Shown in pieces: positions 1 through 64,000 of a DNA stretch of 64,000 nt. The stretch spans positions 1-64,000 of the forward strand of contig JAFSXU010000043.1 in assembly GCA_017443895.1 (NCBI GenBank), read 5' to 3'. The number at the start of each line of letters is the position of its first letter. The first letter of the stretch is position 1. The notes under the pieces were generated by a model. It was not told where the DNA came from. It did no database searches and saw nothing but the letters and a program-made list of their open reading frames with translations. Made by a program: the position numbers and the translations under genes. Source of the DNA: Clostridia bacterium. Lineage in GTDB: Bacteria > Bacillota > Clostridia > UBA1381.

Positions 1-94
1 CACAATAACTTAGTTGGTGTTCTCGCATATCCAGTATAACAGATAATTTGAATTCGGGCGAGTATTTTCTGTAAATTTTACCTTTCTTTCCCAT
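1..94 (-). CDS. IS3-family transposase OrfA, N-terminal fragment (window edge)
   Basis: Partial gene cut by the window edge; 31 codons are visible. The peptide begins MGKKGKIYRKYSPEFKLSV, the usual opening of the helix-turn-helix OrfA protein of IS3-family elements, which binds the element ends. The start at 94 follows GGAGGT (minus strand, 110-105) at about 10 bases. OrfB, the DDE integrase part, would lie outside. Whether the full gene is intact cannot be seen. Confidence 0.72.
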   Translation of the reverse strand, partial: MGKKGKIYRKYSPEFKLSVILDMREHQLSYC

Positions 95-101
95 AAAAAT
101 A

Positions 102-135
102 TGCACCTCCAAAAGTGTCTAACTTTTGGGGTGCA
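102..135 (-). repeat. Hairpin over the IS end and transposase ribosome binding site
   Basis: Bases 102-115 and 123-135 form an almost perfect inverted repeat (arm TGCACC-CCAAAAG, one extra base on one side, 7-base loop). The GGAGGT of the transposase start lies entirely inside one arm. In a transcript entering from outside, the hairpin would hide the ribosome binding site. Confidence 0.6.
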
Positions 136-166
136 TATCATCACAACACATCCTTTTTTTGAAGCT

Positions 167-1027
167 CTATTCTGTTACTCCGCCCTCTACTACAAGGCTC
201 TCCTCATAATCTGCGCCGTAAGTATCTGTCAAGGTTTCCTCATAATCCTTATGGAAGAACTGCTCCTCGCCAAGCGCCTTTATTTCATCATTTATCCAAT
301 TTAATAATGTTTCATTACCCTTTGAAACAGCAGGTGCAATCGTATCATGCGAGCCAAGCTCAGGAATACCTACAGTATAGCCCGGATTTTGAAGTGCAAA
401 AGCTATAACCTCTGTATTGTCATTTGCCCATGCAACACCGTTACCGTTTTCAAGTGCATTCTTTGCGGTTGCATATGAGTCAAACTTAACAAGGCTTATT
501 TCAGGGTTGTTTTGAGTTAAATATGTTTCTGCCGTTGTGCCTGAAATTACAATTACCTTATCATCGGCTGTAAGTTCTGATAAATCCTTAATTACCCTGC
601 TATCGGGCGATACAACGCCCAATGCAACATTCATATACGGAAGCGCAAAATCAACTTCTTCGGCACGCTCCGGTGTTACGGTGAAGTTTGCAAGAATCAC
701 ATCAACCTTCCCTGTCTGCAAGTACTCAATTCTGTTTGCTGCCTCTGTTGATACAAAATTAACCTTTACGCCCAAATCCTCAGCCAAGCGGTTTGCAAAA
801 TACACATCATAGCCCTGATACTCACCGTTTTCATCAACATAACCAAACGGGTTCTTATCAGAGAACACGCCGATATTTATTTCACCCGATGCCTTAATCT
901 CGTCAAGTGTACGGAAAATATCGCCCGAACCGGTCTTTGCGCTTTCCTTACCGCCTCCGCACGATACAAGAGCCAGCATCATTACAGCCGACAGCACAAG
1001 CGCTAACACTTTTTTAAAACTCTTCAT
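167..1027 (-). CDS. Polar amino acid ABC transporter, substrate-binding lipoprotein
   Basis: Extracellular solute-binding protein of family 3 (SBP_bac_3), which captures a polar amino acid and hands it to the membrane permeases. The first 23 residues form a lipoprotein signal ending in LVSCGGG, with Cys23 as the lipidation site. The mature part has the two-lobed family pattern, including the stretch around GYDVYFANRLAEDLG and the inner NFTVTPERAEEVDF. Length 286 is normal. It is the last gene of a four-gene operon with two permeases and an ATPase. Relatives carry cystine, glutamate, glutamine or arginine; the substrate cannot be decided here. Confidence 0.9.
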   Translation of the reverse strand: MKSFKKVLALVLSAVMMLALVSCGGGKESAKTGSGDIFRTLDEIKASGEINIGVFSDKNPFGYVDENGEYQGYDVYFANRLAEDLGVKVNFVSTEAANRIEYLQTGKVDVILANFTVTPERAEEVDFALPYMNVALGVVSPDSRVIKDLSELTADDKVIVISGTTAETYLTQNNPEISLVKFDSYATAKNALENGNGVAWANDNTEVIAFALQNPGYTVGIPELGSHDTIAPAVSKGNETLLNWINDEIKALGEEQFFHKDYEETLTDTYGADYEESLVVEGGVTE

Positions 1028-1060
1028 TTTCTTTTACCTCTTTTCCTTATTATTTTTATA

Positions 1061-1822
1061 TCATTTGCTACTGTCCTTAACAGCATCAAATTCAAACATA
1101 TTCAAAAATTGCTTTGCCCTCTCGGTTTTTGGGTTTTCAAAAAATTCACAAGGCTTTGCCTCCTCAATAATATGTCCGCCGTCTAAGAATATAACTCTAT
1201 CGGCAACCGCCTTTGCAAACTGCATCTCATGAGTTACAATAAGCATTGTTCTTCCCTGCTTTGCAAGGCTTAACATTACATCTAAAACCTCTCTTACCAT
1301 TTCAGGGTCAAGCGCCGCCGTCACCTCGTCAAACAGTAAAATTTCAGGGTGCATACACAGCGCTCTGACTATTGCAATACGCTGTTTCTGACCGCCCGAT
1401 AACTCCCTTGGATAACTGTTTTCCTTGTCCGCAAGACCTATTCTTTCAAGCAATGCTCTTGCCTCGGCTATAACCTCGCTTTTATTTCGCTTTTGTACCT
1501 TTAACGGTGCAAGCAATATATTGTCCATAACGCTAAGATGCGGAAACAGGTCATAGCTTTGGAAAACCATTCCTATCTTTTCACGAAGCTTTGGCAGGTT
1601 TTTACTGTCCTTTTTAATCTCCTCACCCTCAAGATATATATGTCCTTCCTGTATTCCCTCAAGGGCGTTTATACATCTTAGCAGTGTGGATTTTCCGCAA
1701 CCGCTCGGACCTACAATTACAATTACCTCGCCCTGATATACACTAAGGCTCAAATCGTCTAAGATAATATTATCGCCAAACGATTTTTTTATATGTTCAA
1801 TCTTTAAAATCTCATTTTCCAT
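1061..1822 (-). CDS. Polar amino acid ABC transporter ATPase (GlnQ type)
   Basis: Cytoplasmic ATP-hydrolysing subunit of the amino acid importer. It shows Walker [10 protein letters not shown], signature LSGGQKQR, Walker B ILLFDE and the switch histidine in VTHEM. The frame is open four codons further upstream to a GTG at 1834, but the ATG at 1822 overlaps the permease stop (TAATG) and sits about 12 bases after GAAAGG, so I chose it (253 residues). It lies between the second permease and the binding protein and is surely co-transcribed with both. Confidence 0.93.
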
Positions 1823-2499
1823 TATGTATTCCACTTCCTTTCAAGATACTTTGCAAGCATACTTATCGGCCAGCAAGCAATAAAATACAGTAAAAATACC
1901 GTTAGGTACACTCCAAATGCTGAGTTTGGACTTACCATTCTGTTTGCTTCTATAATCTGCTGTGCAACCTTCAAAACCTCTACAACTCCGATAAGCAGTA
2001 TCAGACTAGTTGTTTTAATCATTCGGGTTATAAGGTTTATGGAAAGAGGAATAAGACGCCGTACAGTCTGCGGAATTATAATATACAAATACACCTGTAA
2101 TTTTGTAAGTCCCAATGCAGAGCCCGACTCATACTGATGCTTCGGTATGGAAATCAGCGCACCTCGCACCAAATCGCTCATTTCGGCCGTTCCCCACATC
2201 GCAAAAACTATCACAGACGCCGTTTCGCCTTTTAAATCCCAACCCCATACACGGGTTGTTTCAAAGAACACTATAAACAACAATACCATTTGTGGCATTA
2301 TTCGTATAAATTCAAGGTATACCCGCAAAATTCCACGAATTACCTTGTTTTTTGATGTCATAAGCATTCCTAAAATTATTCCCAGTGGTATGCTTATCGC
2401 CACCGATATAATGCTTATTTTGAGCGCTACCCAAAGTCCGCCCAAGAGCCTTACCATATTCTTACCCTTAAAGAGTACATCAAGCCCCAAAGCCTGCAT
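1822..2499 (-). CDS. Polar amino acid ABC transporter permease
   Basis: Integral membrane subunit of the HisM/GlnP family (225 residues). It has several hydrophobic segments and the permease loop motif [19 protein letters not shown] that docks to the ATPase. It overlaps the upstream permease gene by about 20 bases and the ATPase gene by one base, so translation is probably coupled. With the neighbouring permease it would form a heterodimeric channel. Confidence 0.92.
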
Positions 2500-3139
2500 A
2501 TCTTAACCTCCTTTCCAATACGCTTCCCAGTATTGAAATTGGAAGAAGTATTATTAAATAAAATACAACAAGCAAGAACAAGCACTCTGTTGTTTTATAA
2601 TAAAGCCCGATAAGGTCCTTTGCGGTAAACATTAAATCCATTAAGCTTATGGCGCTAAACACGCTTGTTTCTTTAAGCAAAAATATTATATTTGCCATAA
2701 ACGCAGGAACGCTTATAGACACCGCCTGCGGTAATATTACATATCTCATGGTTTTTGCACGGCTAAGCCCTAAGCTATACGCACTCTCGGTCTGGATTTT
2801 ATCCACAGCCTCAAGTCCGCTTCTGAATGCTTCCGCCATATAGCTTCCGCCCAAAAACGCAAGGCCTACAACTCCGCACACCTCGGCATCAACCGATACC
2901 CCAACCTTTGGCAAGCCGTAATATATAAAGAACAATTGTACCAAAAGCGGTGTGTTTCGGCTTAATTCTATGTACACTGCAACTATTCTCTTTAAAACAG
3001 GCACTCTATAGTATGCAATAACTGCACATATTGCCCCTACCAAAATTGCAAAGACAATACCCAAAACGCCAAGCCTTAAAGTAAGCCATGCCGCTTTTTT
3101 GTACAAAGGAATATATTTAAAAATTACATCCCAATTCAT
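2480..3139 (-). CDS. Polar amino acid ABC transporter permease, first gene of the operon
   Basis: Second HisM/GlnP-type permease (219 residues), with the docking loop around SAYSLGLSRAKTMRYVILPQ. It is the promoter-proximal gene of the permease-permease-ATPase-binding protein operon. The start at 3139 follows a GGGGGAAATT stretch, and a strong sigma-A type promoter lies 60-90 bases upstream. Confidence 0.92.
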   Translation of the reverse strand: MNWDVIFKYIPLYKKAAWLTLRLGVLGIVFAILVGAICAVIAYYRVPVLKRIVAVYIELSRNTPLLVQLFFIYYGLPKVGVSVDAEVCGVVGLAFLGGSYMAEAFRSGLEAVDKIQTESAYSLGLSRAKTMRYVILPQAVSISVPAFMANIIFLLKETSVFSAISLMDLMFTAKDLIGLYYKTTECLFLLVVFYLIILLPISILGSVLERRLRYAGFGA

Positions 3140-3199
3140 AATTTCCCCCTAAACTTTTATTTCCTACAAAAAAACATACGGGAAATTAACATTGTAGGT

Positions 3200-3228
3200 A
3201 TGATAGCATATATTTCCTACTTTGTCAA
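3200..3228 (-). promoter_or_regulatory. Sigma-A promoter of the amino acid ABC operon
   Basis: On the minus strand, TTGACA (3228-3223) and TATCAT (3205-3200) are separated by exactly 17 bases. The sequence GTAGGAAATA occurs twice, inside the spacer (3220-3211) and downstream near 3168-3159, about 52 bases apart. A related GTAGG block lies between them on the other strand. These could be operator half-sites. Confidence 0.7.
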
Positions 3229-3267
3229 TAGGTTTTGTATGATTTTTTTATTATTATTTATTTTACT

Positions 3268-3296
3268 GTGATTTGCCGTTTTTTTAAGCAAATCAC
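3268..3296 (-). terminator. Hairpin downstream of the sortase gene
   Basis: GTGATTTGC (3268-3276) and GCAAATCAC (3288-3296) form a perfect 9-base-pair stem just past the sortase stop codon. The run after it on the minus strand is A-rich rather than T-rich, so it is not a classical intrinsic terminator; it may protect the 3' end. Confidence 0.4.
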
Positions 3297-3323
3297 GCAT
3301 ATAAAGCATATAGTATTTTATTA

Positions 3324-4055
3324 TCATTCAACCTGCTTTGCCACAACAACAAAGCGCTCATTCCGCTTATTATACGAGCAGGTTGAAAGAGTCAGCAATT
3401 TATCGCCGTATTGTGCATCAAAATCCGTATTATACAATGATTTTGACTTTACGGTTTTTATAAAATTATCAAATTCCACCCTATCCATATCAATATATGT
3501 ATAATACGAAAATGCATCGGGCGTTGTATAAAAAGCAGATATTACTCTGTATTTACCTTTTTTATAGAGCGTGTCAAATTCGATTGTGCCAAACTCATCA
3601 AAAAATGATTTTTCATCATATTTGTCAAGCTCGCCAAACATTGACCCGTCACGCATATTATGTGCGTAAATTATAATATTGTCGCTCTGCGGTTTTATTT
3701 TGCACTGGCAGTCCATGAACGGTATTCCGCAATATTTATAGCTTTTATAAAAATCACGGTGCATATAGTAGTCATTATCCCCTGTACGCACCACGGGATA
3801 ATCAATGCTTGTACCCTCTACCTTTAGCCAGCCCGAAAGCTCCTTATTCTCCTCATAGAGCTTTGAATATTCATATAAAACGCCGTTATAGGCATATTCT
3901 GAGCTTTTACTATCAAGCACATTTTCACGAATTTTTGCATACTCGGACTTTGCGCTGTAGCTTTGATACATATAAAATCCAATATATCCCACAGACAGCA
4001 CAAACACAAAAATTAAAAGGAGCTCAAAGACAGTCAGAATTTTTTTCACTATCAT
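3324..4055 (-). CDS. Class B sortase
   Basis: Membrane-anchored cysteine transpeptidase that joins surface proteins to the cell wall. One N-terminal transmembrane helix (about residues 8-30) is followed by the sortase fold. The catalytic residues are visible: His132 in YAHNMRDGSMFG, Cys226 in LSTCSY and Arg234 in ERFVVVAK. Length (243) and the extra helix region fit class B (SrtB). It lies directly downstream of a gene for a protein ending in an NPKTG sorting signal, on the same strand, 18 bases apart, so the two look like an enzyme-substrate pair. Start at ATG 4055, or GTG two codons later, after AGAGGAG. Confidence 0.92.
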   Translation of the reverse strand: MIVKKILTVFELLLIFVFVLSVGYIGFYMYQSYSAKSEYAKIRENVLDSKSSEYAYNGVLYEYSKLYEENKELSGWLKVEGTSIDYPVVRTGDNDYYMHRDFYKSYKYCGIPFMDCQCKIKPQSDNIIIYAHNMRDGSMFGELDKYDEKSFFDEFGTIEFDTLYKKGKYRVISAFYTTPDAFSYYTYIDMDRVEFDNFIKTVKSKSLYNTDFDAQYGDKLLTLSTCSYNKRNERFVVVAKQVE

Positions 4056-4073
4056 CAGCTCCTCTTTTATGTA

Positions 4074-5252
4074 CTAATTATTTTTTCTCTTTCTGTACTC
4101 GATATAAGCCACTGCCATTATCGAAAGAAAAGCAAGCATTATAACCGCAAATACAGGTATGCTATCCCCTGTTTTTGGGTTCGCCTTCAGACTTTGAGCA
4201 GGCTTTACTGTTACCTTTGGCGTAACAGCAGGTCTTAGGGTAGTTTTTGCCGTTGCTTTAGCTGTGGTTACAGGTGCGGGAGTTGTTTTTGAAGGAGTAT
4301 AAGGCTCAAGTTTTACATTTCCGTCAACCTCAACAGTTTCGTTATCCAAAAGGTTTATAACATAATTTTTAACAGCCGTATCTGAATTGTCCTCAGTCGT
4401 AAGCTTTATATTGCTCTTTAAGTAGCCGTCCTTTGTATACACCTTAACTCCGCCGTTTCCGCTCATAAGGTATCTGCCACTGTCTATGTTCTCGCCCACA
4501 ATATATGTACCGCTACTAAGCGTTGCCTCCTTTGGCGCTATGGTTACATTCGGTGTTGTTACCGCATTAGGTGTGTTTGATATATCACCGGTATTGGGCG
4601 CAGTGCTTGTATTAGGTGTTTCGCTTGGCTTTGGTGACGGCGTTGCACCGTCTTTTAAAGTATAGCCGTCAGTTACGATTTCCCATTTTAGGTTTTGGGC
4701 GTCTTTCTTTAGGTCCTTAGCATCGTTGTTTACAGATACTGTAATATCGTATGTCTTGTTTTCCGATGCCTTATCATAGTAATTAAGCGTTAAAAGCTCA
4801 ATATCCTTATATGTATCGGACACATCGGTTTTCTTTGCGTCCTTATAGTTATATACTACCTCGCCGTTGGTTGTTGTTATCAAGAGATTATAATAGTCAA
4901 AAACACTTAACGCATCAGGTGTCGGAGTTGCGCTTAAATTTACCGGTAACTGCTTAGCCGATGTTGGTTTTTCAAGCCTTAAATAAAACTTAACAGGCGT
5001 TGCGTTTACGCTCTCACTTGTTATTCTTATCTCCTGAGTAATGCTATTCTTGTCGGTAAGGTTTTTCAAATTCGTCATAAGTGATGTTATATCACGGGTT
5101 ATTGTAGCCTGTTTATCGGGCGCATATGAAAAACTTATCGTATTTTTGCTTAAATTATTTGTTATTTTAACATTTGAGCTTGCGCCAAACACAGTAAGTG
5201 CCGATGCAAGAGTTAATATTACACTTAATGAAACTGCTGTAAGCTTTTTCAT
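4074..5252 (-). CDS. Cell wall-anchored surface protein with NPKTG sorting signal
   Basis: Secreted protein of 392 residues with an N-terminal signal peptide (to about VFGASS, residue 25). A folded N-terminal part is followed by a Pro/Thr/Ser-rich stretch (about 205-240), a second small domain beginning GTYIVGENIDSGRYLMSG, and a longer TP-rich linker. The C-terminus is a sorting signal: NPKTG at residues 358-362, a hydrophobic helix and the basic tail YRKRKNN. NPKTG resembles the motifs used by class B sortases (NPQTN; S/PPKTG in clostridia), and a class B sortase follows. I placed the start at 5252 after TTGGAGAT, not at the longer frame start 5270. Its ligand or function is unknown. Confidence 0.85.
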   Translation of the reverse strand: MKKLTAVSLSVILTLASALTVFGASSNVKITNNLSKNTISFSYAPDKQATITRDITSLMTNLKNLTDKNSITQEIRITSESVNATPVKFYLRLEKPTSAKQLPVNLSATPTPDALSVFDYYNLLITTTNGEVVYNYKDAKKTDVSDTYKDIELLTLNYYDKASENKTYDITVSVNNDAKDLKKDAQNLKWEIVTDGYTLKDGATPSPKPSETPNTSTAPNTGDISNTPNAVTTPNVTIAPKEATLSSGTYIVGENIDSGRYLMSGNGGVKVYTKDGYLKSNIKLTTEDNSDTAVKNYVINLLDNETVEVDGNVKLEPYTPSKTTPAPVTTAKATAKTTLRPAVTPKVTVKPAQSLKANPKTGDSIPVFAVIMLAFLSIMAVAYIEYRKRKNN

Positions 5253-5331
5253 CAAAACATCTCCAATCATAAATATTCAAAATACATTGTACCACAGTTT
5301 TTTGCATTTGTCATCATATAATTTTAAAATT

Positions 5332-6204
5332 TTAGCCAAATTTTTGAGCAATATATAACCCTGTCATAATAACAATACCGCCGACTATCTGATAACCGCC
5401 CAACAACTCGCCCAAAAAGACCGCACCCAAAGCCGTTGCCGTTACAGGCTCAAAGGTTGACAATATACCTGCGGTCGATGCGCCCTCATACTTGACGCCC
5501 ACCTGAAACATAGGCGTTGCAAGAACGGTTGCAATAAGCGATACAATCCCTGCATAAATCCACGCCTTTTGCGTAAGCTCAAACTGTATGCGGTTTATTG
5601 CCAGTCCAAAAACAAGAGTTGATGCGCTCATTAAAAGCATTACATAAAATGTAAGCTTTATATAGTCCATTTTATCAAGTCCCGATTTATCAAGGTATAT
5701 AACATAAAAGCTATAGAACACACCCGATAAAAGCGCCAAAACCACGCCTATGGTATCGGCTCTTGTTTGTATTCTTACAAACATAAAAATTCCTACCGTT
5801 ACAAGCACAACAGCTACCAGTTTAAAAACCGAAAGTCGTTCATGGTAGATAAATGCCGATACGAAAACTATAACAATGGGATATATAAAATGAAGCGTTG
5901 TGGCAAGTCCTGCCGAGATATAGTCATACGAGAGATACAGTAGCATTATAGGTACGGTACCGCCGAAAATCGAGAGGATTGTTATTTTTGATATTTCACT
6001 TTTACTTAGCGATATTTCTATATTCAGCGACCGCATAAGCACAAATAAAAGCGGTACAGTCATGGCAGCACGCAAAAATGTAAGCGTGATACCGTTTGCA
6101 CCGCCCATATAGGTTATTTTTGCAAAAATTGGTGTCAGACCGTACAAAAACGCTGACACCAAAAGACAAATTTTACCCTTGTTATGTTCAATAATTTTTT
6201 GCAT
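5332..6204 (-). CDS. EamA/DMT family transporter
   Basis: Ten-helix membrane protein of 290 residues, made of two EamA repeats; the second begins near residue 150 (IGVVLALLSGVFYSFYVIYLD). Family members export amino acids, sugars or metabolites; nothing here tells which. The start at 6204 follows AAAGGAG. The 5' leader (6205-6293) carries an imperfect inverted repeat described separately. The same-strand genes upstream (nadE, rarA) are 89 bases away. Confidence 0.87.
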   Translation of the reverse strand: MQKIIEHNKGKICLLVSAFLYGLTPIFAKITYMGGANGITLTFLRAAMTVPLLFVLMRSLNIEISLSKSEISKITILSIFGGTVPIMLLYLSYDYISAGLATTLHFIYPIVIVFVSAFIYHERLSVFKLVAVVLVTVGIFMFVRIQTRADTIGVVLALLSGVFYSFYVIYLDKSGLDKMDYIKLTFYVMLLMSASTLVFGLAINRIQFELTQKAWIYAGIVSLIATVLATPMFQVGVKYEGASTAGILSTFEPVTATALGAVFLGELLGGYQIVGGIVIMTGLYIAQKFG

Positions 6205-6223
6205 CTTGCCTTACTCCTTTTGT

Positions 6224-6271
6224 GTAATGTCATCAAGCTAACTGCATAAATCTTCAGATTGAAAACATTAC
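6224..6271 (-). repeat. Imperfect inverted repeat in the EamA leader
   Basis: GTAATGTCATCAAGCTA (6224-6240) faces TTGAAAACATTAC (6259-6271), so the ends GTAATGT and ACATTAC pair. The first arm matches sequences found upstream of spoVB and mgtE. Confidence 0.4.
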
Positions 6272-6293
6272 TTTTTACAGGACAGGCAAAATA

Positions 6294-8204
6294 TCAAAGC
6301 TTTTCTATTTCGTCCATCCAAATTTTATACGAGGCATCAGACGGCATACGCCAATCGCCTCTGGGAGAAAGTGCAACACTGCCCACCTTCGGACCGTCGG
6401 GAAGGCAGGAACGCTTAAACTGCTGTGTGAAAAATCTTCTGTAAAAAATCTTCATCCAGCCAAGAATGTACTCCCTGTCATACTCGCCCAAAAACGCAAG
6501 CTCTGCAAGCCTTAAAATTTTTGCAGGCTTCATACCAAATCTCATAAGATAATACAGGAAGAAATCATGAAGTACATACGGGCCCACAATATGCTCCGTC
6601 TTTTGTGAAATTTCGCCGTTCTCGGGCGGTAAAAGCTCAGGGCTTACAGGAGTTGCCAATATATCCTCCAAGGTATGCTTTAAAATATCGTTATCCGTTT
6701 TTCTTGCCTCATAGTCTACAAGGTATCTTATAAGGGTTTTTGGAACGCCTGCGTTTACGCCGTACATTGACATATGGTCGCCGTTATAGGTCGCCCAGCC
6801 AAGCGCAAGCTCGGACATATCGCCCGTACCGATTACCATACCGTTGTTTTTATTTGCAATATCCATTAGCACCTGCGTTCTTTCCCTTGCCTGTGCATTC
6901 TCATATGTTACATCATAGAGATTATCAGGCTGTGAAATATCCTTAAAATGCACTCTTACGGCGTCCTTTATATTTATTTCCATTAAGGTTACGCCTAAGG
7001 ATTTTGCAAAGCTTACGGCGTTATTATAAGTCCTGTCGGTTGTGCCAAAGCATGGCATGGTAATTGCAATTATACCGCGCCTGTCAAGCGAAAGCATATC
7101 AAATGCACGGACTGTAACAAGCAGGGCAAGCGTTGAATCAAGCCCTCCGCTTACGCCCACAACCGCACACCTTGAGCCTGTATGATGAAGCCTCTTTTTA
7201 AGCCCCGATGACTGAATAGATAAAATCTGCTCACAGCGTTTTTCACGCATTTTATCATCACTTGGCACAAACGGCGTTTTAGAGAATTTGCGTGTAAGAG
7301 ATGTGTCCTCAAAATCAAACTCAACCTCAACAATCTCATAGCCAAGTGCTGAATTTGAATTATAGGTTGTCACCTTTCTCCTCTCACTTAAAAGTTTTTC
7401 CAAATCAAGCTCTGTATATACGCACTGATTTTTAAATTCCTCCGACCTTGCCAAAATTGTTCCGTTCTCGGCTATTATATTATCGCCCGAAAACACCAAA
7501 TCACCCGTTGATTCGCCATAGCCTGCGCTTGAATACAGGTATGCACAGTAGAGCCTTGCGCTCTGCCCCCTTACAAGCTCGCTCCTGTACTCGTCCTTTG
7601 CGATAAGCTCGTTGCTTGCAGACTGGTTTACAATAACAGTTGCGCCTGCAAGCGCATGATGCGATGATGGGGGTATGGGTGTCCATAAATCCTCGCAAAG
7701 CTCAAGAGCCATAACAAATTTGCTCATATTTTTTGCCCTGAAAAGTATATTTGCGCCAAACGGTACCTTTTTTCCGAACAGGTCAATATATTTAACCTCG
7801 GTATCGCCTTTTTCAAAATATCTGCCCTCGTAAAATTCGGAGTAGTTTGGGATATTGAGCTTTGGTACCAAGCCCTTTACCTCACCGTGATTTATCACCG
7901 CCGCGCAGTTATAGAGCTTGTTATACACAAGCATTGGCACGCCGACAACGGAAACGATGTCTAAATCCTTTGTCTTATCGCATATTTTTGCCAGCGCAAC
8001 CAAAGACGCATCAAGAAGCGTGTTTTGCAAAAACAGCTCTCCGCAGGTATATGCGCTTATACAAAGCTCGGGAAACGCAATCAGCTTTGCGCCGTTTCTT
8101 GAAGCCTCTTTTATGGCATTTATAATATTTTCGCTGTTATATACCGTATCTGCCACTTTTATATCAACCGTTGCAGATGCTACCTTTATAAACCCGTCCT
8201 TCAT
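6294..8204 (-). CDS. nadE: Glutamine-dependent NAD+ synthase
   Basis: Makes NAD+ from nicotinic acid adenine dinucleotide, ATP and glutamine in the cytoplasm. The N-terminal nitrilase-type glutaminase domain (about 1-280) shows Glu in AFPELCIS, Lys in VPKLNIP and Cys in LELCEDLW. The C-terminal synthetase domain has the PP-loop SGGLDSTLAL and GTGDMSELALGW. Length 636 is normal for the two-domain form. Its start overlaps the rarA stop by 4 bases (ATGA), so it is translationally coupled to rarA. Confidence 0.96.
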   Translation of the reverse strand: MKDGFIKVASATVDIKVADTVYNSENIINAIKEASRNGAKLIAFPELCISAYTCGELFLQNTLLDASLVALAKICDKTKDLDIVSVVGVPMLVYNKLYNCAAVINHGEVKGLVPKLNIPNYSEFYEGRYFEKGDTEVKYIDLFGKKVPFGANILFRAKNMSKFVMALELCEDLWTPIPPSSHHALAGATVIVNQSASNELIAKDEYRSELVRGQSARLYCAYLYSSAGYGESTGDLVFSGDNIIAENGTILARSEEFKNQCVYTELDLEKLLSERRKVTTYNSNSALGYEIVEVEFDFEDTSLTRKFSKTPFVPSDDKMREKRCEQILSIQSSGLKKRLHHTGSRCAVVGVSGGLDSTLALLVTVRAFDMLSLDRRGIIAITMPCFGTTDRTYNNAVSFAKSLGVTLMEINIKDAVRVHFKDISQPDNLYDVTYENAQARERTQVLMDIANKNNGMVIGTGDMSELALGWATYNGDHMSMYGVNAGVPKTLIRYLVDYEARKTDNDILKHTLEDILATPVSPELLPPENGEISQKTEHIVGPYVLHDFFLYYLMRFGMKPAKILRLAELAFLGEYDREYILGWMKIFYRRFFTQQFKRSCLPDGPKVGSVALSPRGDWRMPSDASYKIWMDEIEKL

Positions 8205-9484
8205 TGGTTTTCTCCTTTTATCTTATCCCAATAGAGTTTTTTCGTATTCTCGTTTTTATTGTCCCCATATTTATAGTATTTTCTGTCCCTTATGTTATCG
8301 GGCAAATACTGCTGTTTAACATAATGGTTTGGATATGAGTGCGGATATTTATATTCCGTTCCGTGATTTAATGCCTTTGCACCGCTATAGTGCGAGTCCT
8401 TTAAATGAGCAGGTATATCGCCCGTATCAATGCTTGAAATGTCAGAGAGTGCCTCATCTATAGCACAAATTCCGCTGTTTGATTTTGGTGCGGTTGCAAG
8501 TAAAATCACCGCATCTGCAAGAGGTATTCTTGCCTCAGGGAAACCCAACTGCTGTGCCATATCCACACACGATTTTACAATAGGCAGTGCCATGGGATAT
8601 GCAAGTCCTATATCCTCTGCGGCAATAACCTGCAGCCTCCTGCAAATGCTTGGCAAATCCCCTGCCGCAACAAGCCTTGCAAGGTAATGAATGGCGGCAT
8701 TTTCATCAGAGCCTCGAATGGATTTTTGGAATGCGCTCAAAATATCGTAGTGGTTATCCCCGTCTTTATCGTATTTTAAGGCTTTTTTCTGTGTTGACTC
8801 CACCGCAACATCCAAATCTATATTTATCTCGTTATTTTTTTCGATTTTTGCGGATAAAAATGCAATCTCTAACGAGTTGAGTGCCTTTCTCACATCGCCG
8901 TTTGCCGTATTTGCCATATGCCGTATTGCATCATCGGATACGGATATGCTATAGCCCTTGTAATCGTCATTTTCTAAGATGTTAATTGCACGGCGAAGCG
9001 CTGTTTCTATATCCTCAGGCTCAATATTTGTAAATTCAAATACCACGCTACGGGATAGCACCGCATTATATACATAGAAATACGGATTTTCGGTTGTGCT
9101 TGCAATAAGCGTAATTTTTCCGTTTTCCATATACTCAAGCAACGACTGCTGTTGTTTCTTATTAAAGTGCTGTATCTCGTCAAGGTATAAAAGCACGCCG
9201 TCGGGTGCTAAAAAGCTGTCAAGTGACGCAACTATTTCCTTAATATCGGAAACAGATGCATTTGTGGCATTTAATTTCCTTAGTGTTTTACCCGTCTTTT
9301 GCGCTATGATATTTGCAACCGTTGTTTTTCCGACACCGCTCGGACCGTAGAATATCATATTCGGTATTTCGTTATTCTCGATAATATTTCTTAGTAGTTT
9401 GCCTTTTGACAAAAGATTTTTCTGCCCCACCACCTCATCAATGGTTTGGGGGCGTATTCTGTCTGCCAAGGGTGTTCTTGCCAT
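8201..9484 (-). CDS. rarA: Replication-associated recombination protein A (AAA+ ATPase)
   Basis: RarA/MgsA family ATPase that acts at stalled replication forks. It has Walker A GPSGVGKTT, Walker B LLYLDEIQHF, sensor 1 in ASTTENP and the family C-terminal tetramerisation region, including HYLARLVAAGDLPSICRRL and the late motif HYSGAKALNHG. Length 427 is typical. It sits in a tight same-strand run of DUF896, TPR protein, rarA and nadE. Confidence 0.95.
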   Translation of the reverse strand: MARTPLADRIRPQTIDEVVGQKNLLSKGKLLRNIIENNEIPNMIFYGPSGVGKTTVANIIAQKTGKTLRKLNATNASVSDIKEIVASLDSFLAPDGVLLYLDEIQHFNKKQQQSLLEYMENGKITLIASTTENPYFYVYNAVLSRSVVFEFTNIEPEDIETALRRAINILENDDYKGYSISVSDDAIRHMANTANGDVRKALNSLEIAFLSAKIEKNNEINIDLDVAVESTQKKALKYDKDGDNHYDILSAFQKSIRGSDENAAIHYLARLVAAGDLPSICRRLQVIAAEDIGLAYPMALPIVKSCVDMAQQLGFPEARIPLADAVILLATAPKSNSGICAIDEALSDISSIDTGDIPAHLKDSHYSGAKALNHGTEYKYPHSYPNHYVKQQYLPDNIRDRKYYKYGDNKNENTKKLYWDKIKGENQ

Positions 9485-9485
9485 T

Positions 9486-10487
9486 TCAGTCTCCGTTCTT
9501 CTCCAATGCGTTTAGCTCATCATATATTGACTCGCCTGCCTCATCATCGTCAAGCTCGTTATATTCATCATATATTGATGAGCCATTGCTATCGTCTTCT
9601 TCGTATCCTTCAAAATCCTCACTCGGTGCAACAGGCTCCTTTAATGTAAACACAGGCGTATCAAAAGCTTCCGATATCCTCTTATTTATTAAGTCATCAA
9701 CTTCCTTTTTAAGAGTATTTACCGCATCCTCTGATACTGTTGTCATACCCGTTCTGTTACATTTATCAATATTTGATAACAATTCCTGCGCCTTTTTATA
9801 GTCGCCCTGCTTTGTGGCAATTTGCGCGCCATGATAATACCCCTCCAAAAATTCAGGGTTTTCCTCGCGGACATAGCCGTTTATCTCCTCTGCCATCTCA
9901 TAATCGCCCTGAAGATAATAGCAAATTGACACATTATCCTGTATATCGCGGTCATTTTCGTCATAATCATATGCTTCTTCACAGAATTTTGTTGTTTTTT
10001 CCAAATCCTTGTTAAGCACAAGCATAATCATTCCCATAAGTGCATACAGTGTTTTCGTTGTATACCCTGCCTCATAGCAGTCCATACCGTCACGCAACGC
10101 CTCTTCATATCTGCCAAGCTTATAATACGCAAACGCACGCTGGCGTTTTGCTATAAACTTATTCTTAGGCTCTAATGAGCGCAGTCTTATATAGGCATTT
10201 AAAATATCCAAAGCCTTTTCGCTCTCGTCCATTTTTATAAGCATATACGCATATGACATTCTCTGATTAAAATTCATTCGCTTGTAGCTTTTCTCGCCAT
10301 AACGCTTTACCGCATCAAAATCACCGTCAGAAAATGCGCGCTGTGCCTTTATAGCCTGTAGCCTTGGAATAGTGTTATATATTATATATGCTAAAACCAT
10401 TGCCGATGCAATTATTCCGTACACTACGCCTGACTTAAACGCAAACGCAATAATTACCGCCATTAACAGATATGTTAAAAATCCCAT
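9486..10487 (-). CDS. Membrane-anchored tetratricopeptide repeat protein
   Basis: Protein of 333 residues with two N-terminal transmembrane helices (about 3-18 and 20-38) and a long array of TPR-like helix pairs (about 45-245), suggesting a scaffold on the cytoplasmic face. The C-terminal tail is very acidic and holds two related stretches beginning SIYDE. It ends one base before rarA starts and overlaps the DUF896 stop. No specific function is recognised. Confidence 0.75.
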   Translation of the reverse strand: MGFLTYLLMAVIIAFAFKSGVVYGIIASAMVLAYIIYNTIPRLQAIKAQRAFSDGDFDAVKRYGEKSYKRMNFNQRMSYAYMLIKMDESEKALDILNAYIRLRSLEPKNKFIAKRQRAFAYYKLGRYEEALRDGMDCYEAGYTTKTLYALMGMIMLVLNKDLEKTTKFCEEAYDYDENDRDIQDNVSICYYLQGDYEMAEEINGYVREENPEFLEGYYHGAQIATKQGDYKKAQELLSNIDKCNRTGMTTVSEDAVNTLKKEVDDLINKRISEAFDTPVFTLKEPVAPSEDFEGYEEDDSNGSSIYDEYNELDDDEAGESIYDELNALEKNGD

Positions 10488-10672
10488 TAGTGTGTCCTCC
10501 TGTTATCAACGATTTCTATATTATCAAGCTGACTCTTGAAATTTCTGCGTACCGCATCAAGATATTCCTGCCTTAGCACTGTGCGCTCCTTTATTTCCTC
10601 CTCGGTAAGTGCAATACCTGCTTTTACCTTTCTTGCAAGCTCATTTATTCTGTCTATCTTTTTCTGTTCCAT
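10487..10672 (-). CDS. DUF896 family protein (YnzC-like)
   Basis: Small soluble protein of 61 residues matching the DUF896/YnzC family: it opens with KIDRINELARKVKAG, then EEEIKERTVLRQEYL and the end region QLDNIEIVDNRRTH. In Bacillus the relative lies in an SOS-regulated operon; its biochemical role is unknown. A sigma-A type promoter lies 35-65 bases upstream, so this is probably the first gene of the transcript that continues through the TPR gene, rarA and nadE. Confidence 0.88.
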   Translation of the reverse strand: MEQKKIDRINELARKVKAGIALTEEEIKERTVLRQEYLDAVRRNFKSQLDNIEIVDNRRTH

Positions 10673-10706
10673 TTATCAAACTATCCTCCGATTTTATCAT
10701 AATGTA

Positions 10707-10735
10707 ATTGTACATTATTTAAAAATAAATATCAA
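10707..10735 (-). promoter_or_regulatory. Sigma-A promoter of the DUF896-TPR-rarA-nadE run
   Basis: Minus-strand TTGATA (10735-10730) and TACAAT (10712-10707) are 17 bases apart, upstream of the DUF896 start at 10672. Confidence 0.6.
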
Positions 10736-10755
10736 GTAAAATTTATGGACAAATA

Positions 10756-10783
10756 ACATTTTATGCCCCACCCACATAGTATA
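10756..10783 (+). promoter_or_regulatory. Mother-cell (sigma-K/E-like) promoter, putative
   Basis: AC (10756-10757), 17 bases, then CATAGTATA (10775-10783) fits the Bacillus sigma-K pattern AC-N16/17-CATANNNTA. It ends 31 bases before the small Cys-rich gene. The same pattern precedes the spoVM pair at 29.6 kb. Confidence 0.4.
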
Positions 10784-10814
10784 TACTAACATTGAATTGA
10801 AAGGAGGTTTTATC

Positions 10815-10934
10815 ATGGATTGCTGCCAGAATGATGCATATGCTTGCCGTAAAAAAGGCTGTGACTTTGATACTGATATGATCCTTTGGGTTTTAATTAT
10901 CATCGTAATAGTTTCTTGTATGTGCAACAACTAA
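10815..10934 (+). CDS. Small Cys-rich single-pass membrane protein
   Basis: A 39-codon gene with a very strong Shine-Dalgarno (AAAGGAGG, 10799-10806) and its own terminator downstream. The N-terminal part is hydrophilic with Cys at residues 3, 4, 11 and 16. A transmembrane helix (about 23-37, LWVLIIIVIVSCMC) contains two more Cys and the chain ends in NN. The build (short polar head plus one helix) recalls YjcZ-type sporulation microproteins, but I cannot claim homology. The putative mother-cell promoter supports a spore-related role by inference only. Confidence 0.7.
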   Translation: MDCCQNDAYACRKKGCDFDTDMILWVLIIIVIVSCMCNN

Positions 10935-10962
10935 TCAATTTGAACATAGCTAAACTTTCTTT

Positions 10963-11005
10963 AAAAGGAGCGAATATCCCATAACTTGGGATTTCGCTCC
11001 TTTTT
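10963..11005 (+). terminator. Intrinsic terminator after the small Cys-rich gene
   Basis: Stem AGGAGCGAA-ATCCC / GGGAT-TTCGCTCCT around the loop ATAACTT, followed by a T run at 11001-11005. Confidence 0.85.
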
Positions 11006-11029
11006 CCTGCCATAATTTTTTAAAAACTA

Positions 11030-11058
11030 TTGACAAATATACATATTCTTCATATAAT
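11030..11058 (+). promoter_or_regulatory. Sigma-A promoter of the metal P-type ATPase
   Basis: TTGACA (11030-11035) and TATAAT (11053-11058), both perfect, separated by 17 bases, 44 bases before the start codon. Confidence 0.85.
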
Positions 11059-11062
11059 GAAC

Positions 11063-11084
11063 ATATGAACAACTATTCAAATAT
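11063..11084 (+). promoter_or_regulatory. ArsR/SmtB-type operator
   Basis: TGAA (11066-11069), six bases, TTCA (11076-11079), flanked by ATA and AATAT: the hallmark TGAA-N6-TTCA dyad of SmtB/CzrA/CadC operators. It covers the expected transcription start. An overlapping TTCATATAATGAA dyad (11049-11061) lies over the -10 box. A repressor with an SmtB-type zinc site is encoded at 55241-55567. Confidence 0.7.
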
Positions 11085-11101
11085 AGTTTGGGGGTTTTAG
11101 T

Positions 11102-13222
11102 ATGAGTTCAGAATTAAATAAAAAGAATTGGGCACACGACGATTGTCATGACGATAACTGCCATTGCCATGATGAGCATACAGAACATAATCATCATTGC
11201 CACAGTGGGCATGGAAAACATAATCATCATCACCACGATAAGCATACGGAGCATAATCATCATTGCCATACGGAGCATACGGACAATGATTGTGATTGCC
11301 ATGATGATGATTGTTCTTGCCACGCACACAAGCACAGCAGTCACGGTGACGGATGCGGTTGCGGACACGATCACGGGTGTGGATGCGGTTGTGAGCATGA
11401 CGATGATGAAAACCTTATGCCACGCTTAATTTTGGGTGCGGTATTATTTATAGCAGGTATGGTGCTTAAAAATATTGACGCTGTTCCCTACTATATAAAT
11501 ATGCTTGTATTTATTGCTTCATATGCCGTGCTTGGCTATGATGTGGTTTTTAATGCGATAAAGGGAATTTTAAAAGGACATATGTTTAATGAAAATTTCC
11601 TTATGTCAATTGCAAGTATCGGTGCATTTTTAATCGGCGAACAGCCTGAGGCGGTTGCGGTTATGCTGTTTTATCAGGTTGGCGAAATGCTCCAGGATAA
11701 GGCGGTTGATAACAGCAAAAAATCAATCAGAAGTCTTATGGATTTACGGCCCGATTATGTAAGCATTGAGGATGAGGGCAAAATTAAAGAGGTAAATCCA
11801 AATGATGTAAAAATCGGCGATATTTTTGTGGTAAAGCAAGGTCAAAGGCTTGCCCTTGACGGCATAGTTACAGACGGCAAGACTTATCTTGATACATCGG
11901 CTCTTACAGGCGAGAGCGTTCCATATCATGTAGGCATTGGCGATGAGGTTTTAAGCGGAAGCATAAACACGGGAGCAACCATTCATGTAAAGGCTACAAA
12001 AGAGTTTTCACAAAGCACCGTTTCCAAAATTCTTGATATGGTGGAGCATGCGCAGGAGAAAAAATCACAGTCCGAAAAATTTATTACAACCTTTGCACAC
12101 TACTATACGCCTATAGTTTGTGCTCTTGCCTTACTGGTAATGCTTATACCCTCAATTGTAACAGGAGATGTAAAAACCTGGCTTATGCGCGGACTTACAT
12201 TCTTGGTTGTTTCCTGCCCCTGTGCATTGGTTATATCAATACCTTTGGGATTTTTTGCAGGACTTGGCTGTGCATCAAAAAATCAGGTGCTTATAAAGGG
12301 CGGTAACTATCTTGAAATGCTCTCAAAGCTTGATACGGTTGTATTTGACAAAACAGGAACCTTGACAAAGGGCGATTTTGAAGTTATAAAATCAAGCAGT
12401 GACGAGGCCTTAAAAACAGCCGCATATGCAGAATTTTATTCAGACCACCCTATCGCAAAATCAATAAAATCGGCATTTTCTGAAAATATTGACCAATCTA
12501 AAATCAGCGAGTATAGTGAACTTGCAGGTATGGGAATACAAGCAAAAATTAACGGCGATTTAATTCTTGCAGGTAACAAACGGTTAATGGACACCAACAA
12601 CATAAGCGTACCCCAAATTGATGACTACGGCACAATTATTTATGTTGCAAGGGATAATAAATATCTTGGCTATATTGTAATTTCAGACGAGGTAAAGGAA
12701 AGCTCAAAAGAAACTGTTATGGCTCTTAACAGGCTCGGTATTAAAACCGTAATGCTTACAGGCGACAAGGAAAAGACAGCATTGGGCGTTGCAAAGGAGC
12801 TAAATATAAAAGATGTTGCATATGAGCTTTTGCCACAGGATAAGGTTGCATATCTTGAAAAAATTATAAACCGCACAAACGGATACACCGCATTTGTTGG
12901 CGACGGCATAAACGACGCACCTGTTTTGATGCGTGCCGATATTGGCATTGCAATGGGCGGTATAGGAACGGACAGCGCAATAGACGCATCCGATGTTGTT
13001 TTAATGGACGATAAACCGATAAGAATATTAAAGGCGATAAAAATTTCAAAGCATACCCTCTCCATTATCCGCCAAAATATTATATTTGCTCTGTCGATAA
13101 AGGTAATAATTATGATTTTAAGTACCTTGGGCTTTGCAAACATGTGGCTTGCGATATTTGGCGATGTAGGCGTTGCACTTATTGCAATCCTAAACTCAAT
13201 GCGTGCATTGAATGTAAAATAA
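11102..13222 (+). CDS. Zn/Cd/Pb-exporting P1B-type ATPase with His/Cys-rich N-terminus
   Basis: Cation efflux pump of the ZntA/CadA type, 706 residues. It has the CPC metal motif (SCPCALVIS), phosphorylation site DKTGTLTKGD, the HP motif in SDHPIAKS, GDGINDAP, and an Asp-Gly pair in the last helix region (FGDVGVALIAILNSMR) as in zinc pumps. The usual ferredoxin-like metal domain with GMTCXXC is absent. Instead residues 1-101 hold about 29 His and 14 Cys in repeats built on HNHHCH and CHD, probably a metal sponge or sensor arm. It is a single-gene unit with an ArsR/SmtB-type operator at the promoter and ends at a palindrome/T-run. Confidence 0.93.
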   Translation: MSSELNKKNWAHDDCHDDNCHCHDEHTEHNHHCHSGHGKHNHHHHDKHTEHNHHCHTEHTDNDCDCHDDDCSCHAHKHSSHGDGCGCGHDHGCGCGCEHDDDENLMPRLILGAVLFIAGMVLKNIDAVPYYINMLVFIASYAVLGYDVVFNAIKGILKGHMFNENFLMSIASIGAFLIGEQPEAVAVMLFYQVGEMLQDKAVDNSKKSIRSLMDLRPDYVSIEDEGKIKEVNPNDVKIGDIFVVKQGQRLALDGIVTDGKTYLDTSALTGESVPYHVGIGDEVLSGSINTGATIHVKATKEFSQSTVSKILDMVEHAQEKKSQSEKFITTFAHYYTPIVCALALLVMLIPSIVTGDVKTWLMRGLTFLVVSCPCALVISIPLGFFAGLGCASKNQVLIKGGNYLEMLSKLDTVVFDKTGTLTKGDFEVIKSSSDEALKTAAYAEFYSDHPIAKSIKSAFSENIDQSKISEYSELAGMGIQAKINGDLILAGNKRLMDTNNISVPQIDDYGTIIYVARDNKYLGYIVISDEVKESSKETVMALNRLGIKTVMLTGDKEKTALGVAKELNIKDVAYELLPQDKVAYLEKIINRTNGYTAFVGDGINDAPVLMRADIGIAMGGIGTDSAIDASDVVLMDDKPIRILKAIKISKHTLSIIRQNIIFALSIKVIIMILSTLGFANMWLAIFGDVGVALIAILNSMRALNVK

Positions 13223-13243
13223 TCGTTATGATAATGTCAAAAA

Positions 13244-13271
13244 CTTGCACTATATTAGTGCAAGTTTTTTT
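13244..13271 (+). terminator. Palindrome plus T-run: terminator of the ATPase gene and possible operator
   Basis: Arms CTTGCACTA (13244-13252) and TAGTGCAAG (13256-13264) pair perfectly around TAT, followed by seven T. It fits an intrinsic terminator. A near copy (19 of 21 bases) recurs at 13292-13312, so it may also be an operator. Confidence 0.6.
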
Positions 13272-13282
13272 GACGGATACTT

Positions 13283-13312
13283 TATAATGGCTTTGTACTA
13301 TATTAGTGCAAG
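13283..13312 (+). promoter_or_regulatory. Promoter -10 and second operator-like palindrome before the XRE gene
   Basis: TATAAT (13283-13288) is flanked by the two palindromes. The second copy (13292-13312) differs at two positions in its left arm and reaches the likely ribosome binding site AGAGG. The arrangement suggests autoregulation by the XRE protein encoded just downstream. Confidence 0.5.
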
Positions 13313-13322
13313 AGGTAAATAT

Positions 13323-13547
13323 ATGGATTACGCATACGAAAAACTTTTGGGAAAGCATATTTCCAATATAAGAAAATCACAAAATATGACACAGGACGAG
13401 CTTAGCACTAAGCTACAGCTTGAAGGCTGTGACATTACAAGAAGTGCTCTGGCAAAAATAGAATCAGGTCAAAGACGCATTTATGCCTCTGAAATAAAAG
13501 CTCTATCCTCTGTTTTATCCATCTCTTATGACGAGCTTTTAATATAA
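13323..13547 (+). CDS. Small XRE-family transcriptional regulator
   Basis: A 74-residue DNA-binding protein made almost only of a Cro/CI-type helix-turn-helix (about residues 10-70; ISNIRKSQNMTQDELSTKLQ, then ITRSALAKIESGQRRI, then ISYDELL). It has no sensing domain. The frame is open back to 13245, but the ATG at 13323 follows AGAGG and starts the conserved part, so I chose it. It lies between the metal pump and spo0A; its targets are unknown apart from the likely self-control at the flanking palindromes. Confidence 0.85.
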   Translation: MDYAYEKLLGKHISNIRKSQNMTQDELSTKLQLEGCDITRSALAKIESGQRRIYASEIKALSSVLSISYDELLI

Positions 13548-13554
13548 ATATGCC

Positions 13555-13581
13555 AAATAATTCCAATAACTGGAATTATTT
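13555..13581 (+). repeat. AT-rich perfect palindrome upstream of spo0A
   Basis: AAATAATTCCA (13555-13565) and TGGAATTATTT (13571-13581) pair perfectly around a 5-base loop. It could end the XRE transcript weakly or bind a regulator of spo0A. TTTCCAAAATA follows at 13580-13590 and again at 13603-13613. Confidence 0.5.
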
Positions 13582-13593
13582 TCCAAAATACCC

Positions 13594-13622
13594 TTGATTT
13601 TATTTCCAAAATATGGTAATAT
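13594..13622 (+). promoter_or_regulatory. Likely spo0A promoter
   Basis: TTGATT (13594-13599), 17 bases, TAATAT (13617-13622). One TTTCCAAAATA repeat lies inside the spacer. I saw no clear 0A box or sigma-H promoter. Confidence 0.5.
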
Positions 13623-13702
13623 TATTTTGTAATAAGGGGAAACATTAAGTAAACCAATTTAATGTCAACCTTTATATAATAAAAGATAGGGGGGATTTTT
13701 CA

Positions 13703-14479
13703 ATGAAAAAATCAATATCTGTTTTAATAGCAGATGACAACACAGAGCTTGCAAGAGAGTTATCCGATTATATAGCTACCGTTTCTGACATTGATGTAGT
13801 TGCAACTGCAACAAACGGCAAAGAGGCTTTTAGTCTGATGCACGAAACAAAGCCTGATGCAATCTTATTGGATATGGTTATGCCGGAGCTTGACGGGATT
13901 GGGTTTTTGAAGAAGCTTCAAAATACCAAGCTTGACAAAAGACCGACTGTTATTGTCTATTCCATATCTACTTTGGCAAGAACGGTTGAAACGGCGCTCA
14001 CATTGGGTGCGGATTATTATTTGTTAAAACCGCAGTCAAATGAGAGAATTTGCGATACCATTCGTGAGTTTGCAAAAGAGCCGTTGCCAATGCATCACGA
14101 TATTGCAAACGGAATAGCTAAATCCGATAATCAAGACCTTGAGACAATCGTTACCGACTTTATACATGAGCTGGGAGTTCCTGCGCATATTAAGGGGTAC
14201 CAGTACATAAGAAGTGCGATAATGATGGTTGTTGACAATATGGATTTACTGAATTTTATAACAAAGCAGTTATATCCCGATATTGCAAAGGCGTATAACA
14301 CAACTGCAAGCAGAGTTGAGCGTGCAATAAGGCACTCCATTGAGGTTGCATGGAGCCGGGGCAAGCCCGAAACCATGAACGAAATTTTTGGCTATACCAT
14401 TCATACCGGTAAGGGTAAGCCGACAAATTCGGAGTTTATTGCAATGGTCGCAGACCGTATCCGTCTGCAAACAAAATGA
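13703..14479 (+). CDS. spo0A: Sporulation master regulator Spo0A
   Basis: Response regulator that starts sporulation when phosphorylated. The N-terminal receiver domain (about 5-120) has the acidic pair Asp11/Asp12, phospho-acceptor Asp57 in [12 protein letters not shown] and the conserved Lys in LLKPQ. The C-terminal Spo0A DNA-binding domain (about 145-258) includes [17 protein letters not shown], the recognition region [20 protein letters not shown] and the ending [11 protein letters not shown]. Length 258 is typical. RBS AGGGGGG is 8 bases before the start. It stands alone; the usual neighbour spoIVB is not upstream. Confidence 0.98.
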
Positions 14480-14550
14480 TTTGTCTAAATCCCCAAGCTA
14501 TCTGAAAATTTGAGCAATAAGTAAGGCAAGAATTAGATTTTCAAAGTCTA

Positions 14551-14596
14551 AAATTAAACCGCACAAAGGCAAATGCCCTGTGCGGTTTAATTTTTT
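14551..14596 (+). terminator. Intrinsic terminator after spo0A
   Basis: A 15-base-pair perfect stem AAATTAAACCGCACA / TGTGCGGTTTAATTT with T-run, halfway between spo0A and the convergent nfn operon. The A-rich 5' side means it could also serve the opposite strand. Confidence 0.9.
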
Positions 14597-14654
14597 ATCT
14601 GTTTACTGTAATGCAGTGTGTGGCGGATAGTCCGCCCGTAATATAAATCACAAT

Positions 14655-16046
14655 TTATTTACTTAATTCCTCATGTATTGCCTTTGCGGCAGCTTTTCCT
14701 GCGCCCATTGCAAGGATAACCGTTGCGGCGCCTGTTACGACATCTCCGCCTGCGTATACATGAGCCTTTGAGGTCTTACCTGTTTCATCATCAGCTATGA
14801 TACAGCCTCGTTTATTGGTATCAAGGCCTTTGGTTGTTTTTCTGATAAGTGGGTTTGGAGTCTGACCGATAGCAACAACCACAGTGTCGATATCCATTAT
14901 CTCCTCACTGTCCTCAACAGGTACAGGACGGCGTCTGCCTGATGCATCAGGCTCGCCAAGCTCCATTTTGATTACTTCCATGCCCTTTACCCAGCCTTCA
15001 TCATCACCGATGAATTTGGTCGGGTTTTGGAGGAGCTTAAATACTATGCCCTCTTCCTCTGCATGGTGTACCTCTTCCGCTCTTGCAGGCAATTCCTCCT
15101 TACCACGGCGGTATACTATGTATACATTCTCTGCGCCCAGACGCTTTGCCGATCTTGCCGCGTCCATTGCAACATTACCACCGCCAAGCACGGCTACATT
15201 TTTACCTACATATACAGGTGTGTCATATTCTGGGAATTTATAGCCCTTCATAAGGTTAATTCTTGTTAAGAACTCGTTTGCCGAATATACTCCGTTTAAG
15301 CTCTCGCCCTCAATTCCCATAAATGACGGTAAGCCTGCGCCCGAACCGATATATACGGCGTCATAGCCCATATCCTCAAACAATTCATCAACCAAGATTG
15401 TCTTTCCGATAATTACATTGGTCTGTATATCAACGCCCAGCTTTTTAAGGTTTGAAATCTCTTTCTGTACAATATCCTTTGGCAGTCTGAACTCAGGGAT
15501 TCCGTACATCAAAACTCCGCCTGCGGTATGGAATGCCTCGTATACCGTAACTTGATAACCAAGCTTTGCAAGGTCGCCCGCTACTGTAAGTCCTGACGGA
15601 CCCGAACCTATAACTGCTACCTTCTTACCGTTAGGCTCGGGCTTTTCTATCTTATCCTCAACATGTGCCATATGGTAATCGGCAACAAATCTCTCCAGTC
15701 TGCCTATTCCGACAGGCTCGCCCTTTATGCCTCTTACGCATTTTGACTCGCACTGTGTTTCCTGCGGACAAACTCGACCGCATACAGCAGGCAATGCGTT
15801 TGTTTCTTTTATCTTATTATATGCGCCCTCAAAGTCGCCCTTTGTTATAAGCTCTATAAATTCAGGGATCTTTACGGCAACAGGGCAACCCTGCATACAA
15901 GGCTTGTGCTTACAGTTTAAGCACCTTTTTGCTTCGTCTATTGCCATCTCCTCTGTATAGCCCTTTGTAACCTCAAGGAAGTTTTTATTTCTTACATTAG
16001 GCTCCTGCTCAGGCATAGGATTTTTATCTGCTCTCATATTAGGCAT
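14655..16046 (-). CDS. nfnB: NADH-dependent ferredoxin:NADP+ oxidoreductase, large subunit (NfnB/SudA type)
   Basis: Flavin and iron-sulfur protein of 463 residues, related to the small subunit of glutamate synthase. The N-terminal part has two [4Fe-4S] sets (CLNCKHKPCMQGCP and CGRVCPQETQCESKC). FAD- and NAD(P)-binding Rossmann motifs follow (VIGSGPSGLTVAGDLA; VLGGGNVAMDAARSAKRLG) and a C-terminal GGDVVTGAATVILAM. Its start overlaps the 3' end of the partner nfnA by 8 bases. As a pair they would couple NADH and reduced ferredoxin to NADPH formation by electron bifurcation; assignment as GltD is less likely because the NfnA partner is adjacent. Confidence 0.9.
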   Translation of the reverse strand: MPNMRADKNPMPEQEPNVRNKNFLEVTKGYTEEMAIDEAKRCLNCKHKPCMQGCPVAVKIPEFIELITKGDFEGAYNKIKETNALPAVCGRVCPQETQCESKCVRGIKGEPVGIGRLERFVADYHMAHVEDKIEKPEPNGKKVAVIGSGPSGLTVAGDLAKLGYQVTVYEAFHTAGGVLMYGIPEFRLPKDIVQKEISNLKKLGVDIQTNVIIGKTILVDELFEDMGYDAVYIGSGAGLPSFMGIEGESLNGVYSANEFLTRINLMKGYKFPEYDTPVYVGKNVAVLGGGNVAMDAARSAKRLGAENVYIVYRRGKEELPARAEEVHHAEEEGIVFKLLQNPTKFIGDDEGWVKGMEVIKMELGEPDASGRRRPVPVEDSEEIMDIDTVVVAIGQTPNPLIRKTTKGLDTNKRGCIIADDETGKTSKAHVYAGGDVVTGAATVILAMGAGKAAAKAIHEELSK

Positions 16047-16890
16047 TGTTATTTGTCCTCCCTATTCTGCAATGTCCCTCATCGCAAGATTTTTGCTCGT
16101 AGTTCTTAAACATTCTGCCACGCTTCATTGCGCTGTCCCAGTCAATCAAGTGACCGTCAAAATCGGGTCCGTCAACGCACGCAAACTTTGTTTCACCGCC
16201 TACAATTACACGGCAGCCGCCGCACATTCCCGTACCGTCAATCATAACAGGGTTCATACTTACGGTTGTTTTTATTTTATAAGGCTCTGTAACCTTACAT
16301 ACATTCTTCATCATAATCAACGGCCCGATTGCGATAACCTCGTCAAACTTCTCGCCTGCATCAATTTCCTCCTGCAAGCGCTCAGTTACAAAACCCTTTA
16401 CACCGTTTGAACCATCGTCTGTTGTAACGATAAGCTTATTTGATACCGCCTTTAGCTCGTCCTCTAAAATTACAAGGTCTTTATCCCTAAAGCCTGTAAT
16501 TACGGTTACATCTGCGCCCATTTGGTGCAATTTCTTTGCCTGCGGATACGCAATAGCCGTTCCCAGTCCACCACCTATAACCGCAACCTTCTTTATGCCC
16601 TCTAATGGTGTAGGCATTCCCAAAGGTCCTGCAAAGTCCAAAAGCTCATCGCCTGTTTCAAGCTTTGCCAAGTCCTTTGTTGTCTTTCCTACAATCTGGA
16701 CAATAATTGTTACCGTTCCTTTTTGCGCATCAAAATCAGATACGGTAAAAGGCACTCTTTCGCCATATTCATCAATTCTTAATATGATGAACTGTCCCGG
16801 CTGTGCTTTCTTTGCAATAAGCGGAGCCTCTACCTCCATAAGGAAAATCTGTGGATTCAGCGTTTCCTTTCTTACAATTTTGTAAGCCAT
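16039..16890 (-). CDS. nfnA: NADH-dependent ferredoxin:NADP+ oxidoreductase, small subunit (NfnA/SudB type)
   Basis: Ferredoxin-NADP reductase-like protein of 283 residues. The FAD domain is N-terminal (GQFIILRIDEYGERVPFTVSD), the NAD domain is central (VAVIGGGLGTAIAYP), and a [2Fe-2S] set lies near the end (DGTGMCGGCRV...KFACVDGPDFDGH). This is the usual form of the alpha subunit of NfnAB. RBS GAGGTG lies 6 bases before the start. The operon has its own promoter. Confidence 0.9.
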   Translation of the reverse strand: MAYKIVRKETLNPQIFLMEVEAPLIAKKAQPGQFIILRIDEYGERVPFTVSDFDAQKGTVTIIVQIVGKTTKDLAKLETGDELLDFAGPLGMPTPLEGIKKVAVIGGGLGTAIAYPQAKKLHQMGADVTVITGFRDKDLVILEDELKAVSNKLIVTTDDGSNGVKGFVTERLQEEIDAGEKFDEVIAIGPLIMMKNVCKVTEPYKIKTTVSMNPVMIDGTGMCGGCRVIVGGETKFACVDGPDFDGHLIDWDSAMKRGRMFKNYEQKSCDEGHCRIGRTNNNA

Positions 16891-16930
16891 TTTATCACCT
16901 CAATATATTTTTATCAAATCATTGAAAACC

Positions 16931-16959
16931 ATAATATCATATTTATAACGCTTTTTCAA
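16931..16959 (-). promoter_or_regulatory. Sigma-A promoter of nfnAB
   Basis: Minus-strand TTGAAA (16959-16954), 17 bases, TATTAT (16936-16931), 40 bases before the nfnA start. Confidence 0.6.
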
Positions 16960-16996
16960 CATTTTTTATCAGTTTTTATAAAATACCATATTACAA

Positions 16997-17413
16997 TCAG
17001 TTATTTATATTCTGTGAACGCTTTAAGCGCAAGCGACTTATAGCTCTTGCCATCTTTGCCTGCGCAGCATTATAGTCCTGTATGCTCTTTTTCTGCAAAA
17101 TTGCCTCTTTTGCCATTTCCTCGGAACGCCTTGCTCGGTTTTGGTCTATCTCCTCGGGTCGCTCTGCGGTATCTACAAGCAGTAAAACCGCATTATCCTC
17201 AACCTTTACAATCCCCTCCGACACGGCGGCAAAAATTTCCTCATTATCGGGCGTTGTTATCTTTAACACTCCCGGTACAATAGCCGATGTCATATTATAG
17301 TGCATTGCCAAAATTCCGTACTGACCGTTTATTGTAGGGATAACAAGCGATATGCAATCGCCCTCGTAAAACGGTTTTTCAGCTGCAAGCACCCTCAGCT
17401 TAAATGTATTCAT
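16997..17413 (-). CDS. atpC: ATP synthase epsilon subunit
   Basis: Central-stalk subunit of F1, 138 residues. The N-terminal beta-sandwich shows the family motifs FYEGDCISLVIPTINGQYGIL and a later SEGIVKVEDNAVLLLVDTAE, and a C-terminal two-helix region is rich in Arg/Lys/Ala. It is the last gene of the operon, 3 bases after atpD. Confidence 0.95.
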   Translation of the reverse strand: MNTFKLRVLAAEKPFYEGDCISLVIPTINGQYGILAMHYNMTSAIVPGVLKITTPDNEEIFAAVSEGIVKVEDNAVLLLVDTAERPEEIDQNRARRSEEMAKEAILQKKSIQDYNAAQAKMARAISRLRLKRSQNINN

Positions 17414-17416
17414 AAA

Positions 17417-19722
<2,306 letters not shown>

Positions 19723-19737
19723 ACCTATACACTCCTA

Positions 19738-21468
19738 TCACTCGCTAAGATATTCCTTTGCGGTTTGTAATATCTTTTCTCTGTCCTCATCGGATAATTT
19801 GCCCGTCTCATCAATCCGCTCAATGATTTCAAAATGCTTATCGTTAAAGTATGCAAGCATATCATAAATTTTTAATTTGATGCTGTCAACGGGTATATCC
19901 ACAAACAGCTTGCCAAGCGCTGTTACCAAAATAATTACTTTTTCTGCCTGGGAATAGGGTCTGTATCTATCCTGCCTTAGTACCTGCATAAGTCCCTGTC
20001 CGTATTTTATCTGCGCCTTTGTAGTATCGTCAAGGTCACTTGCAAACTGCGTAAACACTTCCATTTCACGGAACTGCGCAAGATCAAGTCTTAATGCGCC
20101 CGTTGCGCTTTTAACTGCCTTTGTCTGCGCATCACCGCCGACACGGGATACCGAAATACCAACATTTACCGCAGGCCTTTGTCCTGCAAAAAACAGACTG
20201 CTCTCTAAGAATATCTGACCGTCGGTTATAGATATAACATTTGTCGGGATATATGCAGAAACATCGCCTGCCTGGGTTTCAACTATCGGCAATGCCGTTA
20301 TACTTCCGCCACCTTTTTCATTTGAAAGATGCGCGCTCCTCTCTAAGAGCCTTGAATGGAGATAAAACACATCGCCCGGATATGCCTCACGCCCCGGTGA
20401 GCGCTCAAGCAAAAGGCTCAAAGACCTATAAGCAATGGCGTGCTTTGAAAGGTCATCATACACGATAAGCACATCCTTGCCCTGCTCCATAAAATACTCG
20501 CCCAATGCACAGCCTGCATATGGGGCAATGTACTGCAAAGGTGCGGAGTCCGACGCTGTTGCGCTTACAACTATTGTATAATCCATTGCGCCGTGAGTTT
20601 TTAATTCCTCAACAAGCTGTGCCACCGAGCTTGCCTTTTGTCCAATCGCTACATATATACAAATTACATCTTTATCTTTTTGATTTATTATTGTATCAAC
20701 GGCAATAGCCGTTTTACCCGTCTGACGGTCGCCTATTATAAGCTCTCTTTGCCCCCTGCCTATCGGGAACATTGAGTCTATTGAAAGAATACCCGTTTCA
20801 AGAGGCGTATCTACAGGCTGGCGGTCGATTATTGACGGTGCAGGATGTTCAATGGCACGGTATCCGTCCTCTTTTATCTCGCCCTTGCCGTCAATCGGTG
20901 TGCCGAGCGCATCTACAACACGCCCCAAAAACGCATCGCCTACCGGTATACCGGCAGTTCTGCCCGTTCTTCTTACAGAGCTTCCTGCGTATATATCCTC
21001 ATCATCGCCAAATAGTATACAGCCTACCTCGCCCCGTCTTAAATCCTGAGCCATGCCCCGTGTACCCGATGAGAACAAAACTATCTCACCGTATGCAACA
21101 TTGTCAAGTCCGCTAACGGTTGCTATACCGTCACCCACGGTAAGGACTGTACCAATTTCCTCCGCAATTGCCTTCGGAGTCCAATCCTTTACGGTTTCTT
21201 TTATAAGCGGAATTATATTTCCGTTATTTGACGGAACATGAGAAATAGCATCTCTTAACTGACGAAATCTGCCGTTTACGCTCCAGTCATAAATTTGTGC
21301 GCCTACCTCAAGCCTGAAACCGCCCGGAAATGCACGGCTTTCTTTCCAGACAAGCTCTGTATCCCCGTATTTATCGTTTAAAAATTTAATAAATCCCTGC
21401 TCCTGCTTTTCATTTGGCGGAACCTGTGAGTATAAAACTGCCGTTTTTTTAGCATTGTCGTTACTCAT
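19738..21468 (-). CDS. atpA: ATP synthase alpha subunit fused to a delta C-terminal domain
   Basis: Protein of 576 residues. From about residue 81 it is a normal alpha subunit: [18 protein letters not shown], Walker [14 protein letters not shown] and [14 protein letters not shown] are present. The first 75 or so residues are extra and read like the C-terminal half of delta/OSCP: a start like [14 protein letters not shown], then [20 protein letters not shown] followed by RFRQLRDAI, matching the family pattern GG-x-x-x-x-x-G-x-x-x-x-D-x-S-v-x-G-x-L. No separate delta gene lies between atpF and this gene, where it normally sits. The six-helix N-terminal half of delta is missing. Start placed at ATG 21468 after GGGAGGT (7 bases), overlapping atpF by 8 bases; two upstream ATGs (21471, 21489) are possible. 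Confidence 0.95.
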
Positions 21469-21973
21469 CATCGGCACCTCCCAAATCACCGTCTACAGCT
21501 TCAAGGAACTGGTCGTAGCTTTCCATTACGCTTGATGAAAGAAGTATCTTCTCGGCGGCGTCTGCGGCAATATCTGCAATCTCACCCTCAGCGTCGGCAA
21601 TCATTTTTTTACGGTCTGCCTCCGCCCTTTTATTGGCTTCGTCAATTATCTTTTCTGCCTCGTTTTTAGCCGCTAATATACTCTTATCACGCTGAGCGTT
21701 TATAGCTTTTCTTGCTTCTCTTTTCTCCTGCTCAATCTCAGAGCTTACCTGTTCAAGCTTTTTTTCATATTCAGCTTTTGACTCTGACGCCTTATCCCTA
21801 TCTGATTTTGCCTGCTCGTCAAGCTCCTTGTAATATTCAATCCGCTTATCCATAAACTTCTTTACGGGACTGTACAGTAAAAAATACAGTATGCCAAAAA
21901 GCACCACGAAGTTTAGAAGGTGCAAAAGTATTTGCTGTGGATCAATATTTAGAGGCAATGACATTGCCTTCAC
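21461..21973 (-). CDS. atpF: ATP synthase b subunit
   Basis: Peripheral stalk subunit, 170 residues. One N-terminal membrane helix (about 12-36, with [23 protein letters not shown]) is followed by a long charged coiled coil rich in Ala, Lys and Glu. The C-terminus ([21 protein letters not shown]) would meet the delta-type domain, which here is carried on alpha. Its gene overlaps the fused alpha gene. Confidence 0.95.
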
Positions 21974-21998
21974 CTACTTTCTGAAATGTTAAAATGCT

Positions 21999-22021
21999 CC
22001 CTCACCACTTTTTGATGAGGG
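21999..22021 (-). terminator. Hairpin between atpE and atpF
   Basis: CCCTCA (minus strand 22021-22016) and TGAGGG (22004-21999) form a 6-base-pair stem right after the atpE stop, with no T run. It is more likely a stabiliser or processing element that raises c-subunit output than a true stop. Confidence 0.35.
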
Positions 22022-22035
22022 CATCTGCGCTAAAA

Positions 22036-22356
22036 TTATAATACGAATACTATAAGGATTGCTATAACAAGCGCGTATATAATAGCTGTTTCGATAAACA
22101 CAAGACCCAGCATAAGCGTTGTACGGATTTTATCCTCAGCCTCAGGCTGGCGCGCTATGCCCTCAACAGCCTTTGTTATAGCCAGTGCCATACCTATTGC
22201 ACCTGCCGCCGCCGCAAGTCCTATTGTAATAGCCGCCGCATACGCCTTTGCAACCGACAGCGCTTCTTCTCCTCCTGCGGCAAATGCAGTTGCCGACATT
22301 AAAAGAACTGCTGTAAATACCATACCTGCTGTTAAAATTTTACTTCTCTTTTTCAT
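22036..22356 (-). CDS. atpE: ATP synthase c subunit with signal-like N-terminal extension
   Basis: Proteolipid ring subunit, 106 residues. The two core helices flank the polar loop [10 protein letters not shown]. The ion-binding Glu lies in [11 protein letters not shown]. Compared with sodium-type c subunits, the Thr after Glu and the Tyr four residues later are kept, but the Gln of helix 1 is replaced by Met in AIGMALAI, so H+ versus Na+ use is unclear. Residues 1-27 ([20 protein letters not shown], then SATAFAA) look like a cleavable signal peptide, about 20-25 residues more than classical c subunits. Confidence 0.95.
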
Positions 22357-22389
22357 TTTATATATAACCTCCGTTAATTAAATTCTTAT

Positions 22390-23181
22390 TTATTCCGTTA
22401 CCTCGCCATAGAACAGTGCCGTAAGCATTGTAAGCACATACGCCTGAATGAGTGCATGAAGCAGTGTAAATAACAACCCTACAACAACAGGCAAGCCATA
22501 GCTTAAATGTGTATAATGATATACAAGCTCCGTAACAAGCGCACCGCTAAGCAGAGCGCCAAAAAGTCTGAAGCTCATGGATATAGGAAGAGAAAACTCC
22601 TTTAAGGTCTTTCCTATACCCTTTAGCTTGTTCTGCGCAATTCCGCCCGATAGTATAACCATATACGACAAACAGCCAAGCATAAGCGCTCCGTTTATAT
22701 CCGAAAGCGGTGCAGGCAGGGATATTATGGTATTGTGTACGGTTGTTGCCTGAACTCCGAACAGTTCAAATATCGTACTTACAAATATATACACGCCTGC
22801 ACTGAATACATAAGCTCCCAAAAAGCTGTTTCTGTGCGGACTGTTTGATTTTGCAAGTCCATCAAAATACCCTACAAGCATTTCAAGCACCATTTGGAAT
22901 TTGCCGGGCACCATTTTAAACCTCGGTATCACAAATATCCTTACTATAAGGGCAAATATAAACATTATCCCCGTTACAGTCATTGCCGAAATAACACCCG
23001 GATTTACATTCATAATCCCAAACAGGCTAATCTTATTGACATCATGCAATACGGCGTCGCGCATAAGCTCGCCTACCTCCTCGCCGCTGCCTACGGGCTT
23101 TGTAAGTACCGTTCCTATAAGGAGCAGTATCGTTATGCAAGCAAATATTATAAAAAACCGCCGTTTTTTCTTCTTTTCCAT
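22390..23181 (-). CDS. atpB: ATP synthase a subunit
   Basis: Membrane stator subunit that forms the ion half-channels, 263 residues. The essential Arg lies in SMSFRLFGALLSGALV, and the last helices read HALIQAYVLTMLTALFYGE. The start at 23181 follows TTGGAGG (6 bases); the longer frame to 23211 lacks a ribosome binding site. First gene of the atp operon; no atpI is seen upstream, where rluA ends 66 bases away. Confidence 0.96.
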   Translation of the reverse strand: MEKKKKRRFFIIFACITILLLIGTVLTKPVGSGEEVGELMRDAVLHDVNKISLFGIMNVNPGVISAMTVTGIMFIFALIVRIFVIPRFKMVPGKFQMVLEMLVGYFDGLAKSNSPHRNSFLGAYVFSAGVYIFVSTIFELFGVQATTVHNTIISLPAPLSDINGALMLGCLSYMVILSGGIAQNKLKGIGKTLKEFSLPISMSFRLFGALLSGALVTELVYHYTHLSYGLPVVVGLLFTLLHALIQAYVLTMLTALFYGEVTE

Positions 23182-23246
23182 AAAAGCCTCCAATCTGTTA
23201 TCCACTATCAAATCCTAATATAAGTAAAATTTATCTGATTAAGAGC

Positions 23247-24143
23247 TTAGTTTTTAAGTTTCTCTATGATTTTATTCATATCATTAGGCATTTTAGCCTC
23301 AAATTCCAACCGCTTACCCGTTACAGGGTGTATGATTTTAACTTTTGAAGAATGGAGCATATGCCTTGGCGCAAACTCCCGTTCCTCATCGCCATAGAGG
23401 AAATCTCCCACCAAAGGGTGGTTTATATATGCCATATGCACCCTTATCTGATGTGTTCTGCCTGTTTCCAATATGATTTTTAACAATGTGCAGTTACCGC
23501 AATGTAAAATCGGCTCATAATGAGTTATTGCCCTCTGTCCGTCAGGTGCGACACAGCGTTTTATTGCACTTTCATCCTCGCGCCTTATGGGAGCATCTAC
23601 CGTTCCCATACAATCCAACCTGCCGTGTACAAGGCAAATATACTCACGCCCAAATTCGGAAGTATGGAGCATATCCGAAAGCCTTGCATGGGCATACGGA
23701 TTTTTTGCAATCACCAAAAGCCCCGATGTGTCCTTATCAAGCCTGTTTACGGCATGAAATGCACTTTTTATGCCGTGCTCCTTAAAATAATACATTATTC
23801 CGTTTGCAAGACTGTTTGTGTAATTATCCATTGACGGATGGGTGGGCATATGAGGAGGTTTGTCAATAACCATGATGTCGGTATCCTCATACACAATATT
23901 AAATTCCAGTTTTATCGGGACAATATTTTCCGACACCTTATCGTCAATATTTATCTCCAATATATCGCCTGTATTTAATATATGCGTTGTAAATGCTCGC
24001 AAACCGTTTTTTAAGATACCGTTATCAGTCTTTTTTATGCTTTTTATAAGCTTTGTGGAATATGAATGTTCGTTTTTTAAGTAGTTTTGGATTGAAAATC
24101 CGCTAAATTCAGGTGCTATATCATACACAAATTTTCTCGACAT
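23247..24143 (-). CDS. RluA/RluD family pseudouridine synthase
   Basis: Converts uridine to pseudouridine in RNA (rRNA or tRNA). It has an N-terminal S4-like region (SGFSIQNYLKNEHSYSTKLI), the catalytic motif AVNRLDKDTSGLLVIAKN with Asp, and the later ETGRTHQIRVHMAYINHPLVGD. Length 298 is normal. The exact RNA site is not predictable. It starts 4 bases after xth ends. Confidence 0.93.
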   Translation of the reverse strand: MSRKFVYDIAPEFSGFSIQNYLKNEHSYSTKLIKSIKKTDNGILKNGLRAFTTHILNTGDILEINIDDKVSENIVPIKLEFNIVYEDTDIMVIDKPPHMPTHPSMDNYTNSLANGIMYYFKEHGIKSAFHAVNRLDKDTSGLLVIAKNPYAHARLSDMLHTSEFGREYICLVHGRLDCMGTVDAPIRREDESAIKRCVAPDGQRAITHYEPILHCGNCTLLKIILETGRTHQIRVHMAYINHPLVGDFLYGDEEREFAPRHMLHSSKVKIIHPVTGKRLEFEAKMPNDMNKIIEKLKN

Positions 24144-24147
24144 ATCT

Positions 24148-24900
24148 TTATTTTATCACAAGCTCAACAGGGCAATGATCAGAGCCTAAAACATCGTGAT
24201 GAATATCGGCAGACACAAGCCTGTCTGACAGCGACTTTGATGCAATGAAATAGTCAATACGCCAGCCTGCGTTCTTCTCACGAGCTTTAAACATATACGA
24301 CCACCACGAATACCTGCCCTCTGTATCGGGATAGAAAAATCTGAAGGTATCAATAAAGCCACTGCCTAAAAGATTTGTCATTTTACCCCGTTCCTCATCG
24401 GTAAAGCCTGCGTTTTTATGATTGGTTTTCGGGTTTTTAAGGTCAATCTCCTGATGTGCAACATTCAAATCACCGCAGAGAATAACAGCCTTTTTACTGT
24501 CAAGCATTTTTAAGTAGTTTAGGAAATCATCCTCCCACCTCATACGGTATTCAAGCCTTAAAAGCTCCCGTTTTGAGTTTGGAGTATAGCAGTTTACAAG
24601 GTAAAAGTCCTCAAATTCAAGAGTTATAACTCTGCCCTCGTGGTCATGCTCATCAATTCCCATTCCGTATGTAACAGATATTGGCTCTGTTTTTGAAAAC
24701 ACAGCCGTTCCCGAATAACCCTTTTTATCGGCATAGTTCCAAAAGCTATGATAGCCATCGGGGTTAAAGTCAATCTGCCCCGCCTGGAGCTTTGATTCCT
24801 GGATACAGAAAACATCTGCGTCCACCTTATTAAAATAGTCCATAAACCCCTTGTCCATACAGGCACGGAGTCCGTTTACATTCCATGATACCAATTTCAT
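24148..24900 (-). CDS. xth: Exodeoxyribonuclease III / AP endonuclease
   Basis: DNA repair nuclease acting at abasic sites. Family motifs are present in order: SWNVNGLRACMDKGF, FCIQESKLQAGQ (metal-binding Glu), VNCYTPNS, LCGDLNVAHQEIDLKNPK, and the terminal RIDYFIASKSL and GSDHCPVELVI with the catalytic His. Length 250 is typical. It is 10 bases downstream of the Fe-ADH gene. Confidence 0.96.
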   Translation of the reverse strand: MKLVSWNVNGLRACMDKGFMDYFNKVDADVFCIQESKLQAGQIDFNPDGYHSFWNYADKKGYSGTAVFSKTEPISVTYGMGIDEHDHEGRVITLEFEDFYLVNCYTPNSKRELLRLEYRMRWEDDFLNYLKMLDSKKAVILCGDLNVAHQEIDLKNPKTNHKNAGFTDEERGKMTNLLGSGFIDTFRFFYPDTEGRYSWWSYMFKAREKNAGWRIDYFIASKSLSDRLVSADIHHDVLGSDHCPVELVIK

Positions 24901-24910
24901 ATTTTATACC

Positions 24911-26029
24911 TTACCACTGTGCATAATTACGCTTCTTATTCAGTAAAGCGTTTGTGTAAATTTCAAGCTCGTCCTCTTTTGTAAGCTTTCGGGGACTGTT
25001 TGGCTCGCTGTCATCATATATGGAGTTTTTAACCCATCTTTCTATATCGTCCCGACTTATGTCGTCAGTTGAGGGCAAAACCTTGTCCATAAACTTCTTT
25101 AACGACGATAAATCCATACCTATTGCCGTTATTACATCTACCGCGCGCATAACATCCGCTTTTGCGCACCATGCAATAAACTCTGTTAATAGCAGACCGT
25201 TTGCAAAACCGTGGGATATGCTCTTGTCACAGGTGAGCTGATGCCCCATCTTATGCACCACATTAAGTCCCGTATGCGCGACCGCCATACCGCCGACAGA
25301 TGCGGCAATAAGTAGCTTTTCCCTGTCCGATTTTGTAAATTCGCCTTTTATAAGCGCGCCTGCGCACTGACCTACCATGCGTATTCCCTCAAGTGCGACA
25401 ATATCCGAAAACGGAGATGCGTTTACATTAAGATACGATTCGACACTGTGGCAGAGCGCATCTATAGCCGTTGAGCGTGTAACATCAACAGGCAGGGTAA
25501 GCGTATAGCGTGAGTCAAGATATGTAGCGTATGGAAAGCACACCTCTGATGAAAAGCTCTTCTTGTTCTTGTAATCATCAATGGTAAGCATCACATACTG
25601 CGTGGTATCGGAACCTGTGCCTGCGGTTGTGGGAACACAAACCACCCTTAACGGAAGATTGGCATACTTCTCCTTATAAATATCCATAGGCTCTATATCG
25701 TTTGTAGCGTAAACCGCCGCCGCTTTTGCCGCGTCAAGCGTTGTACCTCCGCCGATACCGACAACATATTCAATGCCCTCATCACGCATTTTCTTACCCA
25801 ATGCGTAAATATCTGCTATATTTGTCTTGTTCGTAATCTTATCGTGTATATAATATTTAACATTATGCTCGTCTAAAACTGTTAATACATCATCTAAGGC
25901 ACCCGATACCCTGGCACTGTTTTTACCCGTTACTATCATACATTTTTTACCGTGTATGATATGGCGTGGGTGCCGTTTTATACAATTCTCGCCCGACAAT
26001 AGGGTTGTCGGCATAAAATACTTTGGCAT
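24911..26029 (-). CDS. Iron-containing alcohol dehydrogenase family protein
   Basis: Group III NAD(P)-dependent dehydrogenase of 372 residues. NAD site GIGGGTTLDAAKAAA. Metal-binding residues fall in DALCHSVESYLN, HTGLNVVHKMGHQL and HGFANGLLLTEF. The C-terminal part is shorter and less typical than in butanol dehydrogenases. The substrate (alcohol/aldehyde or polyol) cannot be told. It follows hydG by 23 bases, on the same strand, which suggests a fermentative redox role. Confidence 0.88.
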   Translation of the reverse strand: MPKYFMPTTLLSGENCIKRHPRHIIHGKKCMIVTGKNSARVSGALDDVLTVLDEHNVKYYIHDKITNKTNIADIYALGKKMRDEGIEYVVGIGGGTTLDAAKAAAVYATNDIEPMDIYKEKYANLPLRVVCVPTTAGTGSDTTQYVMLTIDDYKNKKSFSSEVCFPYATYLDSRYTLTLPVDVTRSTAIDALCHSVESYLNVNASPFSDIVALEGIRMVGQCAGALIKGEFTKSDREKLLIAASVGGMAVAHTGLNVVHKMGHQLTCDKSISHGFANGLLLTEFIAWCAKADVMRAVDVITAIGMDLSSLKKFMDKVLPSTDDISRDDIERWVKNSIYDDSEPNSPRKLTKEDELEIYTNALLNKKRNYAQW

Positions 26030-26052
26030 AACTTTAAATCTCCGTTTATTGT

Positions 26053-27465
26053 TTAGAACCTGAAGTCCCGCTTACCCTCGCTTATAAGTTCAAGATTATC
26101 CTTTGCAATCTGACGCACCTTTTCATTCGGTATTGTCAACAGCTCCTTTTCAATAAGCGTCTCGCCTACTGCTCTTGTCTTTTCGCTTGCATAGTCAATT
26201 AAGTATTCCTTTAGTGTCATAAGTGCGTTGGGGTGACAGCAATTTCTGATTGCGCCTGTTTTTGCAAGCGCCATAAACCTGTCACCTGTGCGTCCCTCAC
26301 GGTAGCACGCCGTACAGAACGACGGCACATAGCCAAGCTCCATAAGCCACAGAACTACCTCGTCAAGAGTTCTTGTATCGCTCCTGTCAAACTGGGCGGT
26401 ATTTTCCTCCTCCTCAGTGGCATAACCGCCGACAGATGTAGACGATGCTCCGCTTATCTGTGATATACCAAGCTCCAATGCCCTTTTACGGTTTTTGGGC
26501 GTCTCTCTTGTTGATACAATCATACCGGTATAGGGAACTGCAATTCTTATGATTGCAATTATTTTTTGCCAAATCTCATCAGGTACGGCATTTGAAAAAT
26601 CGCCCACATCTATATCATCGGCAGGGCAAATTCTCGGCACACTTATCGTATGCGGACCTACGCCGAATACCGCCTCTAAATGCTCTGCATGCATCAAAAT
26701 TCCAACAAGCTCATACGCATAGGTATTAAGTCCGAACAATACTCCTAAACCAACATCGTCAATTCCGCCCTGCATGGCTCTGTCCATTGCCTCGGTATGA
26801 TAGTTATAGTCATGCTTTGGACCCTGAGGATGCAATACCTCGTAATTTGCTTTGTTGTATGTTTCCTGGAACAGTATATATGTTCCAATTCCTGCGTCCT
26901 TTAATTTTTTATAATTTTCAACGGTAGTTGCCGCAATATTTACATTTACTCTGCGTATAGCTCCGTTTTTATGCTTTATTGAGTATATGGTTTTAATACA
27001 CTCCAAAATATATTCAAGCGGATTGTTTTTTGGGTCCTCGCCTGCCTCTAATGCAAGGCGCTTATGTCCCATATCCTGCAAGGCTATTGTTTCTGCCCTT
27101 ACCTCGTCTTGCGTCAGCTTTTTACGGCAGATGTTCTTGTTCTTTACATGGTACGGACAATATACACAGCTGTTTATACAATAATTTGACAGATACAGCG
27201 GTGCAAACATTACTATGCGGTTTCCGTATATGTTTTGCTTTATTTCCTTGGCTAAATCATACATTTTCTGATTTAGCTCGTCTATATCGCACGCAAGAAG
27301 CACTGCCGCCTCCCTATGTGTTATTCCCTTACAGTCTTTTGCACGCTCGATTATGGAGTTAATAAGCTCATAATTTGATTTATTAGCTTGTGCGTATTCA
27401 AGACTATCTAAAATTTCGCCATCATCAATAAACTCTGTAGCTTTCATTGATTTTGGATTGTACAT
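26053..27465 (-). CDS. hydG: [FeFe]-hydrogenase maturase HydG (radical SAM)
   Basis: Tyrosine lyase that makes the CO and CN ligands of the hydrogenase H-cluster. The radical SAM cluster motif CX3CX2C is at Cys96, Cys100 and Cys103 (CINSCVYC). The C-terminal second cluster site has CTACYREGRTGDRFM and later RNCCHPNAL, which separates HydG from ThiH. Length 470 is normal. Partners hydE and hydF and the hydrogenase itself are not in this window. Confidence 0.95.
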   Translation of the reverse strand: MYNPKSMKATEFIDDGEILDSLEYAQANKSNYELINSIIERAKDCKGITHREAAVLLACDIDELNQKMYDLAKEIKQNIYGNRIVMFAPLYLSNYCINSCVYCPYHVKNKNICRKKLTQDEVRAETIALQDMGHKRLALEAGEDPKNNPLEYILECIKTIYSIKHKNGAIRRVNVNIAATTVENYKKLKDAGIGTYILFQETYNKANYEVLHPQGPKHDYNYHTEAMDRAMQGGIDDVGLGVLFGLNTYAYELVGILMHAEHLEAVFGVGPHTISVPRICPADDIDVGDFSNAVPDEIWQKIIAIIRIAVPYTGMIVSTRETPKNRKRALELGISQISGASSTSVGGYATEEEENTAQFDRSDTRTLDEVVLWLMELGYVPSFCTACYREGRTGDRFMALAKTGAIRNCCHPNALMTLKEYLIDYASEKTRAVGETLIEKELLTIPNEKVRQIAKDNLELISEGKRDFRF

Positions 27466-27491
27466 TTATATCATCTCCTACTTTTGCAAGA

Positions 27492-27514
27492 TATGCCACT
27501 GTCAATTTGGCATA
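27492..27514 (-). promoter_or_regulatory. Inverted repeat near the hydG transcription start
   Basis: TATGCCA (27492-27498) and TGGCATA (27508-27514) are perfect 7-base arms 9 bases apart, just downstream of the hydG -10 box. Position and symmetry fit a repressor operator. It does not match the Rex consensus. Confidence 0.5.
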
Positions 27515-27528
27515 CCAATCTAAAGTAC

Positions 27529-27557
27529 AGTATAGCACTTTTTATGTGTCAGGTCAA
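27529..27557 (-). promoter_or_regulatory. Sigma-A promoter of hydG
   Basis: Minus-strand TTGACC (27557-27552), 17 bases, TATACT (27534-27529). Confidence 0.7.
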
Positions 27558-27561
27558 GGAT

Positions 27562-27605
27562 AAAAAAAGCAGAGTTGCGATACCGCTTTTAGGTATTGCA
27601 ACTCT
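27562..27605 (-). terminator. Intrinsic terminator of the SLH-glucosaminidase gene
   Basis: Arms AGAGTTGC-ATACC / GGTAT-GCAACTCT with one mismatch; on the minus strand they are followed by GCTTTTTTTA. It separates this gene from the hydG promoter. Confidence 0.85.
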
Positions 27606-27638
27606 ATGTTTTTGCTTGGATTATATATTCCAAAATAA

Positions 27639-28775
27639 TCAATATTTTGCCATCTGTTCTAAGCAATCATGTAGTATGCTATATCCGTAATATAAGTCGG
27701 GACACCAGCGACCGCCAAGCGCCTCAAGGTTTTTGATACTTCCTGCCCAGTCGATACTTTTTACAACATAATATCTGTCGTGAGGCTCACCTACAGGTGC
27801 AAGACCTACATATGCGCTCATATGATTAAAATGCGCCCTTACGCCGTCCTCCGGCGTTGCAAAGGTCTCATGATCCTCGGTTCTGTCGCCGATAGGTGAT
27901 TTTATTTTTATACCTGCCCAGTTATTCATTTCGGGCAGTACCGCACCGCCGTATTTTCCATATCCTGTTTCCTTTGCCGCCTGTGCGTACAGAATTTCAG
28001 GTCTTAACCCGAACACCTCACCGTAATACCAATATGTCGGGGCAATGTTAATAAAACGCTCATGTGCGCCCTTTGCCCTTGCCCAAGCCTGCGCCTGTTC
28101 GACGGTGATCTGTGCATCACCTGTAAGCGGTGTATAGCTTTCCTTTACGCCCAAATCCTCCCATGTGAGAGTTTTTTCACCGCTGTTATTTTGGCAAACC
28201 CTTGAAACAAACGCCGCAACCTCCGCACGGGTTAATAAATCCTTAGGACGGATATATCCGTTATCGCCCTTTAAATACGCACGCTCTACGGCAATGCATA
28301 AAAGCGTTTTGTAATCTGCATCAACACTTGACGCATCTATAAAATTCTCACTTAAAATGCCGCTGTTTCTTACATACCCGGTTGACAGTCCCGACGCTCT
28401 TACCAATGTAGCCGCAAATTCCTCACGGGTGACATATTCATCAGGTCTGAAGCTCTGAGCTTTTTTGGGCATAATCTGATATATTATCTTTGCATAGCCC
28501 TCTGCCCAATGTCCGTTTACATCTGACGGCGCCGTGCCGGTGTTGCTTAAATTAAACGCCTCAACAAGCATTTTTGACATCTGCGCCCTTGTTAAGTTAT
28601 CGCCAAGGTTTAAGTTTCCGTAATTGTCGCCTGTTAAAATTCCGTGATTTTTGCAGTATGTTACGCTCTCAACCGCCCACGGATATTGTTCCTCCCAGCT
28701 CTGGGCATGAGTATACACTATACCCGATACCGTAATTATCATAACCATTATTAAGCCTACTGTTTTTTTTAGCAT
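27639..28775 (-). CDS. Secreted SLH-domain glucosaminidase (GH73-type)
   Basis: Cell-wall hydrolase of 378 residues. A signal peptide (1-24, ending VYTHA) is followed by three S-layer homology repeats (about 27-200; WAVESVTYCKNHGILTG, HWAEGYAKIIYQ, then LLCIAVERAYLKG) that would tether it to the wall. The C-terminal domain (about 240-378) resembles N-acetylglucosaminidases, with YAQAAKETGYGKYGG carrying the likely catalytic Glu and NWAGIKIKSP after it. Probable role in peptidoglycan turnover. Single-gene unit with its own terminator. Confidence 0.88.
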   Translation of the reverse strand: MLKKTVGLIMVMIITVSGIVYTHAQSWEEQYPWAVESVTYCKNHGILTGDNYGNLNLGDNLTRAQMSKMLVEAFNLSNTGTAPSDVNGHWAEGYAKIIYQIMPKKAQSFRPDEYVTREEFAATLVRASGLSTGYVRNSGILSENFIDASSVDADYKTLLCIAVERAYLKGDNGYIRPKDLLTRAEVAAFVSRVCQNNSGEKTLTWEDLGVKESYTPLTGDAQITVEQAQAWARAKGAHERFINIAPTYWYYGEVFGLRPEILYAQAAKETGYGKYGGAVLPEMNNWAGIKIKSPIGDRTEDHETFATPEDGVRAHFNHMSAYVGLAPVGEPHDRYYVVKSIDWAGSIKNLEALGGRWCPDLYYGYSILHDCLEQMAKY

Positions 28776-28794
28776 TTTTTTATACCTTTCTGTT

Positions 28795-29358
28795 TTAAAT
28801 TTTTCTGTACTTTTCCTGTCCTATTTTATATATATCGTTTCCCATACAGTCTATAAGCACGACCGCAGGGAAATTTTCTACCCTTAATTTTCGTATTGCC
28901 TCTGTGCCCAAGTCGTCATACGCCACAACTTCTGCTTCCTTTATGCACTCTGCAATCAATGCACCTGCACCGCCCGTTGCGCCGAAATACACAACGCAGT
29001 TTCTCTTCATCGCATCAACTACCGCCTCATTTCTTGCGCCCTTGCCAATCATGGCGCCAAGTCCGTTGTCTAAAAGAAGCGGTGTGTATGCGTCCATTCT
29101 GCCTGCCGTTGTAGGTCCGCACGAGCCTATAACCTCGCCCGGCTTTGCAGGGCACGGACCTGCATAGTATATAACATTATCTTTTAAGTCTATCGGGAAC
29201 GGTTTCCCTTCTTTATAATCGTTTGTCATCCGCTCATGCGCCGCATCACGGGCAGTATATATTATACCGCTTATAAGCACGCTGTCGCCTGCGCGCAGAG
29301 TTTTTATAACATCTTTTGTTAGTGGTGTATTTATATGCCTTTCCATAATTATAACCAT
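28795..29358 (-). CDS. Class I fumarate hydratase / tartrate dehydratase beta subunit
   Basis: Beta (C-terminal swivelling) part of the oxygen-sensitive iron-sulfur fumarase family, 187 residues. Motifs: VLISGIIYTARDAAHERM, YYAGPCPAKPGEVIGSCGPTTAGRMD and the late KGARNEAVVDAMKRNCVVYF. It forms the enzyme only with an alpha subunit holding the [4Fe-4S] cluster. No alpha gene is next to it on either side. AAGGAG is only 3-4 bases before ATG 29358; an inner ATG at 29346 is possible. Confidence 0.9.
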   Translation of the reverse strand: MVIIMERHINTPLTKDVIKTLRAGDSVLISGIIYTARDAAHERMTNDYKEGKPFPIDLKDNVIYYAGPCPAKPGEVIGSCGPTTAGRMDAYTPLLLDNGLGAMIGKGARNEAVVDAMKRNCVVYFGATGGAGALIAECIKEAEVVAYDDLGTEAIRKLRVENFPAVVLIDCMGNDIYKIGQEKYRKI

Positions 29359-29384
29359 TAACTCCTTTCACAAAACCGTCTGGG

Positions 29385-29477
29385 AAAATGCTCTTGGCAG
29401 AATGCTGTTATGAAGGACGCAGTCGTACCTGTGTACTTCAAGTCCTTAATAATAGTGCTATGCGACGAGCATTTTTT
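29385..29477. ncRNA. Candidate structured RNA element of about 93 bases
   Basis: Nested inverted repeats: outer stem AAAATGCTC (29385-29393) with GAGCATTTT (29467-29475), middle stem AAGGAC (29413-29418) with GTCCTT (29442-29447), inner GTAC pair (29425-29428 and 29433-29436). On the plus strand the outer stem ends in six T (29472-29477), like an intrinsic terminator, so a small plus-strand RNA is the better guess. On the minus strand it would be in the leader of the fumarase beta gene. I could not match it to a known family. Confidence 0.4.
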
Positions 29478-29592
29478 CAGAGTTATTCTCCGTCCGTTTA
29501 TGGATTTATACATTATTATGCCAATTATTATACTACCTTTCCTGTTTTATGTCAACTATAAGCAAATATCTATCACAAGGACATACCCTGAT

Positions 29593-29619
29593 ACATATTA
29601 TATATTGATACATAATATA
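29593..29619 (+). promoter_or_regulatory. Mother-cell (sigma-K/E-like) promoter of the microprotein-spoVM pair, putative
   Basis: AC (29593-29594), exactly 16 bases, then CATAATATA (29611-29619), matching AC-N16-CATANNNTA. GATACATA is repeated directly at 29590 and 29607. The start codon follows 12 bases later, which is short for a leader. Confidence 0.4.
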
Positions 29620-29631
29620 CGGGGTGATTTT

Positions 29632-29796
29632 ATGATAAATTGCTGCAGCAACGGCTGTGCAAAGGCGGCAGGACTTGCGGCGCTCTCGCTGTGCGTCGGG
29701 CTTATAGCAGGAATGTTTTTGCCTTGGGCGGCAGTTGCAATTTTGGAAATGGCGTGTCTTATATTTTTTGGATACCTGTGCTTGTTTAAATGGTGA
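29632..29796 (+). CDS. Small membrane protein upstream of spoVM
   Basis: A 54-residue protein with Cys at residues 4, 5 and 9 near the N-terminus (MINCCSNGC) and two hydrophobic segments (about 11-31 and 34-51). The frame is open upstream to 29410, but only the ATG at 29632 has a ribosome binding site (GGGGTGA) and the conserved-looking start. It is 14 bases before spoVM, so the two are probably co-transcribed in the mother cell. The x-CC-x-N opening resembles the small gene at 10815. No known family recognised. Confidence 0.65.
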   Translation: MINCCSNGCAKAAGLAALSLCVGLIAGMFLPWAAVAILEMACLIFFGYLCLFKW

Positions 29797-29810
29797 AGGA
29801 GGTTGATATA

Positions 29811-29879
29811 ATGAAAATCGTAACACTTAAAATGCCAAAATGCCTAAGAGGAATTGTTAAAGCTATCTTTAAGATGTGA
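29811..29879 (+). CDS. spoVM: Stage V sporulation protein SpoVM
   Basis: A 22-codon gene with a perfect Shine-Dalgarno (AAGGAGG, 29797-29803). The peptide MKIVTLKMPKCLRGIVKAIF (plus two residues) lines up with Bacillus SpoVM, MKFYTIKLPKFLGGIVRAML, including the key Pro9, Lys10, Gly14-Ile-Val and the basic residue after it. SpoVM is an amphipathic helix that recognises the curved forespore membrane and anchors SpoIVA at the base of the coat. This copy is four residues shorter at the C-terminus than the Bacillus one. A strong terminator follows. Confidence 0.87.
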   Translation: MKIVTLKMPKCLRGIVKAIFKM

Positions 29880-29885
29880 GGGGCG

Positions 29886-29926
29886 AAAAAATAAAGGGTT
29901 TTAAGAGTCAAACCCTTTATTTTTTT
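29886..29926 (+). terminator. Intrinsic terminator, bidirectional
   Basis: A 16-base-pair perfect stem with AAAAAATAAAGGGTTT (29886-29901) as its left arm and TTTTTT on the far side. It ends spoVM on the plus strand and the tsaC gene on the minus strand. Confidence 0.92.
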
Positions 29927-29950
29927 GAACGGTATAAAAACAACAGCGTA

Positions 29951-30988
29951 TCAGACATGTATAACCTTATGTCCTGCCGCCTTATATAATCTGTTCTTTA
30001 CGGCAAGGCCGTAATCCCTATCATCACAAAATTCGGCAAATACCACATCAACTTTAAGCTTATCAAATTCACGAAGCGCCTTAAAGAGATTATGCGCATA
30101 TTCCCTGTTATTCTTACCTGCGCTTAGCATTATCGCATCGTCATATACCGCATCATAAATAAACAGCACTCCGACACATTTATCCTTGTTATTTAGGATA
30201 AGCTCCTTTATTTTTGCCTGAACAGCACACTTTTCCCCCTCAACAACAAACACATCCGCATCGGGAGAATAATGCTTATACTTTGTACCCGGACATTTTG
30301 GCACTTCATCTTTTGATACCGTATTTAAAATATTTTTATCAATTTCTATATCGGGAACAACCTCTTTTAGCATTGTATATGTTATTCCGCCGGGCCTTAA
30401 AATAACGGGTGTATCCGCTGTCATATCAACAATGGTTGATTCAACCCCCACCGAACATTCACCGCTGTCAATAATTGCATCAATTCTGCCCATCATATCG
30501 TCAATAACATGCTGTGAATTGGTAGGGCTTGGCTTGCCCGAAATATTGGCGCTGGGCGCGGCAACAGGCACACCTGCTGATTTTATAAACTCCCTTGCGA
30601 CCTCATTTATGGGGCATCTTACACCCACCGTATCAAGCCCGCCCGTAACACCGCTTGGAATACACGCTTTTTTCTTGAGTATAACGGTTATAGGCCCCGG
30701 CATAAATTTATCAATAACCAGCTTTGCCGTATCCGAAATATCCTCTGCCACATCTTTAATTTGCTCGGTGTTCCACACATGGACAATAAGCGGATTGTCC
30801 GACGGTCTGCCCTTTGCCTCATATATCTTCTTTGCCGCCTCGTCAGAGTATGCAGACGCACCCAGCCCGTACACCGTTTCTGTAGGAAATGCGACAAGAC
30901 CGCCGTTTTGTATAATTTTTCCTGCTGTTACTATATCTGTATTGTCATTTAAAATCAGAGTTTCCAAAACTGTTCTCCCATTAATCAT
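29951..30988 (-). CDS. L-threonylcarbamoyladenylate synthase (Sua5/YwlC type)
   Basis: Makes the threonylcarbamoyl-AMP used for the t6A modification of tRNA at position 37. The YrdC domain (about 12-205) has GGLVAFPTETVYGLGASA, KGRPSDNPLIVHV and SANISGKPSPT. The C-terminal Sua5 domain (about 225-345) is present, including PGTKYKHYSPDADVFV and a final NRLYKAAGHKVI. Length 345 fits the long Sua5 form. Its start overlaps the end of the upstream membrane protein gene by 8 bases. Confidence 0.95.
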   Translation of the reverse strand: MINGRTVLETLILNDNTDIVTAGKIIQNGGLVAFPTETVYGLGASAYSDEAAKKIYEAKGRPSDNPLIVHVWNTEQIKDVAEDISDTAKLVIDKFMPGPITVILKKKACIPSGVTGGLDTVGVRCPINEVAREFIKSAGVPVAAPSANISGKPSPTNSQHVIDDMMGRIDAIIDSGECSVGVESTIVDMTADTPVILRPGGITYTMLKEVVPDIEIDKNILNTVSKDEVPKCPGTKYKHYSPDADVFVVEGEKCAVQAKIKELILNNKDKCVGVLFIYDAVYDDAIMLSAGKNNREYAHNLFKALREFDKLKVDVVFAEFCDDRDYGLAVKNRLYKAAGHKVIHV

Positions 30989-33095
30989 TGTTTGTTATAT
31001 TATCAGTTGATGCATTGTAGCGTATTACTGCTCTTATGCCCTTATTGTTTGTTACAACCGTATGCAGTACAAATCCGTAATCATCAACAAATCGCTCCAT
31101 ATTGGTATTATTCCCGTAAGGGCAAAGCACCCAGTAATTGTTCTTTCCGCCGATATCACAAAGCATATCAAGAGTCGGGATATATACATAATCATCAACA
31201 TAGTAATGATATGCCGTTTTTGAAAGGTCACCTGAGCTTTTCTTTGTAAAGTTCCAGTAATTTGTATGGTCGCCCGCAACGGCAAGGCTCTTGAACTCTG
31301 TAGGTACGATTGCCTGATTTGTGGTTTTCTTTATCTTGGATACCTCATCAGGTGTAAACTCCGATAAAAATTCGGTGTTCAACCAGTTGCGAAGATCACT
31401 GTATTCCCACAAATTATTATCCCCGTCAAAGGTACCAAACGAGATGCAGTCCTTTGTTACAAGGATTTCCGTACCGTCGTTGAGACTCTCATATATCTCC
31501 CATGTCACAGGCTCACCCAAATACCTGCCAAAGGTCATCGTGCGCTTTGGAGGCTGGTAATTGCATACTATTGAAAGCGCAACAATTCCTGCAACGGACA
31601 GCAAAATATTATGCTTTTTCATGCGTATAATGGTTATAATTCCCACCGCAAACAAAATATCTATGCAGTTTACAAACAAAAACATATGCTTTGCAATGTC
31701 GGCATGACCGTTGCCGATAATCGGTAAAACCATATTTATCCAAAGCCCTATGACAAGCACATTAAAGCTACTCATCATATATATCATGGAATTTGGCTCT
31801 TTTTTTCTGCGTTTTAGATAAAACACATCAATTACAACCGTATATGCGGTAATTAAAATAAACGCAATAAACACTACAAGCGGTGTGTATAAGAATTTAA
31901 GCAATACTCTTAAATGCGACCACAGGCTATATCTGTTTGATAGCTCCATTGGTACGGTTTTTGAATTACCGGAATTTGGCGGTCGTATGTATGCCGAATT
32001 TTCTATTGCATAGCTTATGTTTTTAACCAATCTTACAGGGTGGAGTACATAGAAAAACGCAATCTTTAATTTTGATACCTTTTGGTAGAAATCCCTGTCA
32101 AACTCATTGCTTAATATGTCAATAGCATATTCATCCTTGTCCATATATGCATTTGTATTCATAAGTACGGCATATTTTTTATCAACACCGAAAAATTTTA
32201 AGTCTTTTTCCGGTGTGTCGCTCTCCTTTATCGCTCCGTAGAATACCGACTGGTAGGTTGTGTCCTTATTCATCCAATCGGGTATACGGGCGGAAAGGTT
32301 TATCACACACCCAACCGTTACCAGAAGTGACACAACAACGCCTATCCTAAAGAGAATACTCCTCTTTAGCACAATAAATGTAAGCGACAGAATACAGACT
32401 ATTACAGAATACGGAATATTTGCAAGCTTTGAGCCTGCGAAAAAGTAGAGCGCGACAAAGAAGCATATAACCTTCGGTATGCTCGGTCTTCTGTGCATAA
32501 GAAGCCCCACGGATATGAGCATCATAAGTGCGACATACTGCAGCGGCTCTCCGTAAAACGAATTAAAGTAGAGAATGTATCCGATGTCGCAAAACATTAT
32601 GACAAATATCAAAAATACCGCAATTCTCACCTTCAGCGTTGAGTCGGAGAAAAATGTAAATATCCCCCATGCCGCAATCGAGAGCATTAAAATATAAATA
32701 AGGGCAAGCCACATTATGTTATAGTTTGTCTCGGGCCTGTTTGTTATGATATTTACAAAGTAGTTTATTGTTTTTGATGCCTTGATTATCGTAAACTGCG
32801 GTGACCAATATATATCGTCTGCATTATATGTATCCCAGAGCGACGCCAGTTTCTGTGATAGGGTATCGCCCTCTATTTTCATTTTATAATCCTGCTTGAA
32901 AAGATAATAATGATCCGTATCGTCCTTATATTCAAGGTTGTTGACAATAAGTACACGCCTGAAATCTCCGTTATCGGAAACTCCCACATTTTCGCCTGAA
33001 TAAAGCTCAGCAAAACAAAGCACAAACACAAGGATTGCACCTATTAACGGTAATATTCTCTTTTTTGCACTGTCTTTATTTATTACTTTTTTCAT
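30981..33095 (-). CDS. Polytopic glycosyltransferase-like protein (WsfD-like) with C-terminal DUF6273
   Basis: Membrane protein of 704 residues. Residues 1-510 contain about 10-12 hydrophobic helices with a large outside loop after helix 1, which begins VGVSDNGDFRRV, as in the WsfD/GT-C-type hexose transferases of surface glycan pathways. From about 520 a soluble C-terminal domain follows, with WEIYESLNDGTEILVTKD, LWEYSDLRNWLNTEFLSEF and FTPDEVSKIK, the pattern of DUF6273. The enzyme function is inferred from a loose family resemblance; no donor or acceptor can be named. It is the promoter-proximal partner of tsaC/sua5. Confidence 0.6.
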   Translation of the reverse strand: MKKVINKDSAKKRILPLIGAILVFVLCFAELYSGENVGVSDNGDFRRVLIVNNLEYKDDTDHYYLFKQDYKMKIEGDTLSQKLASLWDTYNADDIYWSPQFTIIKASKTINYFVNIITNRPETNYNIMWLALIYILMLSIAAWGIFTFFSDSTLKVRIAVFLIFVIMFCDIGYILYFNSFYGEPLQYVALMMLISVGLLMHRRPSIPKVICFFVALYFFAGSKLANIPYSVIVCILSLTFIVLKRSILFRIGVVVSLLVTVGCVINLSARIPDWMNKDTTYQSVFYGAIKESDTPEKDLKFFGVDKKYAVLMNTNAYMDKDEYAIDILSNEFDRDFYQKVSKLKIAFFYVLHPVRLVKNISYAIENSAYIRPPNSGNSKTVPMELSNRYSLWSHLRVLLKFLYTPLVVFIAFILITAYTVVIDVFYLKRRKKEPNSMIYMMSSFNVLVIGLWINMVLPIIGNGHADIAKHMFLFVNCIDILFAVGIITIIRMKKHNILLSVAGIVALSIVCNYQPPKRTMTFGRYLGEPVTWEIYESLNDGTEILVTKDCISFGTFDGDNNLWEYSDLRNWLNTEFLSEFTPDEVSKIKKTTNQAIVPTEFKSLAVAGDHTNYWNFTKKSSGDLSKTAYHYYVDDYVYIPTLDMLCDIGGKNNYWVLCPYGNNTNMERFVDDYGFVLHTVVTNNKGIRAVIRYNASTDNITNND

Positions 33096-33113
33096 TCCAT
33101 AAAATTACAAAAT

Positions 33114-33133
33114 GGGGCGGATAATACCGCCCC
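33114..33133 (-). terminator. Hairpin downstream of divIC
   Basis: GGGGCGG (33114-33120) and CCGCCCC (33127-33133) form a strong 7-base-pair GC stem, followed on the minus strand by ATTTTGTAATTTT. Probable intrinsic terminator of the yab-divIC transcript. Confidence 0.6.
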
Positions 33134-33197
33134 AAATTTCATATTCCAAAATTATATGCTATTGACACTTCCTTCGGCAGTATCTAAAATGTATATT

Positions 33198-33512
33198 TTA
33201 TTTCTCTTGGGAAACATCAACAAAAACCTTGGTATTGCTCTTTATAAGACCAAGCTTTTCGCTTGCCACTTTTTCTATGTACTCGTCACTGTCAACCTGT
33301 GTCATAAGCTCATCGGTTTCTTTCTGACGCACCTTTTCATATTCAATCTTTTCTTCAAGCTTTGCAATTTCCGCCTTGTTAGCCCGTATCTGCGGAATTT
33401 GCATAAAGCCCTTAAATATCATAAATCCCGATATTATGGCAACCGCCCAGACAAGAATTGTTTTTTTATGCTCAAAAGCGTAAACTATAATTTTATCCTT
33501 TAATCTTATCAT
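33198..33512 (-). CDS. divIC: Septum formation initiator (DivIC/FtsB-like)
   Basis: Bitopic division protein of 104 residues: short cytoplasmic head, transmembrane helix (about 18-36), an extracytoplasmic coiled coil (ANKAEIAKLEEKIEYEKVRQ) and the family ending YIEKVASEKLGLIKSNTKVF. It works with FtsL and DivIB at the septum. It overlaps yabQ by 4 bases, in the same order as in Bacillus (yabP-yabQ-divIC). Confidence 0.9.
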   Translation of the reverse strand: MIRLKDKIIVYAFEHKKTILVWAVAIISGFMIFKGFMQIPQIRANKAEIAKLEEKIEYEKVRQKETDELMTQVDSDEYIEKVASEKLGLIKSNTKVFVDVSQEK

Positions 33513-33943
33513 TTTGCTCTCCCGATACTCTGTATCTTACTAACTATCCTGCCAAATCCAACCACCAAAGGCATTATAATCATTTTATACAAAAAATGGC
33601 TCGCTGTCAAGCAAAACTTGAAAATATACTCCCATATTTTGATTATACACCCTACTATGATACACAATATACTGTATATAAATCTGCTTACCGTAAGAAT
33701 GTATATTAAAGCCCCCAAGCCAATGCCTACAAATTCATACCACCGTATCACACCGTTATTTATATATGCAATTGTGAATATCAGAAGATAGGAAATAACC
33801 AACCAATATACAATATCCGTAACGGCTACTGTTTTACCCCTGCCTGTTAAGTATTTATGTATCGCACGCATAAAGTCATAGATAAGAGCAAACACCGCAC
33901 CCATTGCCGCCATCAGCAAAAATACAACTGCATCATGCGTCAT
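33509..33943 (-). CDS. yabQ: Spore cortex biosynthesis protein YabQ
   Basis: Membrane protein of 144 residues with four or five hydrophobic helices. The opening FLLMAAMGAVFALIYDFMRA and the later GVIRWYEFVGIGLGALIY match the YabQ family, needed for cortex formation. Overlaps both yabP (4 bases) and divIC. Confidence 0.9.
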   Translation of the reverse strand: MTHDAVVFLLMAAMGAVFALIYDFMRAIHKYLTGRGKTVAVTDIVYWLVISYLLIFTIAYINNGVIRWYEFVGIGLGALIYILTVSRFIYSILCIIVGCIIKIWEYIFKFCLTASHFLYKMIIMPLVVGFGRIVSKIQSIGRAK

Positions 33944-34224
33944 TTTAAAAGTCCCGCAAAAAATCCGCCCTTTTCCTTTGAATGATACTGAATAAGGTCA
34001 ACGCTTCCGCTTATTGACACATTTCCGTTTTCAATATCAAGCTTTGAAATGGACAGATTATTGCCTTTTATTGTCATGGCGCCCATGGTAGTCTTTAGAT
34101 GCACTGCCTCGTCTGAAAACTCACTTACATCGTTTACTCCGCCGATATTCATCTCGGCACGGTCGTATAAATTGAGAGTGTGTGATTTTTGGTTTAGCTT
34201 ATCTAATGTCACTTTTTCGCCCAT
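33940..34224 (-). CDS. yabP: Sporulation protein YabP
   Basis: A 94-residue YabP/YqfC-family protein: LYDRAEMNIGGVNDVSEFSD, then HLKTTMGAMTIKGNNLSISK and VSISGSVDLIQYHS. Found in the mother cell during sporulation in Bacillus. The frame extends to a TTG at 34239, but ATG 34224 has TTGGAGG 8 bases upstream, so I used it. Confidence 0.9.
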   Translation of the reverse strand: MGEKVTLDKLNQKSHTLNLYDRAEMNIGGVNDVSEFSDEAVHLKTTMGAMTIKGNNLSISKLDIENGNVSISGSVDLIQYHSKEKGGFFAGLLK

Positions 34225-34276
34225 ATCCGTTACCTCCAAACAAAACTGCTACTGATAATGGATATGAAAAATTTTT

Positions 34277-34519
34277 TTAATTTATAACCTCATATAAACC
34301 CGATGCATCATTTTTTAAAACATGCTCGGCAATGGACAATACCTTAACCTTTATTATCCTCTCGCCCATTTTTATCTCGATAATATCGTTTTCCTTAACA
34401 TCATACGATGCCTTTATAACCTTGCCGTTTACCGTAATCCTGCCCTGGTCACACGCTTCATTTGCAATTGTACGCCTTTTTATAAGCCTTGAAACCTTTA
34501 AATATTTATCTATTCTCAT
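34277..34519 (-). CDS. rqcP: S4-domain RNA-binding protein RqcP (YabO)
   Basis: An 80-residue S4-domain protein: MRIDKYLKVSRLIKRRTIAN, then GRITVNGKVIKASYDV and IIEIKMGERIIKV. The relative in Bacillus, YabO/RqcP, helps RqcH add alanine tails on stalled 50S ribosomes. Its place between mazG/HU and yabP matches the conserved yab cluster. Confidence 0.92.
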   Translation of the reverse strand: MRIDKYLKVSRLIKRRTIANEACDQGRITVNGKVIKASYDVKENDIIEIKMGERIIKVKVLSIAEHVLKNDASGLYEVIN

Positions 34520-34537
34520 AATCCTACCTCTTTTTAA

Positions 34538-34566
34538 AAAAAGAAAAGAGCCACATTTTGTAGCTC
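34538..34566 (-). terminator. Intrinsic terminator of the HU gene
   Basis: GTAGCTC/GAGCCAC stem (34548-34566, one wobble or mismatch) followed on the minus strand by TTTTCTTTTTTT. It separates HU from rqcP, partly at least. Confidence 0.7.
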
Positions 34567-34586
34567 CCTTCTAAGACATTTTATAC

Positions 34587-34862
34587 TTATTTGTTTACGA
34601 TGTCCTTTAATGCCTTACCAGCCTTAAATGCAGCAACTGTTGATGCAGCAATCTTAATCTTCTCACCTGTTCTTGGGTTCTTACCCTCTCTTGCCGCTCT
34701 TGTTCTTGTCTCGAATGTACCAAAGCCCACTAACTGAACCTTGTCACCCTTCTTCAATGCATCTGTGATAGCATCTGTTACGGCGTTTACTGCTGCCTCT
34801 GCATCCTTCTTTGATAATGATGCACCGGCTGCAACTGCTGCAATTAACTCTGATTTGTTCAT
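34587..34862 (-). CDS. hup: DNA-binding protein HU
   Basis: Histone-like protein of 91 residues: [40 protein letters not shown] and [15 protein letters not shown] with the DNA-bending Pro. It has its own sigma-A promoter and terminator although it sits inside the yab cluster between mazG and rqcP. RBS AGGAGG is strong, consistent with high expression. Confidence 0.97.
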
Positions 34863-34924
34863 AATATAATCCTCCTAAATATATTTTAAGCCAACATACT
34901 GCCGACTTTATTTTACATTATGTA

Positions 34925-34953
34925 ATTCTAATATAAACTTTTGAAAATGTCAA
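34925..34953 (-). promoter_or_regulatory. Sigma-A promoter of the HU gene
   Basis: Minus-strand TTGACA (34953-34948), 17 bases, TAGAAT (34930-34925), about 60 bases before the HU start. Confidence 0.75.
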
Positions 34954-35000
34954 TACTTTTCTTACATTTATTGCTAAATTGTCTGCTTTTTGGCTATTTT

Positions 35001-35780
35001 TCACAGTATTTTAGCCTCATTCCACAGTTTATCAAGCTCTGAAATGTCCAAATTGGCAATATCTATGCCCTTTTCCTGCGCTATCCCTTCCATTTTTGAA
35101 AACCTGTTTATAAACTTTTCGGTTGCACAGGCAAGCTCTGTTTCTGCGCTAAGCCCCAAATGTCTGCCAAGATTTACAACGCTGAACAATAAATCCCCAT
35201 ACTCTTCTTTGATGTTGGTATCGTTTTTGATTGCATCATGAAGCTCGTCCGTCTCCTCTAAAACCTTATTAAATACATCTTCCTTGTTGTCCCAGTCAAA
35301 TCCGACTCCTGCGGCCTTTTTCTGCACCTTCTGCGCACGCATAAGTGCAGGGAAATATTTTGGTACATCTAAAAGCATATCTGTATTTGATTTTATACCT
35401 TTTTCCTTCTTTTTATTCTTTTCCCAGTTGGTAAGAGCCTCATCGACATTTCCTGCCTTGTCTTTACCAAAAACATGGGTATGACGGCTTATAAGCTTTG
35501 TGCAAACCTCGTTTAAAACATCACCAAAGTCAAACGCCTTTCTTTCCTCGCCAAGCACCGAATGGAATGCAACCTGCAGCAGTACATCGCCAAGCTCGTT
35601 TGCAAATGCCTTGTCATCGCCGTTATCAAGCGCATCAATCGCCTCATAGCACTCCTCAATCATATCCTTTTTGATACTCTGGTGCGTCTGCACCTTATCC
35701 CAAGGACAGCCGTCAGGCTGTCTTAGCCGTCTTATAATATTGAGTAAATCCGAAATTTCATACTGTTCCTTTTTTATCAT
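35001..35780 (-). CDS. mazG: Nucleoside triphosphate pyrophosphohydrolase MazG
   Basis: All-alpha NTP pyrophosphohydrolase of 259 residues with two MazG repeats: LRQPDGCPWDKVQTHQSIKK with EECYEAIDALDNGD, and the second with VGFDWDNKEDVFNKVLEETD and EEYGDLLFSVVNLGRHL. It cleans up non-canonical nucleotides or controls NTP pools. It corresponds to the C-terminal half of Bacillus YabN; the N-terminal methylase-like half is absent. Follows spoVB by 63 bases. Confidence 0.94.
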   Translation of the reverse strand: MIKKEQYEISDLLNIIRRLRQPDGCPWDKVQTHQSIKKDMIEECYEAIDALDNGDDKAFANELGDVLLQVAFHSVLGEERKAFDFGDVLNEVCTKLISRHTHVFGKDKAGNVDEALTNWEKNKKKEKGIKSNTDMLLDVPKYFPALMRAQKVQKKAAGVGFDWDNKEDVFNKVLEETDELHDAIKNDTNIKEEYGDLLFSVVNLGRHLGLSAETELACATEKFINRFSKMEGIAQEKGIDIANLDISELDKLWNEAKIL

Positions 35781-35843
35781 TTTATAATTCTTCCTTTTAA
35801 TGTTTTTTACATTATACCACCCGTCTTTTAATTTTACAAGCTG

Positions 35844-37367
35844 TCATTTACGCATTTTTTTAAGCTCGTCAAAATTTATTGTATTTGTTAAAAACACCAT
35901 TAAAACATACACCGCACCTGATAATACAGTTATAACTCCGCACTCAACAAATACATTATTGAGCAGGGGTGCAAGCCTTTCCTTTAAAACCATAACTGTG
36001 ATAAGCATACACACGCCACACAAAGTTGGCTTTATCATTATTTCCATTATTTTGAATTTTAAACGCATATTTTTTAAAACACTTATATAAAGTGCAGCTG
36101 CCGATAAAAAATCGGTTATTATTCCTGCTATTATTGCGCCGTAAATATTTATATCCGCATTTGAAACAAGCACATACCCTAAAGCTATGCTTACAATCTG
36201 CGAAGCGGCCGTAATAACAAACGGCCCAAAAAGCCTGCCTGCGGACTGCTCTATTGCAATTATAATATTTCTGACGCTTATCGGTATCAGGCACGGCGCA
36301 AGAAGTGAGAGCATTTCTTTTGCGGTTACATTTTTAAACAGGATATAGAGCATCTCCTCGCTCATGGTATACATCACCACGGAGCATGGTATTGATAATA
36401 CGATTGAGAGCTTTATTGCAAACGATGTAATGGCAGCCGTTCTTTTATAATTCTTCTTTGCCACCTCGCCTGCAATTACAGGCAAGATACTTACGCCCAT
36501 TGTTGCAATTATGCCTATGGGCAGATTAAATACAGTCTGTGCATAGCCCGTATATGCGCCGTATAGAAATCTTGACATATCCTCGCCTATTCCCGATTGT
36601 ATCAGTCTGCCTCTTATAACGGCAGTATCAAGCGTTGTAAGTGCATTTGCCGATACGGATATGGCAAAAAACGGTATGGCAACGGACAGGATATTTTTTA
36701 TAATTTCTCTATCCCTTTGATACCTTATCCCATTTTCCTTTTTCGTGAACACATAACAAAGCAGTAAAATCAGGGTTGCTATTATCTCACCCACCGTAAC
36801 GCCCGATATTGAGCCTGCAACGGACATTTCCATACCGTATGAGATAAAAAGCATTGCCCCGACAATACCTGCCACAAGCTTAACAAACGCCTCCGTCACC
36901 TGAGACACGGCAACAGGTACCATATTTAAAACGCCCTGAAAATAGCTTTTATACCCTGCGCCCAGCGCCACAAAAAATATTGACGGCGACAATGCCCGTA
37001 TTGCAAGAACTGCGCCCTCCTCCTTCATGGCAAGGGCAAGGTACGGCGCTAAAAAGTAGAGTAAAACTGTACCAAAAAGTCCTGTCAAAGACAGCATCAG
37101 GGTTGATAAATTTACAGTCCGTCTTGCGTCGCTGAATTTTTTTAAGGTCATACTCTCGGCAACTGTTTTTGATATTGCAAACGGCAGTCCCGATATGACA
37201 AGGGACAAAAACATTATATAAACGGTAAATGCGGTATTATATACCGCCATTCCCTCTTCATTTATTATATATGTAAGCGGTATTTTAAAAACCGCGCCCA
37301 ATACCTTAGATATTGCATTTGCAATCATAAGTATCAGAGCACCTGTTAAGAAGCTCTGTTTTTTCAT
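35844..37367 (-). CDS. spoVB: SpoVB/MurJ-family membrane protein
   Basis: MVF (MOP superfamily) flippase-like protein of 507 residues with about 14 helices; N-terminal start KKQSFLTGALILMIANAISK. In Bacillus, SpoVB/YabM lies at the head of the same yab cluster and is needed for cortex precursor translocation during sporulation. I chose ATG 37367 after GGGGTGGAG rather than the longer frame (37400). Another MOP role (lipid II or polysaccharide export) is possible, but synteny favours SpoVB. Confidence 0.87.
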   Translation of the reverse strand: MKKQSFLTGALILMIANAISKVLGAVFKIPLTYIINEEGMAVYNTAFTVYIMFLSLVISGLPFAISKTVAESMTLKKFSDARRTVNLSTLMLSLTGLFGTVLLYFLAPYLALAMKEEGAVLAIRALSPSIFFVALGAGYKSYFQGVLNMVPVAVSQVTEAFVKLVAGIVGAMLFISYGMEMSVAGSISGVTVGEIIATLILLLCYVFTKKENGIRYQRDREIIKNILSVAIPFFAISVSANALTTLDTAVIRGRLIQSGIGEDMSRFLYGAYTGYAQTVFNLPIGIIATMGVSILPVIAGEVAKKNYKRTAAITSFAIKLSIVLSIPCSVVMYTMSEEMLYILFKNVTAKEMLSLLAPCLIPISVRNIIIAIEQSAGRLFGPFVITAASQIVSIALGYVLVSNADINIYGAIIAGIITDFLSAAALYISVLKNMRLKFKIMEIMIKPTLCGVCMLITVMVLKERLAPLLNNVFVECGVITVLSGAVYVLMVFLTNTINFDELKKMRK

Positions 37368-37403
37368 GCACTCCACCCCTTTATTGTTCAATGCCGTCAA
37401 CGA

Positions 37404-37420
37404 TAGCTTGATAACATTAC
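37404..37420. repeat. Copy of the TAGCTTGAYRACATTRC motif (spoVB leader)
   Basis: TAGCTTGATAACATTAC on the plus strand, 37 bases upstream of the spoVB start. The related copies lie upstream of the EamA gene (6240-6224, other orientation) and mgtE (57027-57043). Confidence 0.45.
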
Positions 37421-37429
37421 TTTATTGTC

Positions 37430-37458
37430 TTGTCTTTACAGTTTATTTGTGTTATAAT
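37430..37458 (+). promoter_or_regulatory. Sigma-A promoter of aroA
   Basis: TTGTCT (37430-37435), 17 bases, TATAAT (37453-37458), 42 bases before the aroA start. Confidence 0.6.
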
Positions 37459-37499
37459 CGGTTTAGAATTTTTTAGACCTCTTTAAGGAGTAAAATTTA

Positions 37500-38765
37500 A
37501 TGGAAATAAAAAAAATTACCTCTCTAAACGGCGCTTTTACTGTGCCCGGAGACAAGTCCATTTCACACAGAGCCATAATGTTCGGCGCAATTTGTGACGG
37601 AGTTTCGCATATAACAGGATTTTTAAACGGTGCGGATTGCTTGTCCACAATCGAGTGTTTTCGGCAAATGGGTGTACAAATTGATGTAAATAACGATGCG
37701 GTAACGGTATACGGAAAAGGGTTGCACGGTTTAAAAAAGCCCGATGAGCTTTTATATACGGGTAACAGCGGAACGACCACAAGGCTTTTATGCGGTCTTT
37801 TATGCGCACAGGACTTTGAATGTGATATTGCAGGCGATGAGTCCATTGCAAAGCGTCCGATGAAGCGTGTTTGTGAGCCGTTACGGCTTATGGGGGCAAA
37901 AATTGACGGTGATTACTGTCCATTGCATATTACAGGCAAGGAAATAAACGGTATTGACTATCATATGATGGTTGCATCGGCGCAGGTTAAAACTGCGCTT
38001 ATTCTTGCAGCCATGTATGCAAACGGCAAAACCACCATACACGAGCTTGAAAAATCAAGGGACCATACCGAGCTTATGCTAAGGGCAATGGGCGCAAATA
38101 TTGAGGTTGACGGACTTAACATAACAATTGATAAGACCGACCGCTTAAATGCGCAGGATATTAAAGTCCCGGGTGATATTTCATCGGCGGCATTTTTTAT
38201 GGTATTGGGCGCAATTTTAAAAAATTCGGAAATTACAATAAAAAATGTCGGGATAAACCCGACAAGAACAGGTATAATTGATGTGCTTTTGGATATGGGT
38301 GCAGACATTACCTTAGAAAACAAAAGAGTTGTAACAGGCGAGCAGGTCGCAGATATTAAGGTGCGCTCATCAAAGCTAAAAGCCGTTACAATCGGCGGTG
38401 ATATTATACCGCGCTTAATTGACGAGCTTCCCATAATTGCGGTTGCCTCTGTTTTTGCCGAGGGAAAAACCGTCATAAAAGACGCACAGGAGCTAAAGGT
38501 CAAGGAAACAAACAGGATTTTTGCGGTTGTTAACGAGTTTAAAAAATGCGGTGTTGATATAAAAGAAACCGACGACGGTATGATTATAAACGGCAATAAG
38601 CCGATACACGGCGCCGATTTTAAAACCTACGGCGATCATAGAATGGCAATGTCCCTGACGGTTTTAGCACAAATGGCGAGCGGTATTTCAACCATTGATG
38701 ATGATAAATGCGTAAGCGTTTCGTATCCTTCATTTTTTGATGATCTGTATGGACTTTCAAAATAA
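37500..38765 (+). CDS. aroA: 3-phosphoshikimate 1-carboxyvinyltransferase (EPSP synthase)
   Basis: Sixth step of the shikimate pathway: joins phosphoenolpyruvate to shikimate 3-phosphate. Motifs VPGDKSISHRAIMFGA, TGNSGTTTRLLCGLL, SAQVKTALILAAMYANG, the Arg/Asp pair around PRLIDELPI and YGDHRMAMSL are all intact. The active-site loop reads LYTGNSGTTTRL, without the Pro101-type of class I variation that I could judge. Length 421 is typical. It stands alone on the plus strand with no other shikimate genes here. Confidence 0.97.
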   Translation: MEIKKITSLNGAFTVPGDKSISHRAIMFGAICDGVSHITGFLNGADCLSTIECFRQMGVQIDVNNDAVTVYGKGLHGLKKPDELLYTGNSGTTTRLLCGLLCAQDFECDIAGDESIAKRPMKRVCEPLRLMGAKIDGDYCPLHITGKEINGIDYHMMVASAQVKTALILAAMYANGKTTIHELEKSRDHTELMLRAMGANIEVDGLNITIDKTDRLNAQDIKVPGDISSAAFFMVLGAILKNSEITIKNVGINPTRTGIIDVLLDMGADITLENKRVVTGEQVADIKVRSSKLKAVTIGGDIIPRLIDELPIIAVASVFAEGKTVIKDAQELKVKETNRIFAVVNEFKKCGVDIKETDDGMIINGNKPIHGADFKTYGDHRMAMSLTVLAQMASGISTIDDDKCVSVSYPSFFDDLYGLSK

Positions 38766-38801
38766 AAATAGGTTGTTGCCTTGTAGCAACAACCTATTTT
38801 T
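38764..38801. terminator. Bidirectional intrinsic terminator
   Basis: A 16-base-pair stem AAAAATAGGTTGTTGC / its complement with T-runs on both strands, between convergent aroA and the glutamate synthase operon. Confidence 0.92.
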
Positions 38802-39519
38802 AATTTGCAACATACATCTGTTTATACGGATTTTTCGTATCGGGTACAACAAGTGTAAATTCGGAGCTTAAAATCTCGTTTTCATCATACCCAAAATGCA
38901 TACAAAATTCTTGTATATATTCCCTTATTTCATCAATATCCGCTTTGCCGGCTGTGGTTATATGCACCTGTTGCGGAAAGCGTATGTCCTTACAGTCCGA
39001 GCGCAAAAGCATTTTACCGCCGTGCATACCTGTGCATGGGAAATTACTTACAATGGGCTTTGTATCATCTGTTAGTCCCAGCACAATTATAGTACCGCCT
39101 GCCTGATACTCGCCCAGAAAACTGCCTGCTCTGCCTCCTATAACAAGGCAGGGCTGTTTATCCTTATACGCTTTCATATGTATGCCTGCCCTATAGCCTG
39201 CGTTGCCCTTTACAAATATTTTTCCGCCACGCATTGCATAGCCTGTGGCATCACCGATATTACCATGTACTATAATTTTGCCCTCATTCATGGTATCACC
39301 GACAGCGTCCTGCGCATTGCCGTTTACCGTGATTTTTGCACCGTTTAAATATGCGCCTAAAGCATTTCCCGGTACACCGTTTATTGTAATTTCCTTATCC
39401 GACATACCTGCGCCTATAAACCGCTGTCCCATACAGCCCGACACTGTACAGCCGCCCGACATTTGCCGTATGGCTTCGTTAAGCTCTTTATATTCAAGAT
39501 TTTTTGCATCTATATTCAT
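38800..39519 (-). CDS. Glutamate synthase alpha-subunit domain 3 (GXGXG) protein
   Basis: Stand-alone beta-helix domain of glutamate synthase, 239 residues. It shows the repeated G-x-x-x-x-G pattern: GQRFIGAGMSDKEITINGVP, GNALGAYLNGAKITV, NGNAQDAVGDTMNEGKIIV, GDATGYAMRGGKIFVKG. In large GltB this domain supports the ammonia channel. Here it is the last of five consecutive genes encoding a split, archaeal-type enzyme. Confidence 0.92.
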   Translation of the reverse strand: MNIDAKNLEYKELNEAIRQMSGGCTVSGCMGQRFIGAGMSDKEITINGVPGNALGAYLNGAKITVNGNAQDAVGDTMNEGKIIVHGNIGDATGYAMRGGKIFVKGNAGYRAGIHMKAYKDKQPCLVIGGRAGSFLGEYQAGGTIIVLGLTDDTKPIVSNFPCTGMHGGKMLLRSDCKDIRFPQQVHITTAGKADIDEIREYIQEFCMHFGYDENEILSSEFTLVVPDTKNPYKQMYVAN

Positions 39520-39520
39520 A

Positions 39521-40768
39521 TCACATCACTCCTACAAGCTTGTTTTTGCGTATATCATCAGAGAACATCGCAAGGCTTGGATAACTTTTAAGCAAATCAA
39601 TATTAAGGGTATCTATCGGCGTTTTTTGACGAATTAGTGAGGTATAAATACCTGCACGCTCAACATTGCCGATAATGATATAGCCTTTGAGCAGTCCATC
39701 CTTTATAAAAAAGCGTTTTATACCGTTTTTATACTTTTCTTCGTAGATAGTTGCGCCGTCCTCTTTTGTCGGGTAGCTTCCTGCACTCATTGCGTGGAGC
39801 CCGAAAAATCCGATAGAGTTCATAGGTATGGCATTGTCAAAAACCTGTTCCTTGCCCGCCATATTAGTACCGGCACAATAGCCCTGCATATACGCATTGG
39901 GTAAAATTGCAAGCACTCTCTTGCTGCCTAACGAAATATCATTGCCCTCGCTACAGTCACCGGCTGCGTAAATATCCTCTATTGAGGTCTGCATTTTATC
40001 GTTTACTATTATACCTCGGTTTACCTCTCCTCCAAGCTCTGACATCAGAGCCGTATTTGCCCTGACACCCACCGCAAGCACAAGCACATCAAAATCTACC
40101 TGTTGACCGCTGTTCATTTGCGCACAGTTGCCGTCAAATGCTTTTACGGTATCCCCAAGCATAAAGCTTATGCCATACTCCTCTAACCGCTTTTGCATAA
40201 ATGCCGCACATTCATTATCCAAAATACTGGACAAAACTCTTGTTGCAAGATCGCACACCGTAATCTTTGCCACTCTGCCACAAATTCCCTCTGCGCATTT
40301 GAGTCCGATAAGTCCCGCACCGACTATAAGCACTCTTGAATTTTTATCGATAGCCTGCTCCAATGAAAGTGCATCATCAAGCGATATAAAAGTGAATTTG
40401 TTCCTGACCGTCTCAAGACCCGAAAACATCGGAACAAACGGCGATGAGCCTGTGGCTATACATAATGCGTCATAGCTTTTTTGGGTTCCATCATCAAGCA
40501 TCAATGTTTTGTTATCAGCTTCAATTTTTAATGCTTTCCTTCCGTACACCACATCACAGTTATTGGCGCTGTAAAAATCCGGTGAACGGTAATTCATTTT
40601 ATCAAGACTTGTTTTACCTTCAAGGTAGTATGAAATAAGCGGGCGACAGTAAACAGGATGCTCCTCGGCAGATATTACAGTAATTTTTGTGTCCGTGTCA
40701 ACGCTCCTTATTCCCTCAATGCAGCCCACCGCTGCGACACCGTTACCGATTATAACATATCCGCTCAT
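39521..40768 (-). CDS. FAD/NAD(P)-dependent oxidoreductase of the split glutamate synthase
   Basis: Pyridine nucleotide-disulfide reductase-like flavoprotein of 415 residues. FAD motif near the start (YVIIGNGVAAVGCIEGIR), central NAD(P) motif VLIVGAGLIGLKCAEGICG, and FAD-binding DIYAAGDCSEG. It may feed electrons from NAD(P)H through the ferredoxin subunit to the FMN domain. It abuts the GXGXG and ferredoxin genes with 1-base spacing or overlap. Confidence 0.85.
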   Translation of the reverse strand: MSGYVIIGNGVAAVGCIEGIRSVDTDTKITVISAEEHPVYCRPLISYYLEGKTSLDKMNYRSPDFYSANNCDVVYGRKALKIEADNKTLMLDDGTQKSYDALCIATGSSPFVPMFSGLETVRNKFTFISLDDALSLEQAIDKNSRVLIVGAGLIGLKCAEGICGRVAKITVCDLATRVLSSILDNECAAFMQKRLEEYGISFMLGDTVKAFDGNCAQMNSGQQVDFDVLVLAVGVRANTALMSELGGEVNRGIIVNDKMQTSIEDIYAAGDCSEGNDISLGSKRVLAILPNAYMQGYCAGTNMAGKEQVFDNAIPMNSIGFFGLHAMSAGSYPTKEDGATIYEEKYKNGIKRFFIKDGLLKGYIIIGNVERAGIYTSLIRQKTPIDTLNIDLLKSYPSLAMFSDDIRKNKLVGVM

Positions 40769-41205
40769 TACACATCACACCTTTCTTCATACACCAACGC
40801 CCTGTTCGGGCAACCCTTTACACAGGCAGGCTCGCCACAGGAATTTTCAAGACACAGCTCGCATTTTTGCACTGCACCTCCATCGCCCTCTGACAATGCA
40901 CCGTACGGACATACCAAAATGCAGGTAAGACAGCTCACGCATTTATCCTTATCAATTTTTATAACCCCGTTCTCTATGCCAAGCGCACCCGATATACAGC
41001 TTTTTACGCACAGAGGCTCTTCACAGTGACGGCATGAAACCGCATATGTGATTTTACCGGTATCCTCAATATGTATTCTGGGATATACTATCTTATCCTT
41101 CAACGCTTTTACCATATCCTCCGTGCCCGAATTTGCAAATGCGCAGTTATATTCACACAAGTGGCAGCCCAAACACCACTTTTCATCAGCGTAAACTCTT
41201 TTCAT
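40768..41205 (-). CDS. Polyferredoxin-like iron-sulfur protein (4Fe-4S)
   Basis: Electron carrier of 145 residues with four cysteine groups: CLGCHLCEYNC, CRHCEEPLCVKSC, CVSCLTCILVCP and CELCLENSCGEPACVKGC. The build is that of HycB/HydN-type ferredoxins. It is placed between the FMN subunit and the flavoprotein, so it probably shuttles electrons between them. Confidence 0.88.
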   Translation of the reverse strand: MKRVYADEKWCLGCHLCEYNCAFANSGTEDMVKALKDKIVYPRIHIEDTGKITYAVSCRHCEEPLCVKSCISGALGIENGVIKIDKDKCVSCLTCILVCPYGALSEGDGGAVQKCELCLENSCGEPACVKGCPNRALVYEERCDV

Positions 41206-41260
41206 ACATCATTCTCCATTCCGCCACCTTGCGGCAGCATAAATATATAGCTTATTTCAC

Positions 41261-42766
41261 TTACTCCCCCGCATGGGAAATCCCCAGAATTTTAAGCTCA
41301 CGGTCATTTAAGCCGACACCTCTGAGCATCAGTCTGTTACCCTTTAGCGCTTCAATGGAATTGATACCCATACCGCCCATAAGCTCCTTGATCTCATGCC
41401 GCCATGCGTTCATAAGATTTACAAGGCGCTTACTTCCAATTTCGGGGTTAAGCCGTTTTACAAGGTCGGGACGCTGAGTTGCAATACCCCAGTTACATTT
41501 ACCGCTCTGGCAGGTACGGCACAGATGACACCCCATGGCAAGCACTGCCGCTGTAGCTATGTAGCACGCATCCGCACCAAGAGCAATAGCCTTTACAACA
41601 TCCGAGGCACTGCGTATGGAGCCGCCCACAACCAATGATACATTATTTCTTATACCCTCGTCTCTGAGCCTTTGATCAACCGAGGCAAGCGCAAGCTCTA
41701 TGGGTATTCCCACATTATCCCGTATACGAGTCGGTGCGGCACCTGTTCCGCCCCTGAATCCGTCAATGGCGATAATATCCGCTCCGCTTCTTGCAATTCC
41801 GCTTGCTATTGCGGCAATGTTATGCACCGCCGCCACCTTTACAATAACAGGCTTTTTATATTCTGTAGCCTCCTTTAGCGAAAATACAAGCTGTCTTAAA
41901 TCCTCGATTGAGTAAATATCGTGGTGCGGTGCAGGAGATATTGCATCGGAGCCTTCAGGAATCATTCTCGTTCTTGAAACATCGCCGACAATTTTTGTGC
42001 CCGGCAGATGTCCGCCAATTCCCGGCTTTGCGCCCTGCCCCATTTTTATTTCTATGCCTTTTCCTGCCTTTAAATAGTCCTCATGAACGCCAAACCTGCC
42101 CGATGCGACCTGCACAATCGTGTTATCGCCGTAGCAATAAAAATCCTCGTGCAAACCGCCCTCGCCTGTGTTATAGAATATTCCAAGCTCTTTAGCAGCC
42201 CGTGCTAAGCTCTCATGCGCATTATAGCTTATAGAGCCGTAGCTCATTGCCGAGAACATAACAGGCATGGAAAGCTCAAGCTGTGGCGATAAATTACACT
42301 TTAGCTTGCCGTCTTTGCCACGCTCGATTTTATCGGGCTTTTTACCTAAGAAAACCCTTGTTTCCATCGGCTCTCTCAACGGGTCAATGGGCGGATTTGT
42401 TACCTGGGAGGCATTTATTAAAATCCTGTCCCAATATACGGGAAGTGGGTTTGGATTTCCCATTGACGAGAGCAGTACACCGCCGCTGTTTGCCTGCTTA
42501 TATATCTCTTTTATGGTATTGTTTTGCCAGTTTGCGTTTTCGCGGAGCGTGCAGTCGCTCTTTACAATTTTCAGCGCCCGTGTGGGACACATGGAAACAC
42601 ACCTTTGGCAGTTTACGCATTTTGACTCATCGCTTTTTAAAATCTTCAAATCATCATCATAGCTGTGTACCTCGTTTGCACACTGCCTTTGACAAACACG
42701 ACAGCCGATACAACGGCTCTGATCTCTTATTACCTCAAATTCGGGGTATATAAATTCTATGCTCAT
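41261..42766 (-). CDS. gltB: Glutamate synthase FMN/Fe-S domain protein (archaeal-type large subunit)
   Basis: Central synthase unit of 501 residues. Two N-terminal [4Fe-4S] sets (CIGCRVCQRQC; CVNCQRCVSMCP) precede the FMN-binding TIM barrel (KMGQGAKPGIGGHLPGTKI, HHDIYSIEDLRQL, IDGFRGGTGAAPT). The [3Fe-4S] site follows with CHLCRTCQSGKC. It turns 2-oxoglutarate plus ammonia from the amidotransferase into glutamate. Overlaps the amidotransferase gene by 4 bases. Confidence 0.93.
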   Translation of the reverse strand: MSIEFIYPEFEVIRDQSRCIGCRVCQRQCANEVHSYDDDLKILKSDESKCVNCQRCVSMCPTRALKIVKSDCTLRENANWQNNTIKEIYKQANSGGVLLSSMGNPNPLPVYWDRILINASQVTNPPIDPLREPMETRVFLGKKPDKIERGKDGKLKCNLSPQLELSMPVMFSAMSYGSISYNAHESLARAAKELGIFYNTGEGGLHEDFYCYGDNTIVQVASGRFGVHEDYLKAGKGIEIKMGQGAKPGIGGHLPGTKIVGDVSRTRMIPEGSDAISPAPHHDIYSIEDLRQLVFSLKEATEYKKPVIVKVAAVHNIAAIASGIARSGADIIAIDGFRGGTGAAPTRIRDNVGIPIELALASVDQRLRDEGIRNNVSLVVGGSIRSASDVVKAIALGADACYIATAAVLAMGCHLCRTCQSGKCNWGIATQRPDLVKRLNPEIGSKRLVNLMNAWRHEIKELMGGMGINSIEALKGNRLMLRGVGLNDRELKILGISHAGE

Positions 42767-43860
42767 ATATTGACACCCTCTCTCACCTTAACGATTACCG
42801 GCTCACCGCCCGACGGCGCCCATATATTTTTAACATTATTGTCCATTACTCTTATCGCCGCCTCTTCACTTGCAATGTAAACCATATCGTCATGTTCACC
42901 GACAACCATACTGCGAAGCTTTAAGCGGTCATTTAAAGCCATAAGTCCGCCCCTGAATCCAAACACTATCGAGAACGGACCTGTAACAAGCAGGTTTGGG
43001 AACATTGTTCTTAAATATATGTGCTTTTCCTTATCCTCTGTATCGGTTTTATTTTCAATCGTACTCCAGAACGGCGCGGCTATAACACTTGACGCCTCGT
43101 TCATGGTAAGCCCCTGCCGTCTTATAAGGTAATCCATAATGTATGTAATAACCTCGGTATCTGTCTGCAAGGTGCATTTATAGCCAAACATCTCTATAAA
43201 CCTGCGGTTTGCATCGTATGATGAAATTTCACCGTTATGCACTATTGAATAATCAAGCAATGTAAACGGATGCGCACCGCCCCACCAGCCGGGGGTGTTT
43301 GTAGGGTATCTGCCATGCGCCGTCCATGAATACCCCTCGTATTCGTCAAGCCTGTAAAATCTGCCGACATCCTCGGGAAACCCCACAGCCTTAAATGTAC
43401 CCATATTTTTACCGCTTGAGAAAAGATATGCACCGCTTACCTCAATATTAACACGCATTACCATCCTTGCGACAAATTCGTTCTCGTCAACCTGCGCCGA
43501 TGAAACCATGGACTTTAGCGGTGCAACAAAATACCGCCATATAATAGGCTCATCGGTAATTTCGGGTATCTTCCTTGTCGGAATAATTTCTGACTTTACA
43601 ATCTCAAAGTACTCCTTTAAAAACACCTCGCAATCCTTTCTTGACGCGCGGTCCTTAAAGAAAAAATGGAATGCGTATAAATCCCTGTACTCGGGATATA
43701 TACCGTATGCCGCAAAGCCACCGCCCAAGCCGTTACTTCTATCGTGCATGGGCTTCATTGCATTCATTATTTTTTCACCGGTCATGGTTTTTCCGTCCCT
43801 TGATATAGCTGCCGCTATCGCACAGCCTGACGGTATTCTTACCTGTCCCTCTAACTGCAT
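42763..43860 (-). CDS. Glutamine amidotransferase subunit of the split glutamate synthase
   Basis: Class II (Ntn) glutamine amidotransferase, 365 residues, homologous to the first domain of GltB. It releases ammonia from glutamine. Conserved parts include RSNGLGGGFAAYGIYP, AHGRYPTNTPGWWGGAHPF, VHNGEISSYDANRRF and TDTEVITYIMD. The catalytic Cys is probably Cys13 in IPSGCAIAAA; a 12-residue propeptide would have to be removed. The start at 43860 follows AAAGGGTG; the longer frame to 43929 runs into the leader hairpin. Confidence 0.9.
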   Translation of the reverse strand: MQLEGQVRIPSGCAIAAAISRDGKTMTGEKIMNAMKPMHDRSNGLGGGFAAYGIYPEYRDLYAFHFFFKDRASRKDCEVFLKEYFEIVKSEIIPTRKIPEITDEPIIWRYFVAPLKSMVSSAQVDENEFVARMVMRVNIEVSGAYLFSSGKNMGTFKAVGFPEDVGRFYRLDEYEGYSWTAHGRYPTNTPGWWGGAHPFTLLDYSIVHNGEISSYDANRRFIEMFGYKCTLQTDTEVITYIMDYLIRRQGLTMNEASSVIAAPFWSTIENKTDTEDKEKHIYLRTMFPNLLVTGPFSIVFGFRGGLMALNDRLKLRSMVVGEHDDMVYIASEEAAIRVMDNNVKNIWAPSGGEPVIVKVREGVNI

Positions 43861-43881
43861 AACACTACACCCTTTCATAAA

Positions 43882-43933
43882 TAAAAAAAGATGCCCACTT
43901 ACCCGAAAGGCTTTCGGATAATTGAACATCTTT
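43882..43933 (-). promoter_or_regulatory. Leader hairpin with T-run before the glutamate synthase operon (attenuator-like)
   Basis: On the minus strand AAAGATG (43933-43927) pairs with CATCTTT (43893-43887), enclosing the inner hairpin CCGAAA/TTTCGG (43917-43903). Seven T follow (43889-43883). It lies between the promoter and the start codon, so it could end transcription early. Confidence 0.6.
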
Positions 43934-43947
43934 GCTCATTTTTGTTC

Positions 43948-43976
43948 ATTATACACCCACATAATTTATTTGTCAA
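43948..43976 (-). promoter_or_regulatory. Sigma-A promoter of the glutamate synthase operon
   Basis: Perfect TTGACA (43976-43971), 17 bases, perfect TATAAT (43953-43948) on the minus strand. It is back to back with the glnN promoter; the two -35 boxes are 23 bases apart. Confidence 0.88.
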
Positions 43977-43999
43977 CAAAATTTTTTTCAAAAAAGGGG

Positions 44000-44028
44000 T
44001 TGACAAATCAAAAAAACAGTTGTATACT
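44000..44028 (+). promoter_or_regulatory. Sigma-A promoter of glnN
   Basis: TTGACA (44000-44005), 17 bases, TATACT (44023-44028). The transcript would start near 44035, giving a leader of about 150 bases. Confidence 0.85.
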
Positions 44029-44037
44029 GCAAAATAT

Positions 44038-44080
44038 GAAGCAAGGATGTTTTAGAGTTTATCTCGAAAACCCTTGCTTC
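44038..44080 (+). promoter_or_regulatory. First leader hairpin of glnN
   Basis: GAAGCAAGG (44038-44046) pairs with CCTTGCTTC (44072-44080); inside, GTTTT/AAAAC and GAG/CTC extend the stem to a small TTTAT loop. It would form at the very 5' end of the RNA. Confidence 0.65.
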
Positions 44081-44123
44081 TTGATTTTTAGGAAAAATTT
44101 TTCTGTAAAATTTAATCACGGAC

Positions 44124-44169
44124 AAAGGCGTCTTTAAATGTTTTTCATTTAAGACGCTTTTTGTTTTTT
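44124..44169 (+). terminator. Intrinsic terminator in the glnN leader (attenuator)
   Basis: GCGTCTT-AAATG (44129-44140) pairs with CATTTAAGACGC (44146-44157) around a TTTTT loop. T-rich sequence follows (44158-44169) and the ribosome binding site AAGGAG comes directly after. A terminator here, downstream of a strong promoter, implies conditional read-through. Confidence 0.75.
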
Positions 44170-44186
44170 GAAGGAGATGTTTGTGT

Positions 44187-46274
44187 ATGAAAAATGTAGC
44201 AGATTATTTCGGGTGTATGGTTTTTGATGACAGGGTAATGAAATCAAGGCTCTCATCAAAGGTATATATGTCCCTAAAGCACACCATTGACGAGGGTGCA
44301 AGACTTGACGAAACGGTGGCAAACGCCGTTGCAAATGCTATGCGGGAGTGGGCAATAGAAAACGGCGCAACTCACTATACGCATTGGTTTCAGCCACTTA
44401 CAGGCATTACCGCTGAAAAGCACGACAGCTTTATATCACCCTCTCCCGACGGAAGAGTTATTATGGACTTTTCGGGAAAGGAGCTTATAAAGGGCGAGCC
44501 CGACGCGTCAAGCTTTCCATCAGGCGGTTTAAGAGCGACCTTTGAGGCAAGAGGCTATACCGCATGGGACCCGACCTCATACGCTTTTATAAAAGGGAAA
44601 ACACTTTGTATTCCTACCGCATTTTGCTCATACGGAGGCGAGGCGCTGGATAAAAAGACTCCGCTTTTAAGGTCTATGGAGGCGCTAAACAAGCAAGCCT
44701 TGCGTATTTTAAAGCTGTTCGGAACGGAGGCTAAATATGTGCATACCTCGGTAGGTCCCGAGCAGGAGTATTTCCTTGTTCCCAAGGAGCTTTTTGACAA
44801 AAGAAGTGATTTAATATTTACAGGGCGCACACTTTTTGGCAGAAAACCGCCAAAGGGACAGGAAATGGACGATCACTATTTCGGGGCTATAAAGCCAAGG
44901 GTTGAGGCATATATGACGGAGCTTAACGAGGAGCTTTGGAAATTAGGCATACTTGCAAAAACACAGCATAACGAGGTTGCGCCTGCACAGCATGAGCTTG
45001 CGCCGATTTATACAACAACAAATATCGCAACCGACCATAATCAGCTTACCATGGAAATAATGCAAAAGGTTGCGCAAAGACACGGACTTTGCTGTTTGCT
45101 ACACGAAAAGCCGTTTGCAAATGTCAACGGAAGCGGAAAGCACAATAACTGGTCCATGTCAACCGACAGTGGTACAAATCTATTATCGCCCGGCGAAACT
45201 CCGTATGAAAATGCACAGTTTTTATTATTCCTTTGTGCGGTTATAAAAGCGGTTGACGATTATCAGGATTTATTGCGTATCAGTGTTGCAACGGCAGGAA
45301 ATGACCACAGACTTGGTGCAAATGAGGCTCCGCCTGCGGTTGTGTCCATTTTCTTGGGCGATGAATTAAACGCAGTTTTAGAGGCTATAGAAAATGATAC
45401 TCCGTATAAAAACGCAAAGAAAACAAAAATGCAATTAGGCGTTGATGTTTTGCCTAAGTTTAACCGTGATACCACGGACCGTAACAGGACATCGCCGTTT
45501 GCATTTACAGGTAACAAGTTTGAGTTCAGAATGCTTGGCTCGTCAAACTCTATTGCGTGTGCAAATATTATGCTAAACAGCGCCGTGGCCCAGAGTCTTA
45601 AAATATATGCAGACAGACTTGAAACGGCGTCCGATTTTAACAGCGCACTCCATAAAATGATAAGAAAAACCATAAAGGATCACAAGCGCATTATATTTAA
45701 CGGAAACGGCTATGATGATAAGTGGATAGAGGAAGCAACAAAGGTAAGAGGACTTATGAACCTCAGGACAACACCCGATGCAATTCCGCACTTGCTTGAT
45801 GAGAAGAATGTAAAAATGCTCACAGACCACAAGGTATTCTCAGAGGCAGAGCTTAAATCACGCTGTGAAATAACTCTTGAAAATTACTGCAAGAGCGTTA
45901 TTATCGAGGCAAATACCATGCTTGAAATGTCAAGAAAGGAAATTCTGCCTGCGGTACTTGAATATGAAGCGTTTATTGTATCGGCAGCAAACAACAAAAA
46001 AGCACTCGGTATTGACTGTGATTATGAAACAAAAACCGCAAATGAGCTATCACGCTTGGTAAACAGTATTGACAAGAGTGCCAACGAGCTTGATAATGCA
46101 ATTCAAAATGTATCTGTCGCATCGGATATTATAGACGAGGGGTATATGATAAGAGATACTCTTCTGCCAAAAATGAGCGATTTGCGAGAGCCATGCGATG
46201 AGGCGGAAATGATAACGGCTAAGAAGTTCTGGCCGTTCCCGACATACGGCGATTTGCTTTTCGGCGTAAGATAA
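44187..46274 (+). CDS. glnN: Glutamine synthetase type III
   Basis: Makes glutamine from glutamate, ammonia and ATP. Its length of about 695 residues is typical of GSIII. Hallmarks: [69 protein letters not shown] and [16 protein letters not shown]. ATGs occur at 44181 and, in frame, 44187; GAAGGAGATG at 44169-44178 gives a better distance to the second. It is co-oriented with the Amt gene 17 bases downstream and divergent from glutamate synthase. Confidence 0.95.
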
Positions 46275-46290
46275 AAATTATGGAAAGAAG

Positions 46291-48045
46291 ATGATGGAAA
46301 TGACAATAGATATGGTAAAAGAGGTAGTATCGGGCGAAGTGTTTAGCGTATGGTTTCTAATCGGTGCGGCACTTGTGTTCTGGATGCAGGCAGGCTTTGC
46401 AATGGTTGAGGCAGGCTTTACAAGGGCAAAAAATACGGGAAATATCATAATGAAAAACCTTATGGATTTCTGTATCGGAACGGTAATGTTTATCATCATA
46501 GGCTTTGGACTGCTTTTGGGCGAGGATTTGGCAGGATTTATAGGAAAACCGGGCTTTGACCTGTTTACTACATACAAGAGCTTTGATTTTTCAAGCTTTG
46601 TATTTAATCTTGTGTTCTGCGCAACAACGGCAACGATTGTATCGGGCGCAATGGCGGAGCGTACAAAATTCCTCTCCTATTGCATATATTCAGCTATTAT
46701 ATCCGCTCTTATCTATCCCATTGAAGCGCACTGGATATGGGGCGGAGGCTGGCTGGCTCAAACAGGCTTTCACGATTTTGCAGGCTCATGCGCAATTCAT
46801 ATGGTGGGCGGAATTTCAGCGCTTATCGGTGCAAAAATTTTAGGACCCCGTATAGGCAAATTCAAGCGTGATGCAAGCGGTAAGGTTATAAAAGTAAATG
46901 CCTTTCCCGGACATAATATTGCACTTGGCGCATTGGGTGTATTTATCCTGTGGCTTGGGTGGTACGGATTTAACGGCGCTGCGGCTACATCTGTAGCACA
47001 GCTTGGCTCAATATTTTTAACAACCACCGTATCTCCTGCCATTGCAACGGTCGTGTGCATGGTATTTACATGGGTAAAATACGGAAAAAGTGATGTTTCA
47101 ATGTGCTTAAACGCCTCCCTTGCAGGACTTGTTGCAATAACCGCAGGCTGTGATGTAACCGACGCATTCGGGGCAATAGTTATCGGTGCGGTTTCGGGAT
47201 TACTCGTGGTGTTTGGAGTATGGCTCTTAGACTACAAACTGCATATTGACGATCCTGTGGGTGCGGTTGCCGTTCACTGCCTTAACGGTATATGGGGTAC
47301 ATTGGCGGTAGGTCTTTTTGCAACAAGCTCCGCACCCGAATATTCAATTATGAATGTATCGGGGAAAACCCTTACGGGACTTTTTTACGGCGGTGGCTTT
47401 GAGCTTATGAAAATACAGCTTACAGGACTTTTTGCAGTGGCGCTATGGACAGCGGTTACCATAACAGTTGCATTTTTAATCATAAAAGCAACCGTTGGTC
47501 TGAGAGCGTCAAGGGAGGACGAAATTATAGGGCTTGATGCGACAGAACACGGTTTGCCGTCAGCATATGCAGGCTTTGCAATGCACTCGGATTATACCGA
47601 TACCGCGCCGACAGTTGTATCGGGAGATGTGCCTGTTGCCGAGGCGATACCTGTTAAGAAAATTCCGTCATTTGACGATGGAACAGCGCCAAAGCTTACA
47701 AAGATAGAAATGGTTATAAAGGAATCGAAATTTGAGCCTTTAAAGAATGCAATGATGAATATTGGTATAACAGGTATGACAGTTTCGCATGTATTGGGCT
47801 GTGGCGTACAGCTGGGCAGACCCGAATTTTACAGAGGTGTTCAGGTTGAGGCAAACCTTTTGCCTAAGGTTCAGGTTGATATAGTTGTAAGCGCAGTTCC
47901 TGTAGGTCTTGTAATAGAAACAGCAAAAAAAGTCCTCTATACGGGACATATCGGGGACGGTAAAATATTTGTCTATGATGTGGAAAATGTTATAAAGGTA
48001 CGCACAGGTGAGGAAGGCTATGACGCCCTGCAAGATGTTGAATAA
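46291..48045 (+). CDS. amt: Ammonium transporter fused to a PII signalling domain
   Basis: Residues 1 to about 435 form an 11-helix Amt channel: WMQAGFAMVEAGFTRAKNTG, HWIWGGGWLAQTGFHDFAGS and VGAVAVHCLNGIWGTLAVGL with the channel His pair. A linker leads to a C-terminal GlnB/GlnK (PII) domain (about 470-584), with KIEMVIKESKFEPLKNAMMN, the T-loop region GCGVQLGRPEFYRGVQVEAN, LLPKVQVDIVV and TGHIGDGKIFVYDVENVIKV. The PII part normally blocks the channel when nitrogen is plentiful; here the regulator is tethered. The T-loop lacks the Tyr51 context of enteric PII, though a Tyr is nearby. RBS GGAAAGAAG. Confidence 0.95.
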   Translation: MMEMTIDMVKEVVSGEVFSVWFLIGAALVFWMQAGFAMVEAGFTRAKNTGNIIMKNLMDFCIGTVMFIIIGFGLLLGEDLAGFIGKPGFDLFTTYKSFDFSSFVFNLVFCATTATIVSGAMAERTKFLSYCIYSAIISALIYPIEAHWIWGGGWLAQTGFHDFAGSCAIHMVGGISALIGAKILGPRIGKFKRDASGKVIKVNAFPGHNIALGALGVFILWLGWYGFNGAAATSVAQLGSIFLTTTVSPAIATVVCMVFTWVKYGKSDVSMCLNASLAGLVAITAGCDVTDAFGAIVIGAVSGLLVVFGVWLLDYKLHIDDPVGAVAVHCLNGIWGTLAVGLFATSSAPEYSIMNVSGKTLTGLFYGGGFELMKIQLTGLFAVALWTAVTITVAFLIIKATVGLRASREDEIIGLDATEHGLPSAYAGFAMHSDYTDTAPTVVSGDVPVAEAIPVKKIPSFDDGTAPKLTKIEMVIKESKFEPLKNAMMNIGITGMTVSHVLGCGVQLGRPEFYRGVQVEANLLPKVQVDIVVSAVPVGLVIETAKKVLYTGHIGDGKIFVYDVENVIKVRTGEEGYDALQDVE

Positions 48046-48064
48046 AGGTTAATATGGGCATAAT

Positions 48065-48104
48065 AAAAGAGCTGTTACCTTTTTAAAAACAGCTCTTTTA
48101 TCTT
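48065..48104. terminator. Bidirectional intrinsic terminator
   Basis: AAAAGAGCTGTT (48065-48076) and AACAGCTCTTTT (48088-48099) form a 12-base-pair stem with T-rich flanks, between the convergent amt and uppP genes. Confidence 0.9.
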
Positions 48105-48108
48105 TTGT

Positions 48109-48927
48109 TTATATAATATTTAACAATCCGCATATAATAACAATTATTCCAATTACTATACGGTACCAGCCAAAGGCTGTGAAATCGTGTTTCTTTACAT
48201 AGCTTACCAAGAACTTTATCGCAAGCATTGATACTATATATGCAACGACCATACCGACCAATAAAACTGCAATATTTGTACCTGTCAGCGCCCCGTCATA
48301 TGTTACAATCTTTAAAAAGCTTACGCCGAACATTACAGGGATTGCCAAAAAGAACGAAAACTCCGCCGCAATCTCCCTCGAACAGCCAAGGATAATCGCG
48401 CCTAATATTGTTGCGCCCGACCTTGATGTCCCGGGAACAATCGAGAGTACCTGGAAAAGTCCGATAAGGATTGCTGTCTTATATGTAAGAGAGTTAATAT
48501 CCTTTAGCTTATCGCCTTTTATGTATTTCTCAACGACTATGAACAGTATACCGTATATAATCAAGGTTGCAGACACAACCCTCCAGTTTTCAAACTGATC
48601 CATATAGTCGTTTAAAACTAAGCCTATTACCGCCGCCGGAAGGCATGCCGCAATAACCTTAAACCACATCTGCCAGGTTTCAAGCTTTTCCTCCGGGCTT
48701 TTTGACAGTGCAAACGGGTTTAGCTTTTTAAAATACAGCGTAACAACCGCTAAAATTGCTCCGAGCTGGATTACATACAAGTATAAGTCCGACGCCGTAA
48801 ATGTGTCGCTGTTGTGTATAAACTCGTTTACCAAAATCATATGCCCTGTTGAGCTTATCGGCAACCACTCTGTTATGCCCTCAACAATGCCAAGCACTAT
48901 TGATCTAATAAATTCCAATACTATCAA
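48109..48927 (-). CDS. uppP: Undecaprenyl-diphosphatase UppP (BacA)
   Basis: Membrane phosphatase that recycles the lipid carrier for cell-wall building, 272 residues. Both catalytic motifs are seen: [16 protein letters not shown] near the start and [15 protein letters not shown] in the middle. About eight helices. Last gene of a same-strand run from ung. Confidence 0.96.
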
Positions 48928-48942
48928 AAATCATACTCCTTT

Positions 48943-49560
48943 TTATCTGTTTTTTAAATAATCAACCAGCATCATTGCTGCCTTTTCTATTCCGAGCGTT
49001 TCGGTATTAAGGCAAATATCGTAGTTTTCCATAATGCCCCAATCACCGTCAGAATAGTAATCATAATATGTACGGCGCTGTTTGTCCGTCTTTATTACCT
49101 TTTCGCGTGCCTTTGAAGGTGAAAGCTCCGGATATGCCTCCATTACCCGCTTTACTCTGTAGTCAAGGCTACCGTATACAAATACCGAGCAGACATCAAC
49201 GCCCTCAACATCTCTTAAAACATAGTCCGCACATCTGCCGACAATTACACATGAGCCCTGCTTTGCAAGCTCCTTTATTACCTCCGACTGCGCAATGAAC
49301 AGCTTGTCATTTACAGGCATTTCATAATGCATCGGTGCGCCACTCATTGTATAATTTCCGTTTACCAGTGAATAAAGAAAGCTGCTTGTTGCCTTTTCGT
49401 CAATTTCACGCACTGCCTCGGTACTGATATTACCCTTGTTTGCAGCCATATCCACCAGCTCCTTATTGTAGAACGGGATACCCAATTCTTCTGCAACAAT
49501 CTTGCCTACATCCTTACCTGCACTGCCATACTGACGACCTATAGTAACTACCAATGACAT
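48943..49560 (-). CDS. Cytidylate kinase-like family protein
   Basis: P-loop-type nucleotide kinase homologue of 205 residues. The opening VVTIGRQYGSAGKDVGKIVA is the family form of the Walker A region, with ELGIPFYNKELV and VIVGRCADYVLRD. Related clostridial proteins are annotated cytidylate kinase-like, but substrate and role are unsettled; a true Cmk normally has a GXXGSGKS loop, which is absent. Confidence 0.85.
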   Translation of the reverse strand: MSLVVTIGRQYGSAGKDVGKIVAEELGIPFYNKELVDMAANKGNISTEAVREIDEKATSSFLYSLVNGNYTMSGAPMHYEMPVNDKLFIAQSEVIKELAKQGSCVIVGRCADYVLRDVEGVDVCSVFVYGSLDYRVKRVMEAYPELSPSKAREKVIKTDKQRRTYYDYYSDGDWGIMENYDICLNTETLGIEKAAMMLVDYLKNR

Positions 49561-49647
49561 ATAAACCTCCCCTTTCCTTCAGTTCATCGCCAATCTCTTA
49601 TGTATACTACTATTATAACCTTATTTTACCCCAATTGCAAGTTTAAT

Positions 49648-50208
49648 TTATCTGCCGTAGATTTTTCTGTAATTTTCCCAATACCCACGCACTTTTTTTA
49701 CATATGCACGGGTTTCGGGAAAAGGTATACTGTAAAGCTCAACTCCGTCCGTGCTGTATTCGGGGTTTTTTAGCCACTCGTCAACATTTCCCATTCCGCC
49801 GTTGTATGCGGCAAGCGCCGTATCAATATTACCGTAATGGTCAATAAGATACCTTAAATAATGACAGCCTATCATTATATTTGTCTGCGGATCGGTGTAA
49901 TCATAATTATTAAGTCCCATCTGCTTTGCATTCCACGCCGCTGTATCGGAGGTAAGCTGCATAAGTCCCACCGCATAGTCAGACTCCGCCTCGGGTACAA
50001 AATTACTCTCCTGCTTTATAACCCCCATTACCAAAAACGGATCAAGCTTATACTTATGCGCATATTTAACTATGTATTCACTGTACGCAACAGGATATGT
50101 TGTTCTTATGCCTACATCATAGCCTGTTCGTACCGCCATAAATCCAAGCACTATACAAAGTGCAATAAGGAATATTTTAGCTATCTTGCTCAAAGTCCAA
50201 TACCTCAA
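49648..50208 (-). CDS. Lytic transglycosylase (Slt/GH23 type)
   Basis: Membrane-anchored peptidoglycan-cleaving enzyme, 186 residues, with one N-terminal helix (about 10-26). The catalytic Glu lies in VMGVIKQESNFVPEAES, followed by VGLMQLTSDTA and ALAAYNGGMGNVDEWL. The small size is normal for the clostridial form. It follows coaE by 4 bases. Confidence 0.93.
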   Translation of the reverse strand: MRYWTLSKIAKIFLIALCIVLGFMAVRTGYDVGIRTTYPVAYSEYIVKYAHKYKLDPFLVMGVIKQESNFVPEAESDYAVGLMQLTSDTAAWNAKQMGLNNYDYTDPQTNIMIGCHYLRYLIDHYGNIDTALAAYNGGMGNVDEWLKNPEYSTDGVELYSIPFPETRAYVKKVRGYWENYRKIYGR

Positions 50209-50212
50209 ATTT

Positions 50213-50806
50213 TTATCGCTCGTTTTGTATATCCGTGCAGACCTTCTTTACTTTGTCTTTAAGCTCATCAAATCCGCCGTTATTTTCGATAATATAATCC
50301 GCACGCTCCCGATAAAATTTGCTGTCGGGCTGTGATGAAAGCCTTTTTTTAGCATCGGTATCGCTTAGATTATCCCTTGCCTTTATACGGTTAAGCCGTG
50401 TGTCATAATCTGCATCAACTATCACCGTAAATTCGCAAAGCTTTTCAATCTCGCTCCCCAAAATTACCGCACCGTCTATTCCTACATATTCAAAGTCACT
50501 GATACTTGCAAGCATTCTCTTTATTTCAAGCAAAATATAATGGTGCGTTATACTGTTGAGGGATTTTAGCTTTGACTCGTTTCCAAATACAAGCTTGCCT
50601 AATTTCTTTCTGTTAAGGCTCTCGTCCTCGTTTATAATCTCTGTTCCGAATGTTGCAACAAGCTCGTCAAAGCACTGTGTGCCATGATTTGTTACCTTAT
50701 GCCCAACCTTATCTGCATCAATGATATAAAACCCGTTCTCCTGCATAAGTCTTGCTACATTTGTTTTTCCTACTCCGCTGCCGCCTGTCAGTGCAAAAAC
50801 CTTCAT
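50213..50806 (-). CDS. coaE: Dephospho-CoA kinase
   Basis: Last step of coenzyme A synthesis. P-loop FALTGGSGVGKTNVARLM, then FYIIDADKVGHKV, later KARDNLSDTDAKKRLSSQ and ADYIIENNGGFDEL. Length 197. Start at ATG 50806 after AGAGGTG; a GTG 9 bases upstream is the longer frame. Confidence 0.95.
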   Translation of the reverse strand: MKVFALTGGSGVGKTNVARLMQENGFYIIDADKVGHKVTNHGTQCFDELVATFGTEIINEDESLNRKKLGKLVFGNESKLKSLNSITHHYILLEIKRMLASISDFEYVGIDGAVILGSEIEKLCEFTVIVDADYDTRLNRIKARDNLSDTDAKKRLSSQPDSKFYRERADYIIENNGGFDELKDKVKKVCTDIQNER

Positions 50807-50841
50807 AAATATCACCTCTTTTATTTCAAAAATTTTTTGTC

Positions 50842-51516
50842 TTAAATGTTTTCAATCTGCCAATCTATAGGTGTTTTTCCCAATCTCTTTAAAAGGCTGT
50901 TAGCTTTTTTAAAATGTCCGCACCCCATAAACCCACGGTGCGCCGATAACGGGCTTGGGTGTGCGGCGGTTAAGATATAATGCTGTGGATTTGTAATAAA
51001 CTCCTGCTTTTCCTTTGCATTTGCACCCCACAGCATAAATATTATTCCTTCTTCTCTTTCGTTCAGCTTTTGTACAACGGTATTTGTAAAAATCTCCCAG
51101 CCCTTGTTCCTGTGCGAATTTGCCATACCGTCACGCACGGTTAAAGATGAATTTAAGAGCAATACCCCCTGCTGTGCCCATTTTTTAAGGTATCCGTTAT
51201 TTGGAATGTATGTACCAAGCTCGGCCTGCAGCTCTTTATACATATTCATAAGTGACGGCGGAATTTTAACACCTTTTTGTACCGAAAATGCAAGTCCATG
51301 CGCCTGTCCCTCTTCATGGTATGGGTCCTGCCCCAAAATCACTACCTTTGTATCACTGTACGATGTCCATTTAAGCGCATTAAAAATATCGTACATATCG
51401 GGATGTATCTTATGCGTACTGTATTCCGATTTCAAAAACAGGCGGAGCTTTAAATAGTAGTCCTTTGAAAACTCGTCCTTTAAAATTTCGTCCCAATCAT
51501 TACCTATACAAACCAT
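50842..51516 (-). CDS. ung: Uracil-DNA glycosylase, family 1
   Basis: Removes uracil from DNA. Catalytic water-activating motif [20 protein letters not shown], then [17 protein letters not shown] and the terminal [19 protein letters not shown]. Length 224 is typical. Confidence 0.97.
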
Positions 51517-51614
51517 AACTTAAACCTCAAAAATATATAGTCCCTCATAATACTATTATTATAACAAAAAATCAATAAAAATGCAAACTTTATTAAATTT
51601 TTATATTTTGCGCA

Positions 51615-51641
51615 CAAAAAATGAGGCATCAGCCTCATTTT
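51615..51641 (-). terminator. Intrinsic terminator overlapping the lysR stop
   Basis: AAATGAGGC/GCCTCATTT stem with a 4-base loop and a T-run on the minus strand. Its first arm includes the TGA stop codon of the LysR gene. Confidence 0.85.
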
Positions 51642-52552
51642 GCATCTAAATATTTTTTTATTTCTTCTATATAATTTTCGCCCGTATTACTTATAATGCT
51701 GTTCCTCTTTACTATATAGCCAATCTCCATAACGGGATTTTTATTATCCGCATCGGCTCTAAACGGCACGGCAACATAGTCGCTTCCGTTTAGTTCCTCG
51801 CATATTATCCCGGAACACAGTGTATAGCCGTTAAGTCCGACCATCAGATTTAGCATGGTTGCACGGTCGGTTGCCTTTATAACTCTTGTATACTCGTTTT
51901 CTGATAATATTTCCTCCGCAAGATAAAACGACTCCTCCCCCTGCTCAAATGACAGACAGGGATAATCCTTTAGCATATCAAAGGTTATATATTCCGCATT
52001 TGCCAAAGGGTGTCCTTTATAAATATACACATATGCGTTACATTCTATGAGCTTATGAAAATCAAGGTCGTTATCCCGCAAAAGCTTTTTTATAACATCC
52101 TTATTAAAATCGCTCATATATAAAATCCCAATCTCGCTCCTTAGAGTACCGACATCGGTTATTACATTTTTTGTCCTTGTTTCCCGTATTGCAAACTCAT
52201 ATTCGGCGGTGTCGTATTTTTTTACCATTTCAACAAATGCCTTTATCGCAAAAGAGTAATGCTGTGTTGAAACGCCGAATTTGCGTTTTAATTTTGAACC
52301 GTTACCGTATTTTTCTTCAAGTATCTCATACTGCCGGTAAATCCGCTGGACATACTGCAAAAACTCCGCACCGTCGTTTGTTACGGTAACACCACGCTTT
52401 GAGCGTTTAAATATCGTTATTCCAAGCTCCTCCTCCATTGCACGGACTGCTCCGGTAAGCGACGGCTGTGACACAAACAGTATATCCGCCGCCTTATTCA
52501 TTGAGCCGCACTGTGCTATGGTTATGGCATAGCGCATCTGCTGTAGGGTCAT
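51635..52552 (-). CDS. LysR-family transcriptional regulator
   Basis: DNA-binding regulator of 305 residues. N-terminal helix-turn-helix (MRYAITIAQCGSMNKAADIL, FVSQPSLTGAVRAMEEELG, then FKRSKRGVTVT) and C-terminal periplasmic-binding-like effector domain. It is divergent from the GH105 gene with 175 bases between the starts, the classic placement of a LysR regulator and its target. RBS TTGGAGGTG. Effector unknown. Confidence 0.92.
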   Translation of the reverse strand: MTLQQMRYAITIAQCGSMNKAADILFVSQPSLTGAVRAMEEELGITIFKRSKRGVTVTNDGAEFLQYVQRIYRQYEILEEKYGNGSKLKRKFGVSTQHYSFAIKAFVEMVKKYDTAEYEFAIRETRTKNVITDVGTLRSEIGILYMSDFNKDVIKKLLRDNDLDFHKLIECNAYVYIYKGHPLANAEYITFDMLKDYPCLSFEQGEESFYLAEEILSENEYTRVIKATDRATMLNLMVGLNGYTLCSGIICEELNGSDYVAVPFRADADNKNPVMEIGYIVKRNSIISNTGENYIEEIKKYLDAK

Positions 52553-52591
52553 CAGACCACCTCCAATATAGTTGCAGTTAACTTAATATAA

Positions 52592-52620
52592 GTTTTATCA
52601 TATATTTCAAAAACTGTCAA
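52592..52620 (-). promoter_or_regulatory. Probable promoter of the LysR gene
   Basis: Minus-strand TTGACA (52620-52615), 17 bases, TAAAAC (52597-52592); the -10 box is weak. Confidence 0.45.
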
Positions 52621-52660
52621 CATAATTTGTTTTGTTTTGTGCAATTTGAGCAAGTTTAAA

Positions 52661-52689
52661 TTGACTTTTTATGGATTTTAAGGTATAAT
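52661..52689 (+). promoter_or_regulatory. Sigma-A promoter of the GH105 gene
   Basis: TTGACT (52661-52666), 17 bases, TATAAT (52684-52689). The decamer TATAATTATA occurs twice in the following 25 bases, giving a symmetrical AT-rich block at the transcription start. Confidence 0.75.
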
Positions 52690-52727
52690 TATAATATGTA
52701 TAATTATACGAAAAAGGAGAAAGTAAA

Positions 52728-54881
52728 ATGGGATATTATTTTGACGATTTAAAGAGCATTTATGCCTATGAGGGTACGGATGCCAAAGCTATTATAAACT
52801 CTTTGGCGCACCGCTATTTAGGTCAGAACCTTGAGCACGGTCTGTACTACAGAGCATACTGCAATGACGGTATTACAAGGGGCAAGGACTACCGCTATCA
52901 TATTGACTTAAACAAGGTATATCCTGATGCTAAGCAGAAGGACTGCGTATGGGCGTTTACCTCATACTATGCAAATTCCGTGGGCGGTGCAGGCTTTGAT
53001 GTAAACTGTTCGGGACCTATGGTAATGTATCTAAACGGCGAGGTTATATATAAATCAGATATATTCAAGGAGAGATATTCAGAAATTCCTACCCGTGTTG
53101 ATTTTAAATGGGCAGAGGGCTGGAACGACTTATGGATTTGCTTTAAGAAAACAAAGGCAGGCTTTGGCGGTGATTTCGGACCATGGCTTGGTAAATGGGA
53201 TGTATATACTCTTATGCCGACCGCAGAGCGCTCAGGTCAAGAGGGCTGGGTATTTACAGAGATAGTTCCCGATGACTATGTGCCGAACTTTGAGCGTGGT
53301 ATGAGCGAAAAGGATTTTGATAAAAAGCTCTATCCGACAAAGGACTGGTCAGATACGGAAATGAGCTTCGGACAGCTTAAAAGAATTTACGGCACTCCCG
53401 AAAACAAATATGCCGTTGGCTGGACAAAGGGATTTTTCAATGACATCGAAAACACAACATACACATTTACCATTGACACCCTTACAAGCGCAACCGTATA
53501 CTTAAACCGCAAAGAGGTATATACTGCAAATGCAGGAAAATCGGAATTTAAGCTTGATATTCCGTTCGGTACATATGATATTCATGTAAAGGCAAAAAGC
53601 GGTGCCGACTGGGGCTTTACGCTAAAGTGCGACAGAGTGGAATTTGTAAGCGCGGCAAGAGTTAAGGGTGCGCCCGATGCGTGGATGTACATAGGTCCTT
53701 TTGATTTGGATTTTAACTTCCCTTGGGATATAGCATCTGATATGCACCATGTTATAGGTGAACCTAAAACTTATTGGAAGCTTGACGCTCCAAAAACTTC
53801 TGTAAGACCTTATAACGAAAACACATTATTCGGACGCTGGAATTATCCGCTCGGTGTTACGATGTACGGCCTTTTACATACGGCTCTGATAACTGAAAAT
53901 GAGGATTTAAAGAAATACTTAAAAGACCATGTACAGCTTTGCTGTGATACGCTTGAATATGCGCTTTGGGATAAGGAGCAATACGGTGGCGCAACCGCAA
54001 TACACAATCTTTTAACTTCTATCGACTCGCTTGATGACTGTGGCTCATTCGCATCAATGATGCTTGAAGTACACAAGTATTTAGGTCTTGATAATGTTAA
54101 GTTTGTGGCAGACTATGTAGGTGATTACATCTATAACAAGCAGGACAGATTACCGTCAGGCGCTTTCTACCGTAAGGATATGATGCATTCATTCCACAAC
54201 CAGACAATGTGGGCAGACGATTTATATATGAGTGTTCCGTTCCTTACAAGGTACTATGAATTTACAGGCGATATTAAGTACGCAGACGATGCAGCAAACC
54301 AGTTCCTTGCGTTCAAGGATATGCTCTATATGGAGGATCAGCATATAATGTCGCATGTATATGACTTTAAATATAATTCAATGACAGGTGTGCCTTGGGG
54401 CAGAGGTAACGGCTGGGTTGTATTCTCCATGACCGAGCTTTTGGAAAAGTTACCCGAGGATCATCCGAAGCGTCCTGCATTATTGGAGTTTTTAAACGAG
54501 CTTTGCAGTGCATATGTTGACCTTCAAGACGATAAGGGAATGTGGCATCAGGTTATAACAGACCACGAATCATATCCCGAAACATCCTGTACATCAATGT
54601 TTATATATGCTTTTTCAAGGGGTGTACGCTTTGGCTGGTTAAAGGAGCCTGCAAAATATGTAAAAGCTATTTTCAAGGGCTGGGAGGCTCTTGCAAAAAC
54701 ATCAGTTGACGGCGCAGGCAATGTTTACGGTGTATGCCGAGGCAGTGAGTTCTCATTCATACCCGATTATTATAAGTATGAGCTTGGCTGGAATCTTAAC
54801 GATACTCACGGAACAGGTATTGTAATGCTTGCAGGTATTGAGGTTATAAGAATTACGGATTATCTGAATTCTAAAAACTAA
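52728..54881 (+). CDS. Glycoside hydrolase family 105-like protein (unsaturated rhamnogalacturonyl hydrolase type)
   Basis: Cytoplasmic enzyme of 717 residues without signal peptide. The C-terminal half (about 370-710) has an alpha/alpha-barrel with motifs seen in GH105/YteR: QTMWADDLYMSVPFL (catalytic Asp near residue 495), VPWGRGNGWVVFSMTEL (about 555) and ETSCTSMFIYAFSRGVRFGW (about 615). The N-terminal half appears to hold beta-sandwich modules (with FDVNCSGPMVMYLNGEVIY and a later YTFTIDTLTSATVYLN) and makes the protein about twice the length of a minimal GH105. It probably removes unsaturated galacturonyl ends from imported pectin fragments. Confidence 0.82.
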   Translation: MGYYFDDLKSIYAYEGTDAKAIINSLAHRYLGQNLEHGLYYRAYCNDGITRGKDYRYHIDLNKVYPDAKQKDCVWAFTSYYANSVGGAGFDVNCSGPMVMYLNGEVIYKSDIFKERYSEIPTRVDFKWAEGWNDLWICFKKTKAGFGGDFGPWLGKWDVYTLMPTAERSGQEGWVFTEIVPDDYVPNFERGMSEKDFDKKLYPTKDWSDTEMSFGQLKRIYGTPENKYAVGWTKGFFNDIENTTYTFTIDTLTSATVYLNRKEVYTANAGKSEFKLDIPFGTYDIHVKAKSGADWGFTLKCDRVEFVSAARVKGAPDAWMYIGPFDLDFNFPWDIASDMHHVIGEPKTYWKLDAPKTSVRPYNENTLFGRWNYPLGVTMYGLLHTALITENEDLKKYLKDHVQLCCDTLEYALWDKEQYGGATAIHNLLTSIDSLDDCGSFASMMLEVHKYLGLDNVKFVADYVGDYIYNKQDRLPSGAFYRKDMMHSFHNQTMWADDLYMSVPFLTRYYEFTGDIKYADDAANQFLAFKDMLYMEDQHIMSHVYDFKYNSMTGVPWGRGNGWVVFSMTELLEKLPEDHPKRPALLEFLNELCSAYVDLQDDKGMWHQVITDHESYPETSCTSMFIYAFSRGVRFGWLKEPAKYVKAIFKGWEALAKTSVDGAGNVYGVCRGSEFSFIPDYYKYELGWNLNDTHGTGIVMLAGIEVIRITDYLNSKN

Positions 54882-54888
54882 GTATTTT

Positions 54889-54920
54889 AAAAGGTGTTGT
54901 CTTTTGACAGCACCTTTTTT
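54889..54920 (+). terminator. Intrinsic terminator of the GH105 gene
   Basis: AAAGGTG-TGTC / GACAGCACCTTT stem with a TTTT loop and T-run, 8 bases after the stop codon. Confidence 0.88.
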
Positions 54921-54929
54921 GTATGTGCG

Positions 54930-55230
54930 TAAATTTTGGTTTATGGTACGAATAATGGTATCGAAATTTGTAGGGGAGGGTTTCCATGCCCTCCCGTTCC
55001 CAATATGCGTTATCGGAGATACGGGCAGGCGCAGAGACCTGCCCCTACGACCATACCAATTTACGATTTTGCAATGGTACGCTAAACCAAAATTTACCGA
55101 AAAGTAGGGGCGGATATTATCCGCCCGTTTATACCGTATAATATACCGATAACAGCGGGCGGCTGATAGCCGCCCCTACAAATCCATACCCATTTACCAT
55201 AACCTAATTGGTACCATAAACCAAAATTTA
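54930..55230. repeat. Modular hairpin repeat element, copy 1 (301 bases, 20-base terminal inverted repeats)
   Basis: Fills most of the 359-base gap 54882-55240. Ends: TAAATTTTGGTTTATGGTAC (54930-54949) and its perfect complement (55211-55230). A third, variant copy of the end (GTACGCTAAACCAAAATTTA) lies inside at 55077-55096. Between them are two modules, each opening with GTAGGGG and closing with CCCCTAC: 54970-55047 and 55104-55178. Each module has two GC-rich hairpins, for example GGGAGGG/CCCTCCC (54974-54995) and GGGCGGCT/AGCCGCCC (55157-55175). No convincing coding sequence. Confidence 0.8.
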
Positions 55231-55240
55231 TCGTTCAACA

Positions 55241-55567
55241 TTATTCGTTTATGTGGATCAATACCTGCTCTATGATTGTTTTTACATGTTCATCATCAAG
55301 CGAATATATAGTCTGTTTCCCGTCACGGCGGAACTTAACCAGTCTTGCCTGTTTTAAGGTTCTTAACTGATGCGAAACGGCAGACGGGCTCATTGATATT
55401 TGATCGCAGATCTCCCCCACGCTCAGCTCCGTGTCAAACAATGCCCACAATATTTTTATCCTTGTACTGTCACTGAAAACCTTAAACACCTCTGACAAGT
55501 CCTGAAACATTTTGTCATCGGGCAAAACAGTCTTTAGTTTTTCAAAAATATCTATATCCTTACCCAT
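55241..55567 (-). CDS. ArsR/SmtB-family zinc-responsive repressor
   Basis: Winged-helix metal sensor of 108 residues. DNA-binding helices: TELSVGEICDQISMSPSAVS, then HQLRTLKQARLVKFRRDGKQ. The C-terminal alpha-5 helix carries Asp92, His94, His105 and Glu108, the exact D-x-H-x10-H-x2-E zinc site of SmtB. The cysteine motif of CadC-type sensors is absent. Its likely target, by inference, is the P-type ATPase at 11102 with its TGAA-N6-TTCA operator. It follows mgtE by 20 bases and may be transcribed with it. Confidence 0.9.
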   Translation of the reverse strand: MGKDIDIFEKLKTVLPDDKMFQDLSEVFKVFSDSTRIKILWALFDTELSVGEICDQISMSPSAVSHQLRTLKQARLVKFRRDGKQTIYSLDDEHVKTIIEQVLIHINE

Positions 55568-55587
55568 TTTTTGTCCTCTACCGTAAT

Positions 55588-56931
55588 TTAACCTATATTA
55601 AAAAACTTAGTCGCTATTGAAAAATATATTATTATAGAACCTGCGTCAACTATTGTCGTTATAAGCGGTGCCGCCATAACGGCAGGATCCATTTTAAGCC
55701 GTTTTGCAAGCATTGGGAGCATACAGCCTATCAGCTGGGACATTACCACAGTTCCTATAATTGATAAGCTTACAACCAACGCCAGCGTATAGTCATGGTA
55801 CTGAATAATTATCCGTATTGCGTTTACCGCGCCCAATACCGCACTCATAAGTGCCGATACCCTCAGTTCTTTCCACAACACTTTAAAGAAATCCCTTAAT
55901 TTTATATCGTCAACCGACATACCTCGTATAATAAGCGTTGCCGACTGTGAACCGCAGTTTCCGCCCGTACCCATAAGCATGGGTATAAACGATACCAAAA
56001 TCGCCTCGGTTGCAAATGCCGCCTCATAATTTGCAATTATATGCCCTGTTATTGCCGCGGAGAGCATAAGCACCAAAAGCCATATTATTCTGTTCCTTGC
56101 ATGGTGTATATCCGACATTTTAAAATACGATTCTTCATGCGGTGCAATAGCCGCCATCATCTCGATATCCTCAGTTGTTTCCTCCTGCATAACATCAATC
56201 GCATCGTCAAATGTTACAATTCCCACAAGCCTCATCTCATCATCAACAACGGGTATAGTAACAAGGTCGTATTTATTTACCGCCTTTGCAACATCCTCCT
56301 TATCATCATGCGTATGGACATACACATCGGTATTATCCATTATATCCTTTATACGCTCGTCCTTATTTGAGAGGAGCAAGGTTTTTATGGAAATAAGACC
56401 TAAGAGCTTTCTGTCGTCCTTTGTTACAAAGCAGGTGTATACCGTTTCTGCATCGGATATGACACGCCTTATACGCTTTATTGCCTCCTCAACCGTCATA
56501 TTCGGGCGCAGACTGATATACTCTGTATTCATAAGACTTCCTGCGCTGTCCTCGGGATATTTTAAAATCTCGTTTATCATACGCCTTGTCTTTGGATCGG
56601 TATTTTTCAAAATACGCTTTACCACATTTGCAGGCATTTCCTCTACAATATCCGCCGCATCATCGACATACAGTTCATCAAACACTTCCTTGATTTCACT
56701 GTCGGAAAAGCCCTTTATCAAAAGTCCCTGCTGGTCGGTATCCATCATGGAAAAGGTTTCTGCCGCCACATCTTTTGGTAATAATCTAAAAAGTATCGGT
56801 ATTTTCTCATCAGACATTTCGGCAAATATCTGAGCAATATCCGCCTCGTTCATTTCGCATAAGAAAGCTCTTAAATTCGAGTATTGCTTTAGCACAAGCA
56901 TTGCTTCTATCTTTTCTATTGTTTCCTGCAC
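55588..56931 (-). CDS. mgtE: Magnesium transporter MgtE
   Basis: Magnesium channel of 447 residues. The cytosolic N domain (about 1-125, with EADIAQIFAEMSDEKIPILF) and two CBS domains (about 130-250) gate the C-terminal five-helix pore (about 280-447), whose motifs include MLMGTGGNCGSQSATLIIRG and PLITTIVDAGSIIIYF with the ion-binding Asp. The frame is open to ATG 56970, but GTG 56931 lies 8 bases after AGGAGGGG and begins the conserved part, so I chose it. Confidence 0.93.
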   Translation of the reverse strand: MQETIEKIEAMLVLKQYSNLRAFLCEMNEADIAQIFAEMSDEKIPILFRLLPKDVAAETFSMMDTDQQGLLIKGFSDSEIKEVFDELYVDDAADIVEEMPANVVKRILKNTDPKTRRMINEILKYPEDSAGSLMNTEYISLRPNMTVEEAIKRIRRVISDAETVYTCFVTKDDRKLLGLISIKTLLLSNKDERIKDIMDNTDVYVHTHDDKEDVAKAVNKYDLVTIPVVDDEMRLVGIVTFDDAIDVMQEETTEDIEMMAAIAPHEESYFKMSDIHHARNRIIWLLVLMLSAAITGHIIANYEAAFATEAILVSFIPMLMGTGGNCGSQSATLIIRGMSVDDIKLRDFFKVLWKELRVSALMSAVLGAVNAIRIIIQYHDYTLALVVSLSIIGTVVMSQLIGCMLPMLAKRLKMDPAVMAAPLITTIVDAGSIIIYFSIATKFFNIG

Positions 56932-57065
56932 TAAATATCCCCTCCTATCCTGACATTGCCAACCTATCATATGCTTTCGGCAACTCGGCTGACGCCACTC
57001 ATGGCGGCTGACGAGTCCTATTAACTTAGCTTGACAACATTGCCTCCTATGCTTATTTTTTCTTA
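56932..57065 (-). promoter_or_regulatory. Structured 5' leader of mgtE (possible riboregulator)
   Basis: About 135 bases lie between the promoter and the start. The core is a symmetrical hairpin: ACTCG-TCAGC-CGCCA-TGAG-TGGCG-TCAGC-CGAGT, so two paired blocks flank an internal loop of TCAGC against TCAGC. GGCAATGT occurs on both sides of it, and ATAGG occurs four times, the last in the ribosome binding site region. The leader contains the TAGCTTGAYRACATTRC motif on the opposite strand. It does not match the M-box consensus as I remember it. Confidence 0.45.
57027..57043. repeat. Copy of the TAGCTTGAYRACATTRC motif (mgtE leader)
   Basis: TAGCTTGACAACATTGC on the plus strand; 15 of 17 bases equal the copy before spoVB. 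Confidence 0.45.
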
Positions 57066-57071
57066 CAGTTT

Positions 57072-57100
57072 ATTATATGTTTTTTTCACGCTTTAGTCAA
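57072..57100 (-). promoter_or_regulatory. Sigma-A promoter of mgtE
   Basis: Minus-strand TTGACT (57100-57095), 17 bases, TATAAT (57077-57072). Confidence 0.75.
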
Positions 57101-57120
57101 GCGGATAAATTAAAATCCGC

Positions 57121-57543
57121 TTATTTTTTAATTCTTTTTATGTAGCCCAGATCCTCCATAAAACCGTTTATTGATACCGTCATAATATCTCCGCCCACAG
57201 GCTCATTATCCACACATATCACATTTGCATAAACAGTATCATCAACTGCATACGGAAAATTTAAAACCTCGTATGTATACCGTATTGCACGCCTGCCCTC
57301 ATACGGCAAAAGGTCTAAGCCTGCCTTAATTTGAAGTTTATTATATTCTGTATATACATTATCAAACGGCAGAGGAATATTTATTTCCTCAACCTCTATG
57401 GGCCGTTTTTGAACTTCTACCCCGAACTTTGCTAAAAATTCATGATTTGCTTTGTTTACGCTCTCGTCCGCAAACAAATAAAAGACCGTGCCAATTGTTG
57501 CAATTATCATAACCACTATCACATACAAAAACAAATTCCGCAT
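57121..57543 (-). CDS. DUF4830-like membrane-anchored protein
   Basis: A 140-residue protein with one N-terminal membrane helix (about 5-24) and an extracytoplasmic part. The stretch IEVEEINIPLPFDNVYTEYN, then LLPYEGRRAIRYTYEVLN and VGGDIMTVSINGFM fits DUF4830, found widely in clostridia; function unknown. Start at ATG 57543 after TGAGGTG; a GTG three codons upstream is the longer frame. Confidence 0.72.
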   Translation of the reverse strand: MRNLFLYVIVVMIIATIGTVFYLFADESVNKANHEFLAKFGVEVQKRPIEVEEINIPLPFDNVYTEYNKLQIKAGLDLLPYEGRRAIRYTYEVLNFPYAVDDTVYANVICVDNEPVGGDIMTVSINGFMEDLGYIKRIKK

Positions 57544-57639
57544 TTTTAGCACCTCATTTTTTGAAAATTTTTCCTGAATTATTTATATTCTCAATGTAAA
57601 TACTAAATGTGTAAATTTACAAAAAGGAGTTGATTCTTA

Positions 57640-57861
57640 ATGAATAGCAATGGAATGAACAACACTGCATTGATTTTGGTTATTCTCGGTGCAATAAACT
57701 GGCTTTTAATAGGCCTGTTCAGTTTTGACCTTGTCGGCTCAATCTTAGGCGGACAATTATCCGTACTTGCAAGGATAGTCTTTGTAATTGTCGGCATTGC
57801 TGGCTTGTGGTCAATCAATCTTTTATTTAAGGATAAGGTGCCAAGACACGATCATGCCTGA
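57640..57861 (+). CDS. DUF378 family small membrane protein
   Basis: A 73-residue protein with two hydrophobic helices (about 8-30 and 40-62). The sequence LILVILGAINWLLIGLFSFD with a following LARIVFVIVGIAGLW is the DUF378 (YuzA-like) pattern. Role unknown. Strong RBS AAAAGGAG. Its own terminator follows. Confidence 0.9.
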   Translation: MNSNGMNNTALILVILGAINWLLIGLFSFDLVGSILGGQLSVLARIVFVIVGIAGLWSINLLFKDKVPRHDHA

Positions 57862-57896
57862 ATCCGTTTTAGGCTATTGTATTTAGCTAAGAACGC

Positions 57897-57948
57897 AAAA
57901 CTCACCACTCGGAGTATACACATACACCGTCGGGTGAGTTTTGTTTGT
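57897..57948 (+). terminator. Intrinsic terminator between DUF378 and GH53 genes
   Basis: AAAACTCACC (57897-57906) and GGTGAGTTTT (57933-57942) form a 10-base-pair stem with a T-rich tail; it can also serve the convergent GH53 gene. Confidence 0.85.
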
Positions 57949-57972
57949 TCATACTTTATTTCGGTTACATTC

Positions 57973-60483
57973 CTACTGTGCCACCTTTGCGATAGGCGTC
58001 TGGGAAGAATCCCAAAGCATCAGCTTGTGTGTACCCAAAGGTACCGTTGCATCTACCTTGATTTTTCCGTCATTATCTGCGCCGTTTTTAACAACTACAT
58101 CATTAAGCCCTCCGTCATCGTCATATGTTGCTACATATAAAATAACATCTTTTGCGCTCATACTTGCGCCGTTTATAGGTGTAACATTTATCGCTATTAC
58201 ATTATCATTTGTATTCTGTGTTATCTTTACCTTATCCTTATACTGAGGCGTTGGCTCTAACACATTATCACTTGATAGCAAGGTTTGAGTTACACAAATT
58301 TTCGGTATTGCATACTGCACTGTCCAGCTCACACTGCCACCTCTTACAAAGCCCATTGAAACACTGCCAAGACTACCCTCGCCAAGCTCCGTATCCTTTA
58401 ACACCTCTGTTCCGTCAACAAGCAAACTTACAAGTGTATCGGTTTTTGAATTTATGACTGCTTTAATGCTTGTTGTTTTACCGTTACAGCCTGTTTTTAT
58501 GGCATTTTGACTGTATGTTGCACCGCCGTCCAAGCTATAGAACATACTATATGTGCCATTATAGCCAATTGTGAGTTTATCGCCCAGCTTAATATATGCA
58601 TAGTTTGTAGTTCTTCCGGTACTGCTTGCGACATAGAAATCAGTCTCATATGTAACAAGCGCATTATCAGATACATCAAAGGTCTTTGTCACACTGCCCG
58701 TCATATTATTATCCGCATACAAGCCGTAGGTTGAATTTATTGTCGGAATTGCAAGCGAATTACCGTTTAATTTCCAATCCTCTATATCGGCATTACTCCA
58801 AGCAGTATCAATTCCACGCTCATAAAGCGTTGTGGCTTTGGGAAGCTCTACTGTTCTTATGGCATTTTGAGTTTCCTTATACAGTCCTACACTTGATATT
58901 GCCTTTCCCATAAAATCAAACAATGTGGTATTCTCAACTACATTTGACTGTACATAATCCCCGTTTTCCGATATCGCCCAGCCTACAAGGTTATTGCCGT
59001 ATTTATCCTCTACATGGATTTTTAACGGATCCCAATAAAGTATTCCAAGACAGTTAGCCGAAAGTTTCATATAGTTTATAAACTCCGCCATAAAGCCCTT
59101 ATGTCCCGACTGTGTATCGGGATAAATTTCCTTATATGCGTCAATATTAAAGAGCTGACCGTCATATCCGTCCTTTTTCTTATCAGTCCAGTTATAGCCA
59201 ACCTCCATTATCATTACGGGCTTATCGTAAAGGCTTGATAATTCATTTACTCTGTCTTTACATACAGATGCGGTCTGTACTGTCCATGACGGATAATACG
59301 AAATTCCTGTTACATCCCATTTTCCGCCCGCATTTTTATATGCATCATACCACCATTTATGGTTTCCTGCATTTGAATACTGGAAATTGCCGTCGCTTGC
59401 AAGATGCATAATTACCTGCGTCTTGTTATCCGACACCTCCTTTACCGCATCATAGCCACGGTTTAAGATTGTTGCAAGTGCGCCAAAATTTGCATCATAC
59501 CAAACATTTTTATCGTTTGACTCATACTCAATTCCGTATGTTGATGTGTTGAAAAATGCGCCAAAGCTACCTGCAAACGGCATAAACATACCGCCGTTTA
59601 TCTCATTACCCAATGACACATACTCAGGTAATGTTCCCTGCTCCTTCAGCTTTGTCATAACGGACTTTGTGTAATTGTACACGCAATCAGAAAGCGCGGA
59701 TATGATTTCAGACTTCTGTGAAGCTGTCATTGACTTTAGGAATGAAAGGCTCTCAATATCATAGCCCAGCTTTGTTTTAATTTCCGATACCCAATCGCTT
59801 GGTATTCTCTGTCTTTCGCCGTTTGACCAGTAATCGGAATAGTTAAATGTAAAGACTATATCCATACCGTTTGCCTTTGCCTCTTTTGCAAGGTTTAGGC
59901 AGTCTTGCTCGTCCTGATAGCCTTCTGGTAAATAATATGTTCCGTCACCATGCCCCTTGCCCGGTGTGTTTGACAAACGGATACGGCATGAATTCATACC
60001 CATGGATGCCAAATACTCAATCGGGTTTACTTCATTTCCCGACAAATCATAGTATTTACCGCCCTTGTCGTTTATAATGGTATACTCTGAAATATCACCG
60101 CCGTTTAAAAATTCATACTCCGATGTTGAAACAGCCTTTACATTGCTTATTGATGCATCCCCTGTGCCGTCATTATACAAGCCGTACTCAATCTCGCCGT
60201 CGGCTGTGTACACGCTCCTTACAACAATATCCTGTCCGCTTGTTTCGGTGCTTTTTGGCAGTGCGCTCATACCCGTTGTTGAGCCTGATGATTTTGCCCA
60301 CATATAACATTCCCCGTCAACCGATGAATTTTCATATGTCGCCTCAATATTGTAGTAGCCCGGTACAAGCCCTGTTATCTTTCCCGAATATGTATTTTGG
60401 GCAAGCGTGTTCGGGCATACGCTCATCATCATTGCTCCGCACACACTAAAACCAAGTATTTTCTTTAATATCTTACTTTTCAT
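57973..60483 (-). CDS. Secreted arabinogalactan endo-beta-1,4-galactanase (GH53) with accessory modules
   Basis: Cuts beta-1,4-galactan side chains of pectin outside the cell. Length 836. Signal peptide 1-28 (to NTLAQ). An N-terminal beta-sandwich module (about 30-130, YSGKITGLVPGYYNIEATYE) precedes the GH53 catalytic domain (about 135-510): GGDISEYTIINDKGGKYYD, VFTFNYSDYWSNGERQRIPS, acid/base Glu near 290 in SLGNEINGG, nucleophile Glu near 425 in IMEVGYNW. A concanavalin-like module (about 560-730) and a terminal Ig-like domain follow. No wall anchor or SLH domain is seen, so it is probably released. Start at 60483 after AGAGAGG. Confidence 0.92.
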   Translation of the reverse strand: MKSKILKKILGFSVCGAMMMSVCPNTLAQNTYSGKITGLVPGYYNIEATYENSSVDGECYMWAKSSGSTTGMSALPKSTETSGQDIVVRSVYTADGEIEYGLYNDGTGDASISNVKAVSTSEYEFLNGGDISEYTIINDKGGKYYDLSGNEVNPIEYLASMGMNSCRIRLSNTPGKGHGDGTYYLPEGYQDEQDCLNLAKEAKANGMDIVFTFNYSDYWSNGERQRIPSDWVSEIKTKLGYDIESLSFLKSMTASQKSEIISALSDCVYNYTKSVMTKLKEQGTLPEYVSLGNEINGGMFMPFAGSFGAFFNTSTYGIEYESNDKNVWYDANFGALATILNRGYDAVKEVSDNKTQVIMHLASDGNFQYSNAGNHKWWYDAYKNAGGKWDVTGISYYPSWTVQTASVCKDRVNELSSLYDKPVMIMEVGYNWTDKKKDGYDGQLFNIDAYKEIYPDTQSGHKGFMAEFINYMKLSANCLGILYWDPLKIHVEDKYGNNLVGWAISENGDYVQSNVVENTTLFDFMGKAISSVGLYKETQNAIRTVELPKATTLYERGIDTAWSNADIEDWKLNGNSLAIPTINSTYGLYADNNMTGSVTKTFDVSDNALVTYETDFYVASSTGRTTNYAYIKLGDKLTIGYNGTYSMFYSLDGGATYSQNAIKTGCNGKTTSIKAVINSKTDTLVSLLVDGTEVLKDTELGEGSLGSVSMGFVRGGSVSWTVQYAIPKICVTQTLLSSDNVLEPTPQYKDKVKITQNTNDNVIAINVTPINGASMSAKDVILYVATYDDDGGLNDVVVKNGADNDGKIKVDATVPLGTHKLMLWDSSQTPIAKVAQ

Positions 60484-60619
60484 AATGTATTCCTCTCTAC
60501 AAGTTGTGTATATTATCATTATACAACATTTTCTTTTGTTTTTATTAGACTTTTTTAGTGATTTTATTACCCATTATTCGTTTTAAATAAAAAGTTATAT
60601 ATATGATATTTTTTTGTAA

Positions 60620-60648
60620 TTGAACAAAAGCGATATTACTGATACAAT
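60620..60648 (+). promoter_or_regulatory. Sigma-A promoter of the SulP gene
   Basis: TTGAAC (60620-60625), 17 bases, TACAAT (60643-60648), 35 bases before the start. Confidence 0.65.
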
Positions 60649-60683
60649 TAGGCTATATAACTATTTATGAGAGGGATTTAGCT

Positions 60684-62318
60684 ATGATAAAAAAATACAT
60701 ATGGGATTTAAAAACGGAATTTCGTGGTTATAATGGAAAAGCACTGTCCGCAGATATTATGGCAGGCTTAACCGTGGCTGCAGTTGCCCTTCCGCTTGCC
60801 TTAGCATTTGGCGTGTCCTCGGGCGCAGATGCGGCATCGGGACTTATAACGGCAATTTTTGCAGGTATTTTCATCGGATTTTTGGGCGGTGCCTCATATC
60901 AGATTTCAGGACCTACGGGAGCTATGGCAACTATTCTTGTGTCATTATCGGCACAGTACGGCATGGGCGGAGTCTTAACGGCAGGCCTGCTTGCAGGTAT
61001 CGTTATAATAATTGCAGCCGTGCTAAAGGCAGGAAAGTTAGTTTCGTTTATACCTCAGCCTGTTATAACAGGCTTTACATCGGGAATTGCAATTATAATC
61101 GCCTTAGGACAGATTGATAATTTTTTCGGCACACATTCAGAGGGTGCAGATGCAATAAGAAAGCTTATATCGTATACACAGCTTGGGTTCTCGCCCGATT
61201 TATGGACAATGATATTCGGAATTATAGTGGTTTTGATTATTGTAATATATCCTAAAAAGCTACAATCCATTATCCCCTCGTCCCTTGCATCAATTGTAAT
61301 CGTTCTTATAATCAATATGGTAATGTTTAAAACTCCTGTTGTAAAAGAAGTTGGAGACATTCCAAAAACGCTTATAACAAAGAACAGTCTGCTGTTTACA
61401 GGTATTCCTGTAAGTCAGATAAACCACCTTATTCTGCCTGCTGTATCTATTGCGATACTTGGTATGATAGAGTCACTCCTGTGCGGTGCCTCGGCAGGCA
61501 AAATGAAGCATGAAAAGCTTGATGCAACCCGTGAGCTTATGGCGCAGGGTATAGGAAACATCATAATACCGCTCTTTGGCGGTATTCCTGCAACGGCGGC
61601 TATTGCAAGAACATCGGTTGCAATAAAGGCAGGCGGCAGGACAAGACTGGTATCGGTTTTCCACTCAATAACACTTATACTGTCAATGTTCTTACTTGGC
61701 TCTGTTATGGGCAGAATACCGTTATCGGCACTTGCAGGCGTGCTTATGGTTACGGCATGGCGCATGAACGACTGGGAGGCAATAAAAAGAATTTTTAAAA
61801 ACAAAATAAAGACCTCAATCGGAATGTTTTTGGTTACCATGTGCGCAACGGTCGTATTTGACCTTACAATTGCAATAGCGGTAGGCGTTATATTTGCAAT
61901 GGTATTCTTTGTAATCAAAAGCACACATTTAAGAGTTTCAATAAGCAGAGTTGACCCTAACCGCCTTATCGGTAAGGGCATAAACGGTAATCACAAAAAC
62001 ACACTTGTTGTATATATGTCAGGACCAATGTTTTTCGGTACACAGGAGATACTTACAAAGGCATTATACGAGGCAGGCGAATACGATGCGGTAATATTCT
62101 CAATGCTTGGCGTACCCACCATTGACCAGAGCGCAATAATCGAAATGGAGGATTTGGTAAACGAGTTTCGTGACTCACAAATCCGGCCGATGTTCTGCGG
62201 TGTTCAACAGCATGTAATGGATATGATGATCCGTGACGGATTTGTTGAATCGGTTGGCGATGAATGTTTTGTTTGGGACACAATAGAGGCTTTGAAATAT
62301 TTAGAAACAAATAAATAG
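60684..62318 (+). CDS. SulP-family anion transporter with STAS domain
   Basis: Membrane carrier of 544 residues for sulfate, bicarbonate or dicarboxylates. The N-terminal signature ALPLALAFGVSSGADAASGL and YQISGPTGAMATILVSL, and the central LGMIESLLCGASAGKM are family features. About 11-14 helices are followed by a C-terminal STAS domain (about 435-544; VVYMSGPMFFGTQEILTKAL, FSMLGVPTIDQSAIIEMEDL). The substrate cannot be told from sequence alone. Confidence 0.92.
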   Translation: MIKKYIWDLKTEFRGYNGKALSADIMAGLTVAAVALPLALAFGVSSGADAASGLITAIFAGIFIGFLGGASYQISGPTGAMATILVSLSAQYGMGGVLTAGLLAGIVIIIAAVLKAGKLVSFIPQPVITGFTSGIAIIIALGQIDNFFGTHSEGADAIRKLISYTQLGFSPDLWTMIFGIIVVLIIVIYPKKLQSIIPSSLASIVIVLIINMVMFKTPVVKEVGDIPKTLITKNSLLFTGIPVSQINHLILPAVSIAILGMIESLLCGASAGKMKHEKLDATRELMAQGIGNIIIPLFGGIPATAAIARTSVAIKAGGRTRLVSVFHSITLILSMFLLGSVMGRIPLSALAGVLMVTAWRMNDWEAIKRIFKNKIKTSIGMFLVTMCATVVFDLTIAIAVGVIFAMVFFVIKSTHLRVSISRVDPNRLIGKGINGNHKNTLVVYMSGPMFFGTQEILTKALYEAGEYDAVIFSMLGVPTIDQSAIIEMEDLVNEFRDSQIRPMFCGVQQHVMDMMIRDGFVESVGDECFVWDTIEALKYLETNK

Positions 62319-62400
62319 TAAAGAGGGGCTGTTGCGTTAAAAATGCATACAGCCCTGTATTGTCTAAGAAATAATATTTTTGATTTATCCGTTTTGGATA
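62319..62400 (+). terminator. Weak terminator-like hairpin after the SulP gene
   Basis: GGGCTGT and ACAGCCC (about 62326-62356) form a 7-base-pair stem without a T run. GGCTGTTGC (62327-62335) also has a perfect partner GCAACAGCC at 62675-62683, on the far side of the repeat element. Confidence 0.35.
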
Positions 62401-62672
62401 TAAATTTTGGTTTAGCGGGGTAATTTTGATTAAATGAATAATGAATGATGAATAATGAATAATTATGGTGGAAAAATCTCCGATTTTTCTATAATATGGC
62501 GGTTGGGGGTAAATTTTGATTTATGTGTGTTAATGGGTATTGTTATTGTAGGGCAGGGGCTTGCTCCTGCCGTATCCCCGATAACGCATATTTGGAAAGG
62601 TTGGAGCAAGCCCCAACCCTACAACCCACACCAATTTACGATTTTTTAAATGATACGCTAAACCAAAATTTA
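62401..62672. repeat. Modular hairpin repeat element, copy 2 (272 bases, 17-base terminal inverted repeats)
   Basis: Fills most of the 369-base gap 62319-62687. Ends TAAATTTTGGTTTAGCG (62401-62417) and its perfect complement (62656-62672). Inside are a short AATAATGA-type tandem stretch (about 62436-62462) and one GTAGGG...CCCTAC module (62548-62622) with hairpins GGCAGGGGC/GCTCCTGCC and GGTTGGAGC/GCCCCAACC. The right end shares CCAATTTACGATTTT and the CGCTAAACC terminus with copy 1. The module linker is the inverted form of the copy 1 linker (CGATAACGCATATT). Confidence 0.8.
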
Positions 62673-62687
62673 GTGCAACAGCCTATT

Positions 62688-63287
62688 TTATTTTACCTCT
62701 ATTATGCGAATGCAATTCATCGGCATATGTGTCTGAGATGCGACAATCTCACATAATACCGTTACATCATTTTCCGAAAAACCGTCCTTTTTAACCGATA
62801 TATTTGCAACATCGTCACTTATGTATGCACAAACCAAGTCATAGCCCTTTGACTGTGCAAGGCTCTCAATTTCTGTTTCCTTTTCAACATTATCGGCGGT
62901 CTGTATAATCTTATCGCCCGCTTTTTTCCTCACATCTTCGTCAAAGCTCTCATTTGCGGCAGTCTGGTTTAATATTTCAAGCGCCTTTGACCTTGCCTCC
63001 TCACGCTCTAACCTTGCATTTTCAAAGTAGTTGCCGTCTGTGTCTTTTACCTCCTCGACATTGGCAGCATCGGATGCAGTTTCTTCTGCTTCCTCCGTAT
63101 TTTCATCCGTAACCTCCTCAACATTACTTACAAACTGCGCCTCACCCAATTTCTTGCCCGTTTCTATATAGCTATCGCCGTCATTTACCCGTATTGTGTC
63201 CTGATACGACCAGTTCAGATACCCTGCCACTCCTATCAGGATTACAAGCATTCCTGCCACAAGCTCCTTTTTCTTTAACACCATCAT
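62688..63287 (-). CDS. spoIIIAH: Stage III sporulation protein AH
   Basis: Mother-cell membrane protein of 199 residues that forms the SpoIIIAH-SpoIIQ channel with the forespore. One N-terminal helix (about 9-25) is followed by an acidic linker rich in Glu (about 50-85) and the ring-building domain (about 100-199; REEARSKALEILNQTAANES, KKAGDKIIQTADNVEKETEI, then VCAYISDDVANISVKKDGF). Start at ATG 63287 after AAGGAGG. Last gene of the spoIIIA operon. Confidence 0.95.
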   Translation of the reverse strand: MMVLKKKELVAGMLVILIGVAGYLNWSYQDTIRVNDGDSYIETGKKLGEAQFVSNVEEVTDENTEEAEETASDAANVEEVKDTDGNYFENARLEREEARSKALEILNQTAANESFDEDVRKKAGDKIIQTADNVEKETEIESLAQSKGYDLVCAYISDDVANISVKKDGFSENDVTVLCEIVASQTHMPMNCIRIIEVK

Positions 63288-63291
63288 AAAT

Positions 63292-63798
63292 TCAGTCCTC
63301 CTTTTTATAAATACATACTCTATGCGCACTTACATCTAAAACCGCCGTAACAGCTCTTGAAATTGCACTTTTTACATGCACATCATCAGCGCCCGAAGCT
63401 GTTACTATCACACCTTTCACCCTCGGATATGTCTCCTTTATAATCATAGGCTTACCGTCACTCATAACTGCTTTTTTATCCTCACTCTCCTCACTCCTGT
63501 CATTATTCCCCATACTGTTTGTCTTGGTTTCATATGCAATATCCTTCCTTACGGTTTCGTAATAGGTTATCATAACCGACACATCTCCGACACCTTCAAT
63601 TTGAGATAAAATATCGCTTAATCTTTTCTCATCATCAACCACATCATTTATCTCTTTATCAGTTTGTACACTCTTATCATTTTCCTGACCTTGAAAAGCT
63701 ACCATAAGAGTTATACCAATTATAAATATTATAATTAAAAGCCTTATATGCTTGTTTTGGACTAATTTCTTTAATTCAAGTTTGTTTTTTTCATTCAT
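63292..63798 (-). CDS. spoIIIAG: Stage III sporulation protein AG
   Basis: Membrane protein of 168 residues that forms a large ring in the feeding-tube complex. One N-terminal helix (about 20-36), then the ring-building motif LSDILSQIEGVGDVSVMITY, a polar loop and the ending VKGVIVTASGADDVHVKSAI with TAVLDVSAHRVCIYK. It overlaps spoIIIAF by 4 bases (ATGA). Confidence 0.95.
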   Translation of the reverse strand: MNEKNKLELKKLVQNKHIRLLIIIFIIGITLMVAFQGQENDKSVQTDKEINDVVDDEKRLSDILSQIEGVGDVSVMITYYETVRKDIAYETKTNSMGNNDRSEESEDKKAVMSDGKPMIIKETYPRVKGVIVTASGADDVHVKSAISRAVTAVLDVSAHRVCIYKKED

Positions 63799-64000
63799 TC
63801 TACCACTTGCGCTCCGTAAATTTCGTATAGTCTTTGCCTTATGGCATCATTTATATGTCCCCTGATTATTCTGATTTGCTCCACCTTTTCAATCTCGTTA
63901 TTATCATTTACCGAAAGTGATACGCTAACATCTATATCATAGCCAAATTCACTTTTTACTCTTGTTTTTATATCATCACATATACGCCCCTCTAAATCAT
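63795..64000 (-). CDS. spoIIIAF: Stage III sporulation protein AF, C-terminal fragment (window edge)
   Basis: Only the last 67 codons are inside the window. The peptide includes DDIKTRVKSEFGYDIDVSVS, then EKVEQIRIIRGHINDAIRQ and ends YEIYGAQVVE, which fits the end of SpoIIIAF, and it lies directly before spoIIIAG in the order known for the operon. The membrane part is outside. Confidence 0.8.
   Translation of the reverse strand, partial: DLEGRICDDIKTRVKSEFGYDIDVSVSLSVNDNNEIEKVEQIRIIRGHINDAIRQRLYEIYGAQVVE

Follow-up and report, generated by a model that had tools for sequence, protein, structure and literature searches.

The divergent leaders of gltB and of the type III glutamine synthetase (GSIII) gene from this Clostridia bacterium are very probably attenuators read by the sole, NitR-like ANTAR protein of the genome, one hexaloop per terminator being enough. 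The sequence features behind this reading are the hexaloop-terminator units themselves, the promoter geometry, the covariation of the stems, the gene context and the co-occurrence of the units with ANTAR genes. The stretch in question (43882–44169) is part of the window, by which we mean the whole stretch of DNA analysed, of 64,000 nt.

Both genes are transcribed divergently from one shared interval (Table 1). gltB is the first gene of an apparent operon extending to position 38800, and the gene for an ammonium transporter fused to PII, situated 16 nt past GSIII, presumably belongs to the GSIII operon. The start of gltB is at 43860, after a ribosome binding site (GAAAGGG, 43876–43870), and the mechanical ORF start at 43929 is wrong; GSIII starts at the ATG at 44187, with its ribosome binding site at 44171–44176. 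The initial annotation described near-perfect divergent sigma-A promoters, and this holds, with 23 bases (43977–43999) separating the two −35 boxes.

Table 1. Genes, promoters, hexaloop hairpins and terminators of the gltB-GSIII region (window coordinates)
Feature	Coordinates	Strand	Details
gltB, glutaminase (GATase_2) subunit of split, archaeal-type glutamate synthase	42763..43860	-	First gene of an apparent operon
gltB terminator	43883..43933	-	AAAGAUG...CAUCUUU, inner hairpin, T-run 43889-43883; 5′ arm is the hexaloop itself
gltB hairpin	43923..43938	-	UGAGC[AAAGAU]GUUCA, loop 43933-43928; model R2 E 0.0004 in window (sequence in R2 training set)
gltB promoter	43948..43976	-	TTGACA (43976-43971), 17 nt, TATAAT (43953-43948); sigma-A consensus 12/12
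GSIII promoter	44000..44028	+	TTGACA (44000-44005), 17 nt, TATACT (44023-44028); sigma-A consensus 11/12
GSIII unit 1 hairpin	44038..44053	+	GAAGC[AAGGAU]GUUUU; model E 0.010 (training-set member)
GSIII terminator 1	44038..44089	+	GAAGCAAGG...CCUUGCUUC then UUGAUUUUU; shares bases with unit 1 hairpin
GSIII unit 2 hairpin	44120..44133	+	GGAC[AAAGGC]GUCU; model E 9.8e-7 (training-set member)
GSIII terminator 2	44124..44169	+	GCGUCUUUAAAUG/CAUUUAAGACGC, T-run 44158-44169; ends immediately 5′ of the ribosome binding site
Type III glutamine synthetase, GSIII (glnN)	44187..46274	+	Pfam GSIII_N 5.8e-81
Ammonium transporter with PII (GlnK) domain fused at C-terminus	46291..48045	+	Pfam Ammonium_transp, P-II

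As had also been proposed, each leader contains a stem followed by a T-run before the ribosome binding site, although there are two such elements, not one, in the GSIII leader. The gltB leader, with one element, folds at −27.7 kcal/mol (z −5.8) and the GSIII leader at −47.1 kcal/mol (z −5.4), and in neither case was any of 200 shuffles as good; a simple terminator scan missed these terminators. Nowhere in the window did an Rfam family score at or above its gathering threshold, including the glutamine riboswitches (RF01739, RF01704) and the T-box, in agreement with the initial annotation, and the sub-threshold matches in the interval (miRNA, snoRNA, P11 and PyrR) were dropped as implausible. 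A small-molecule sensor, such as a glutamine or ammonium riboswitch, running the terminators would suit nitrogen genes with terminator-controlled leaders, but is most improbable given the lack of an Rfam match and the link to ANTAR genes described below. Additionally, what is conserved amounts to an 18-nt hairpin, in which little is kept beyond the loop and the closing pairs and which we infer to be too small for known aptamers.

Every terminator of the two leaders overlaps one hairpin with a hexaloop of the ANTAR type. The signature of ANTAR targets is a short hairpin with a six-base loop whose first base is A and whose fourth is G (PMC3369931, PMC8934654), and all five units of the genome have an A1/G4 hexaloop on a hairpin of at least 3 bp. 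As is expected of an ANTAR target, the 3′ part of the hairpin is common with the 5′ arm of the intrinsic terminator. The initial annotation was right that there is no ANTAR double hexaloop, but the single hexaloops at every terminator had gone unseen. Units with a terminator were found in this genome only before gltB, before GSIII (two), before glnA-nitR (AAAAC[AAAGGC]GUUUU) and before a second GSIII gene (L145, G000:C69:42142-42200), which has its own single unit with a weaker hairpin, AAGAU[AAAGGC]GUUUU, closed by a U-G pair. Two covariance models were used, R1 for the terminator structure and R2 for the hairpin only. R1 had been trained on an alignment that included three of these four leaders; its match at the second GSIII gene is independent of that alignment, and the model missed the gltB unit of this genome. 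Since the terminator is near-palindromic, R1 often matched the wrong strand, and orientation was set by the hexaloop and the downstream gene. R2 recovered the gltB and glnA units and the second GSIII unit; its remaining top matches are in coding sequence or have no terminator. A search of the genome with a 12-base pattern was too loose (75 matches per strand, versus 24–38 for the reversed pattern).

The terminators, at −19 to −25 kcal/mol, are far more stable than the isolated hexaloop hairpins (−3.2 to +1.4 kcal/mol). This points to termination as the default state and to a protein that must favour the hairpin, so that NitR would be an activator.

Transcription usually starts about 7 nt past the −10 box. 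In leaders in which a promoter was found, the loop starts 13–17 nt past this box in 45 of 49 cases for GSIII and in 29 of 31 for gltB, and the hairpin should therefore come first in the RNA, where nothing can precede it. In the window, the gltB hairpin begins about 3 nt from the predicted 5′ end of the RNA and the hairpin of GSIII unit 1 sits at the predicted 5′ end. Attenuation by a leader peptide was dropped, since a hairpin about 3 nt from the 5′ end leaves no room for a ribosome binding site; further, the gltB loop of this genome contains an AUG that is not conserved.

Of 76 GSIII leaders from other genomes, 70 contained one or more A1/G4 hexaloops with a stem of 5 bp or more, as compared to 0.028 per shuffled leader. 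An unselected scan of the same 76 leaders gave 103 matches with A and G at loop positions 1 and 4, versus at most eight for any other pair of bases. gltB is divergent from GSIII in 43 genomes, the window included; 39 of these 43 gltB leaders contain a hexaloop and 37 of the divergent pairs have one in both leaders. The consensus stems differ, yet both pair (gltB AUGAGC/GUUCAU, GSIII AAAGGC/GUCUUU). In the stem alignment 95.6% of cells were paired, versus 81% when shuffled and at most 56% when slid, with 82 double-change cells versus 27; since the hexaloop detector selected the members of alignments A1 and A3, their percentage paired is biased, whereas the shuffle comparison over whole GSIII leaders is unbiased. 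The terminator overlapping the hexaloop likewise covaries. The strict cut-off of 5 bp under-counted units in other families, which was fixed by accepting 4 bp together with a terminator. Single-hexaloop GSIII leaders with other stems (ACAGC/GCUGU, CGGC/GCCG) also occur in other clostridial families (L249, L252, L259, L248, L253, L251).

The same 5′ sequence might instead be conserved as the lower part of a long terminator, in which AAAGGCAAAGGC pairs with GCCUUUGCCUUU before the T-run, the hexaloop being a by-product that no protein reads. In many GSIII units, such as L043, L053 and L063, the terminator can indeed be lengthened downwards to take in the 5′ arm. Nevertheless, in gltB leaders the partner of AUGA in the outer stem is UCAU, not the U-rich tail, and compensatory changes occur. 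None of the 96 aligned hairpins, which were chosen by that criterion, departs from A1 and G4, and the unselected scan showed no enrichment of any other loop. A long terminator would, besides, leave the co-occurrence with ANTAR genes unexplained, and we consider it very unlikely. The initial annotation had ascribed control to read-through, for which the preservation across Clostridia of a unit in which hairpin and terminator are mutually exclusive provides comparative support.

The genes that follow R1 matches elsewhere encode glutamine-making or glutamine-using steps or ammonium uptake, or lie in operons of these. Specifically, 55 of the 58 retrieved model matches precede GSIII, gltB, Amt-PII, GSI or purC-purF, and the other three are situated before asnB, before purF and at a contig end. 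Units in other Clostridia (L197, L199, L201) were seen before purC-purF, asnB and purF. The pur and asnB units suggest a glutamine regulon wider than GS and GOGAT.

The search for an ANTAR regulator proposed in the initial annotation identified exactly one protein with an ANTAR domain (PF03861; 53.4 bits in one search and 51.4 bits in another, cut-off 27.3), which is NitR-like and encoded just downstream of glnA. Among 393 class-level genomes, an ANTAR gene was found in 84 of the 90 with units and in 131 of the 303 without (p=2e-19, inflated by the relatedness of the genomes, which the test ignores). When GSIII leaders were sampled regardless of the unit, it was present in 17 of 22 ANTAR-positive and in one of 11 ANTAR-negative genomes (p=4.5e-4, likewise ignoring kinship); one of the ANTAR-positive cases (L257) looks spurious, and the lone ANTAR-negative carrier (G101) belongs to the same genus as an ANTAR-positive genome that carries the same hairpin. 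Genome G105 (L206) has six strong model matches (best E 3.8e-8) and no detectable ANTAR protein; the assembly is a draft (6% contamination), and a lost gene, an assembly gap or another reader may account for this. Five further ANTAR-negative genomes have weak model matches. Together with the A1/G4 hexaloops and the ANTAR gene beside glnA, this co-occurrence favours the diverged ANTAR target that the initial annotation had offered as one option over its other option, a new sensor.

The ANTAR targets described so far require a pair of hexaloops (PMC3369931, PMC8934654), joined by linkers of 5–12 nt in eut and of 2–25 nt in actinobacteria. A second hexaloop no more than 36 nt away was about as frequent as expected by chance (six and two of 103 units versus 5.0 and 3.9 in shuffled sequence). 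The 116 leaders contained eight pairs, of which three or more overlap promoter boxes. Exactly one hexaloop occurs in 29 of 39 gltB leaders and in 35 GSIII leaders, and GSIII leaders often have two or three units. Except for one overlapping pair, tandem hexaloops are at least 32 nt apart, most with their own terminator. Near classical ANTAR genes of other Clostridia, the hexaloop detector did find convincing pairs (L214, L222, L224, L225) beside terminators, with linkers of 2–19 nt, although with 16 pairs in total versus 9 in shuffled sequence it is not a clean screen alone.

The frequency of two or three units in GSIII leaders might be taken to mean that a canonical NitR needs two hexaloops, the tandem units forming a dual target and the single-unit leaders being constitutively attenuated or served by another factor. 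Yet a lengthened linker abolishes antitermination by EutV (PMC3369931, PMC8934654), whereas the tandem linkers are as long as stated above; the terminator of the first unit is completed before the second hexaloop exists; and the single hexaloop prevails in gltB leaders and in those 35 GSIII leaders. This makes a requirement for two hexaloops very unlikely. On comparative evidence, the gltB and GSIII units are best explained as a variant of the ANTAR antiterminator that has a single hexaloop and lies close to the promoter.

nitR adjoins the 3′ end of glnA, and thus the glnA leader, with its hexaloop unit, would also control the regulator. Exactly one ANTAR protein was found in 58 of 70 genomes of the family. 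The predicted structure of NitR (pLDDT 90.6) has a receiver-like domain joined to the ANTAR domain, and its best solved fold relatives include Rv1626, the EutV:RNA complex and AmiR (matched structures including 6ww6, 1s8n and 1qo0). In the ANTAR helix the SMD motif is preserved, including the methionine which in EutV serves as the plug of the hexaloop, and a conserved His occupies the position of EutV Tyr164, the aromatic residue stacking on G4. Pfam gave no receiver match in NitR. The phospho-acceptor Asp is absent at the end of strand β3, a position placed by eye against the predicted strands, where 15 of 19 relatives have G (IIMGYKL) and four have N. Control by a histidine kinase is therefore unlikely, and a protein partner, for instance GS or PII, more likely. 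Bacillus TnrA is controlled by GS; naming GS or PII as the partner of NitR is a guess from this analogy and from the gene neighbourhood. A second, diverged NitR-like clade (L113, L127, L130, L133), also encoded after glnA, has Asn at the phospho-acceptor position.

We propose that RNA polymerase initiates at the strong sigma-A promoters and that the first 20 nt or so would either form the short A1/G4 hexaloop hairpin or be absorbed into the far more stable terminator, which would prevail by default. When nitrogen is short, NitR would bind and hold the hexaloop hairpin, thus blocking the terminator and allowing synthesis of GOGAT, of GSIII with Amt-PII and of glnA-nitR. One hexaloop per terminator would suffice, GSIII having two units in series, and the signal would probably reach NitR through a protein partner such as GS or PII rather than a histidine kinase. 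The binding of NitR, the read-through, the direction of control and the signal are inferred. A broader version, for which we see somewhat less than an even chance, is that a single 5′-terminal hexaloop is a complete ANTAR antiterminator lacking a recruitment hairpin, that it serves a Clostridia-wide glutamine regulon (GS, GOGAT, Amt-PII, asnB and pur) and that what switches NitR is GS or PII touching its pseudo-receiver rather than phosphorylation.

The 2022 structural work on EutV reduced the minimal binding site to one hexaloop; its authors left the role of single hexaloops to be determined and suggested that they serve where the transcribing polymerase sets no time limit (PMC8934654). The units described here appear to be attenuators with one hexaloop each, in dozens of genomes, and would offer natural templates for this question. 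Covariance searches built on two hairpins will miss them, so that the annotation of nitrogen regulons in Clostridia of the gut and rumen is probably incomplete. Furthermore, how Clostridia sense nitrogen is an old question, which a NitR with a pseudo-receiver encoded beside glnA makes testable. We found no description of a single 5′-terminal hexaloop unit in the open-access literature searched; Stutz et al. (2007), which lies outside it, may contain one.

ANTAR control of nitrogen genes is already known, as is, in outline, NitR control of clostridial GS and GOGAT. The units resemble the dual-hexaloop RNAs (eut of E. faecalis with EutV, nasF with NasR, amiE with AmiR) in the A1/G4 hexaloop on a short stem whose 3′ arm is shared with the terminator, in the association with nitrogen genes and in the presence of an ANTAR protein in the genome. 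They differ in having one hexaloop per terminator, no recruitment hairpin P1, a position at the 5′ end of the RNA, 13–17 nt past the −10 box, and frequent repetition of the whole hexaloop-terminator unit. Glutamate synthase leaders of Desulfotomaculum have been listed as dual-hexaloop targets (PMC3369931). The Sac/Bgl RAT antiterminators (LicT, SacY) likewise rely on one protein-stabilised hairpin overlapping one terminator, but with an unrelated protein and RNA motif, the RAT being 29–30 nt long (PMC3369931). In C. saccharobutylicum, NitR is described in a review as inducing GS/GOGAT genes by antitermination on nitrogen limitation (PMC6316151), and C. acetobutylicum nitR and C. thermocellum Clo1313_2030 are cited as ANTAR genes linked to GS/GOGAT with proposed antitermination (PMC4676874). 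Our units share with the C. saccharobutylicum system, as outlined from Stutz et al. (2007), an ANTAR protein tied to GS/GOGAT genes and proposed antitermination, and to this outline we add the single-hexaloop architecture and its spread.
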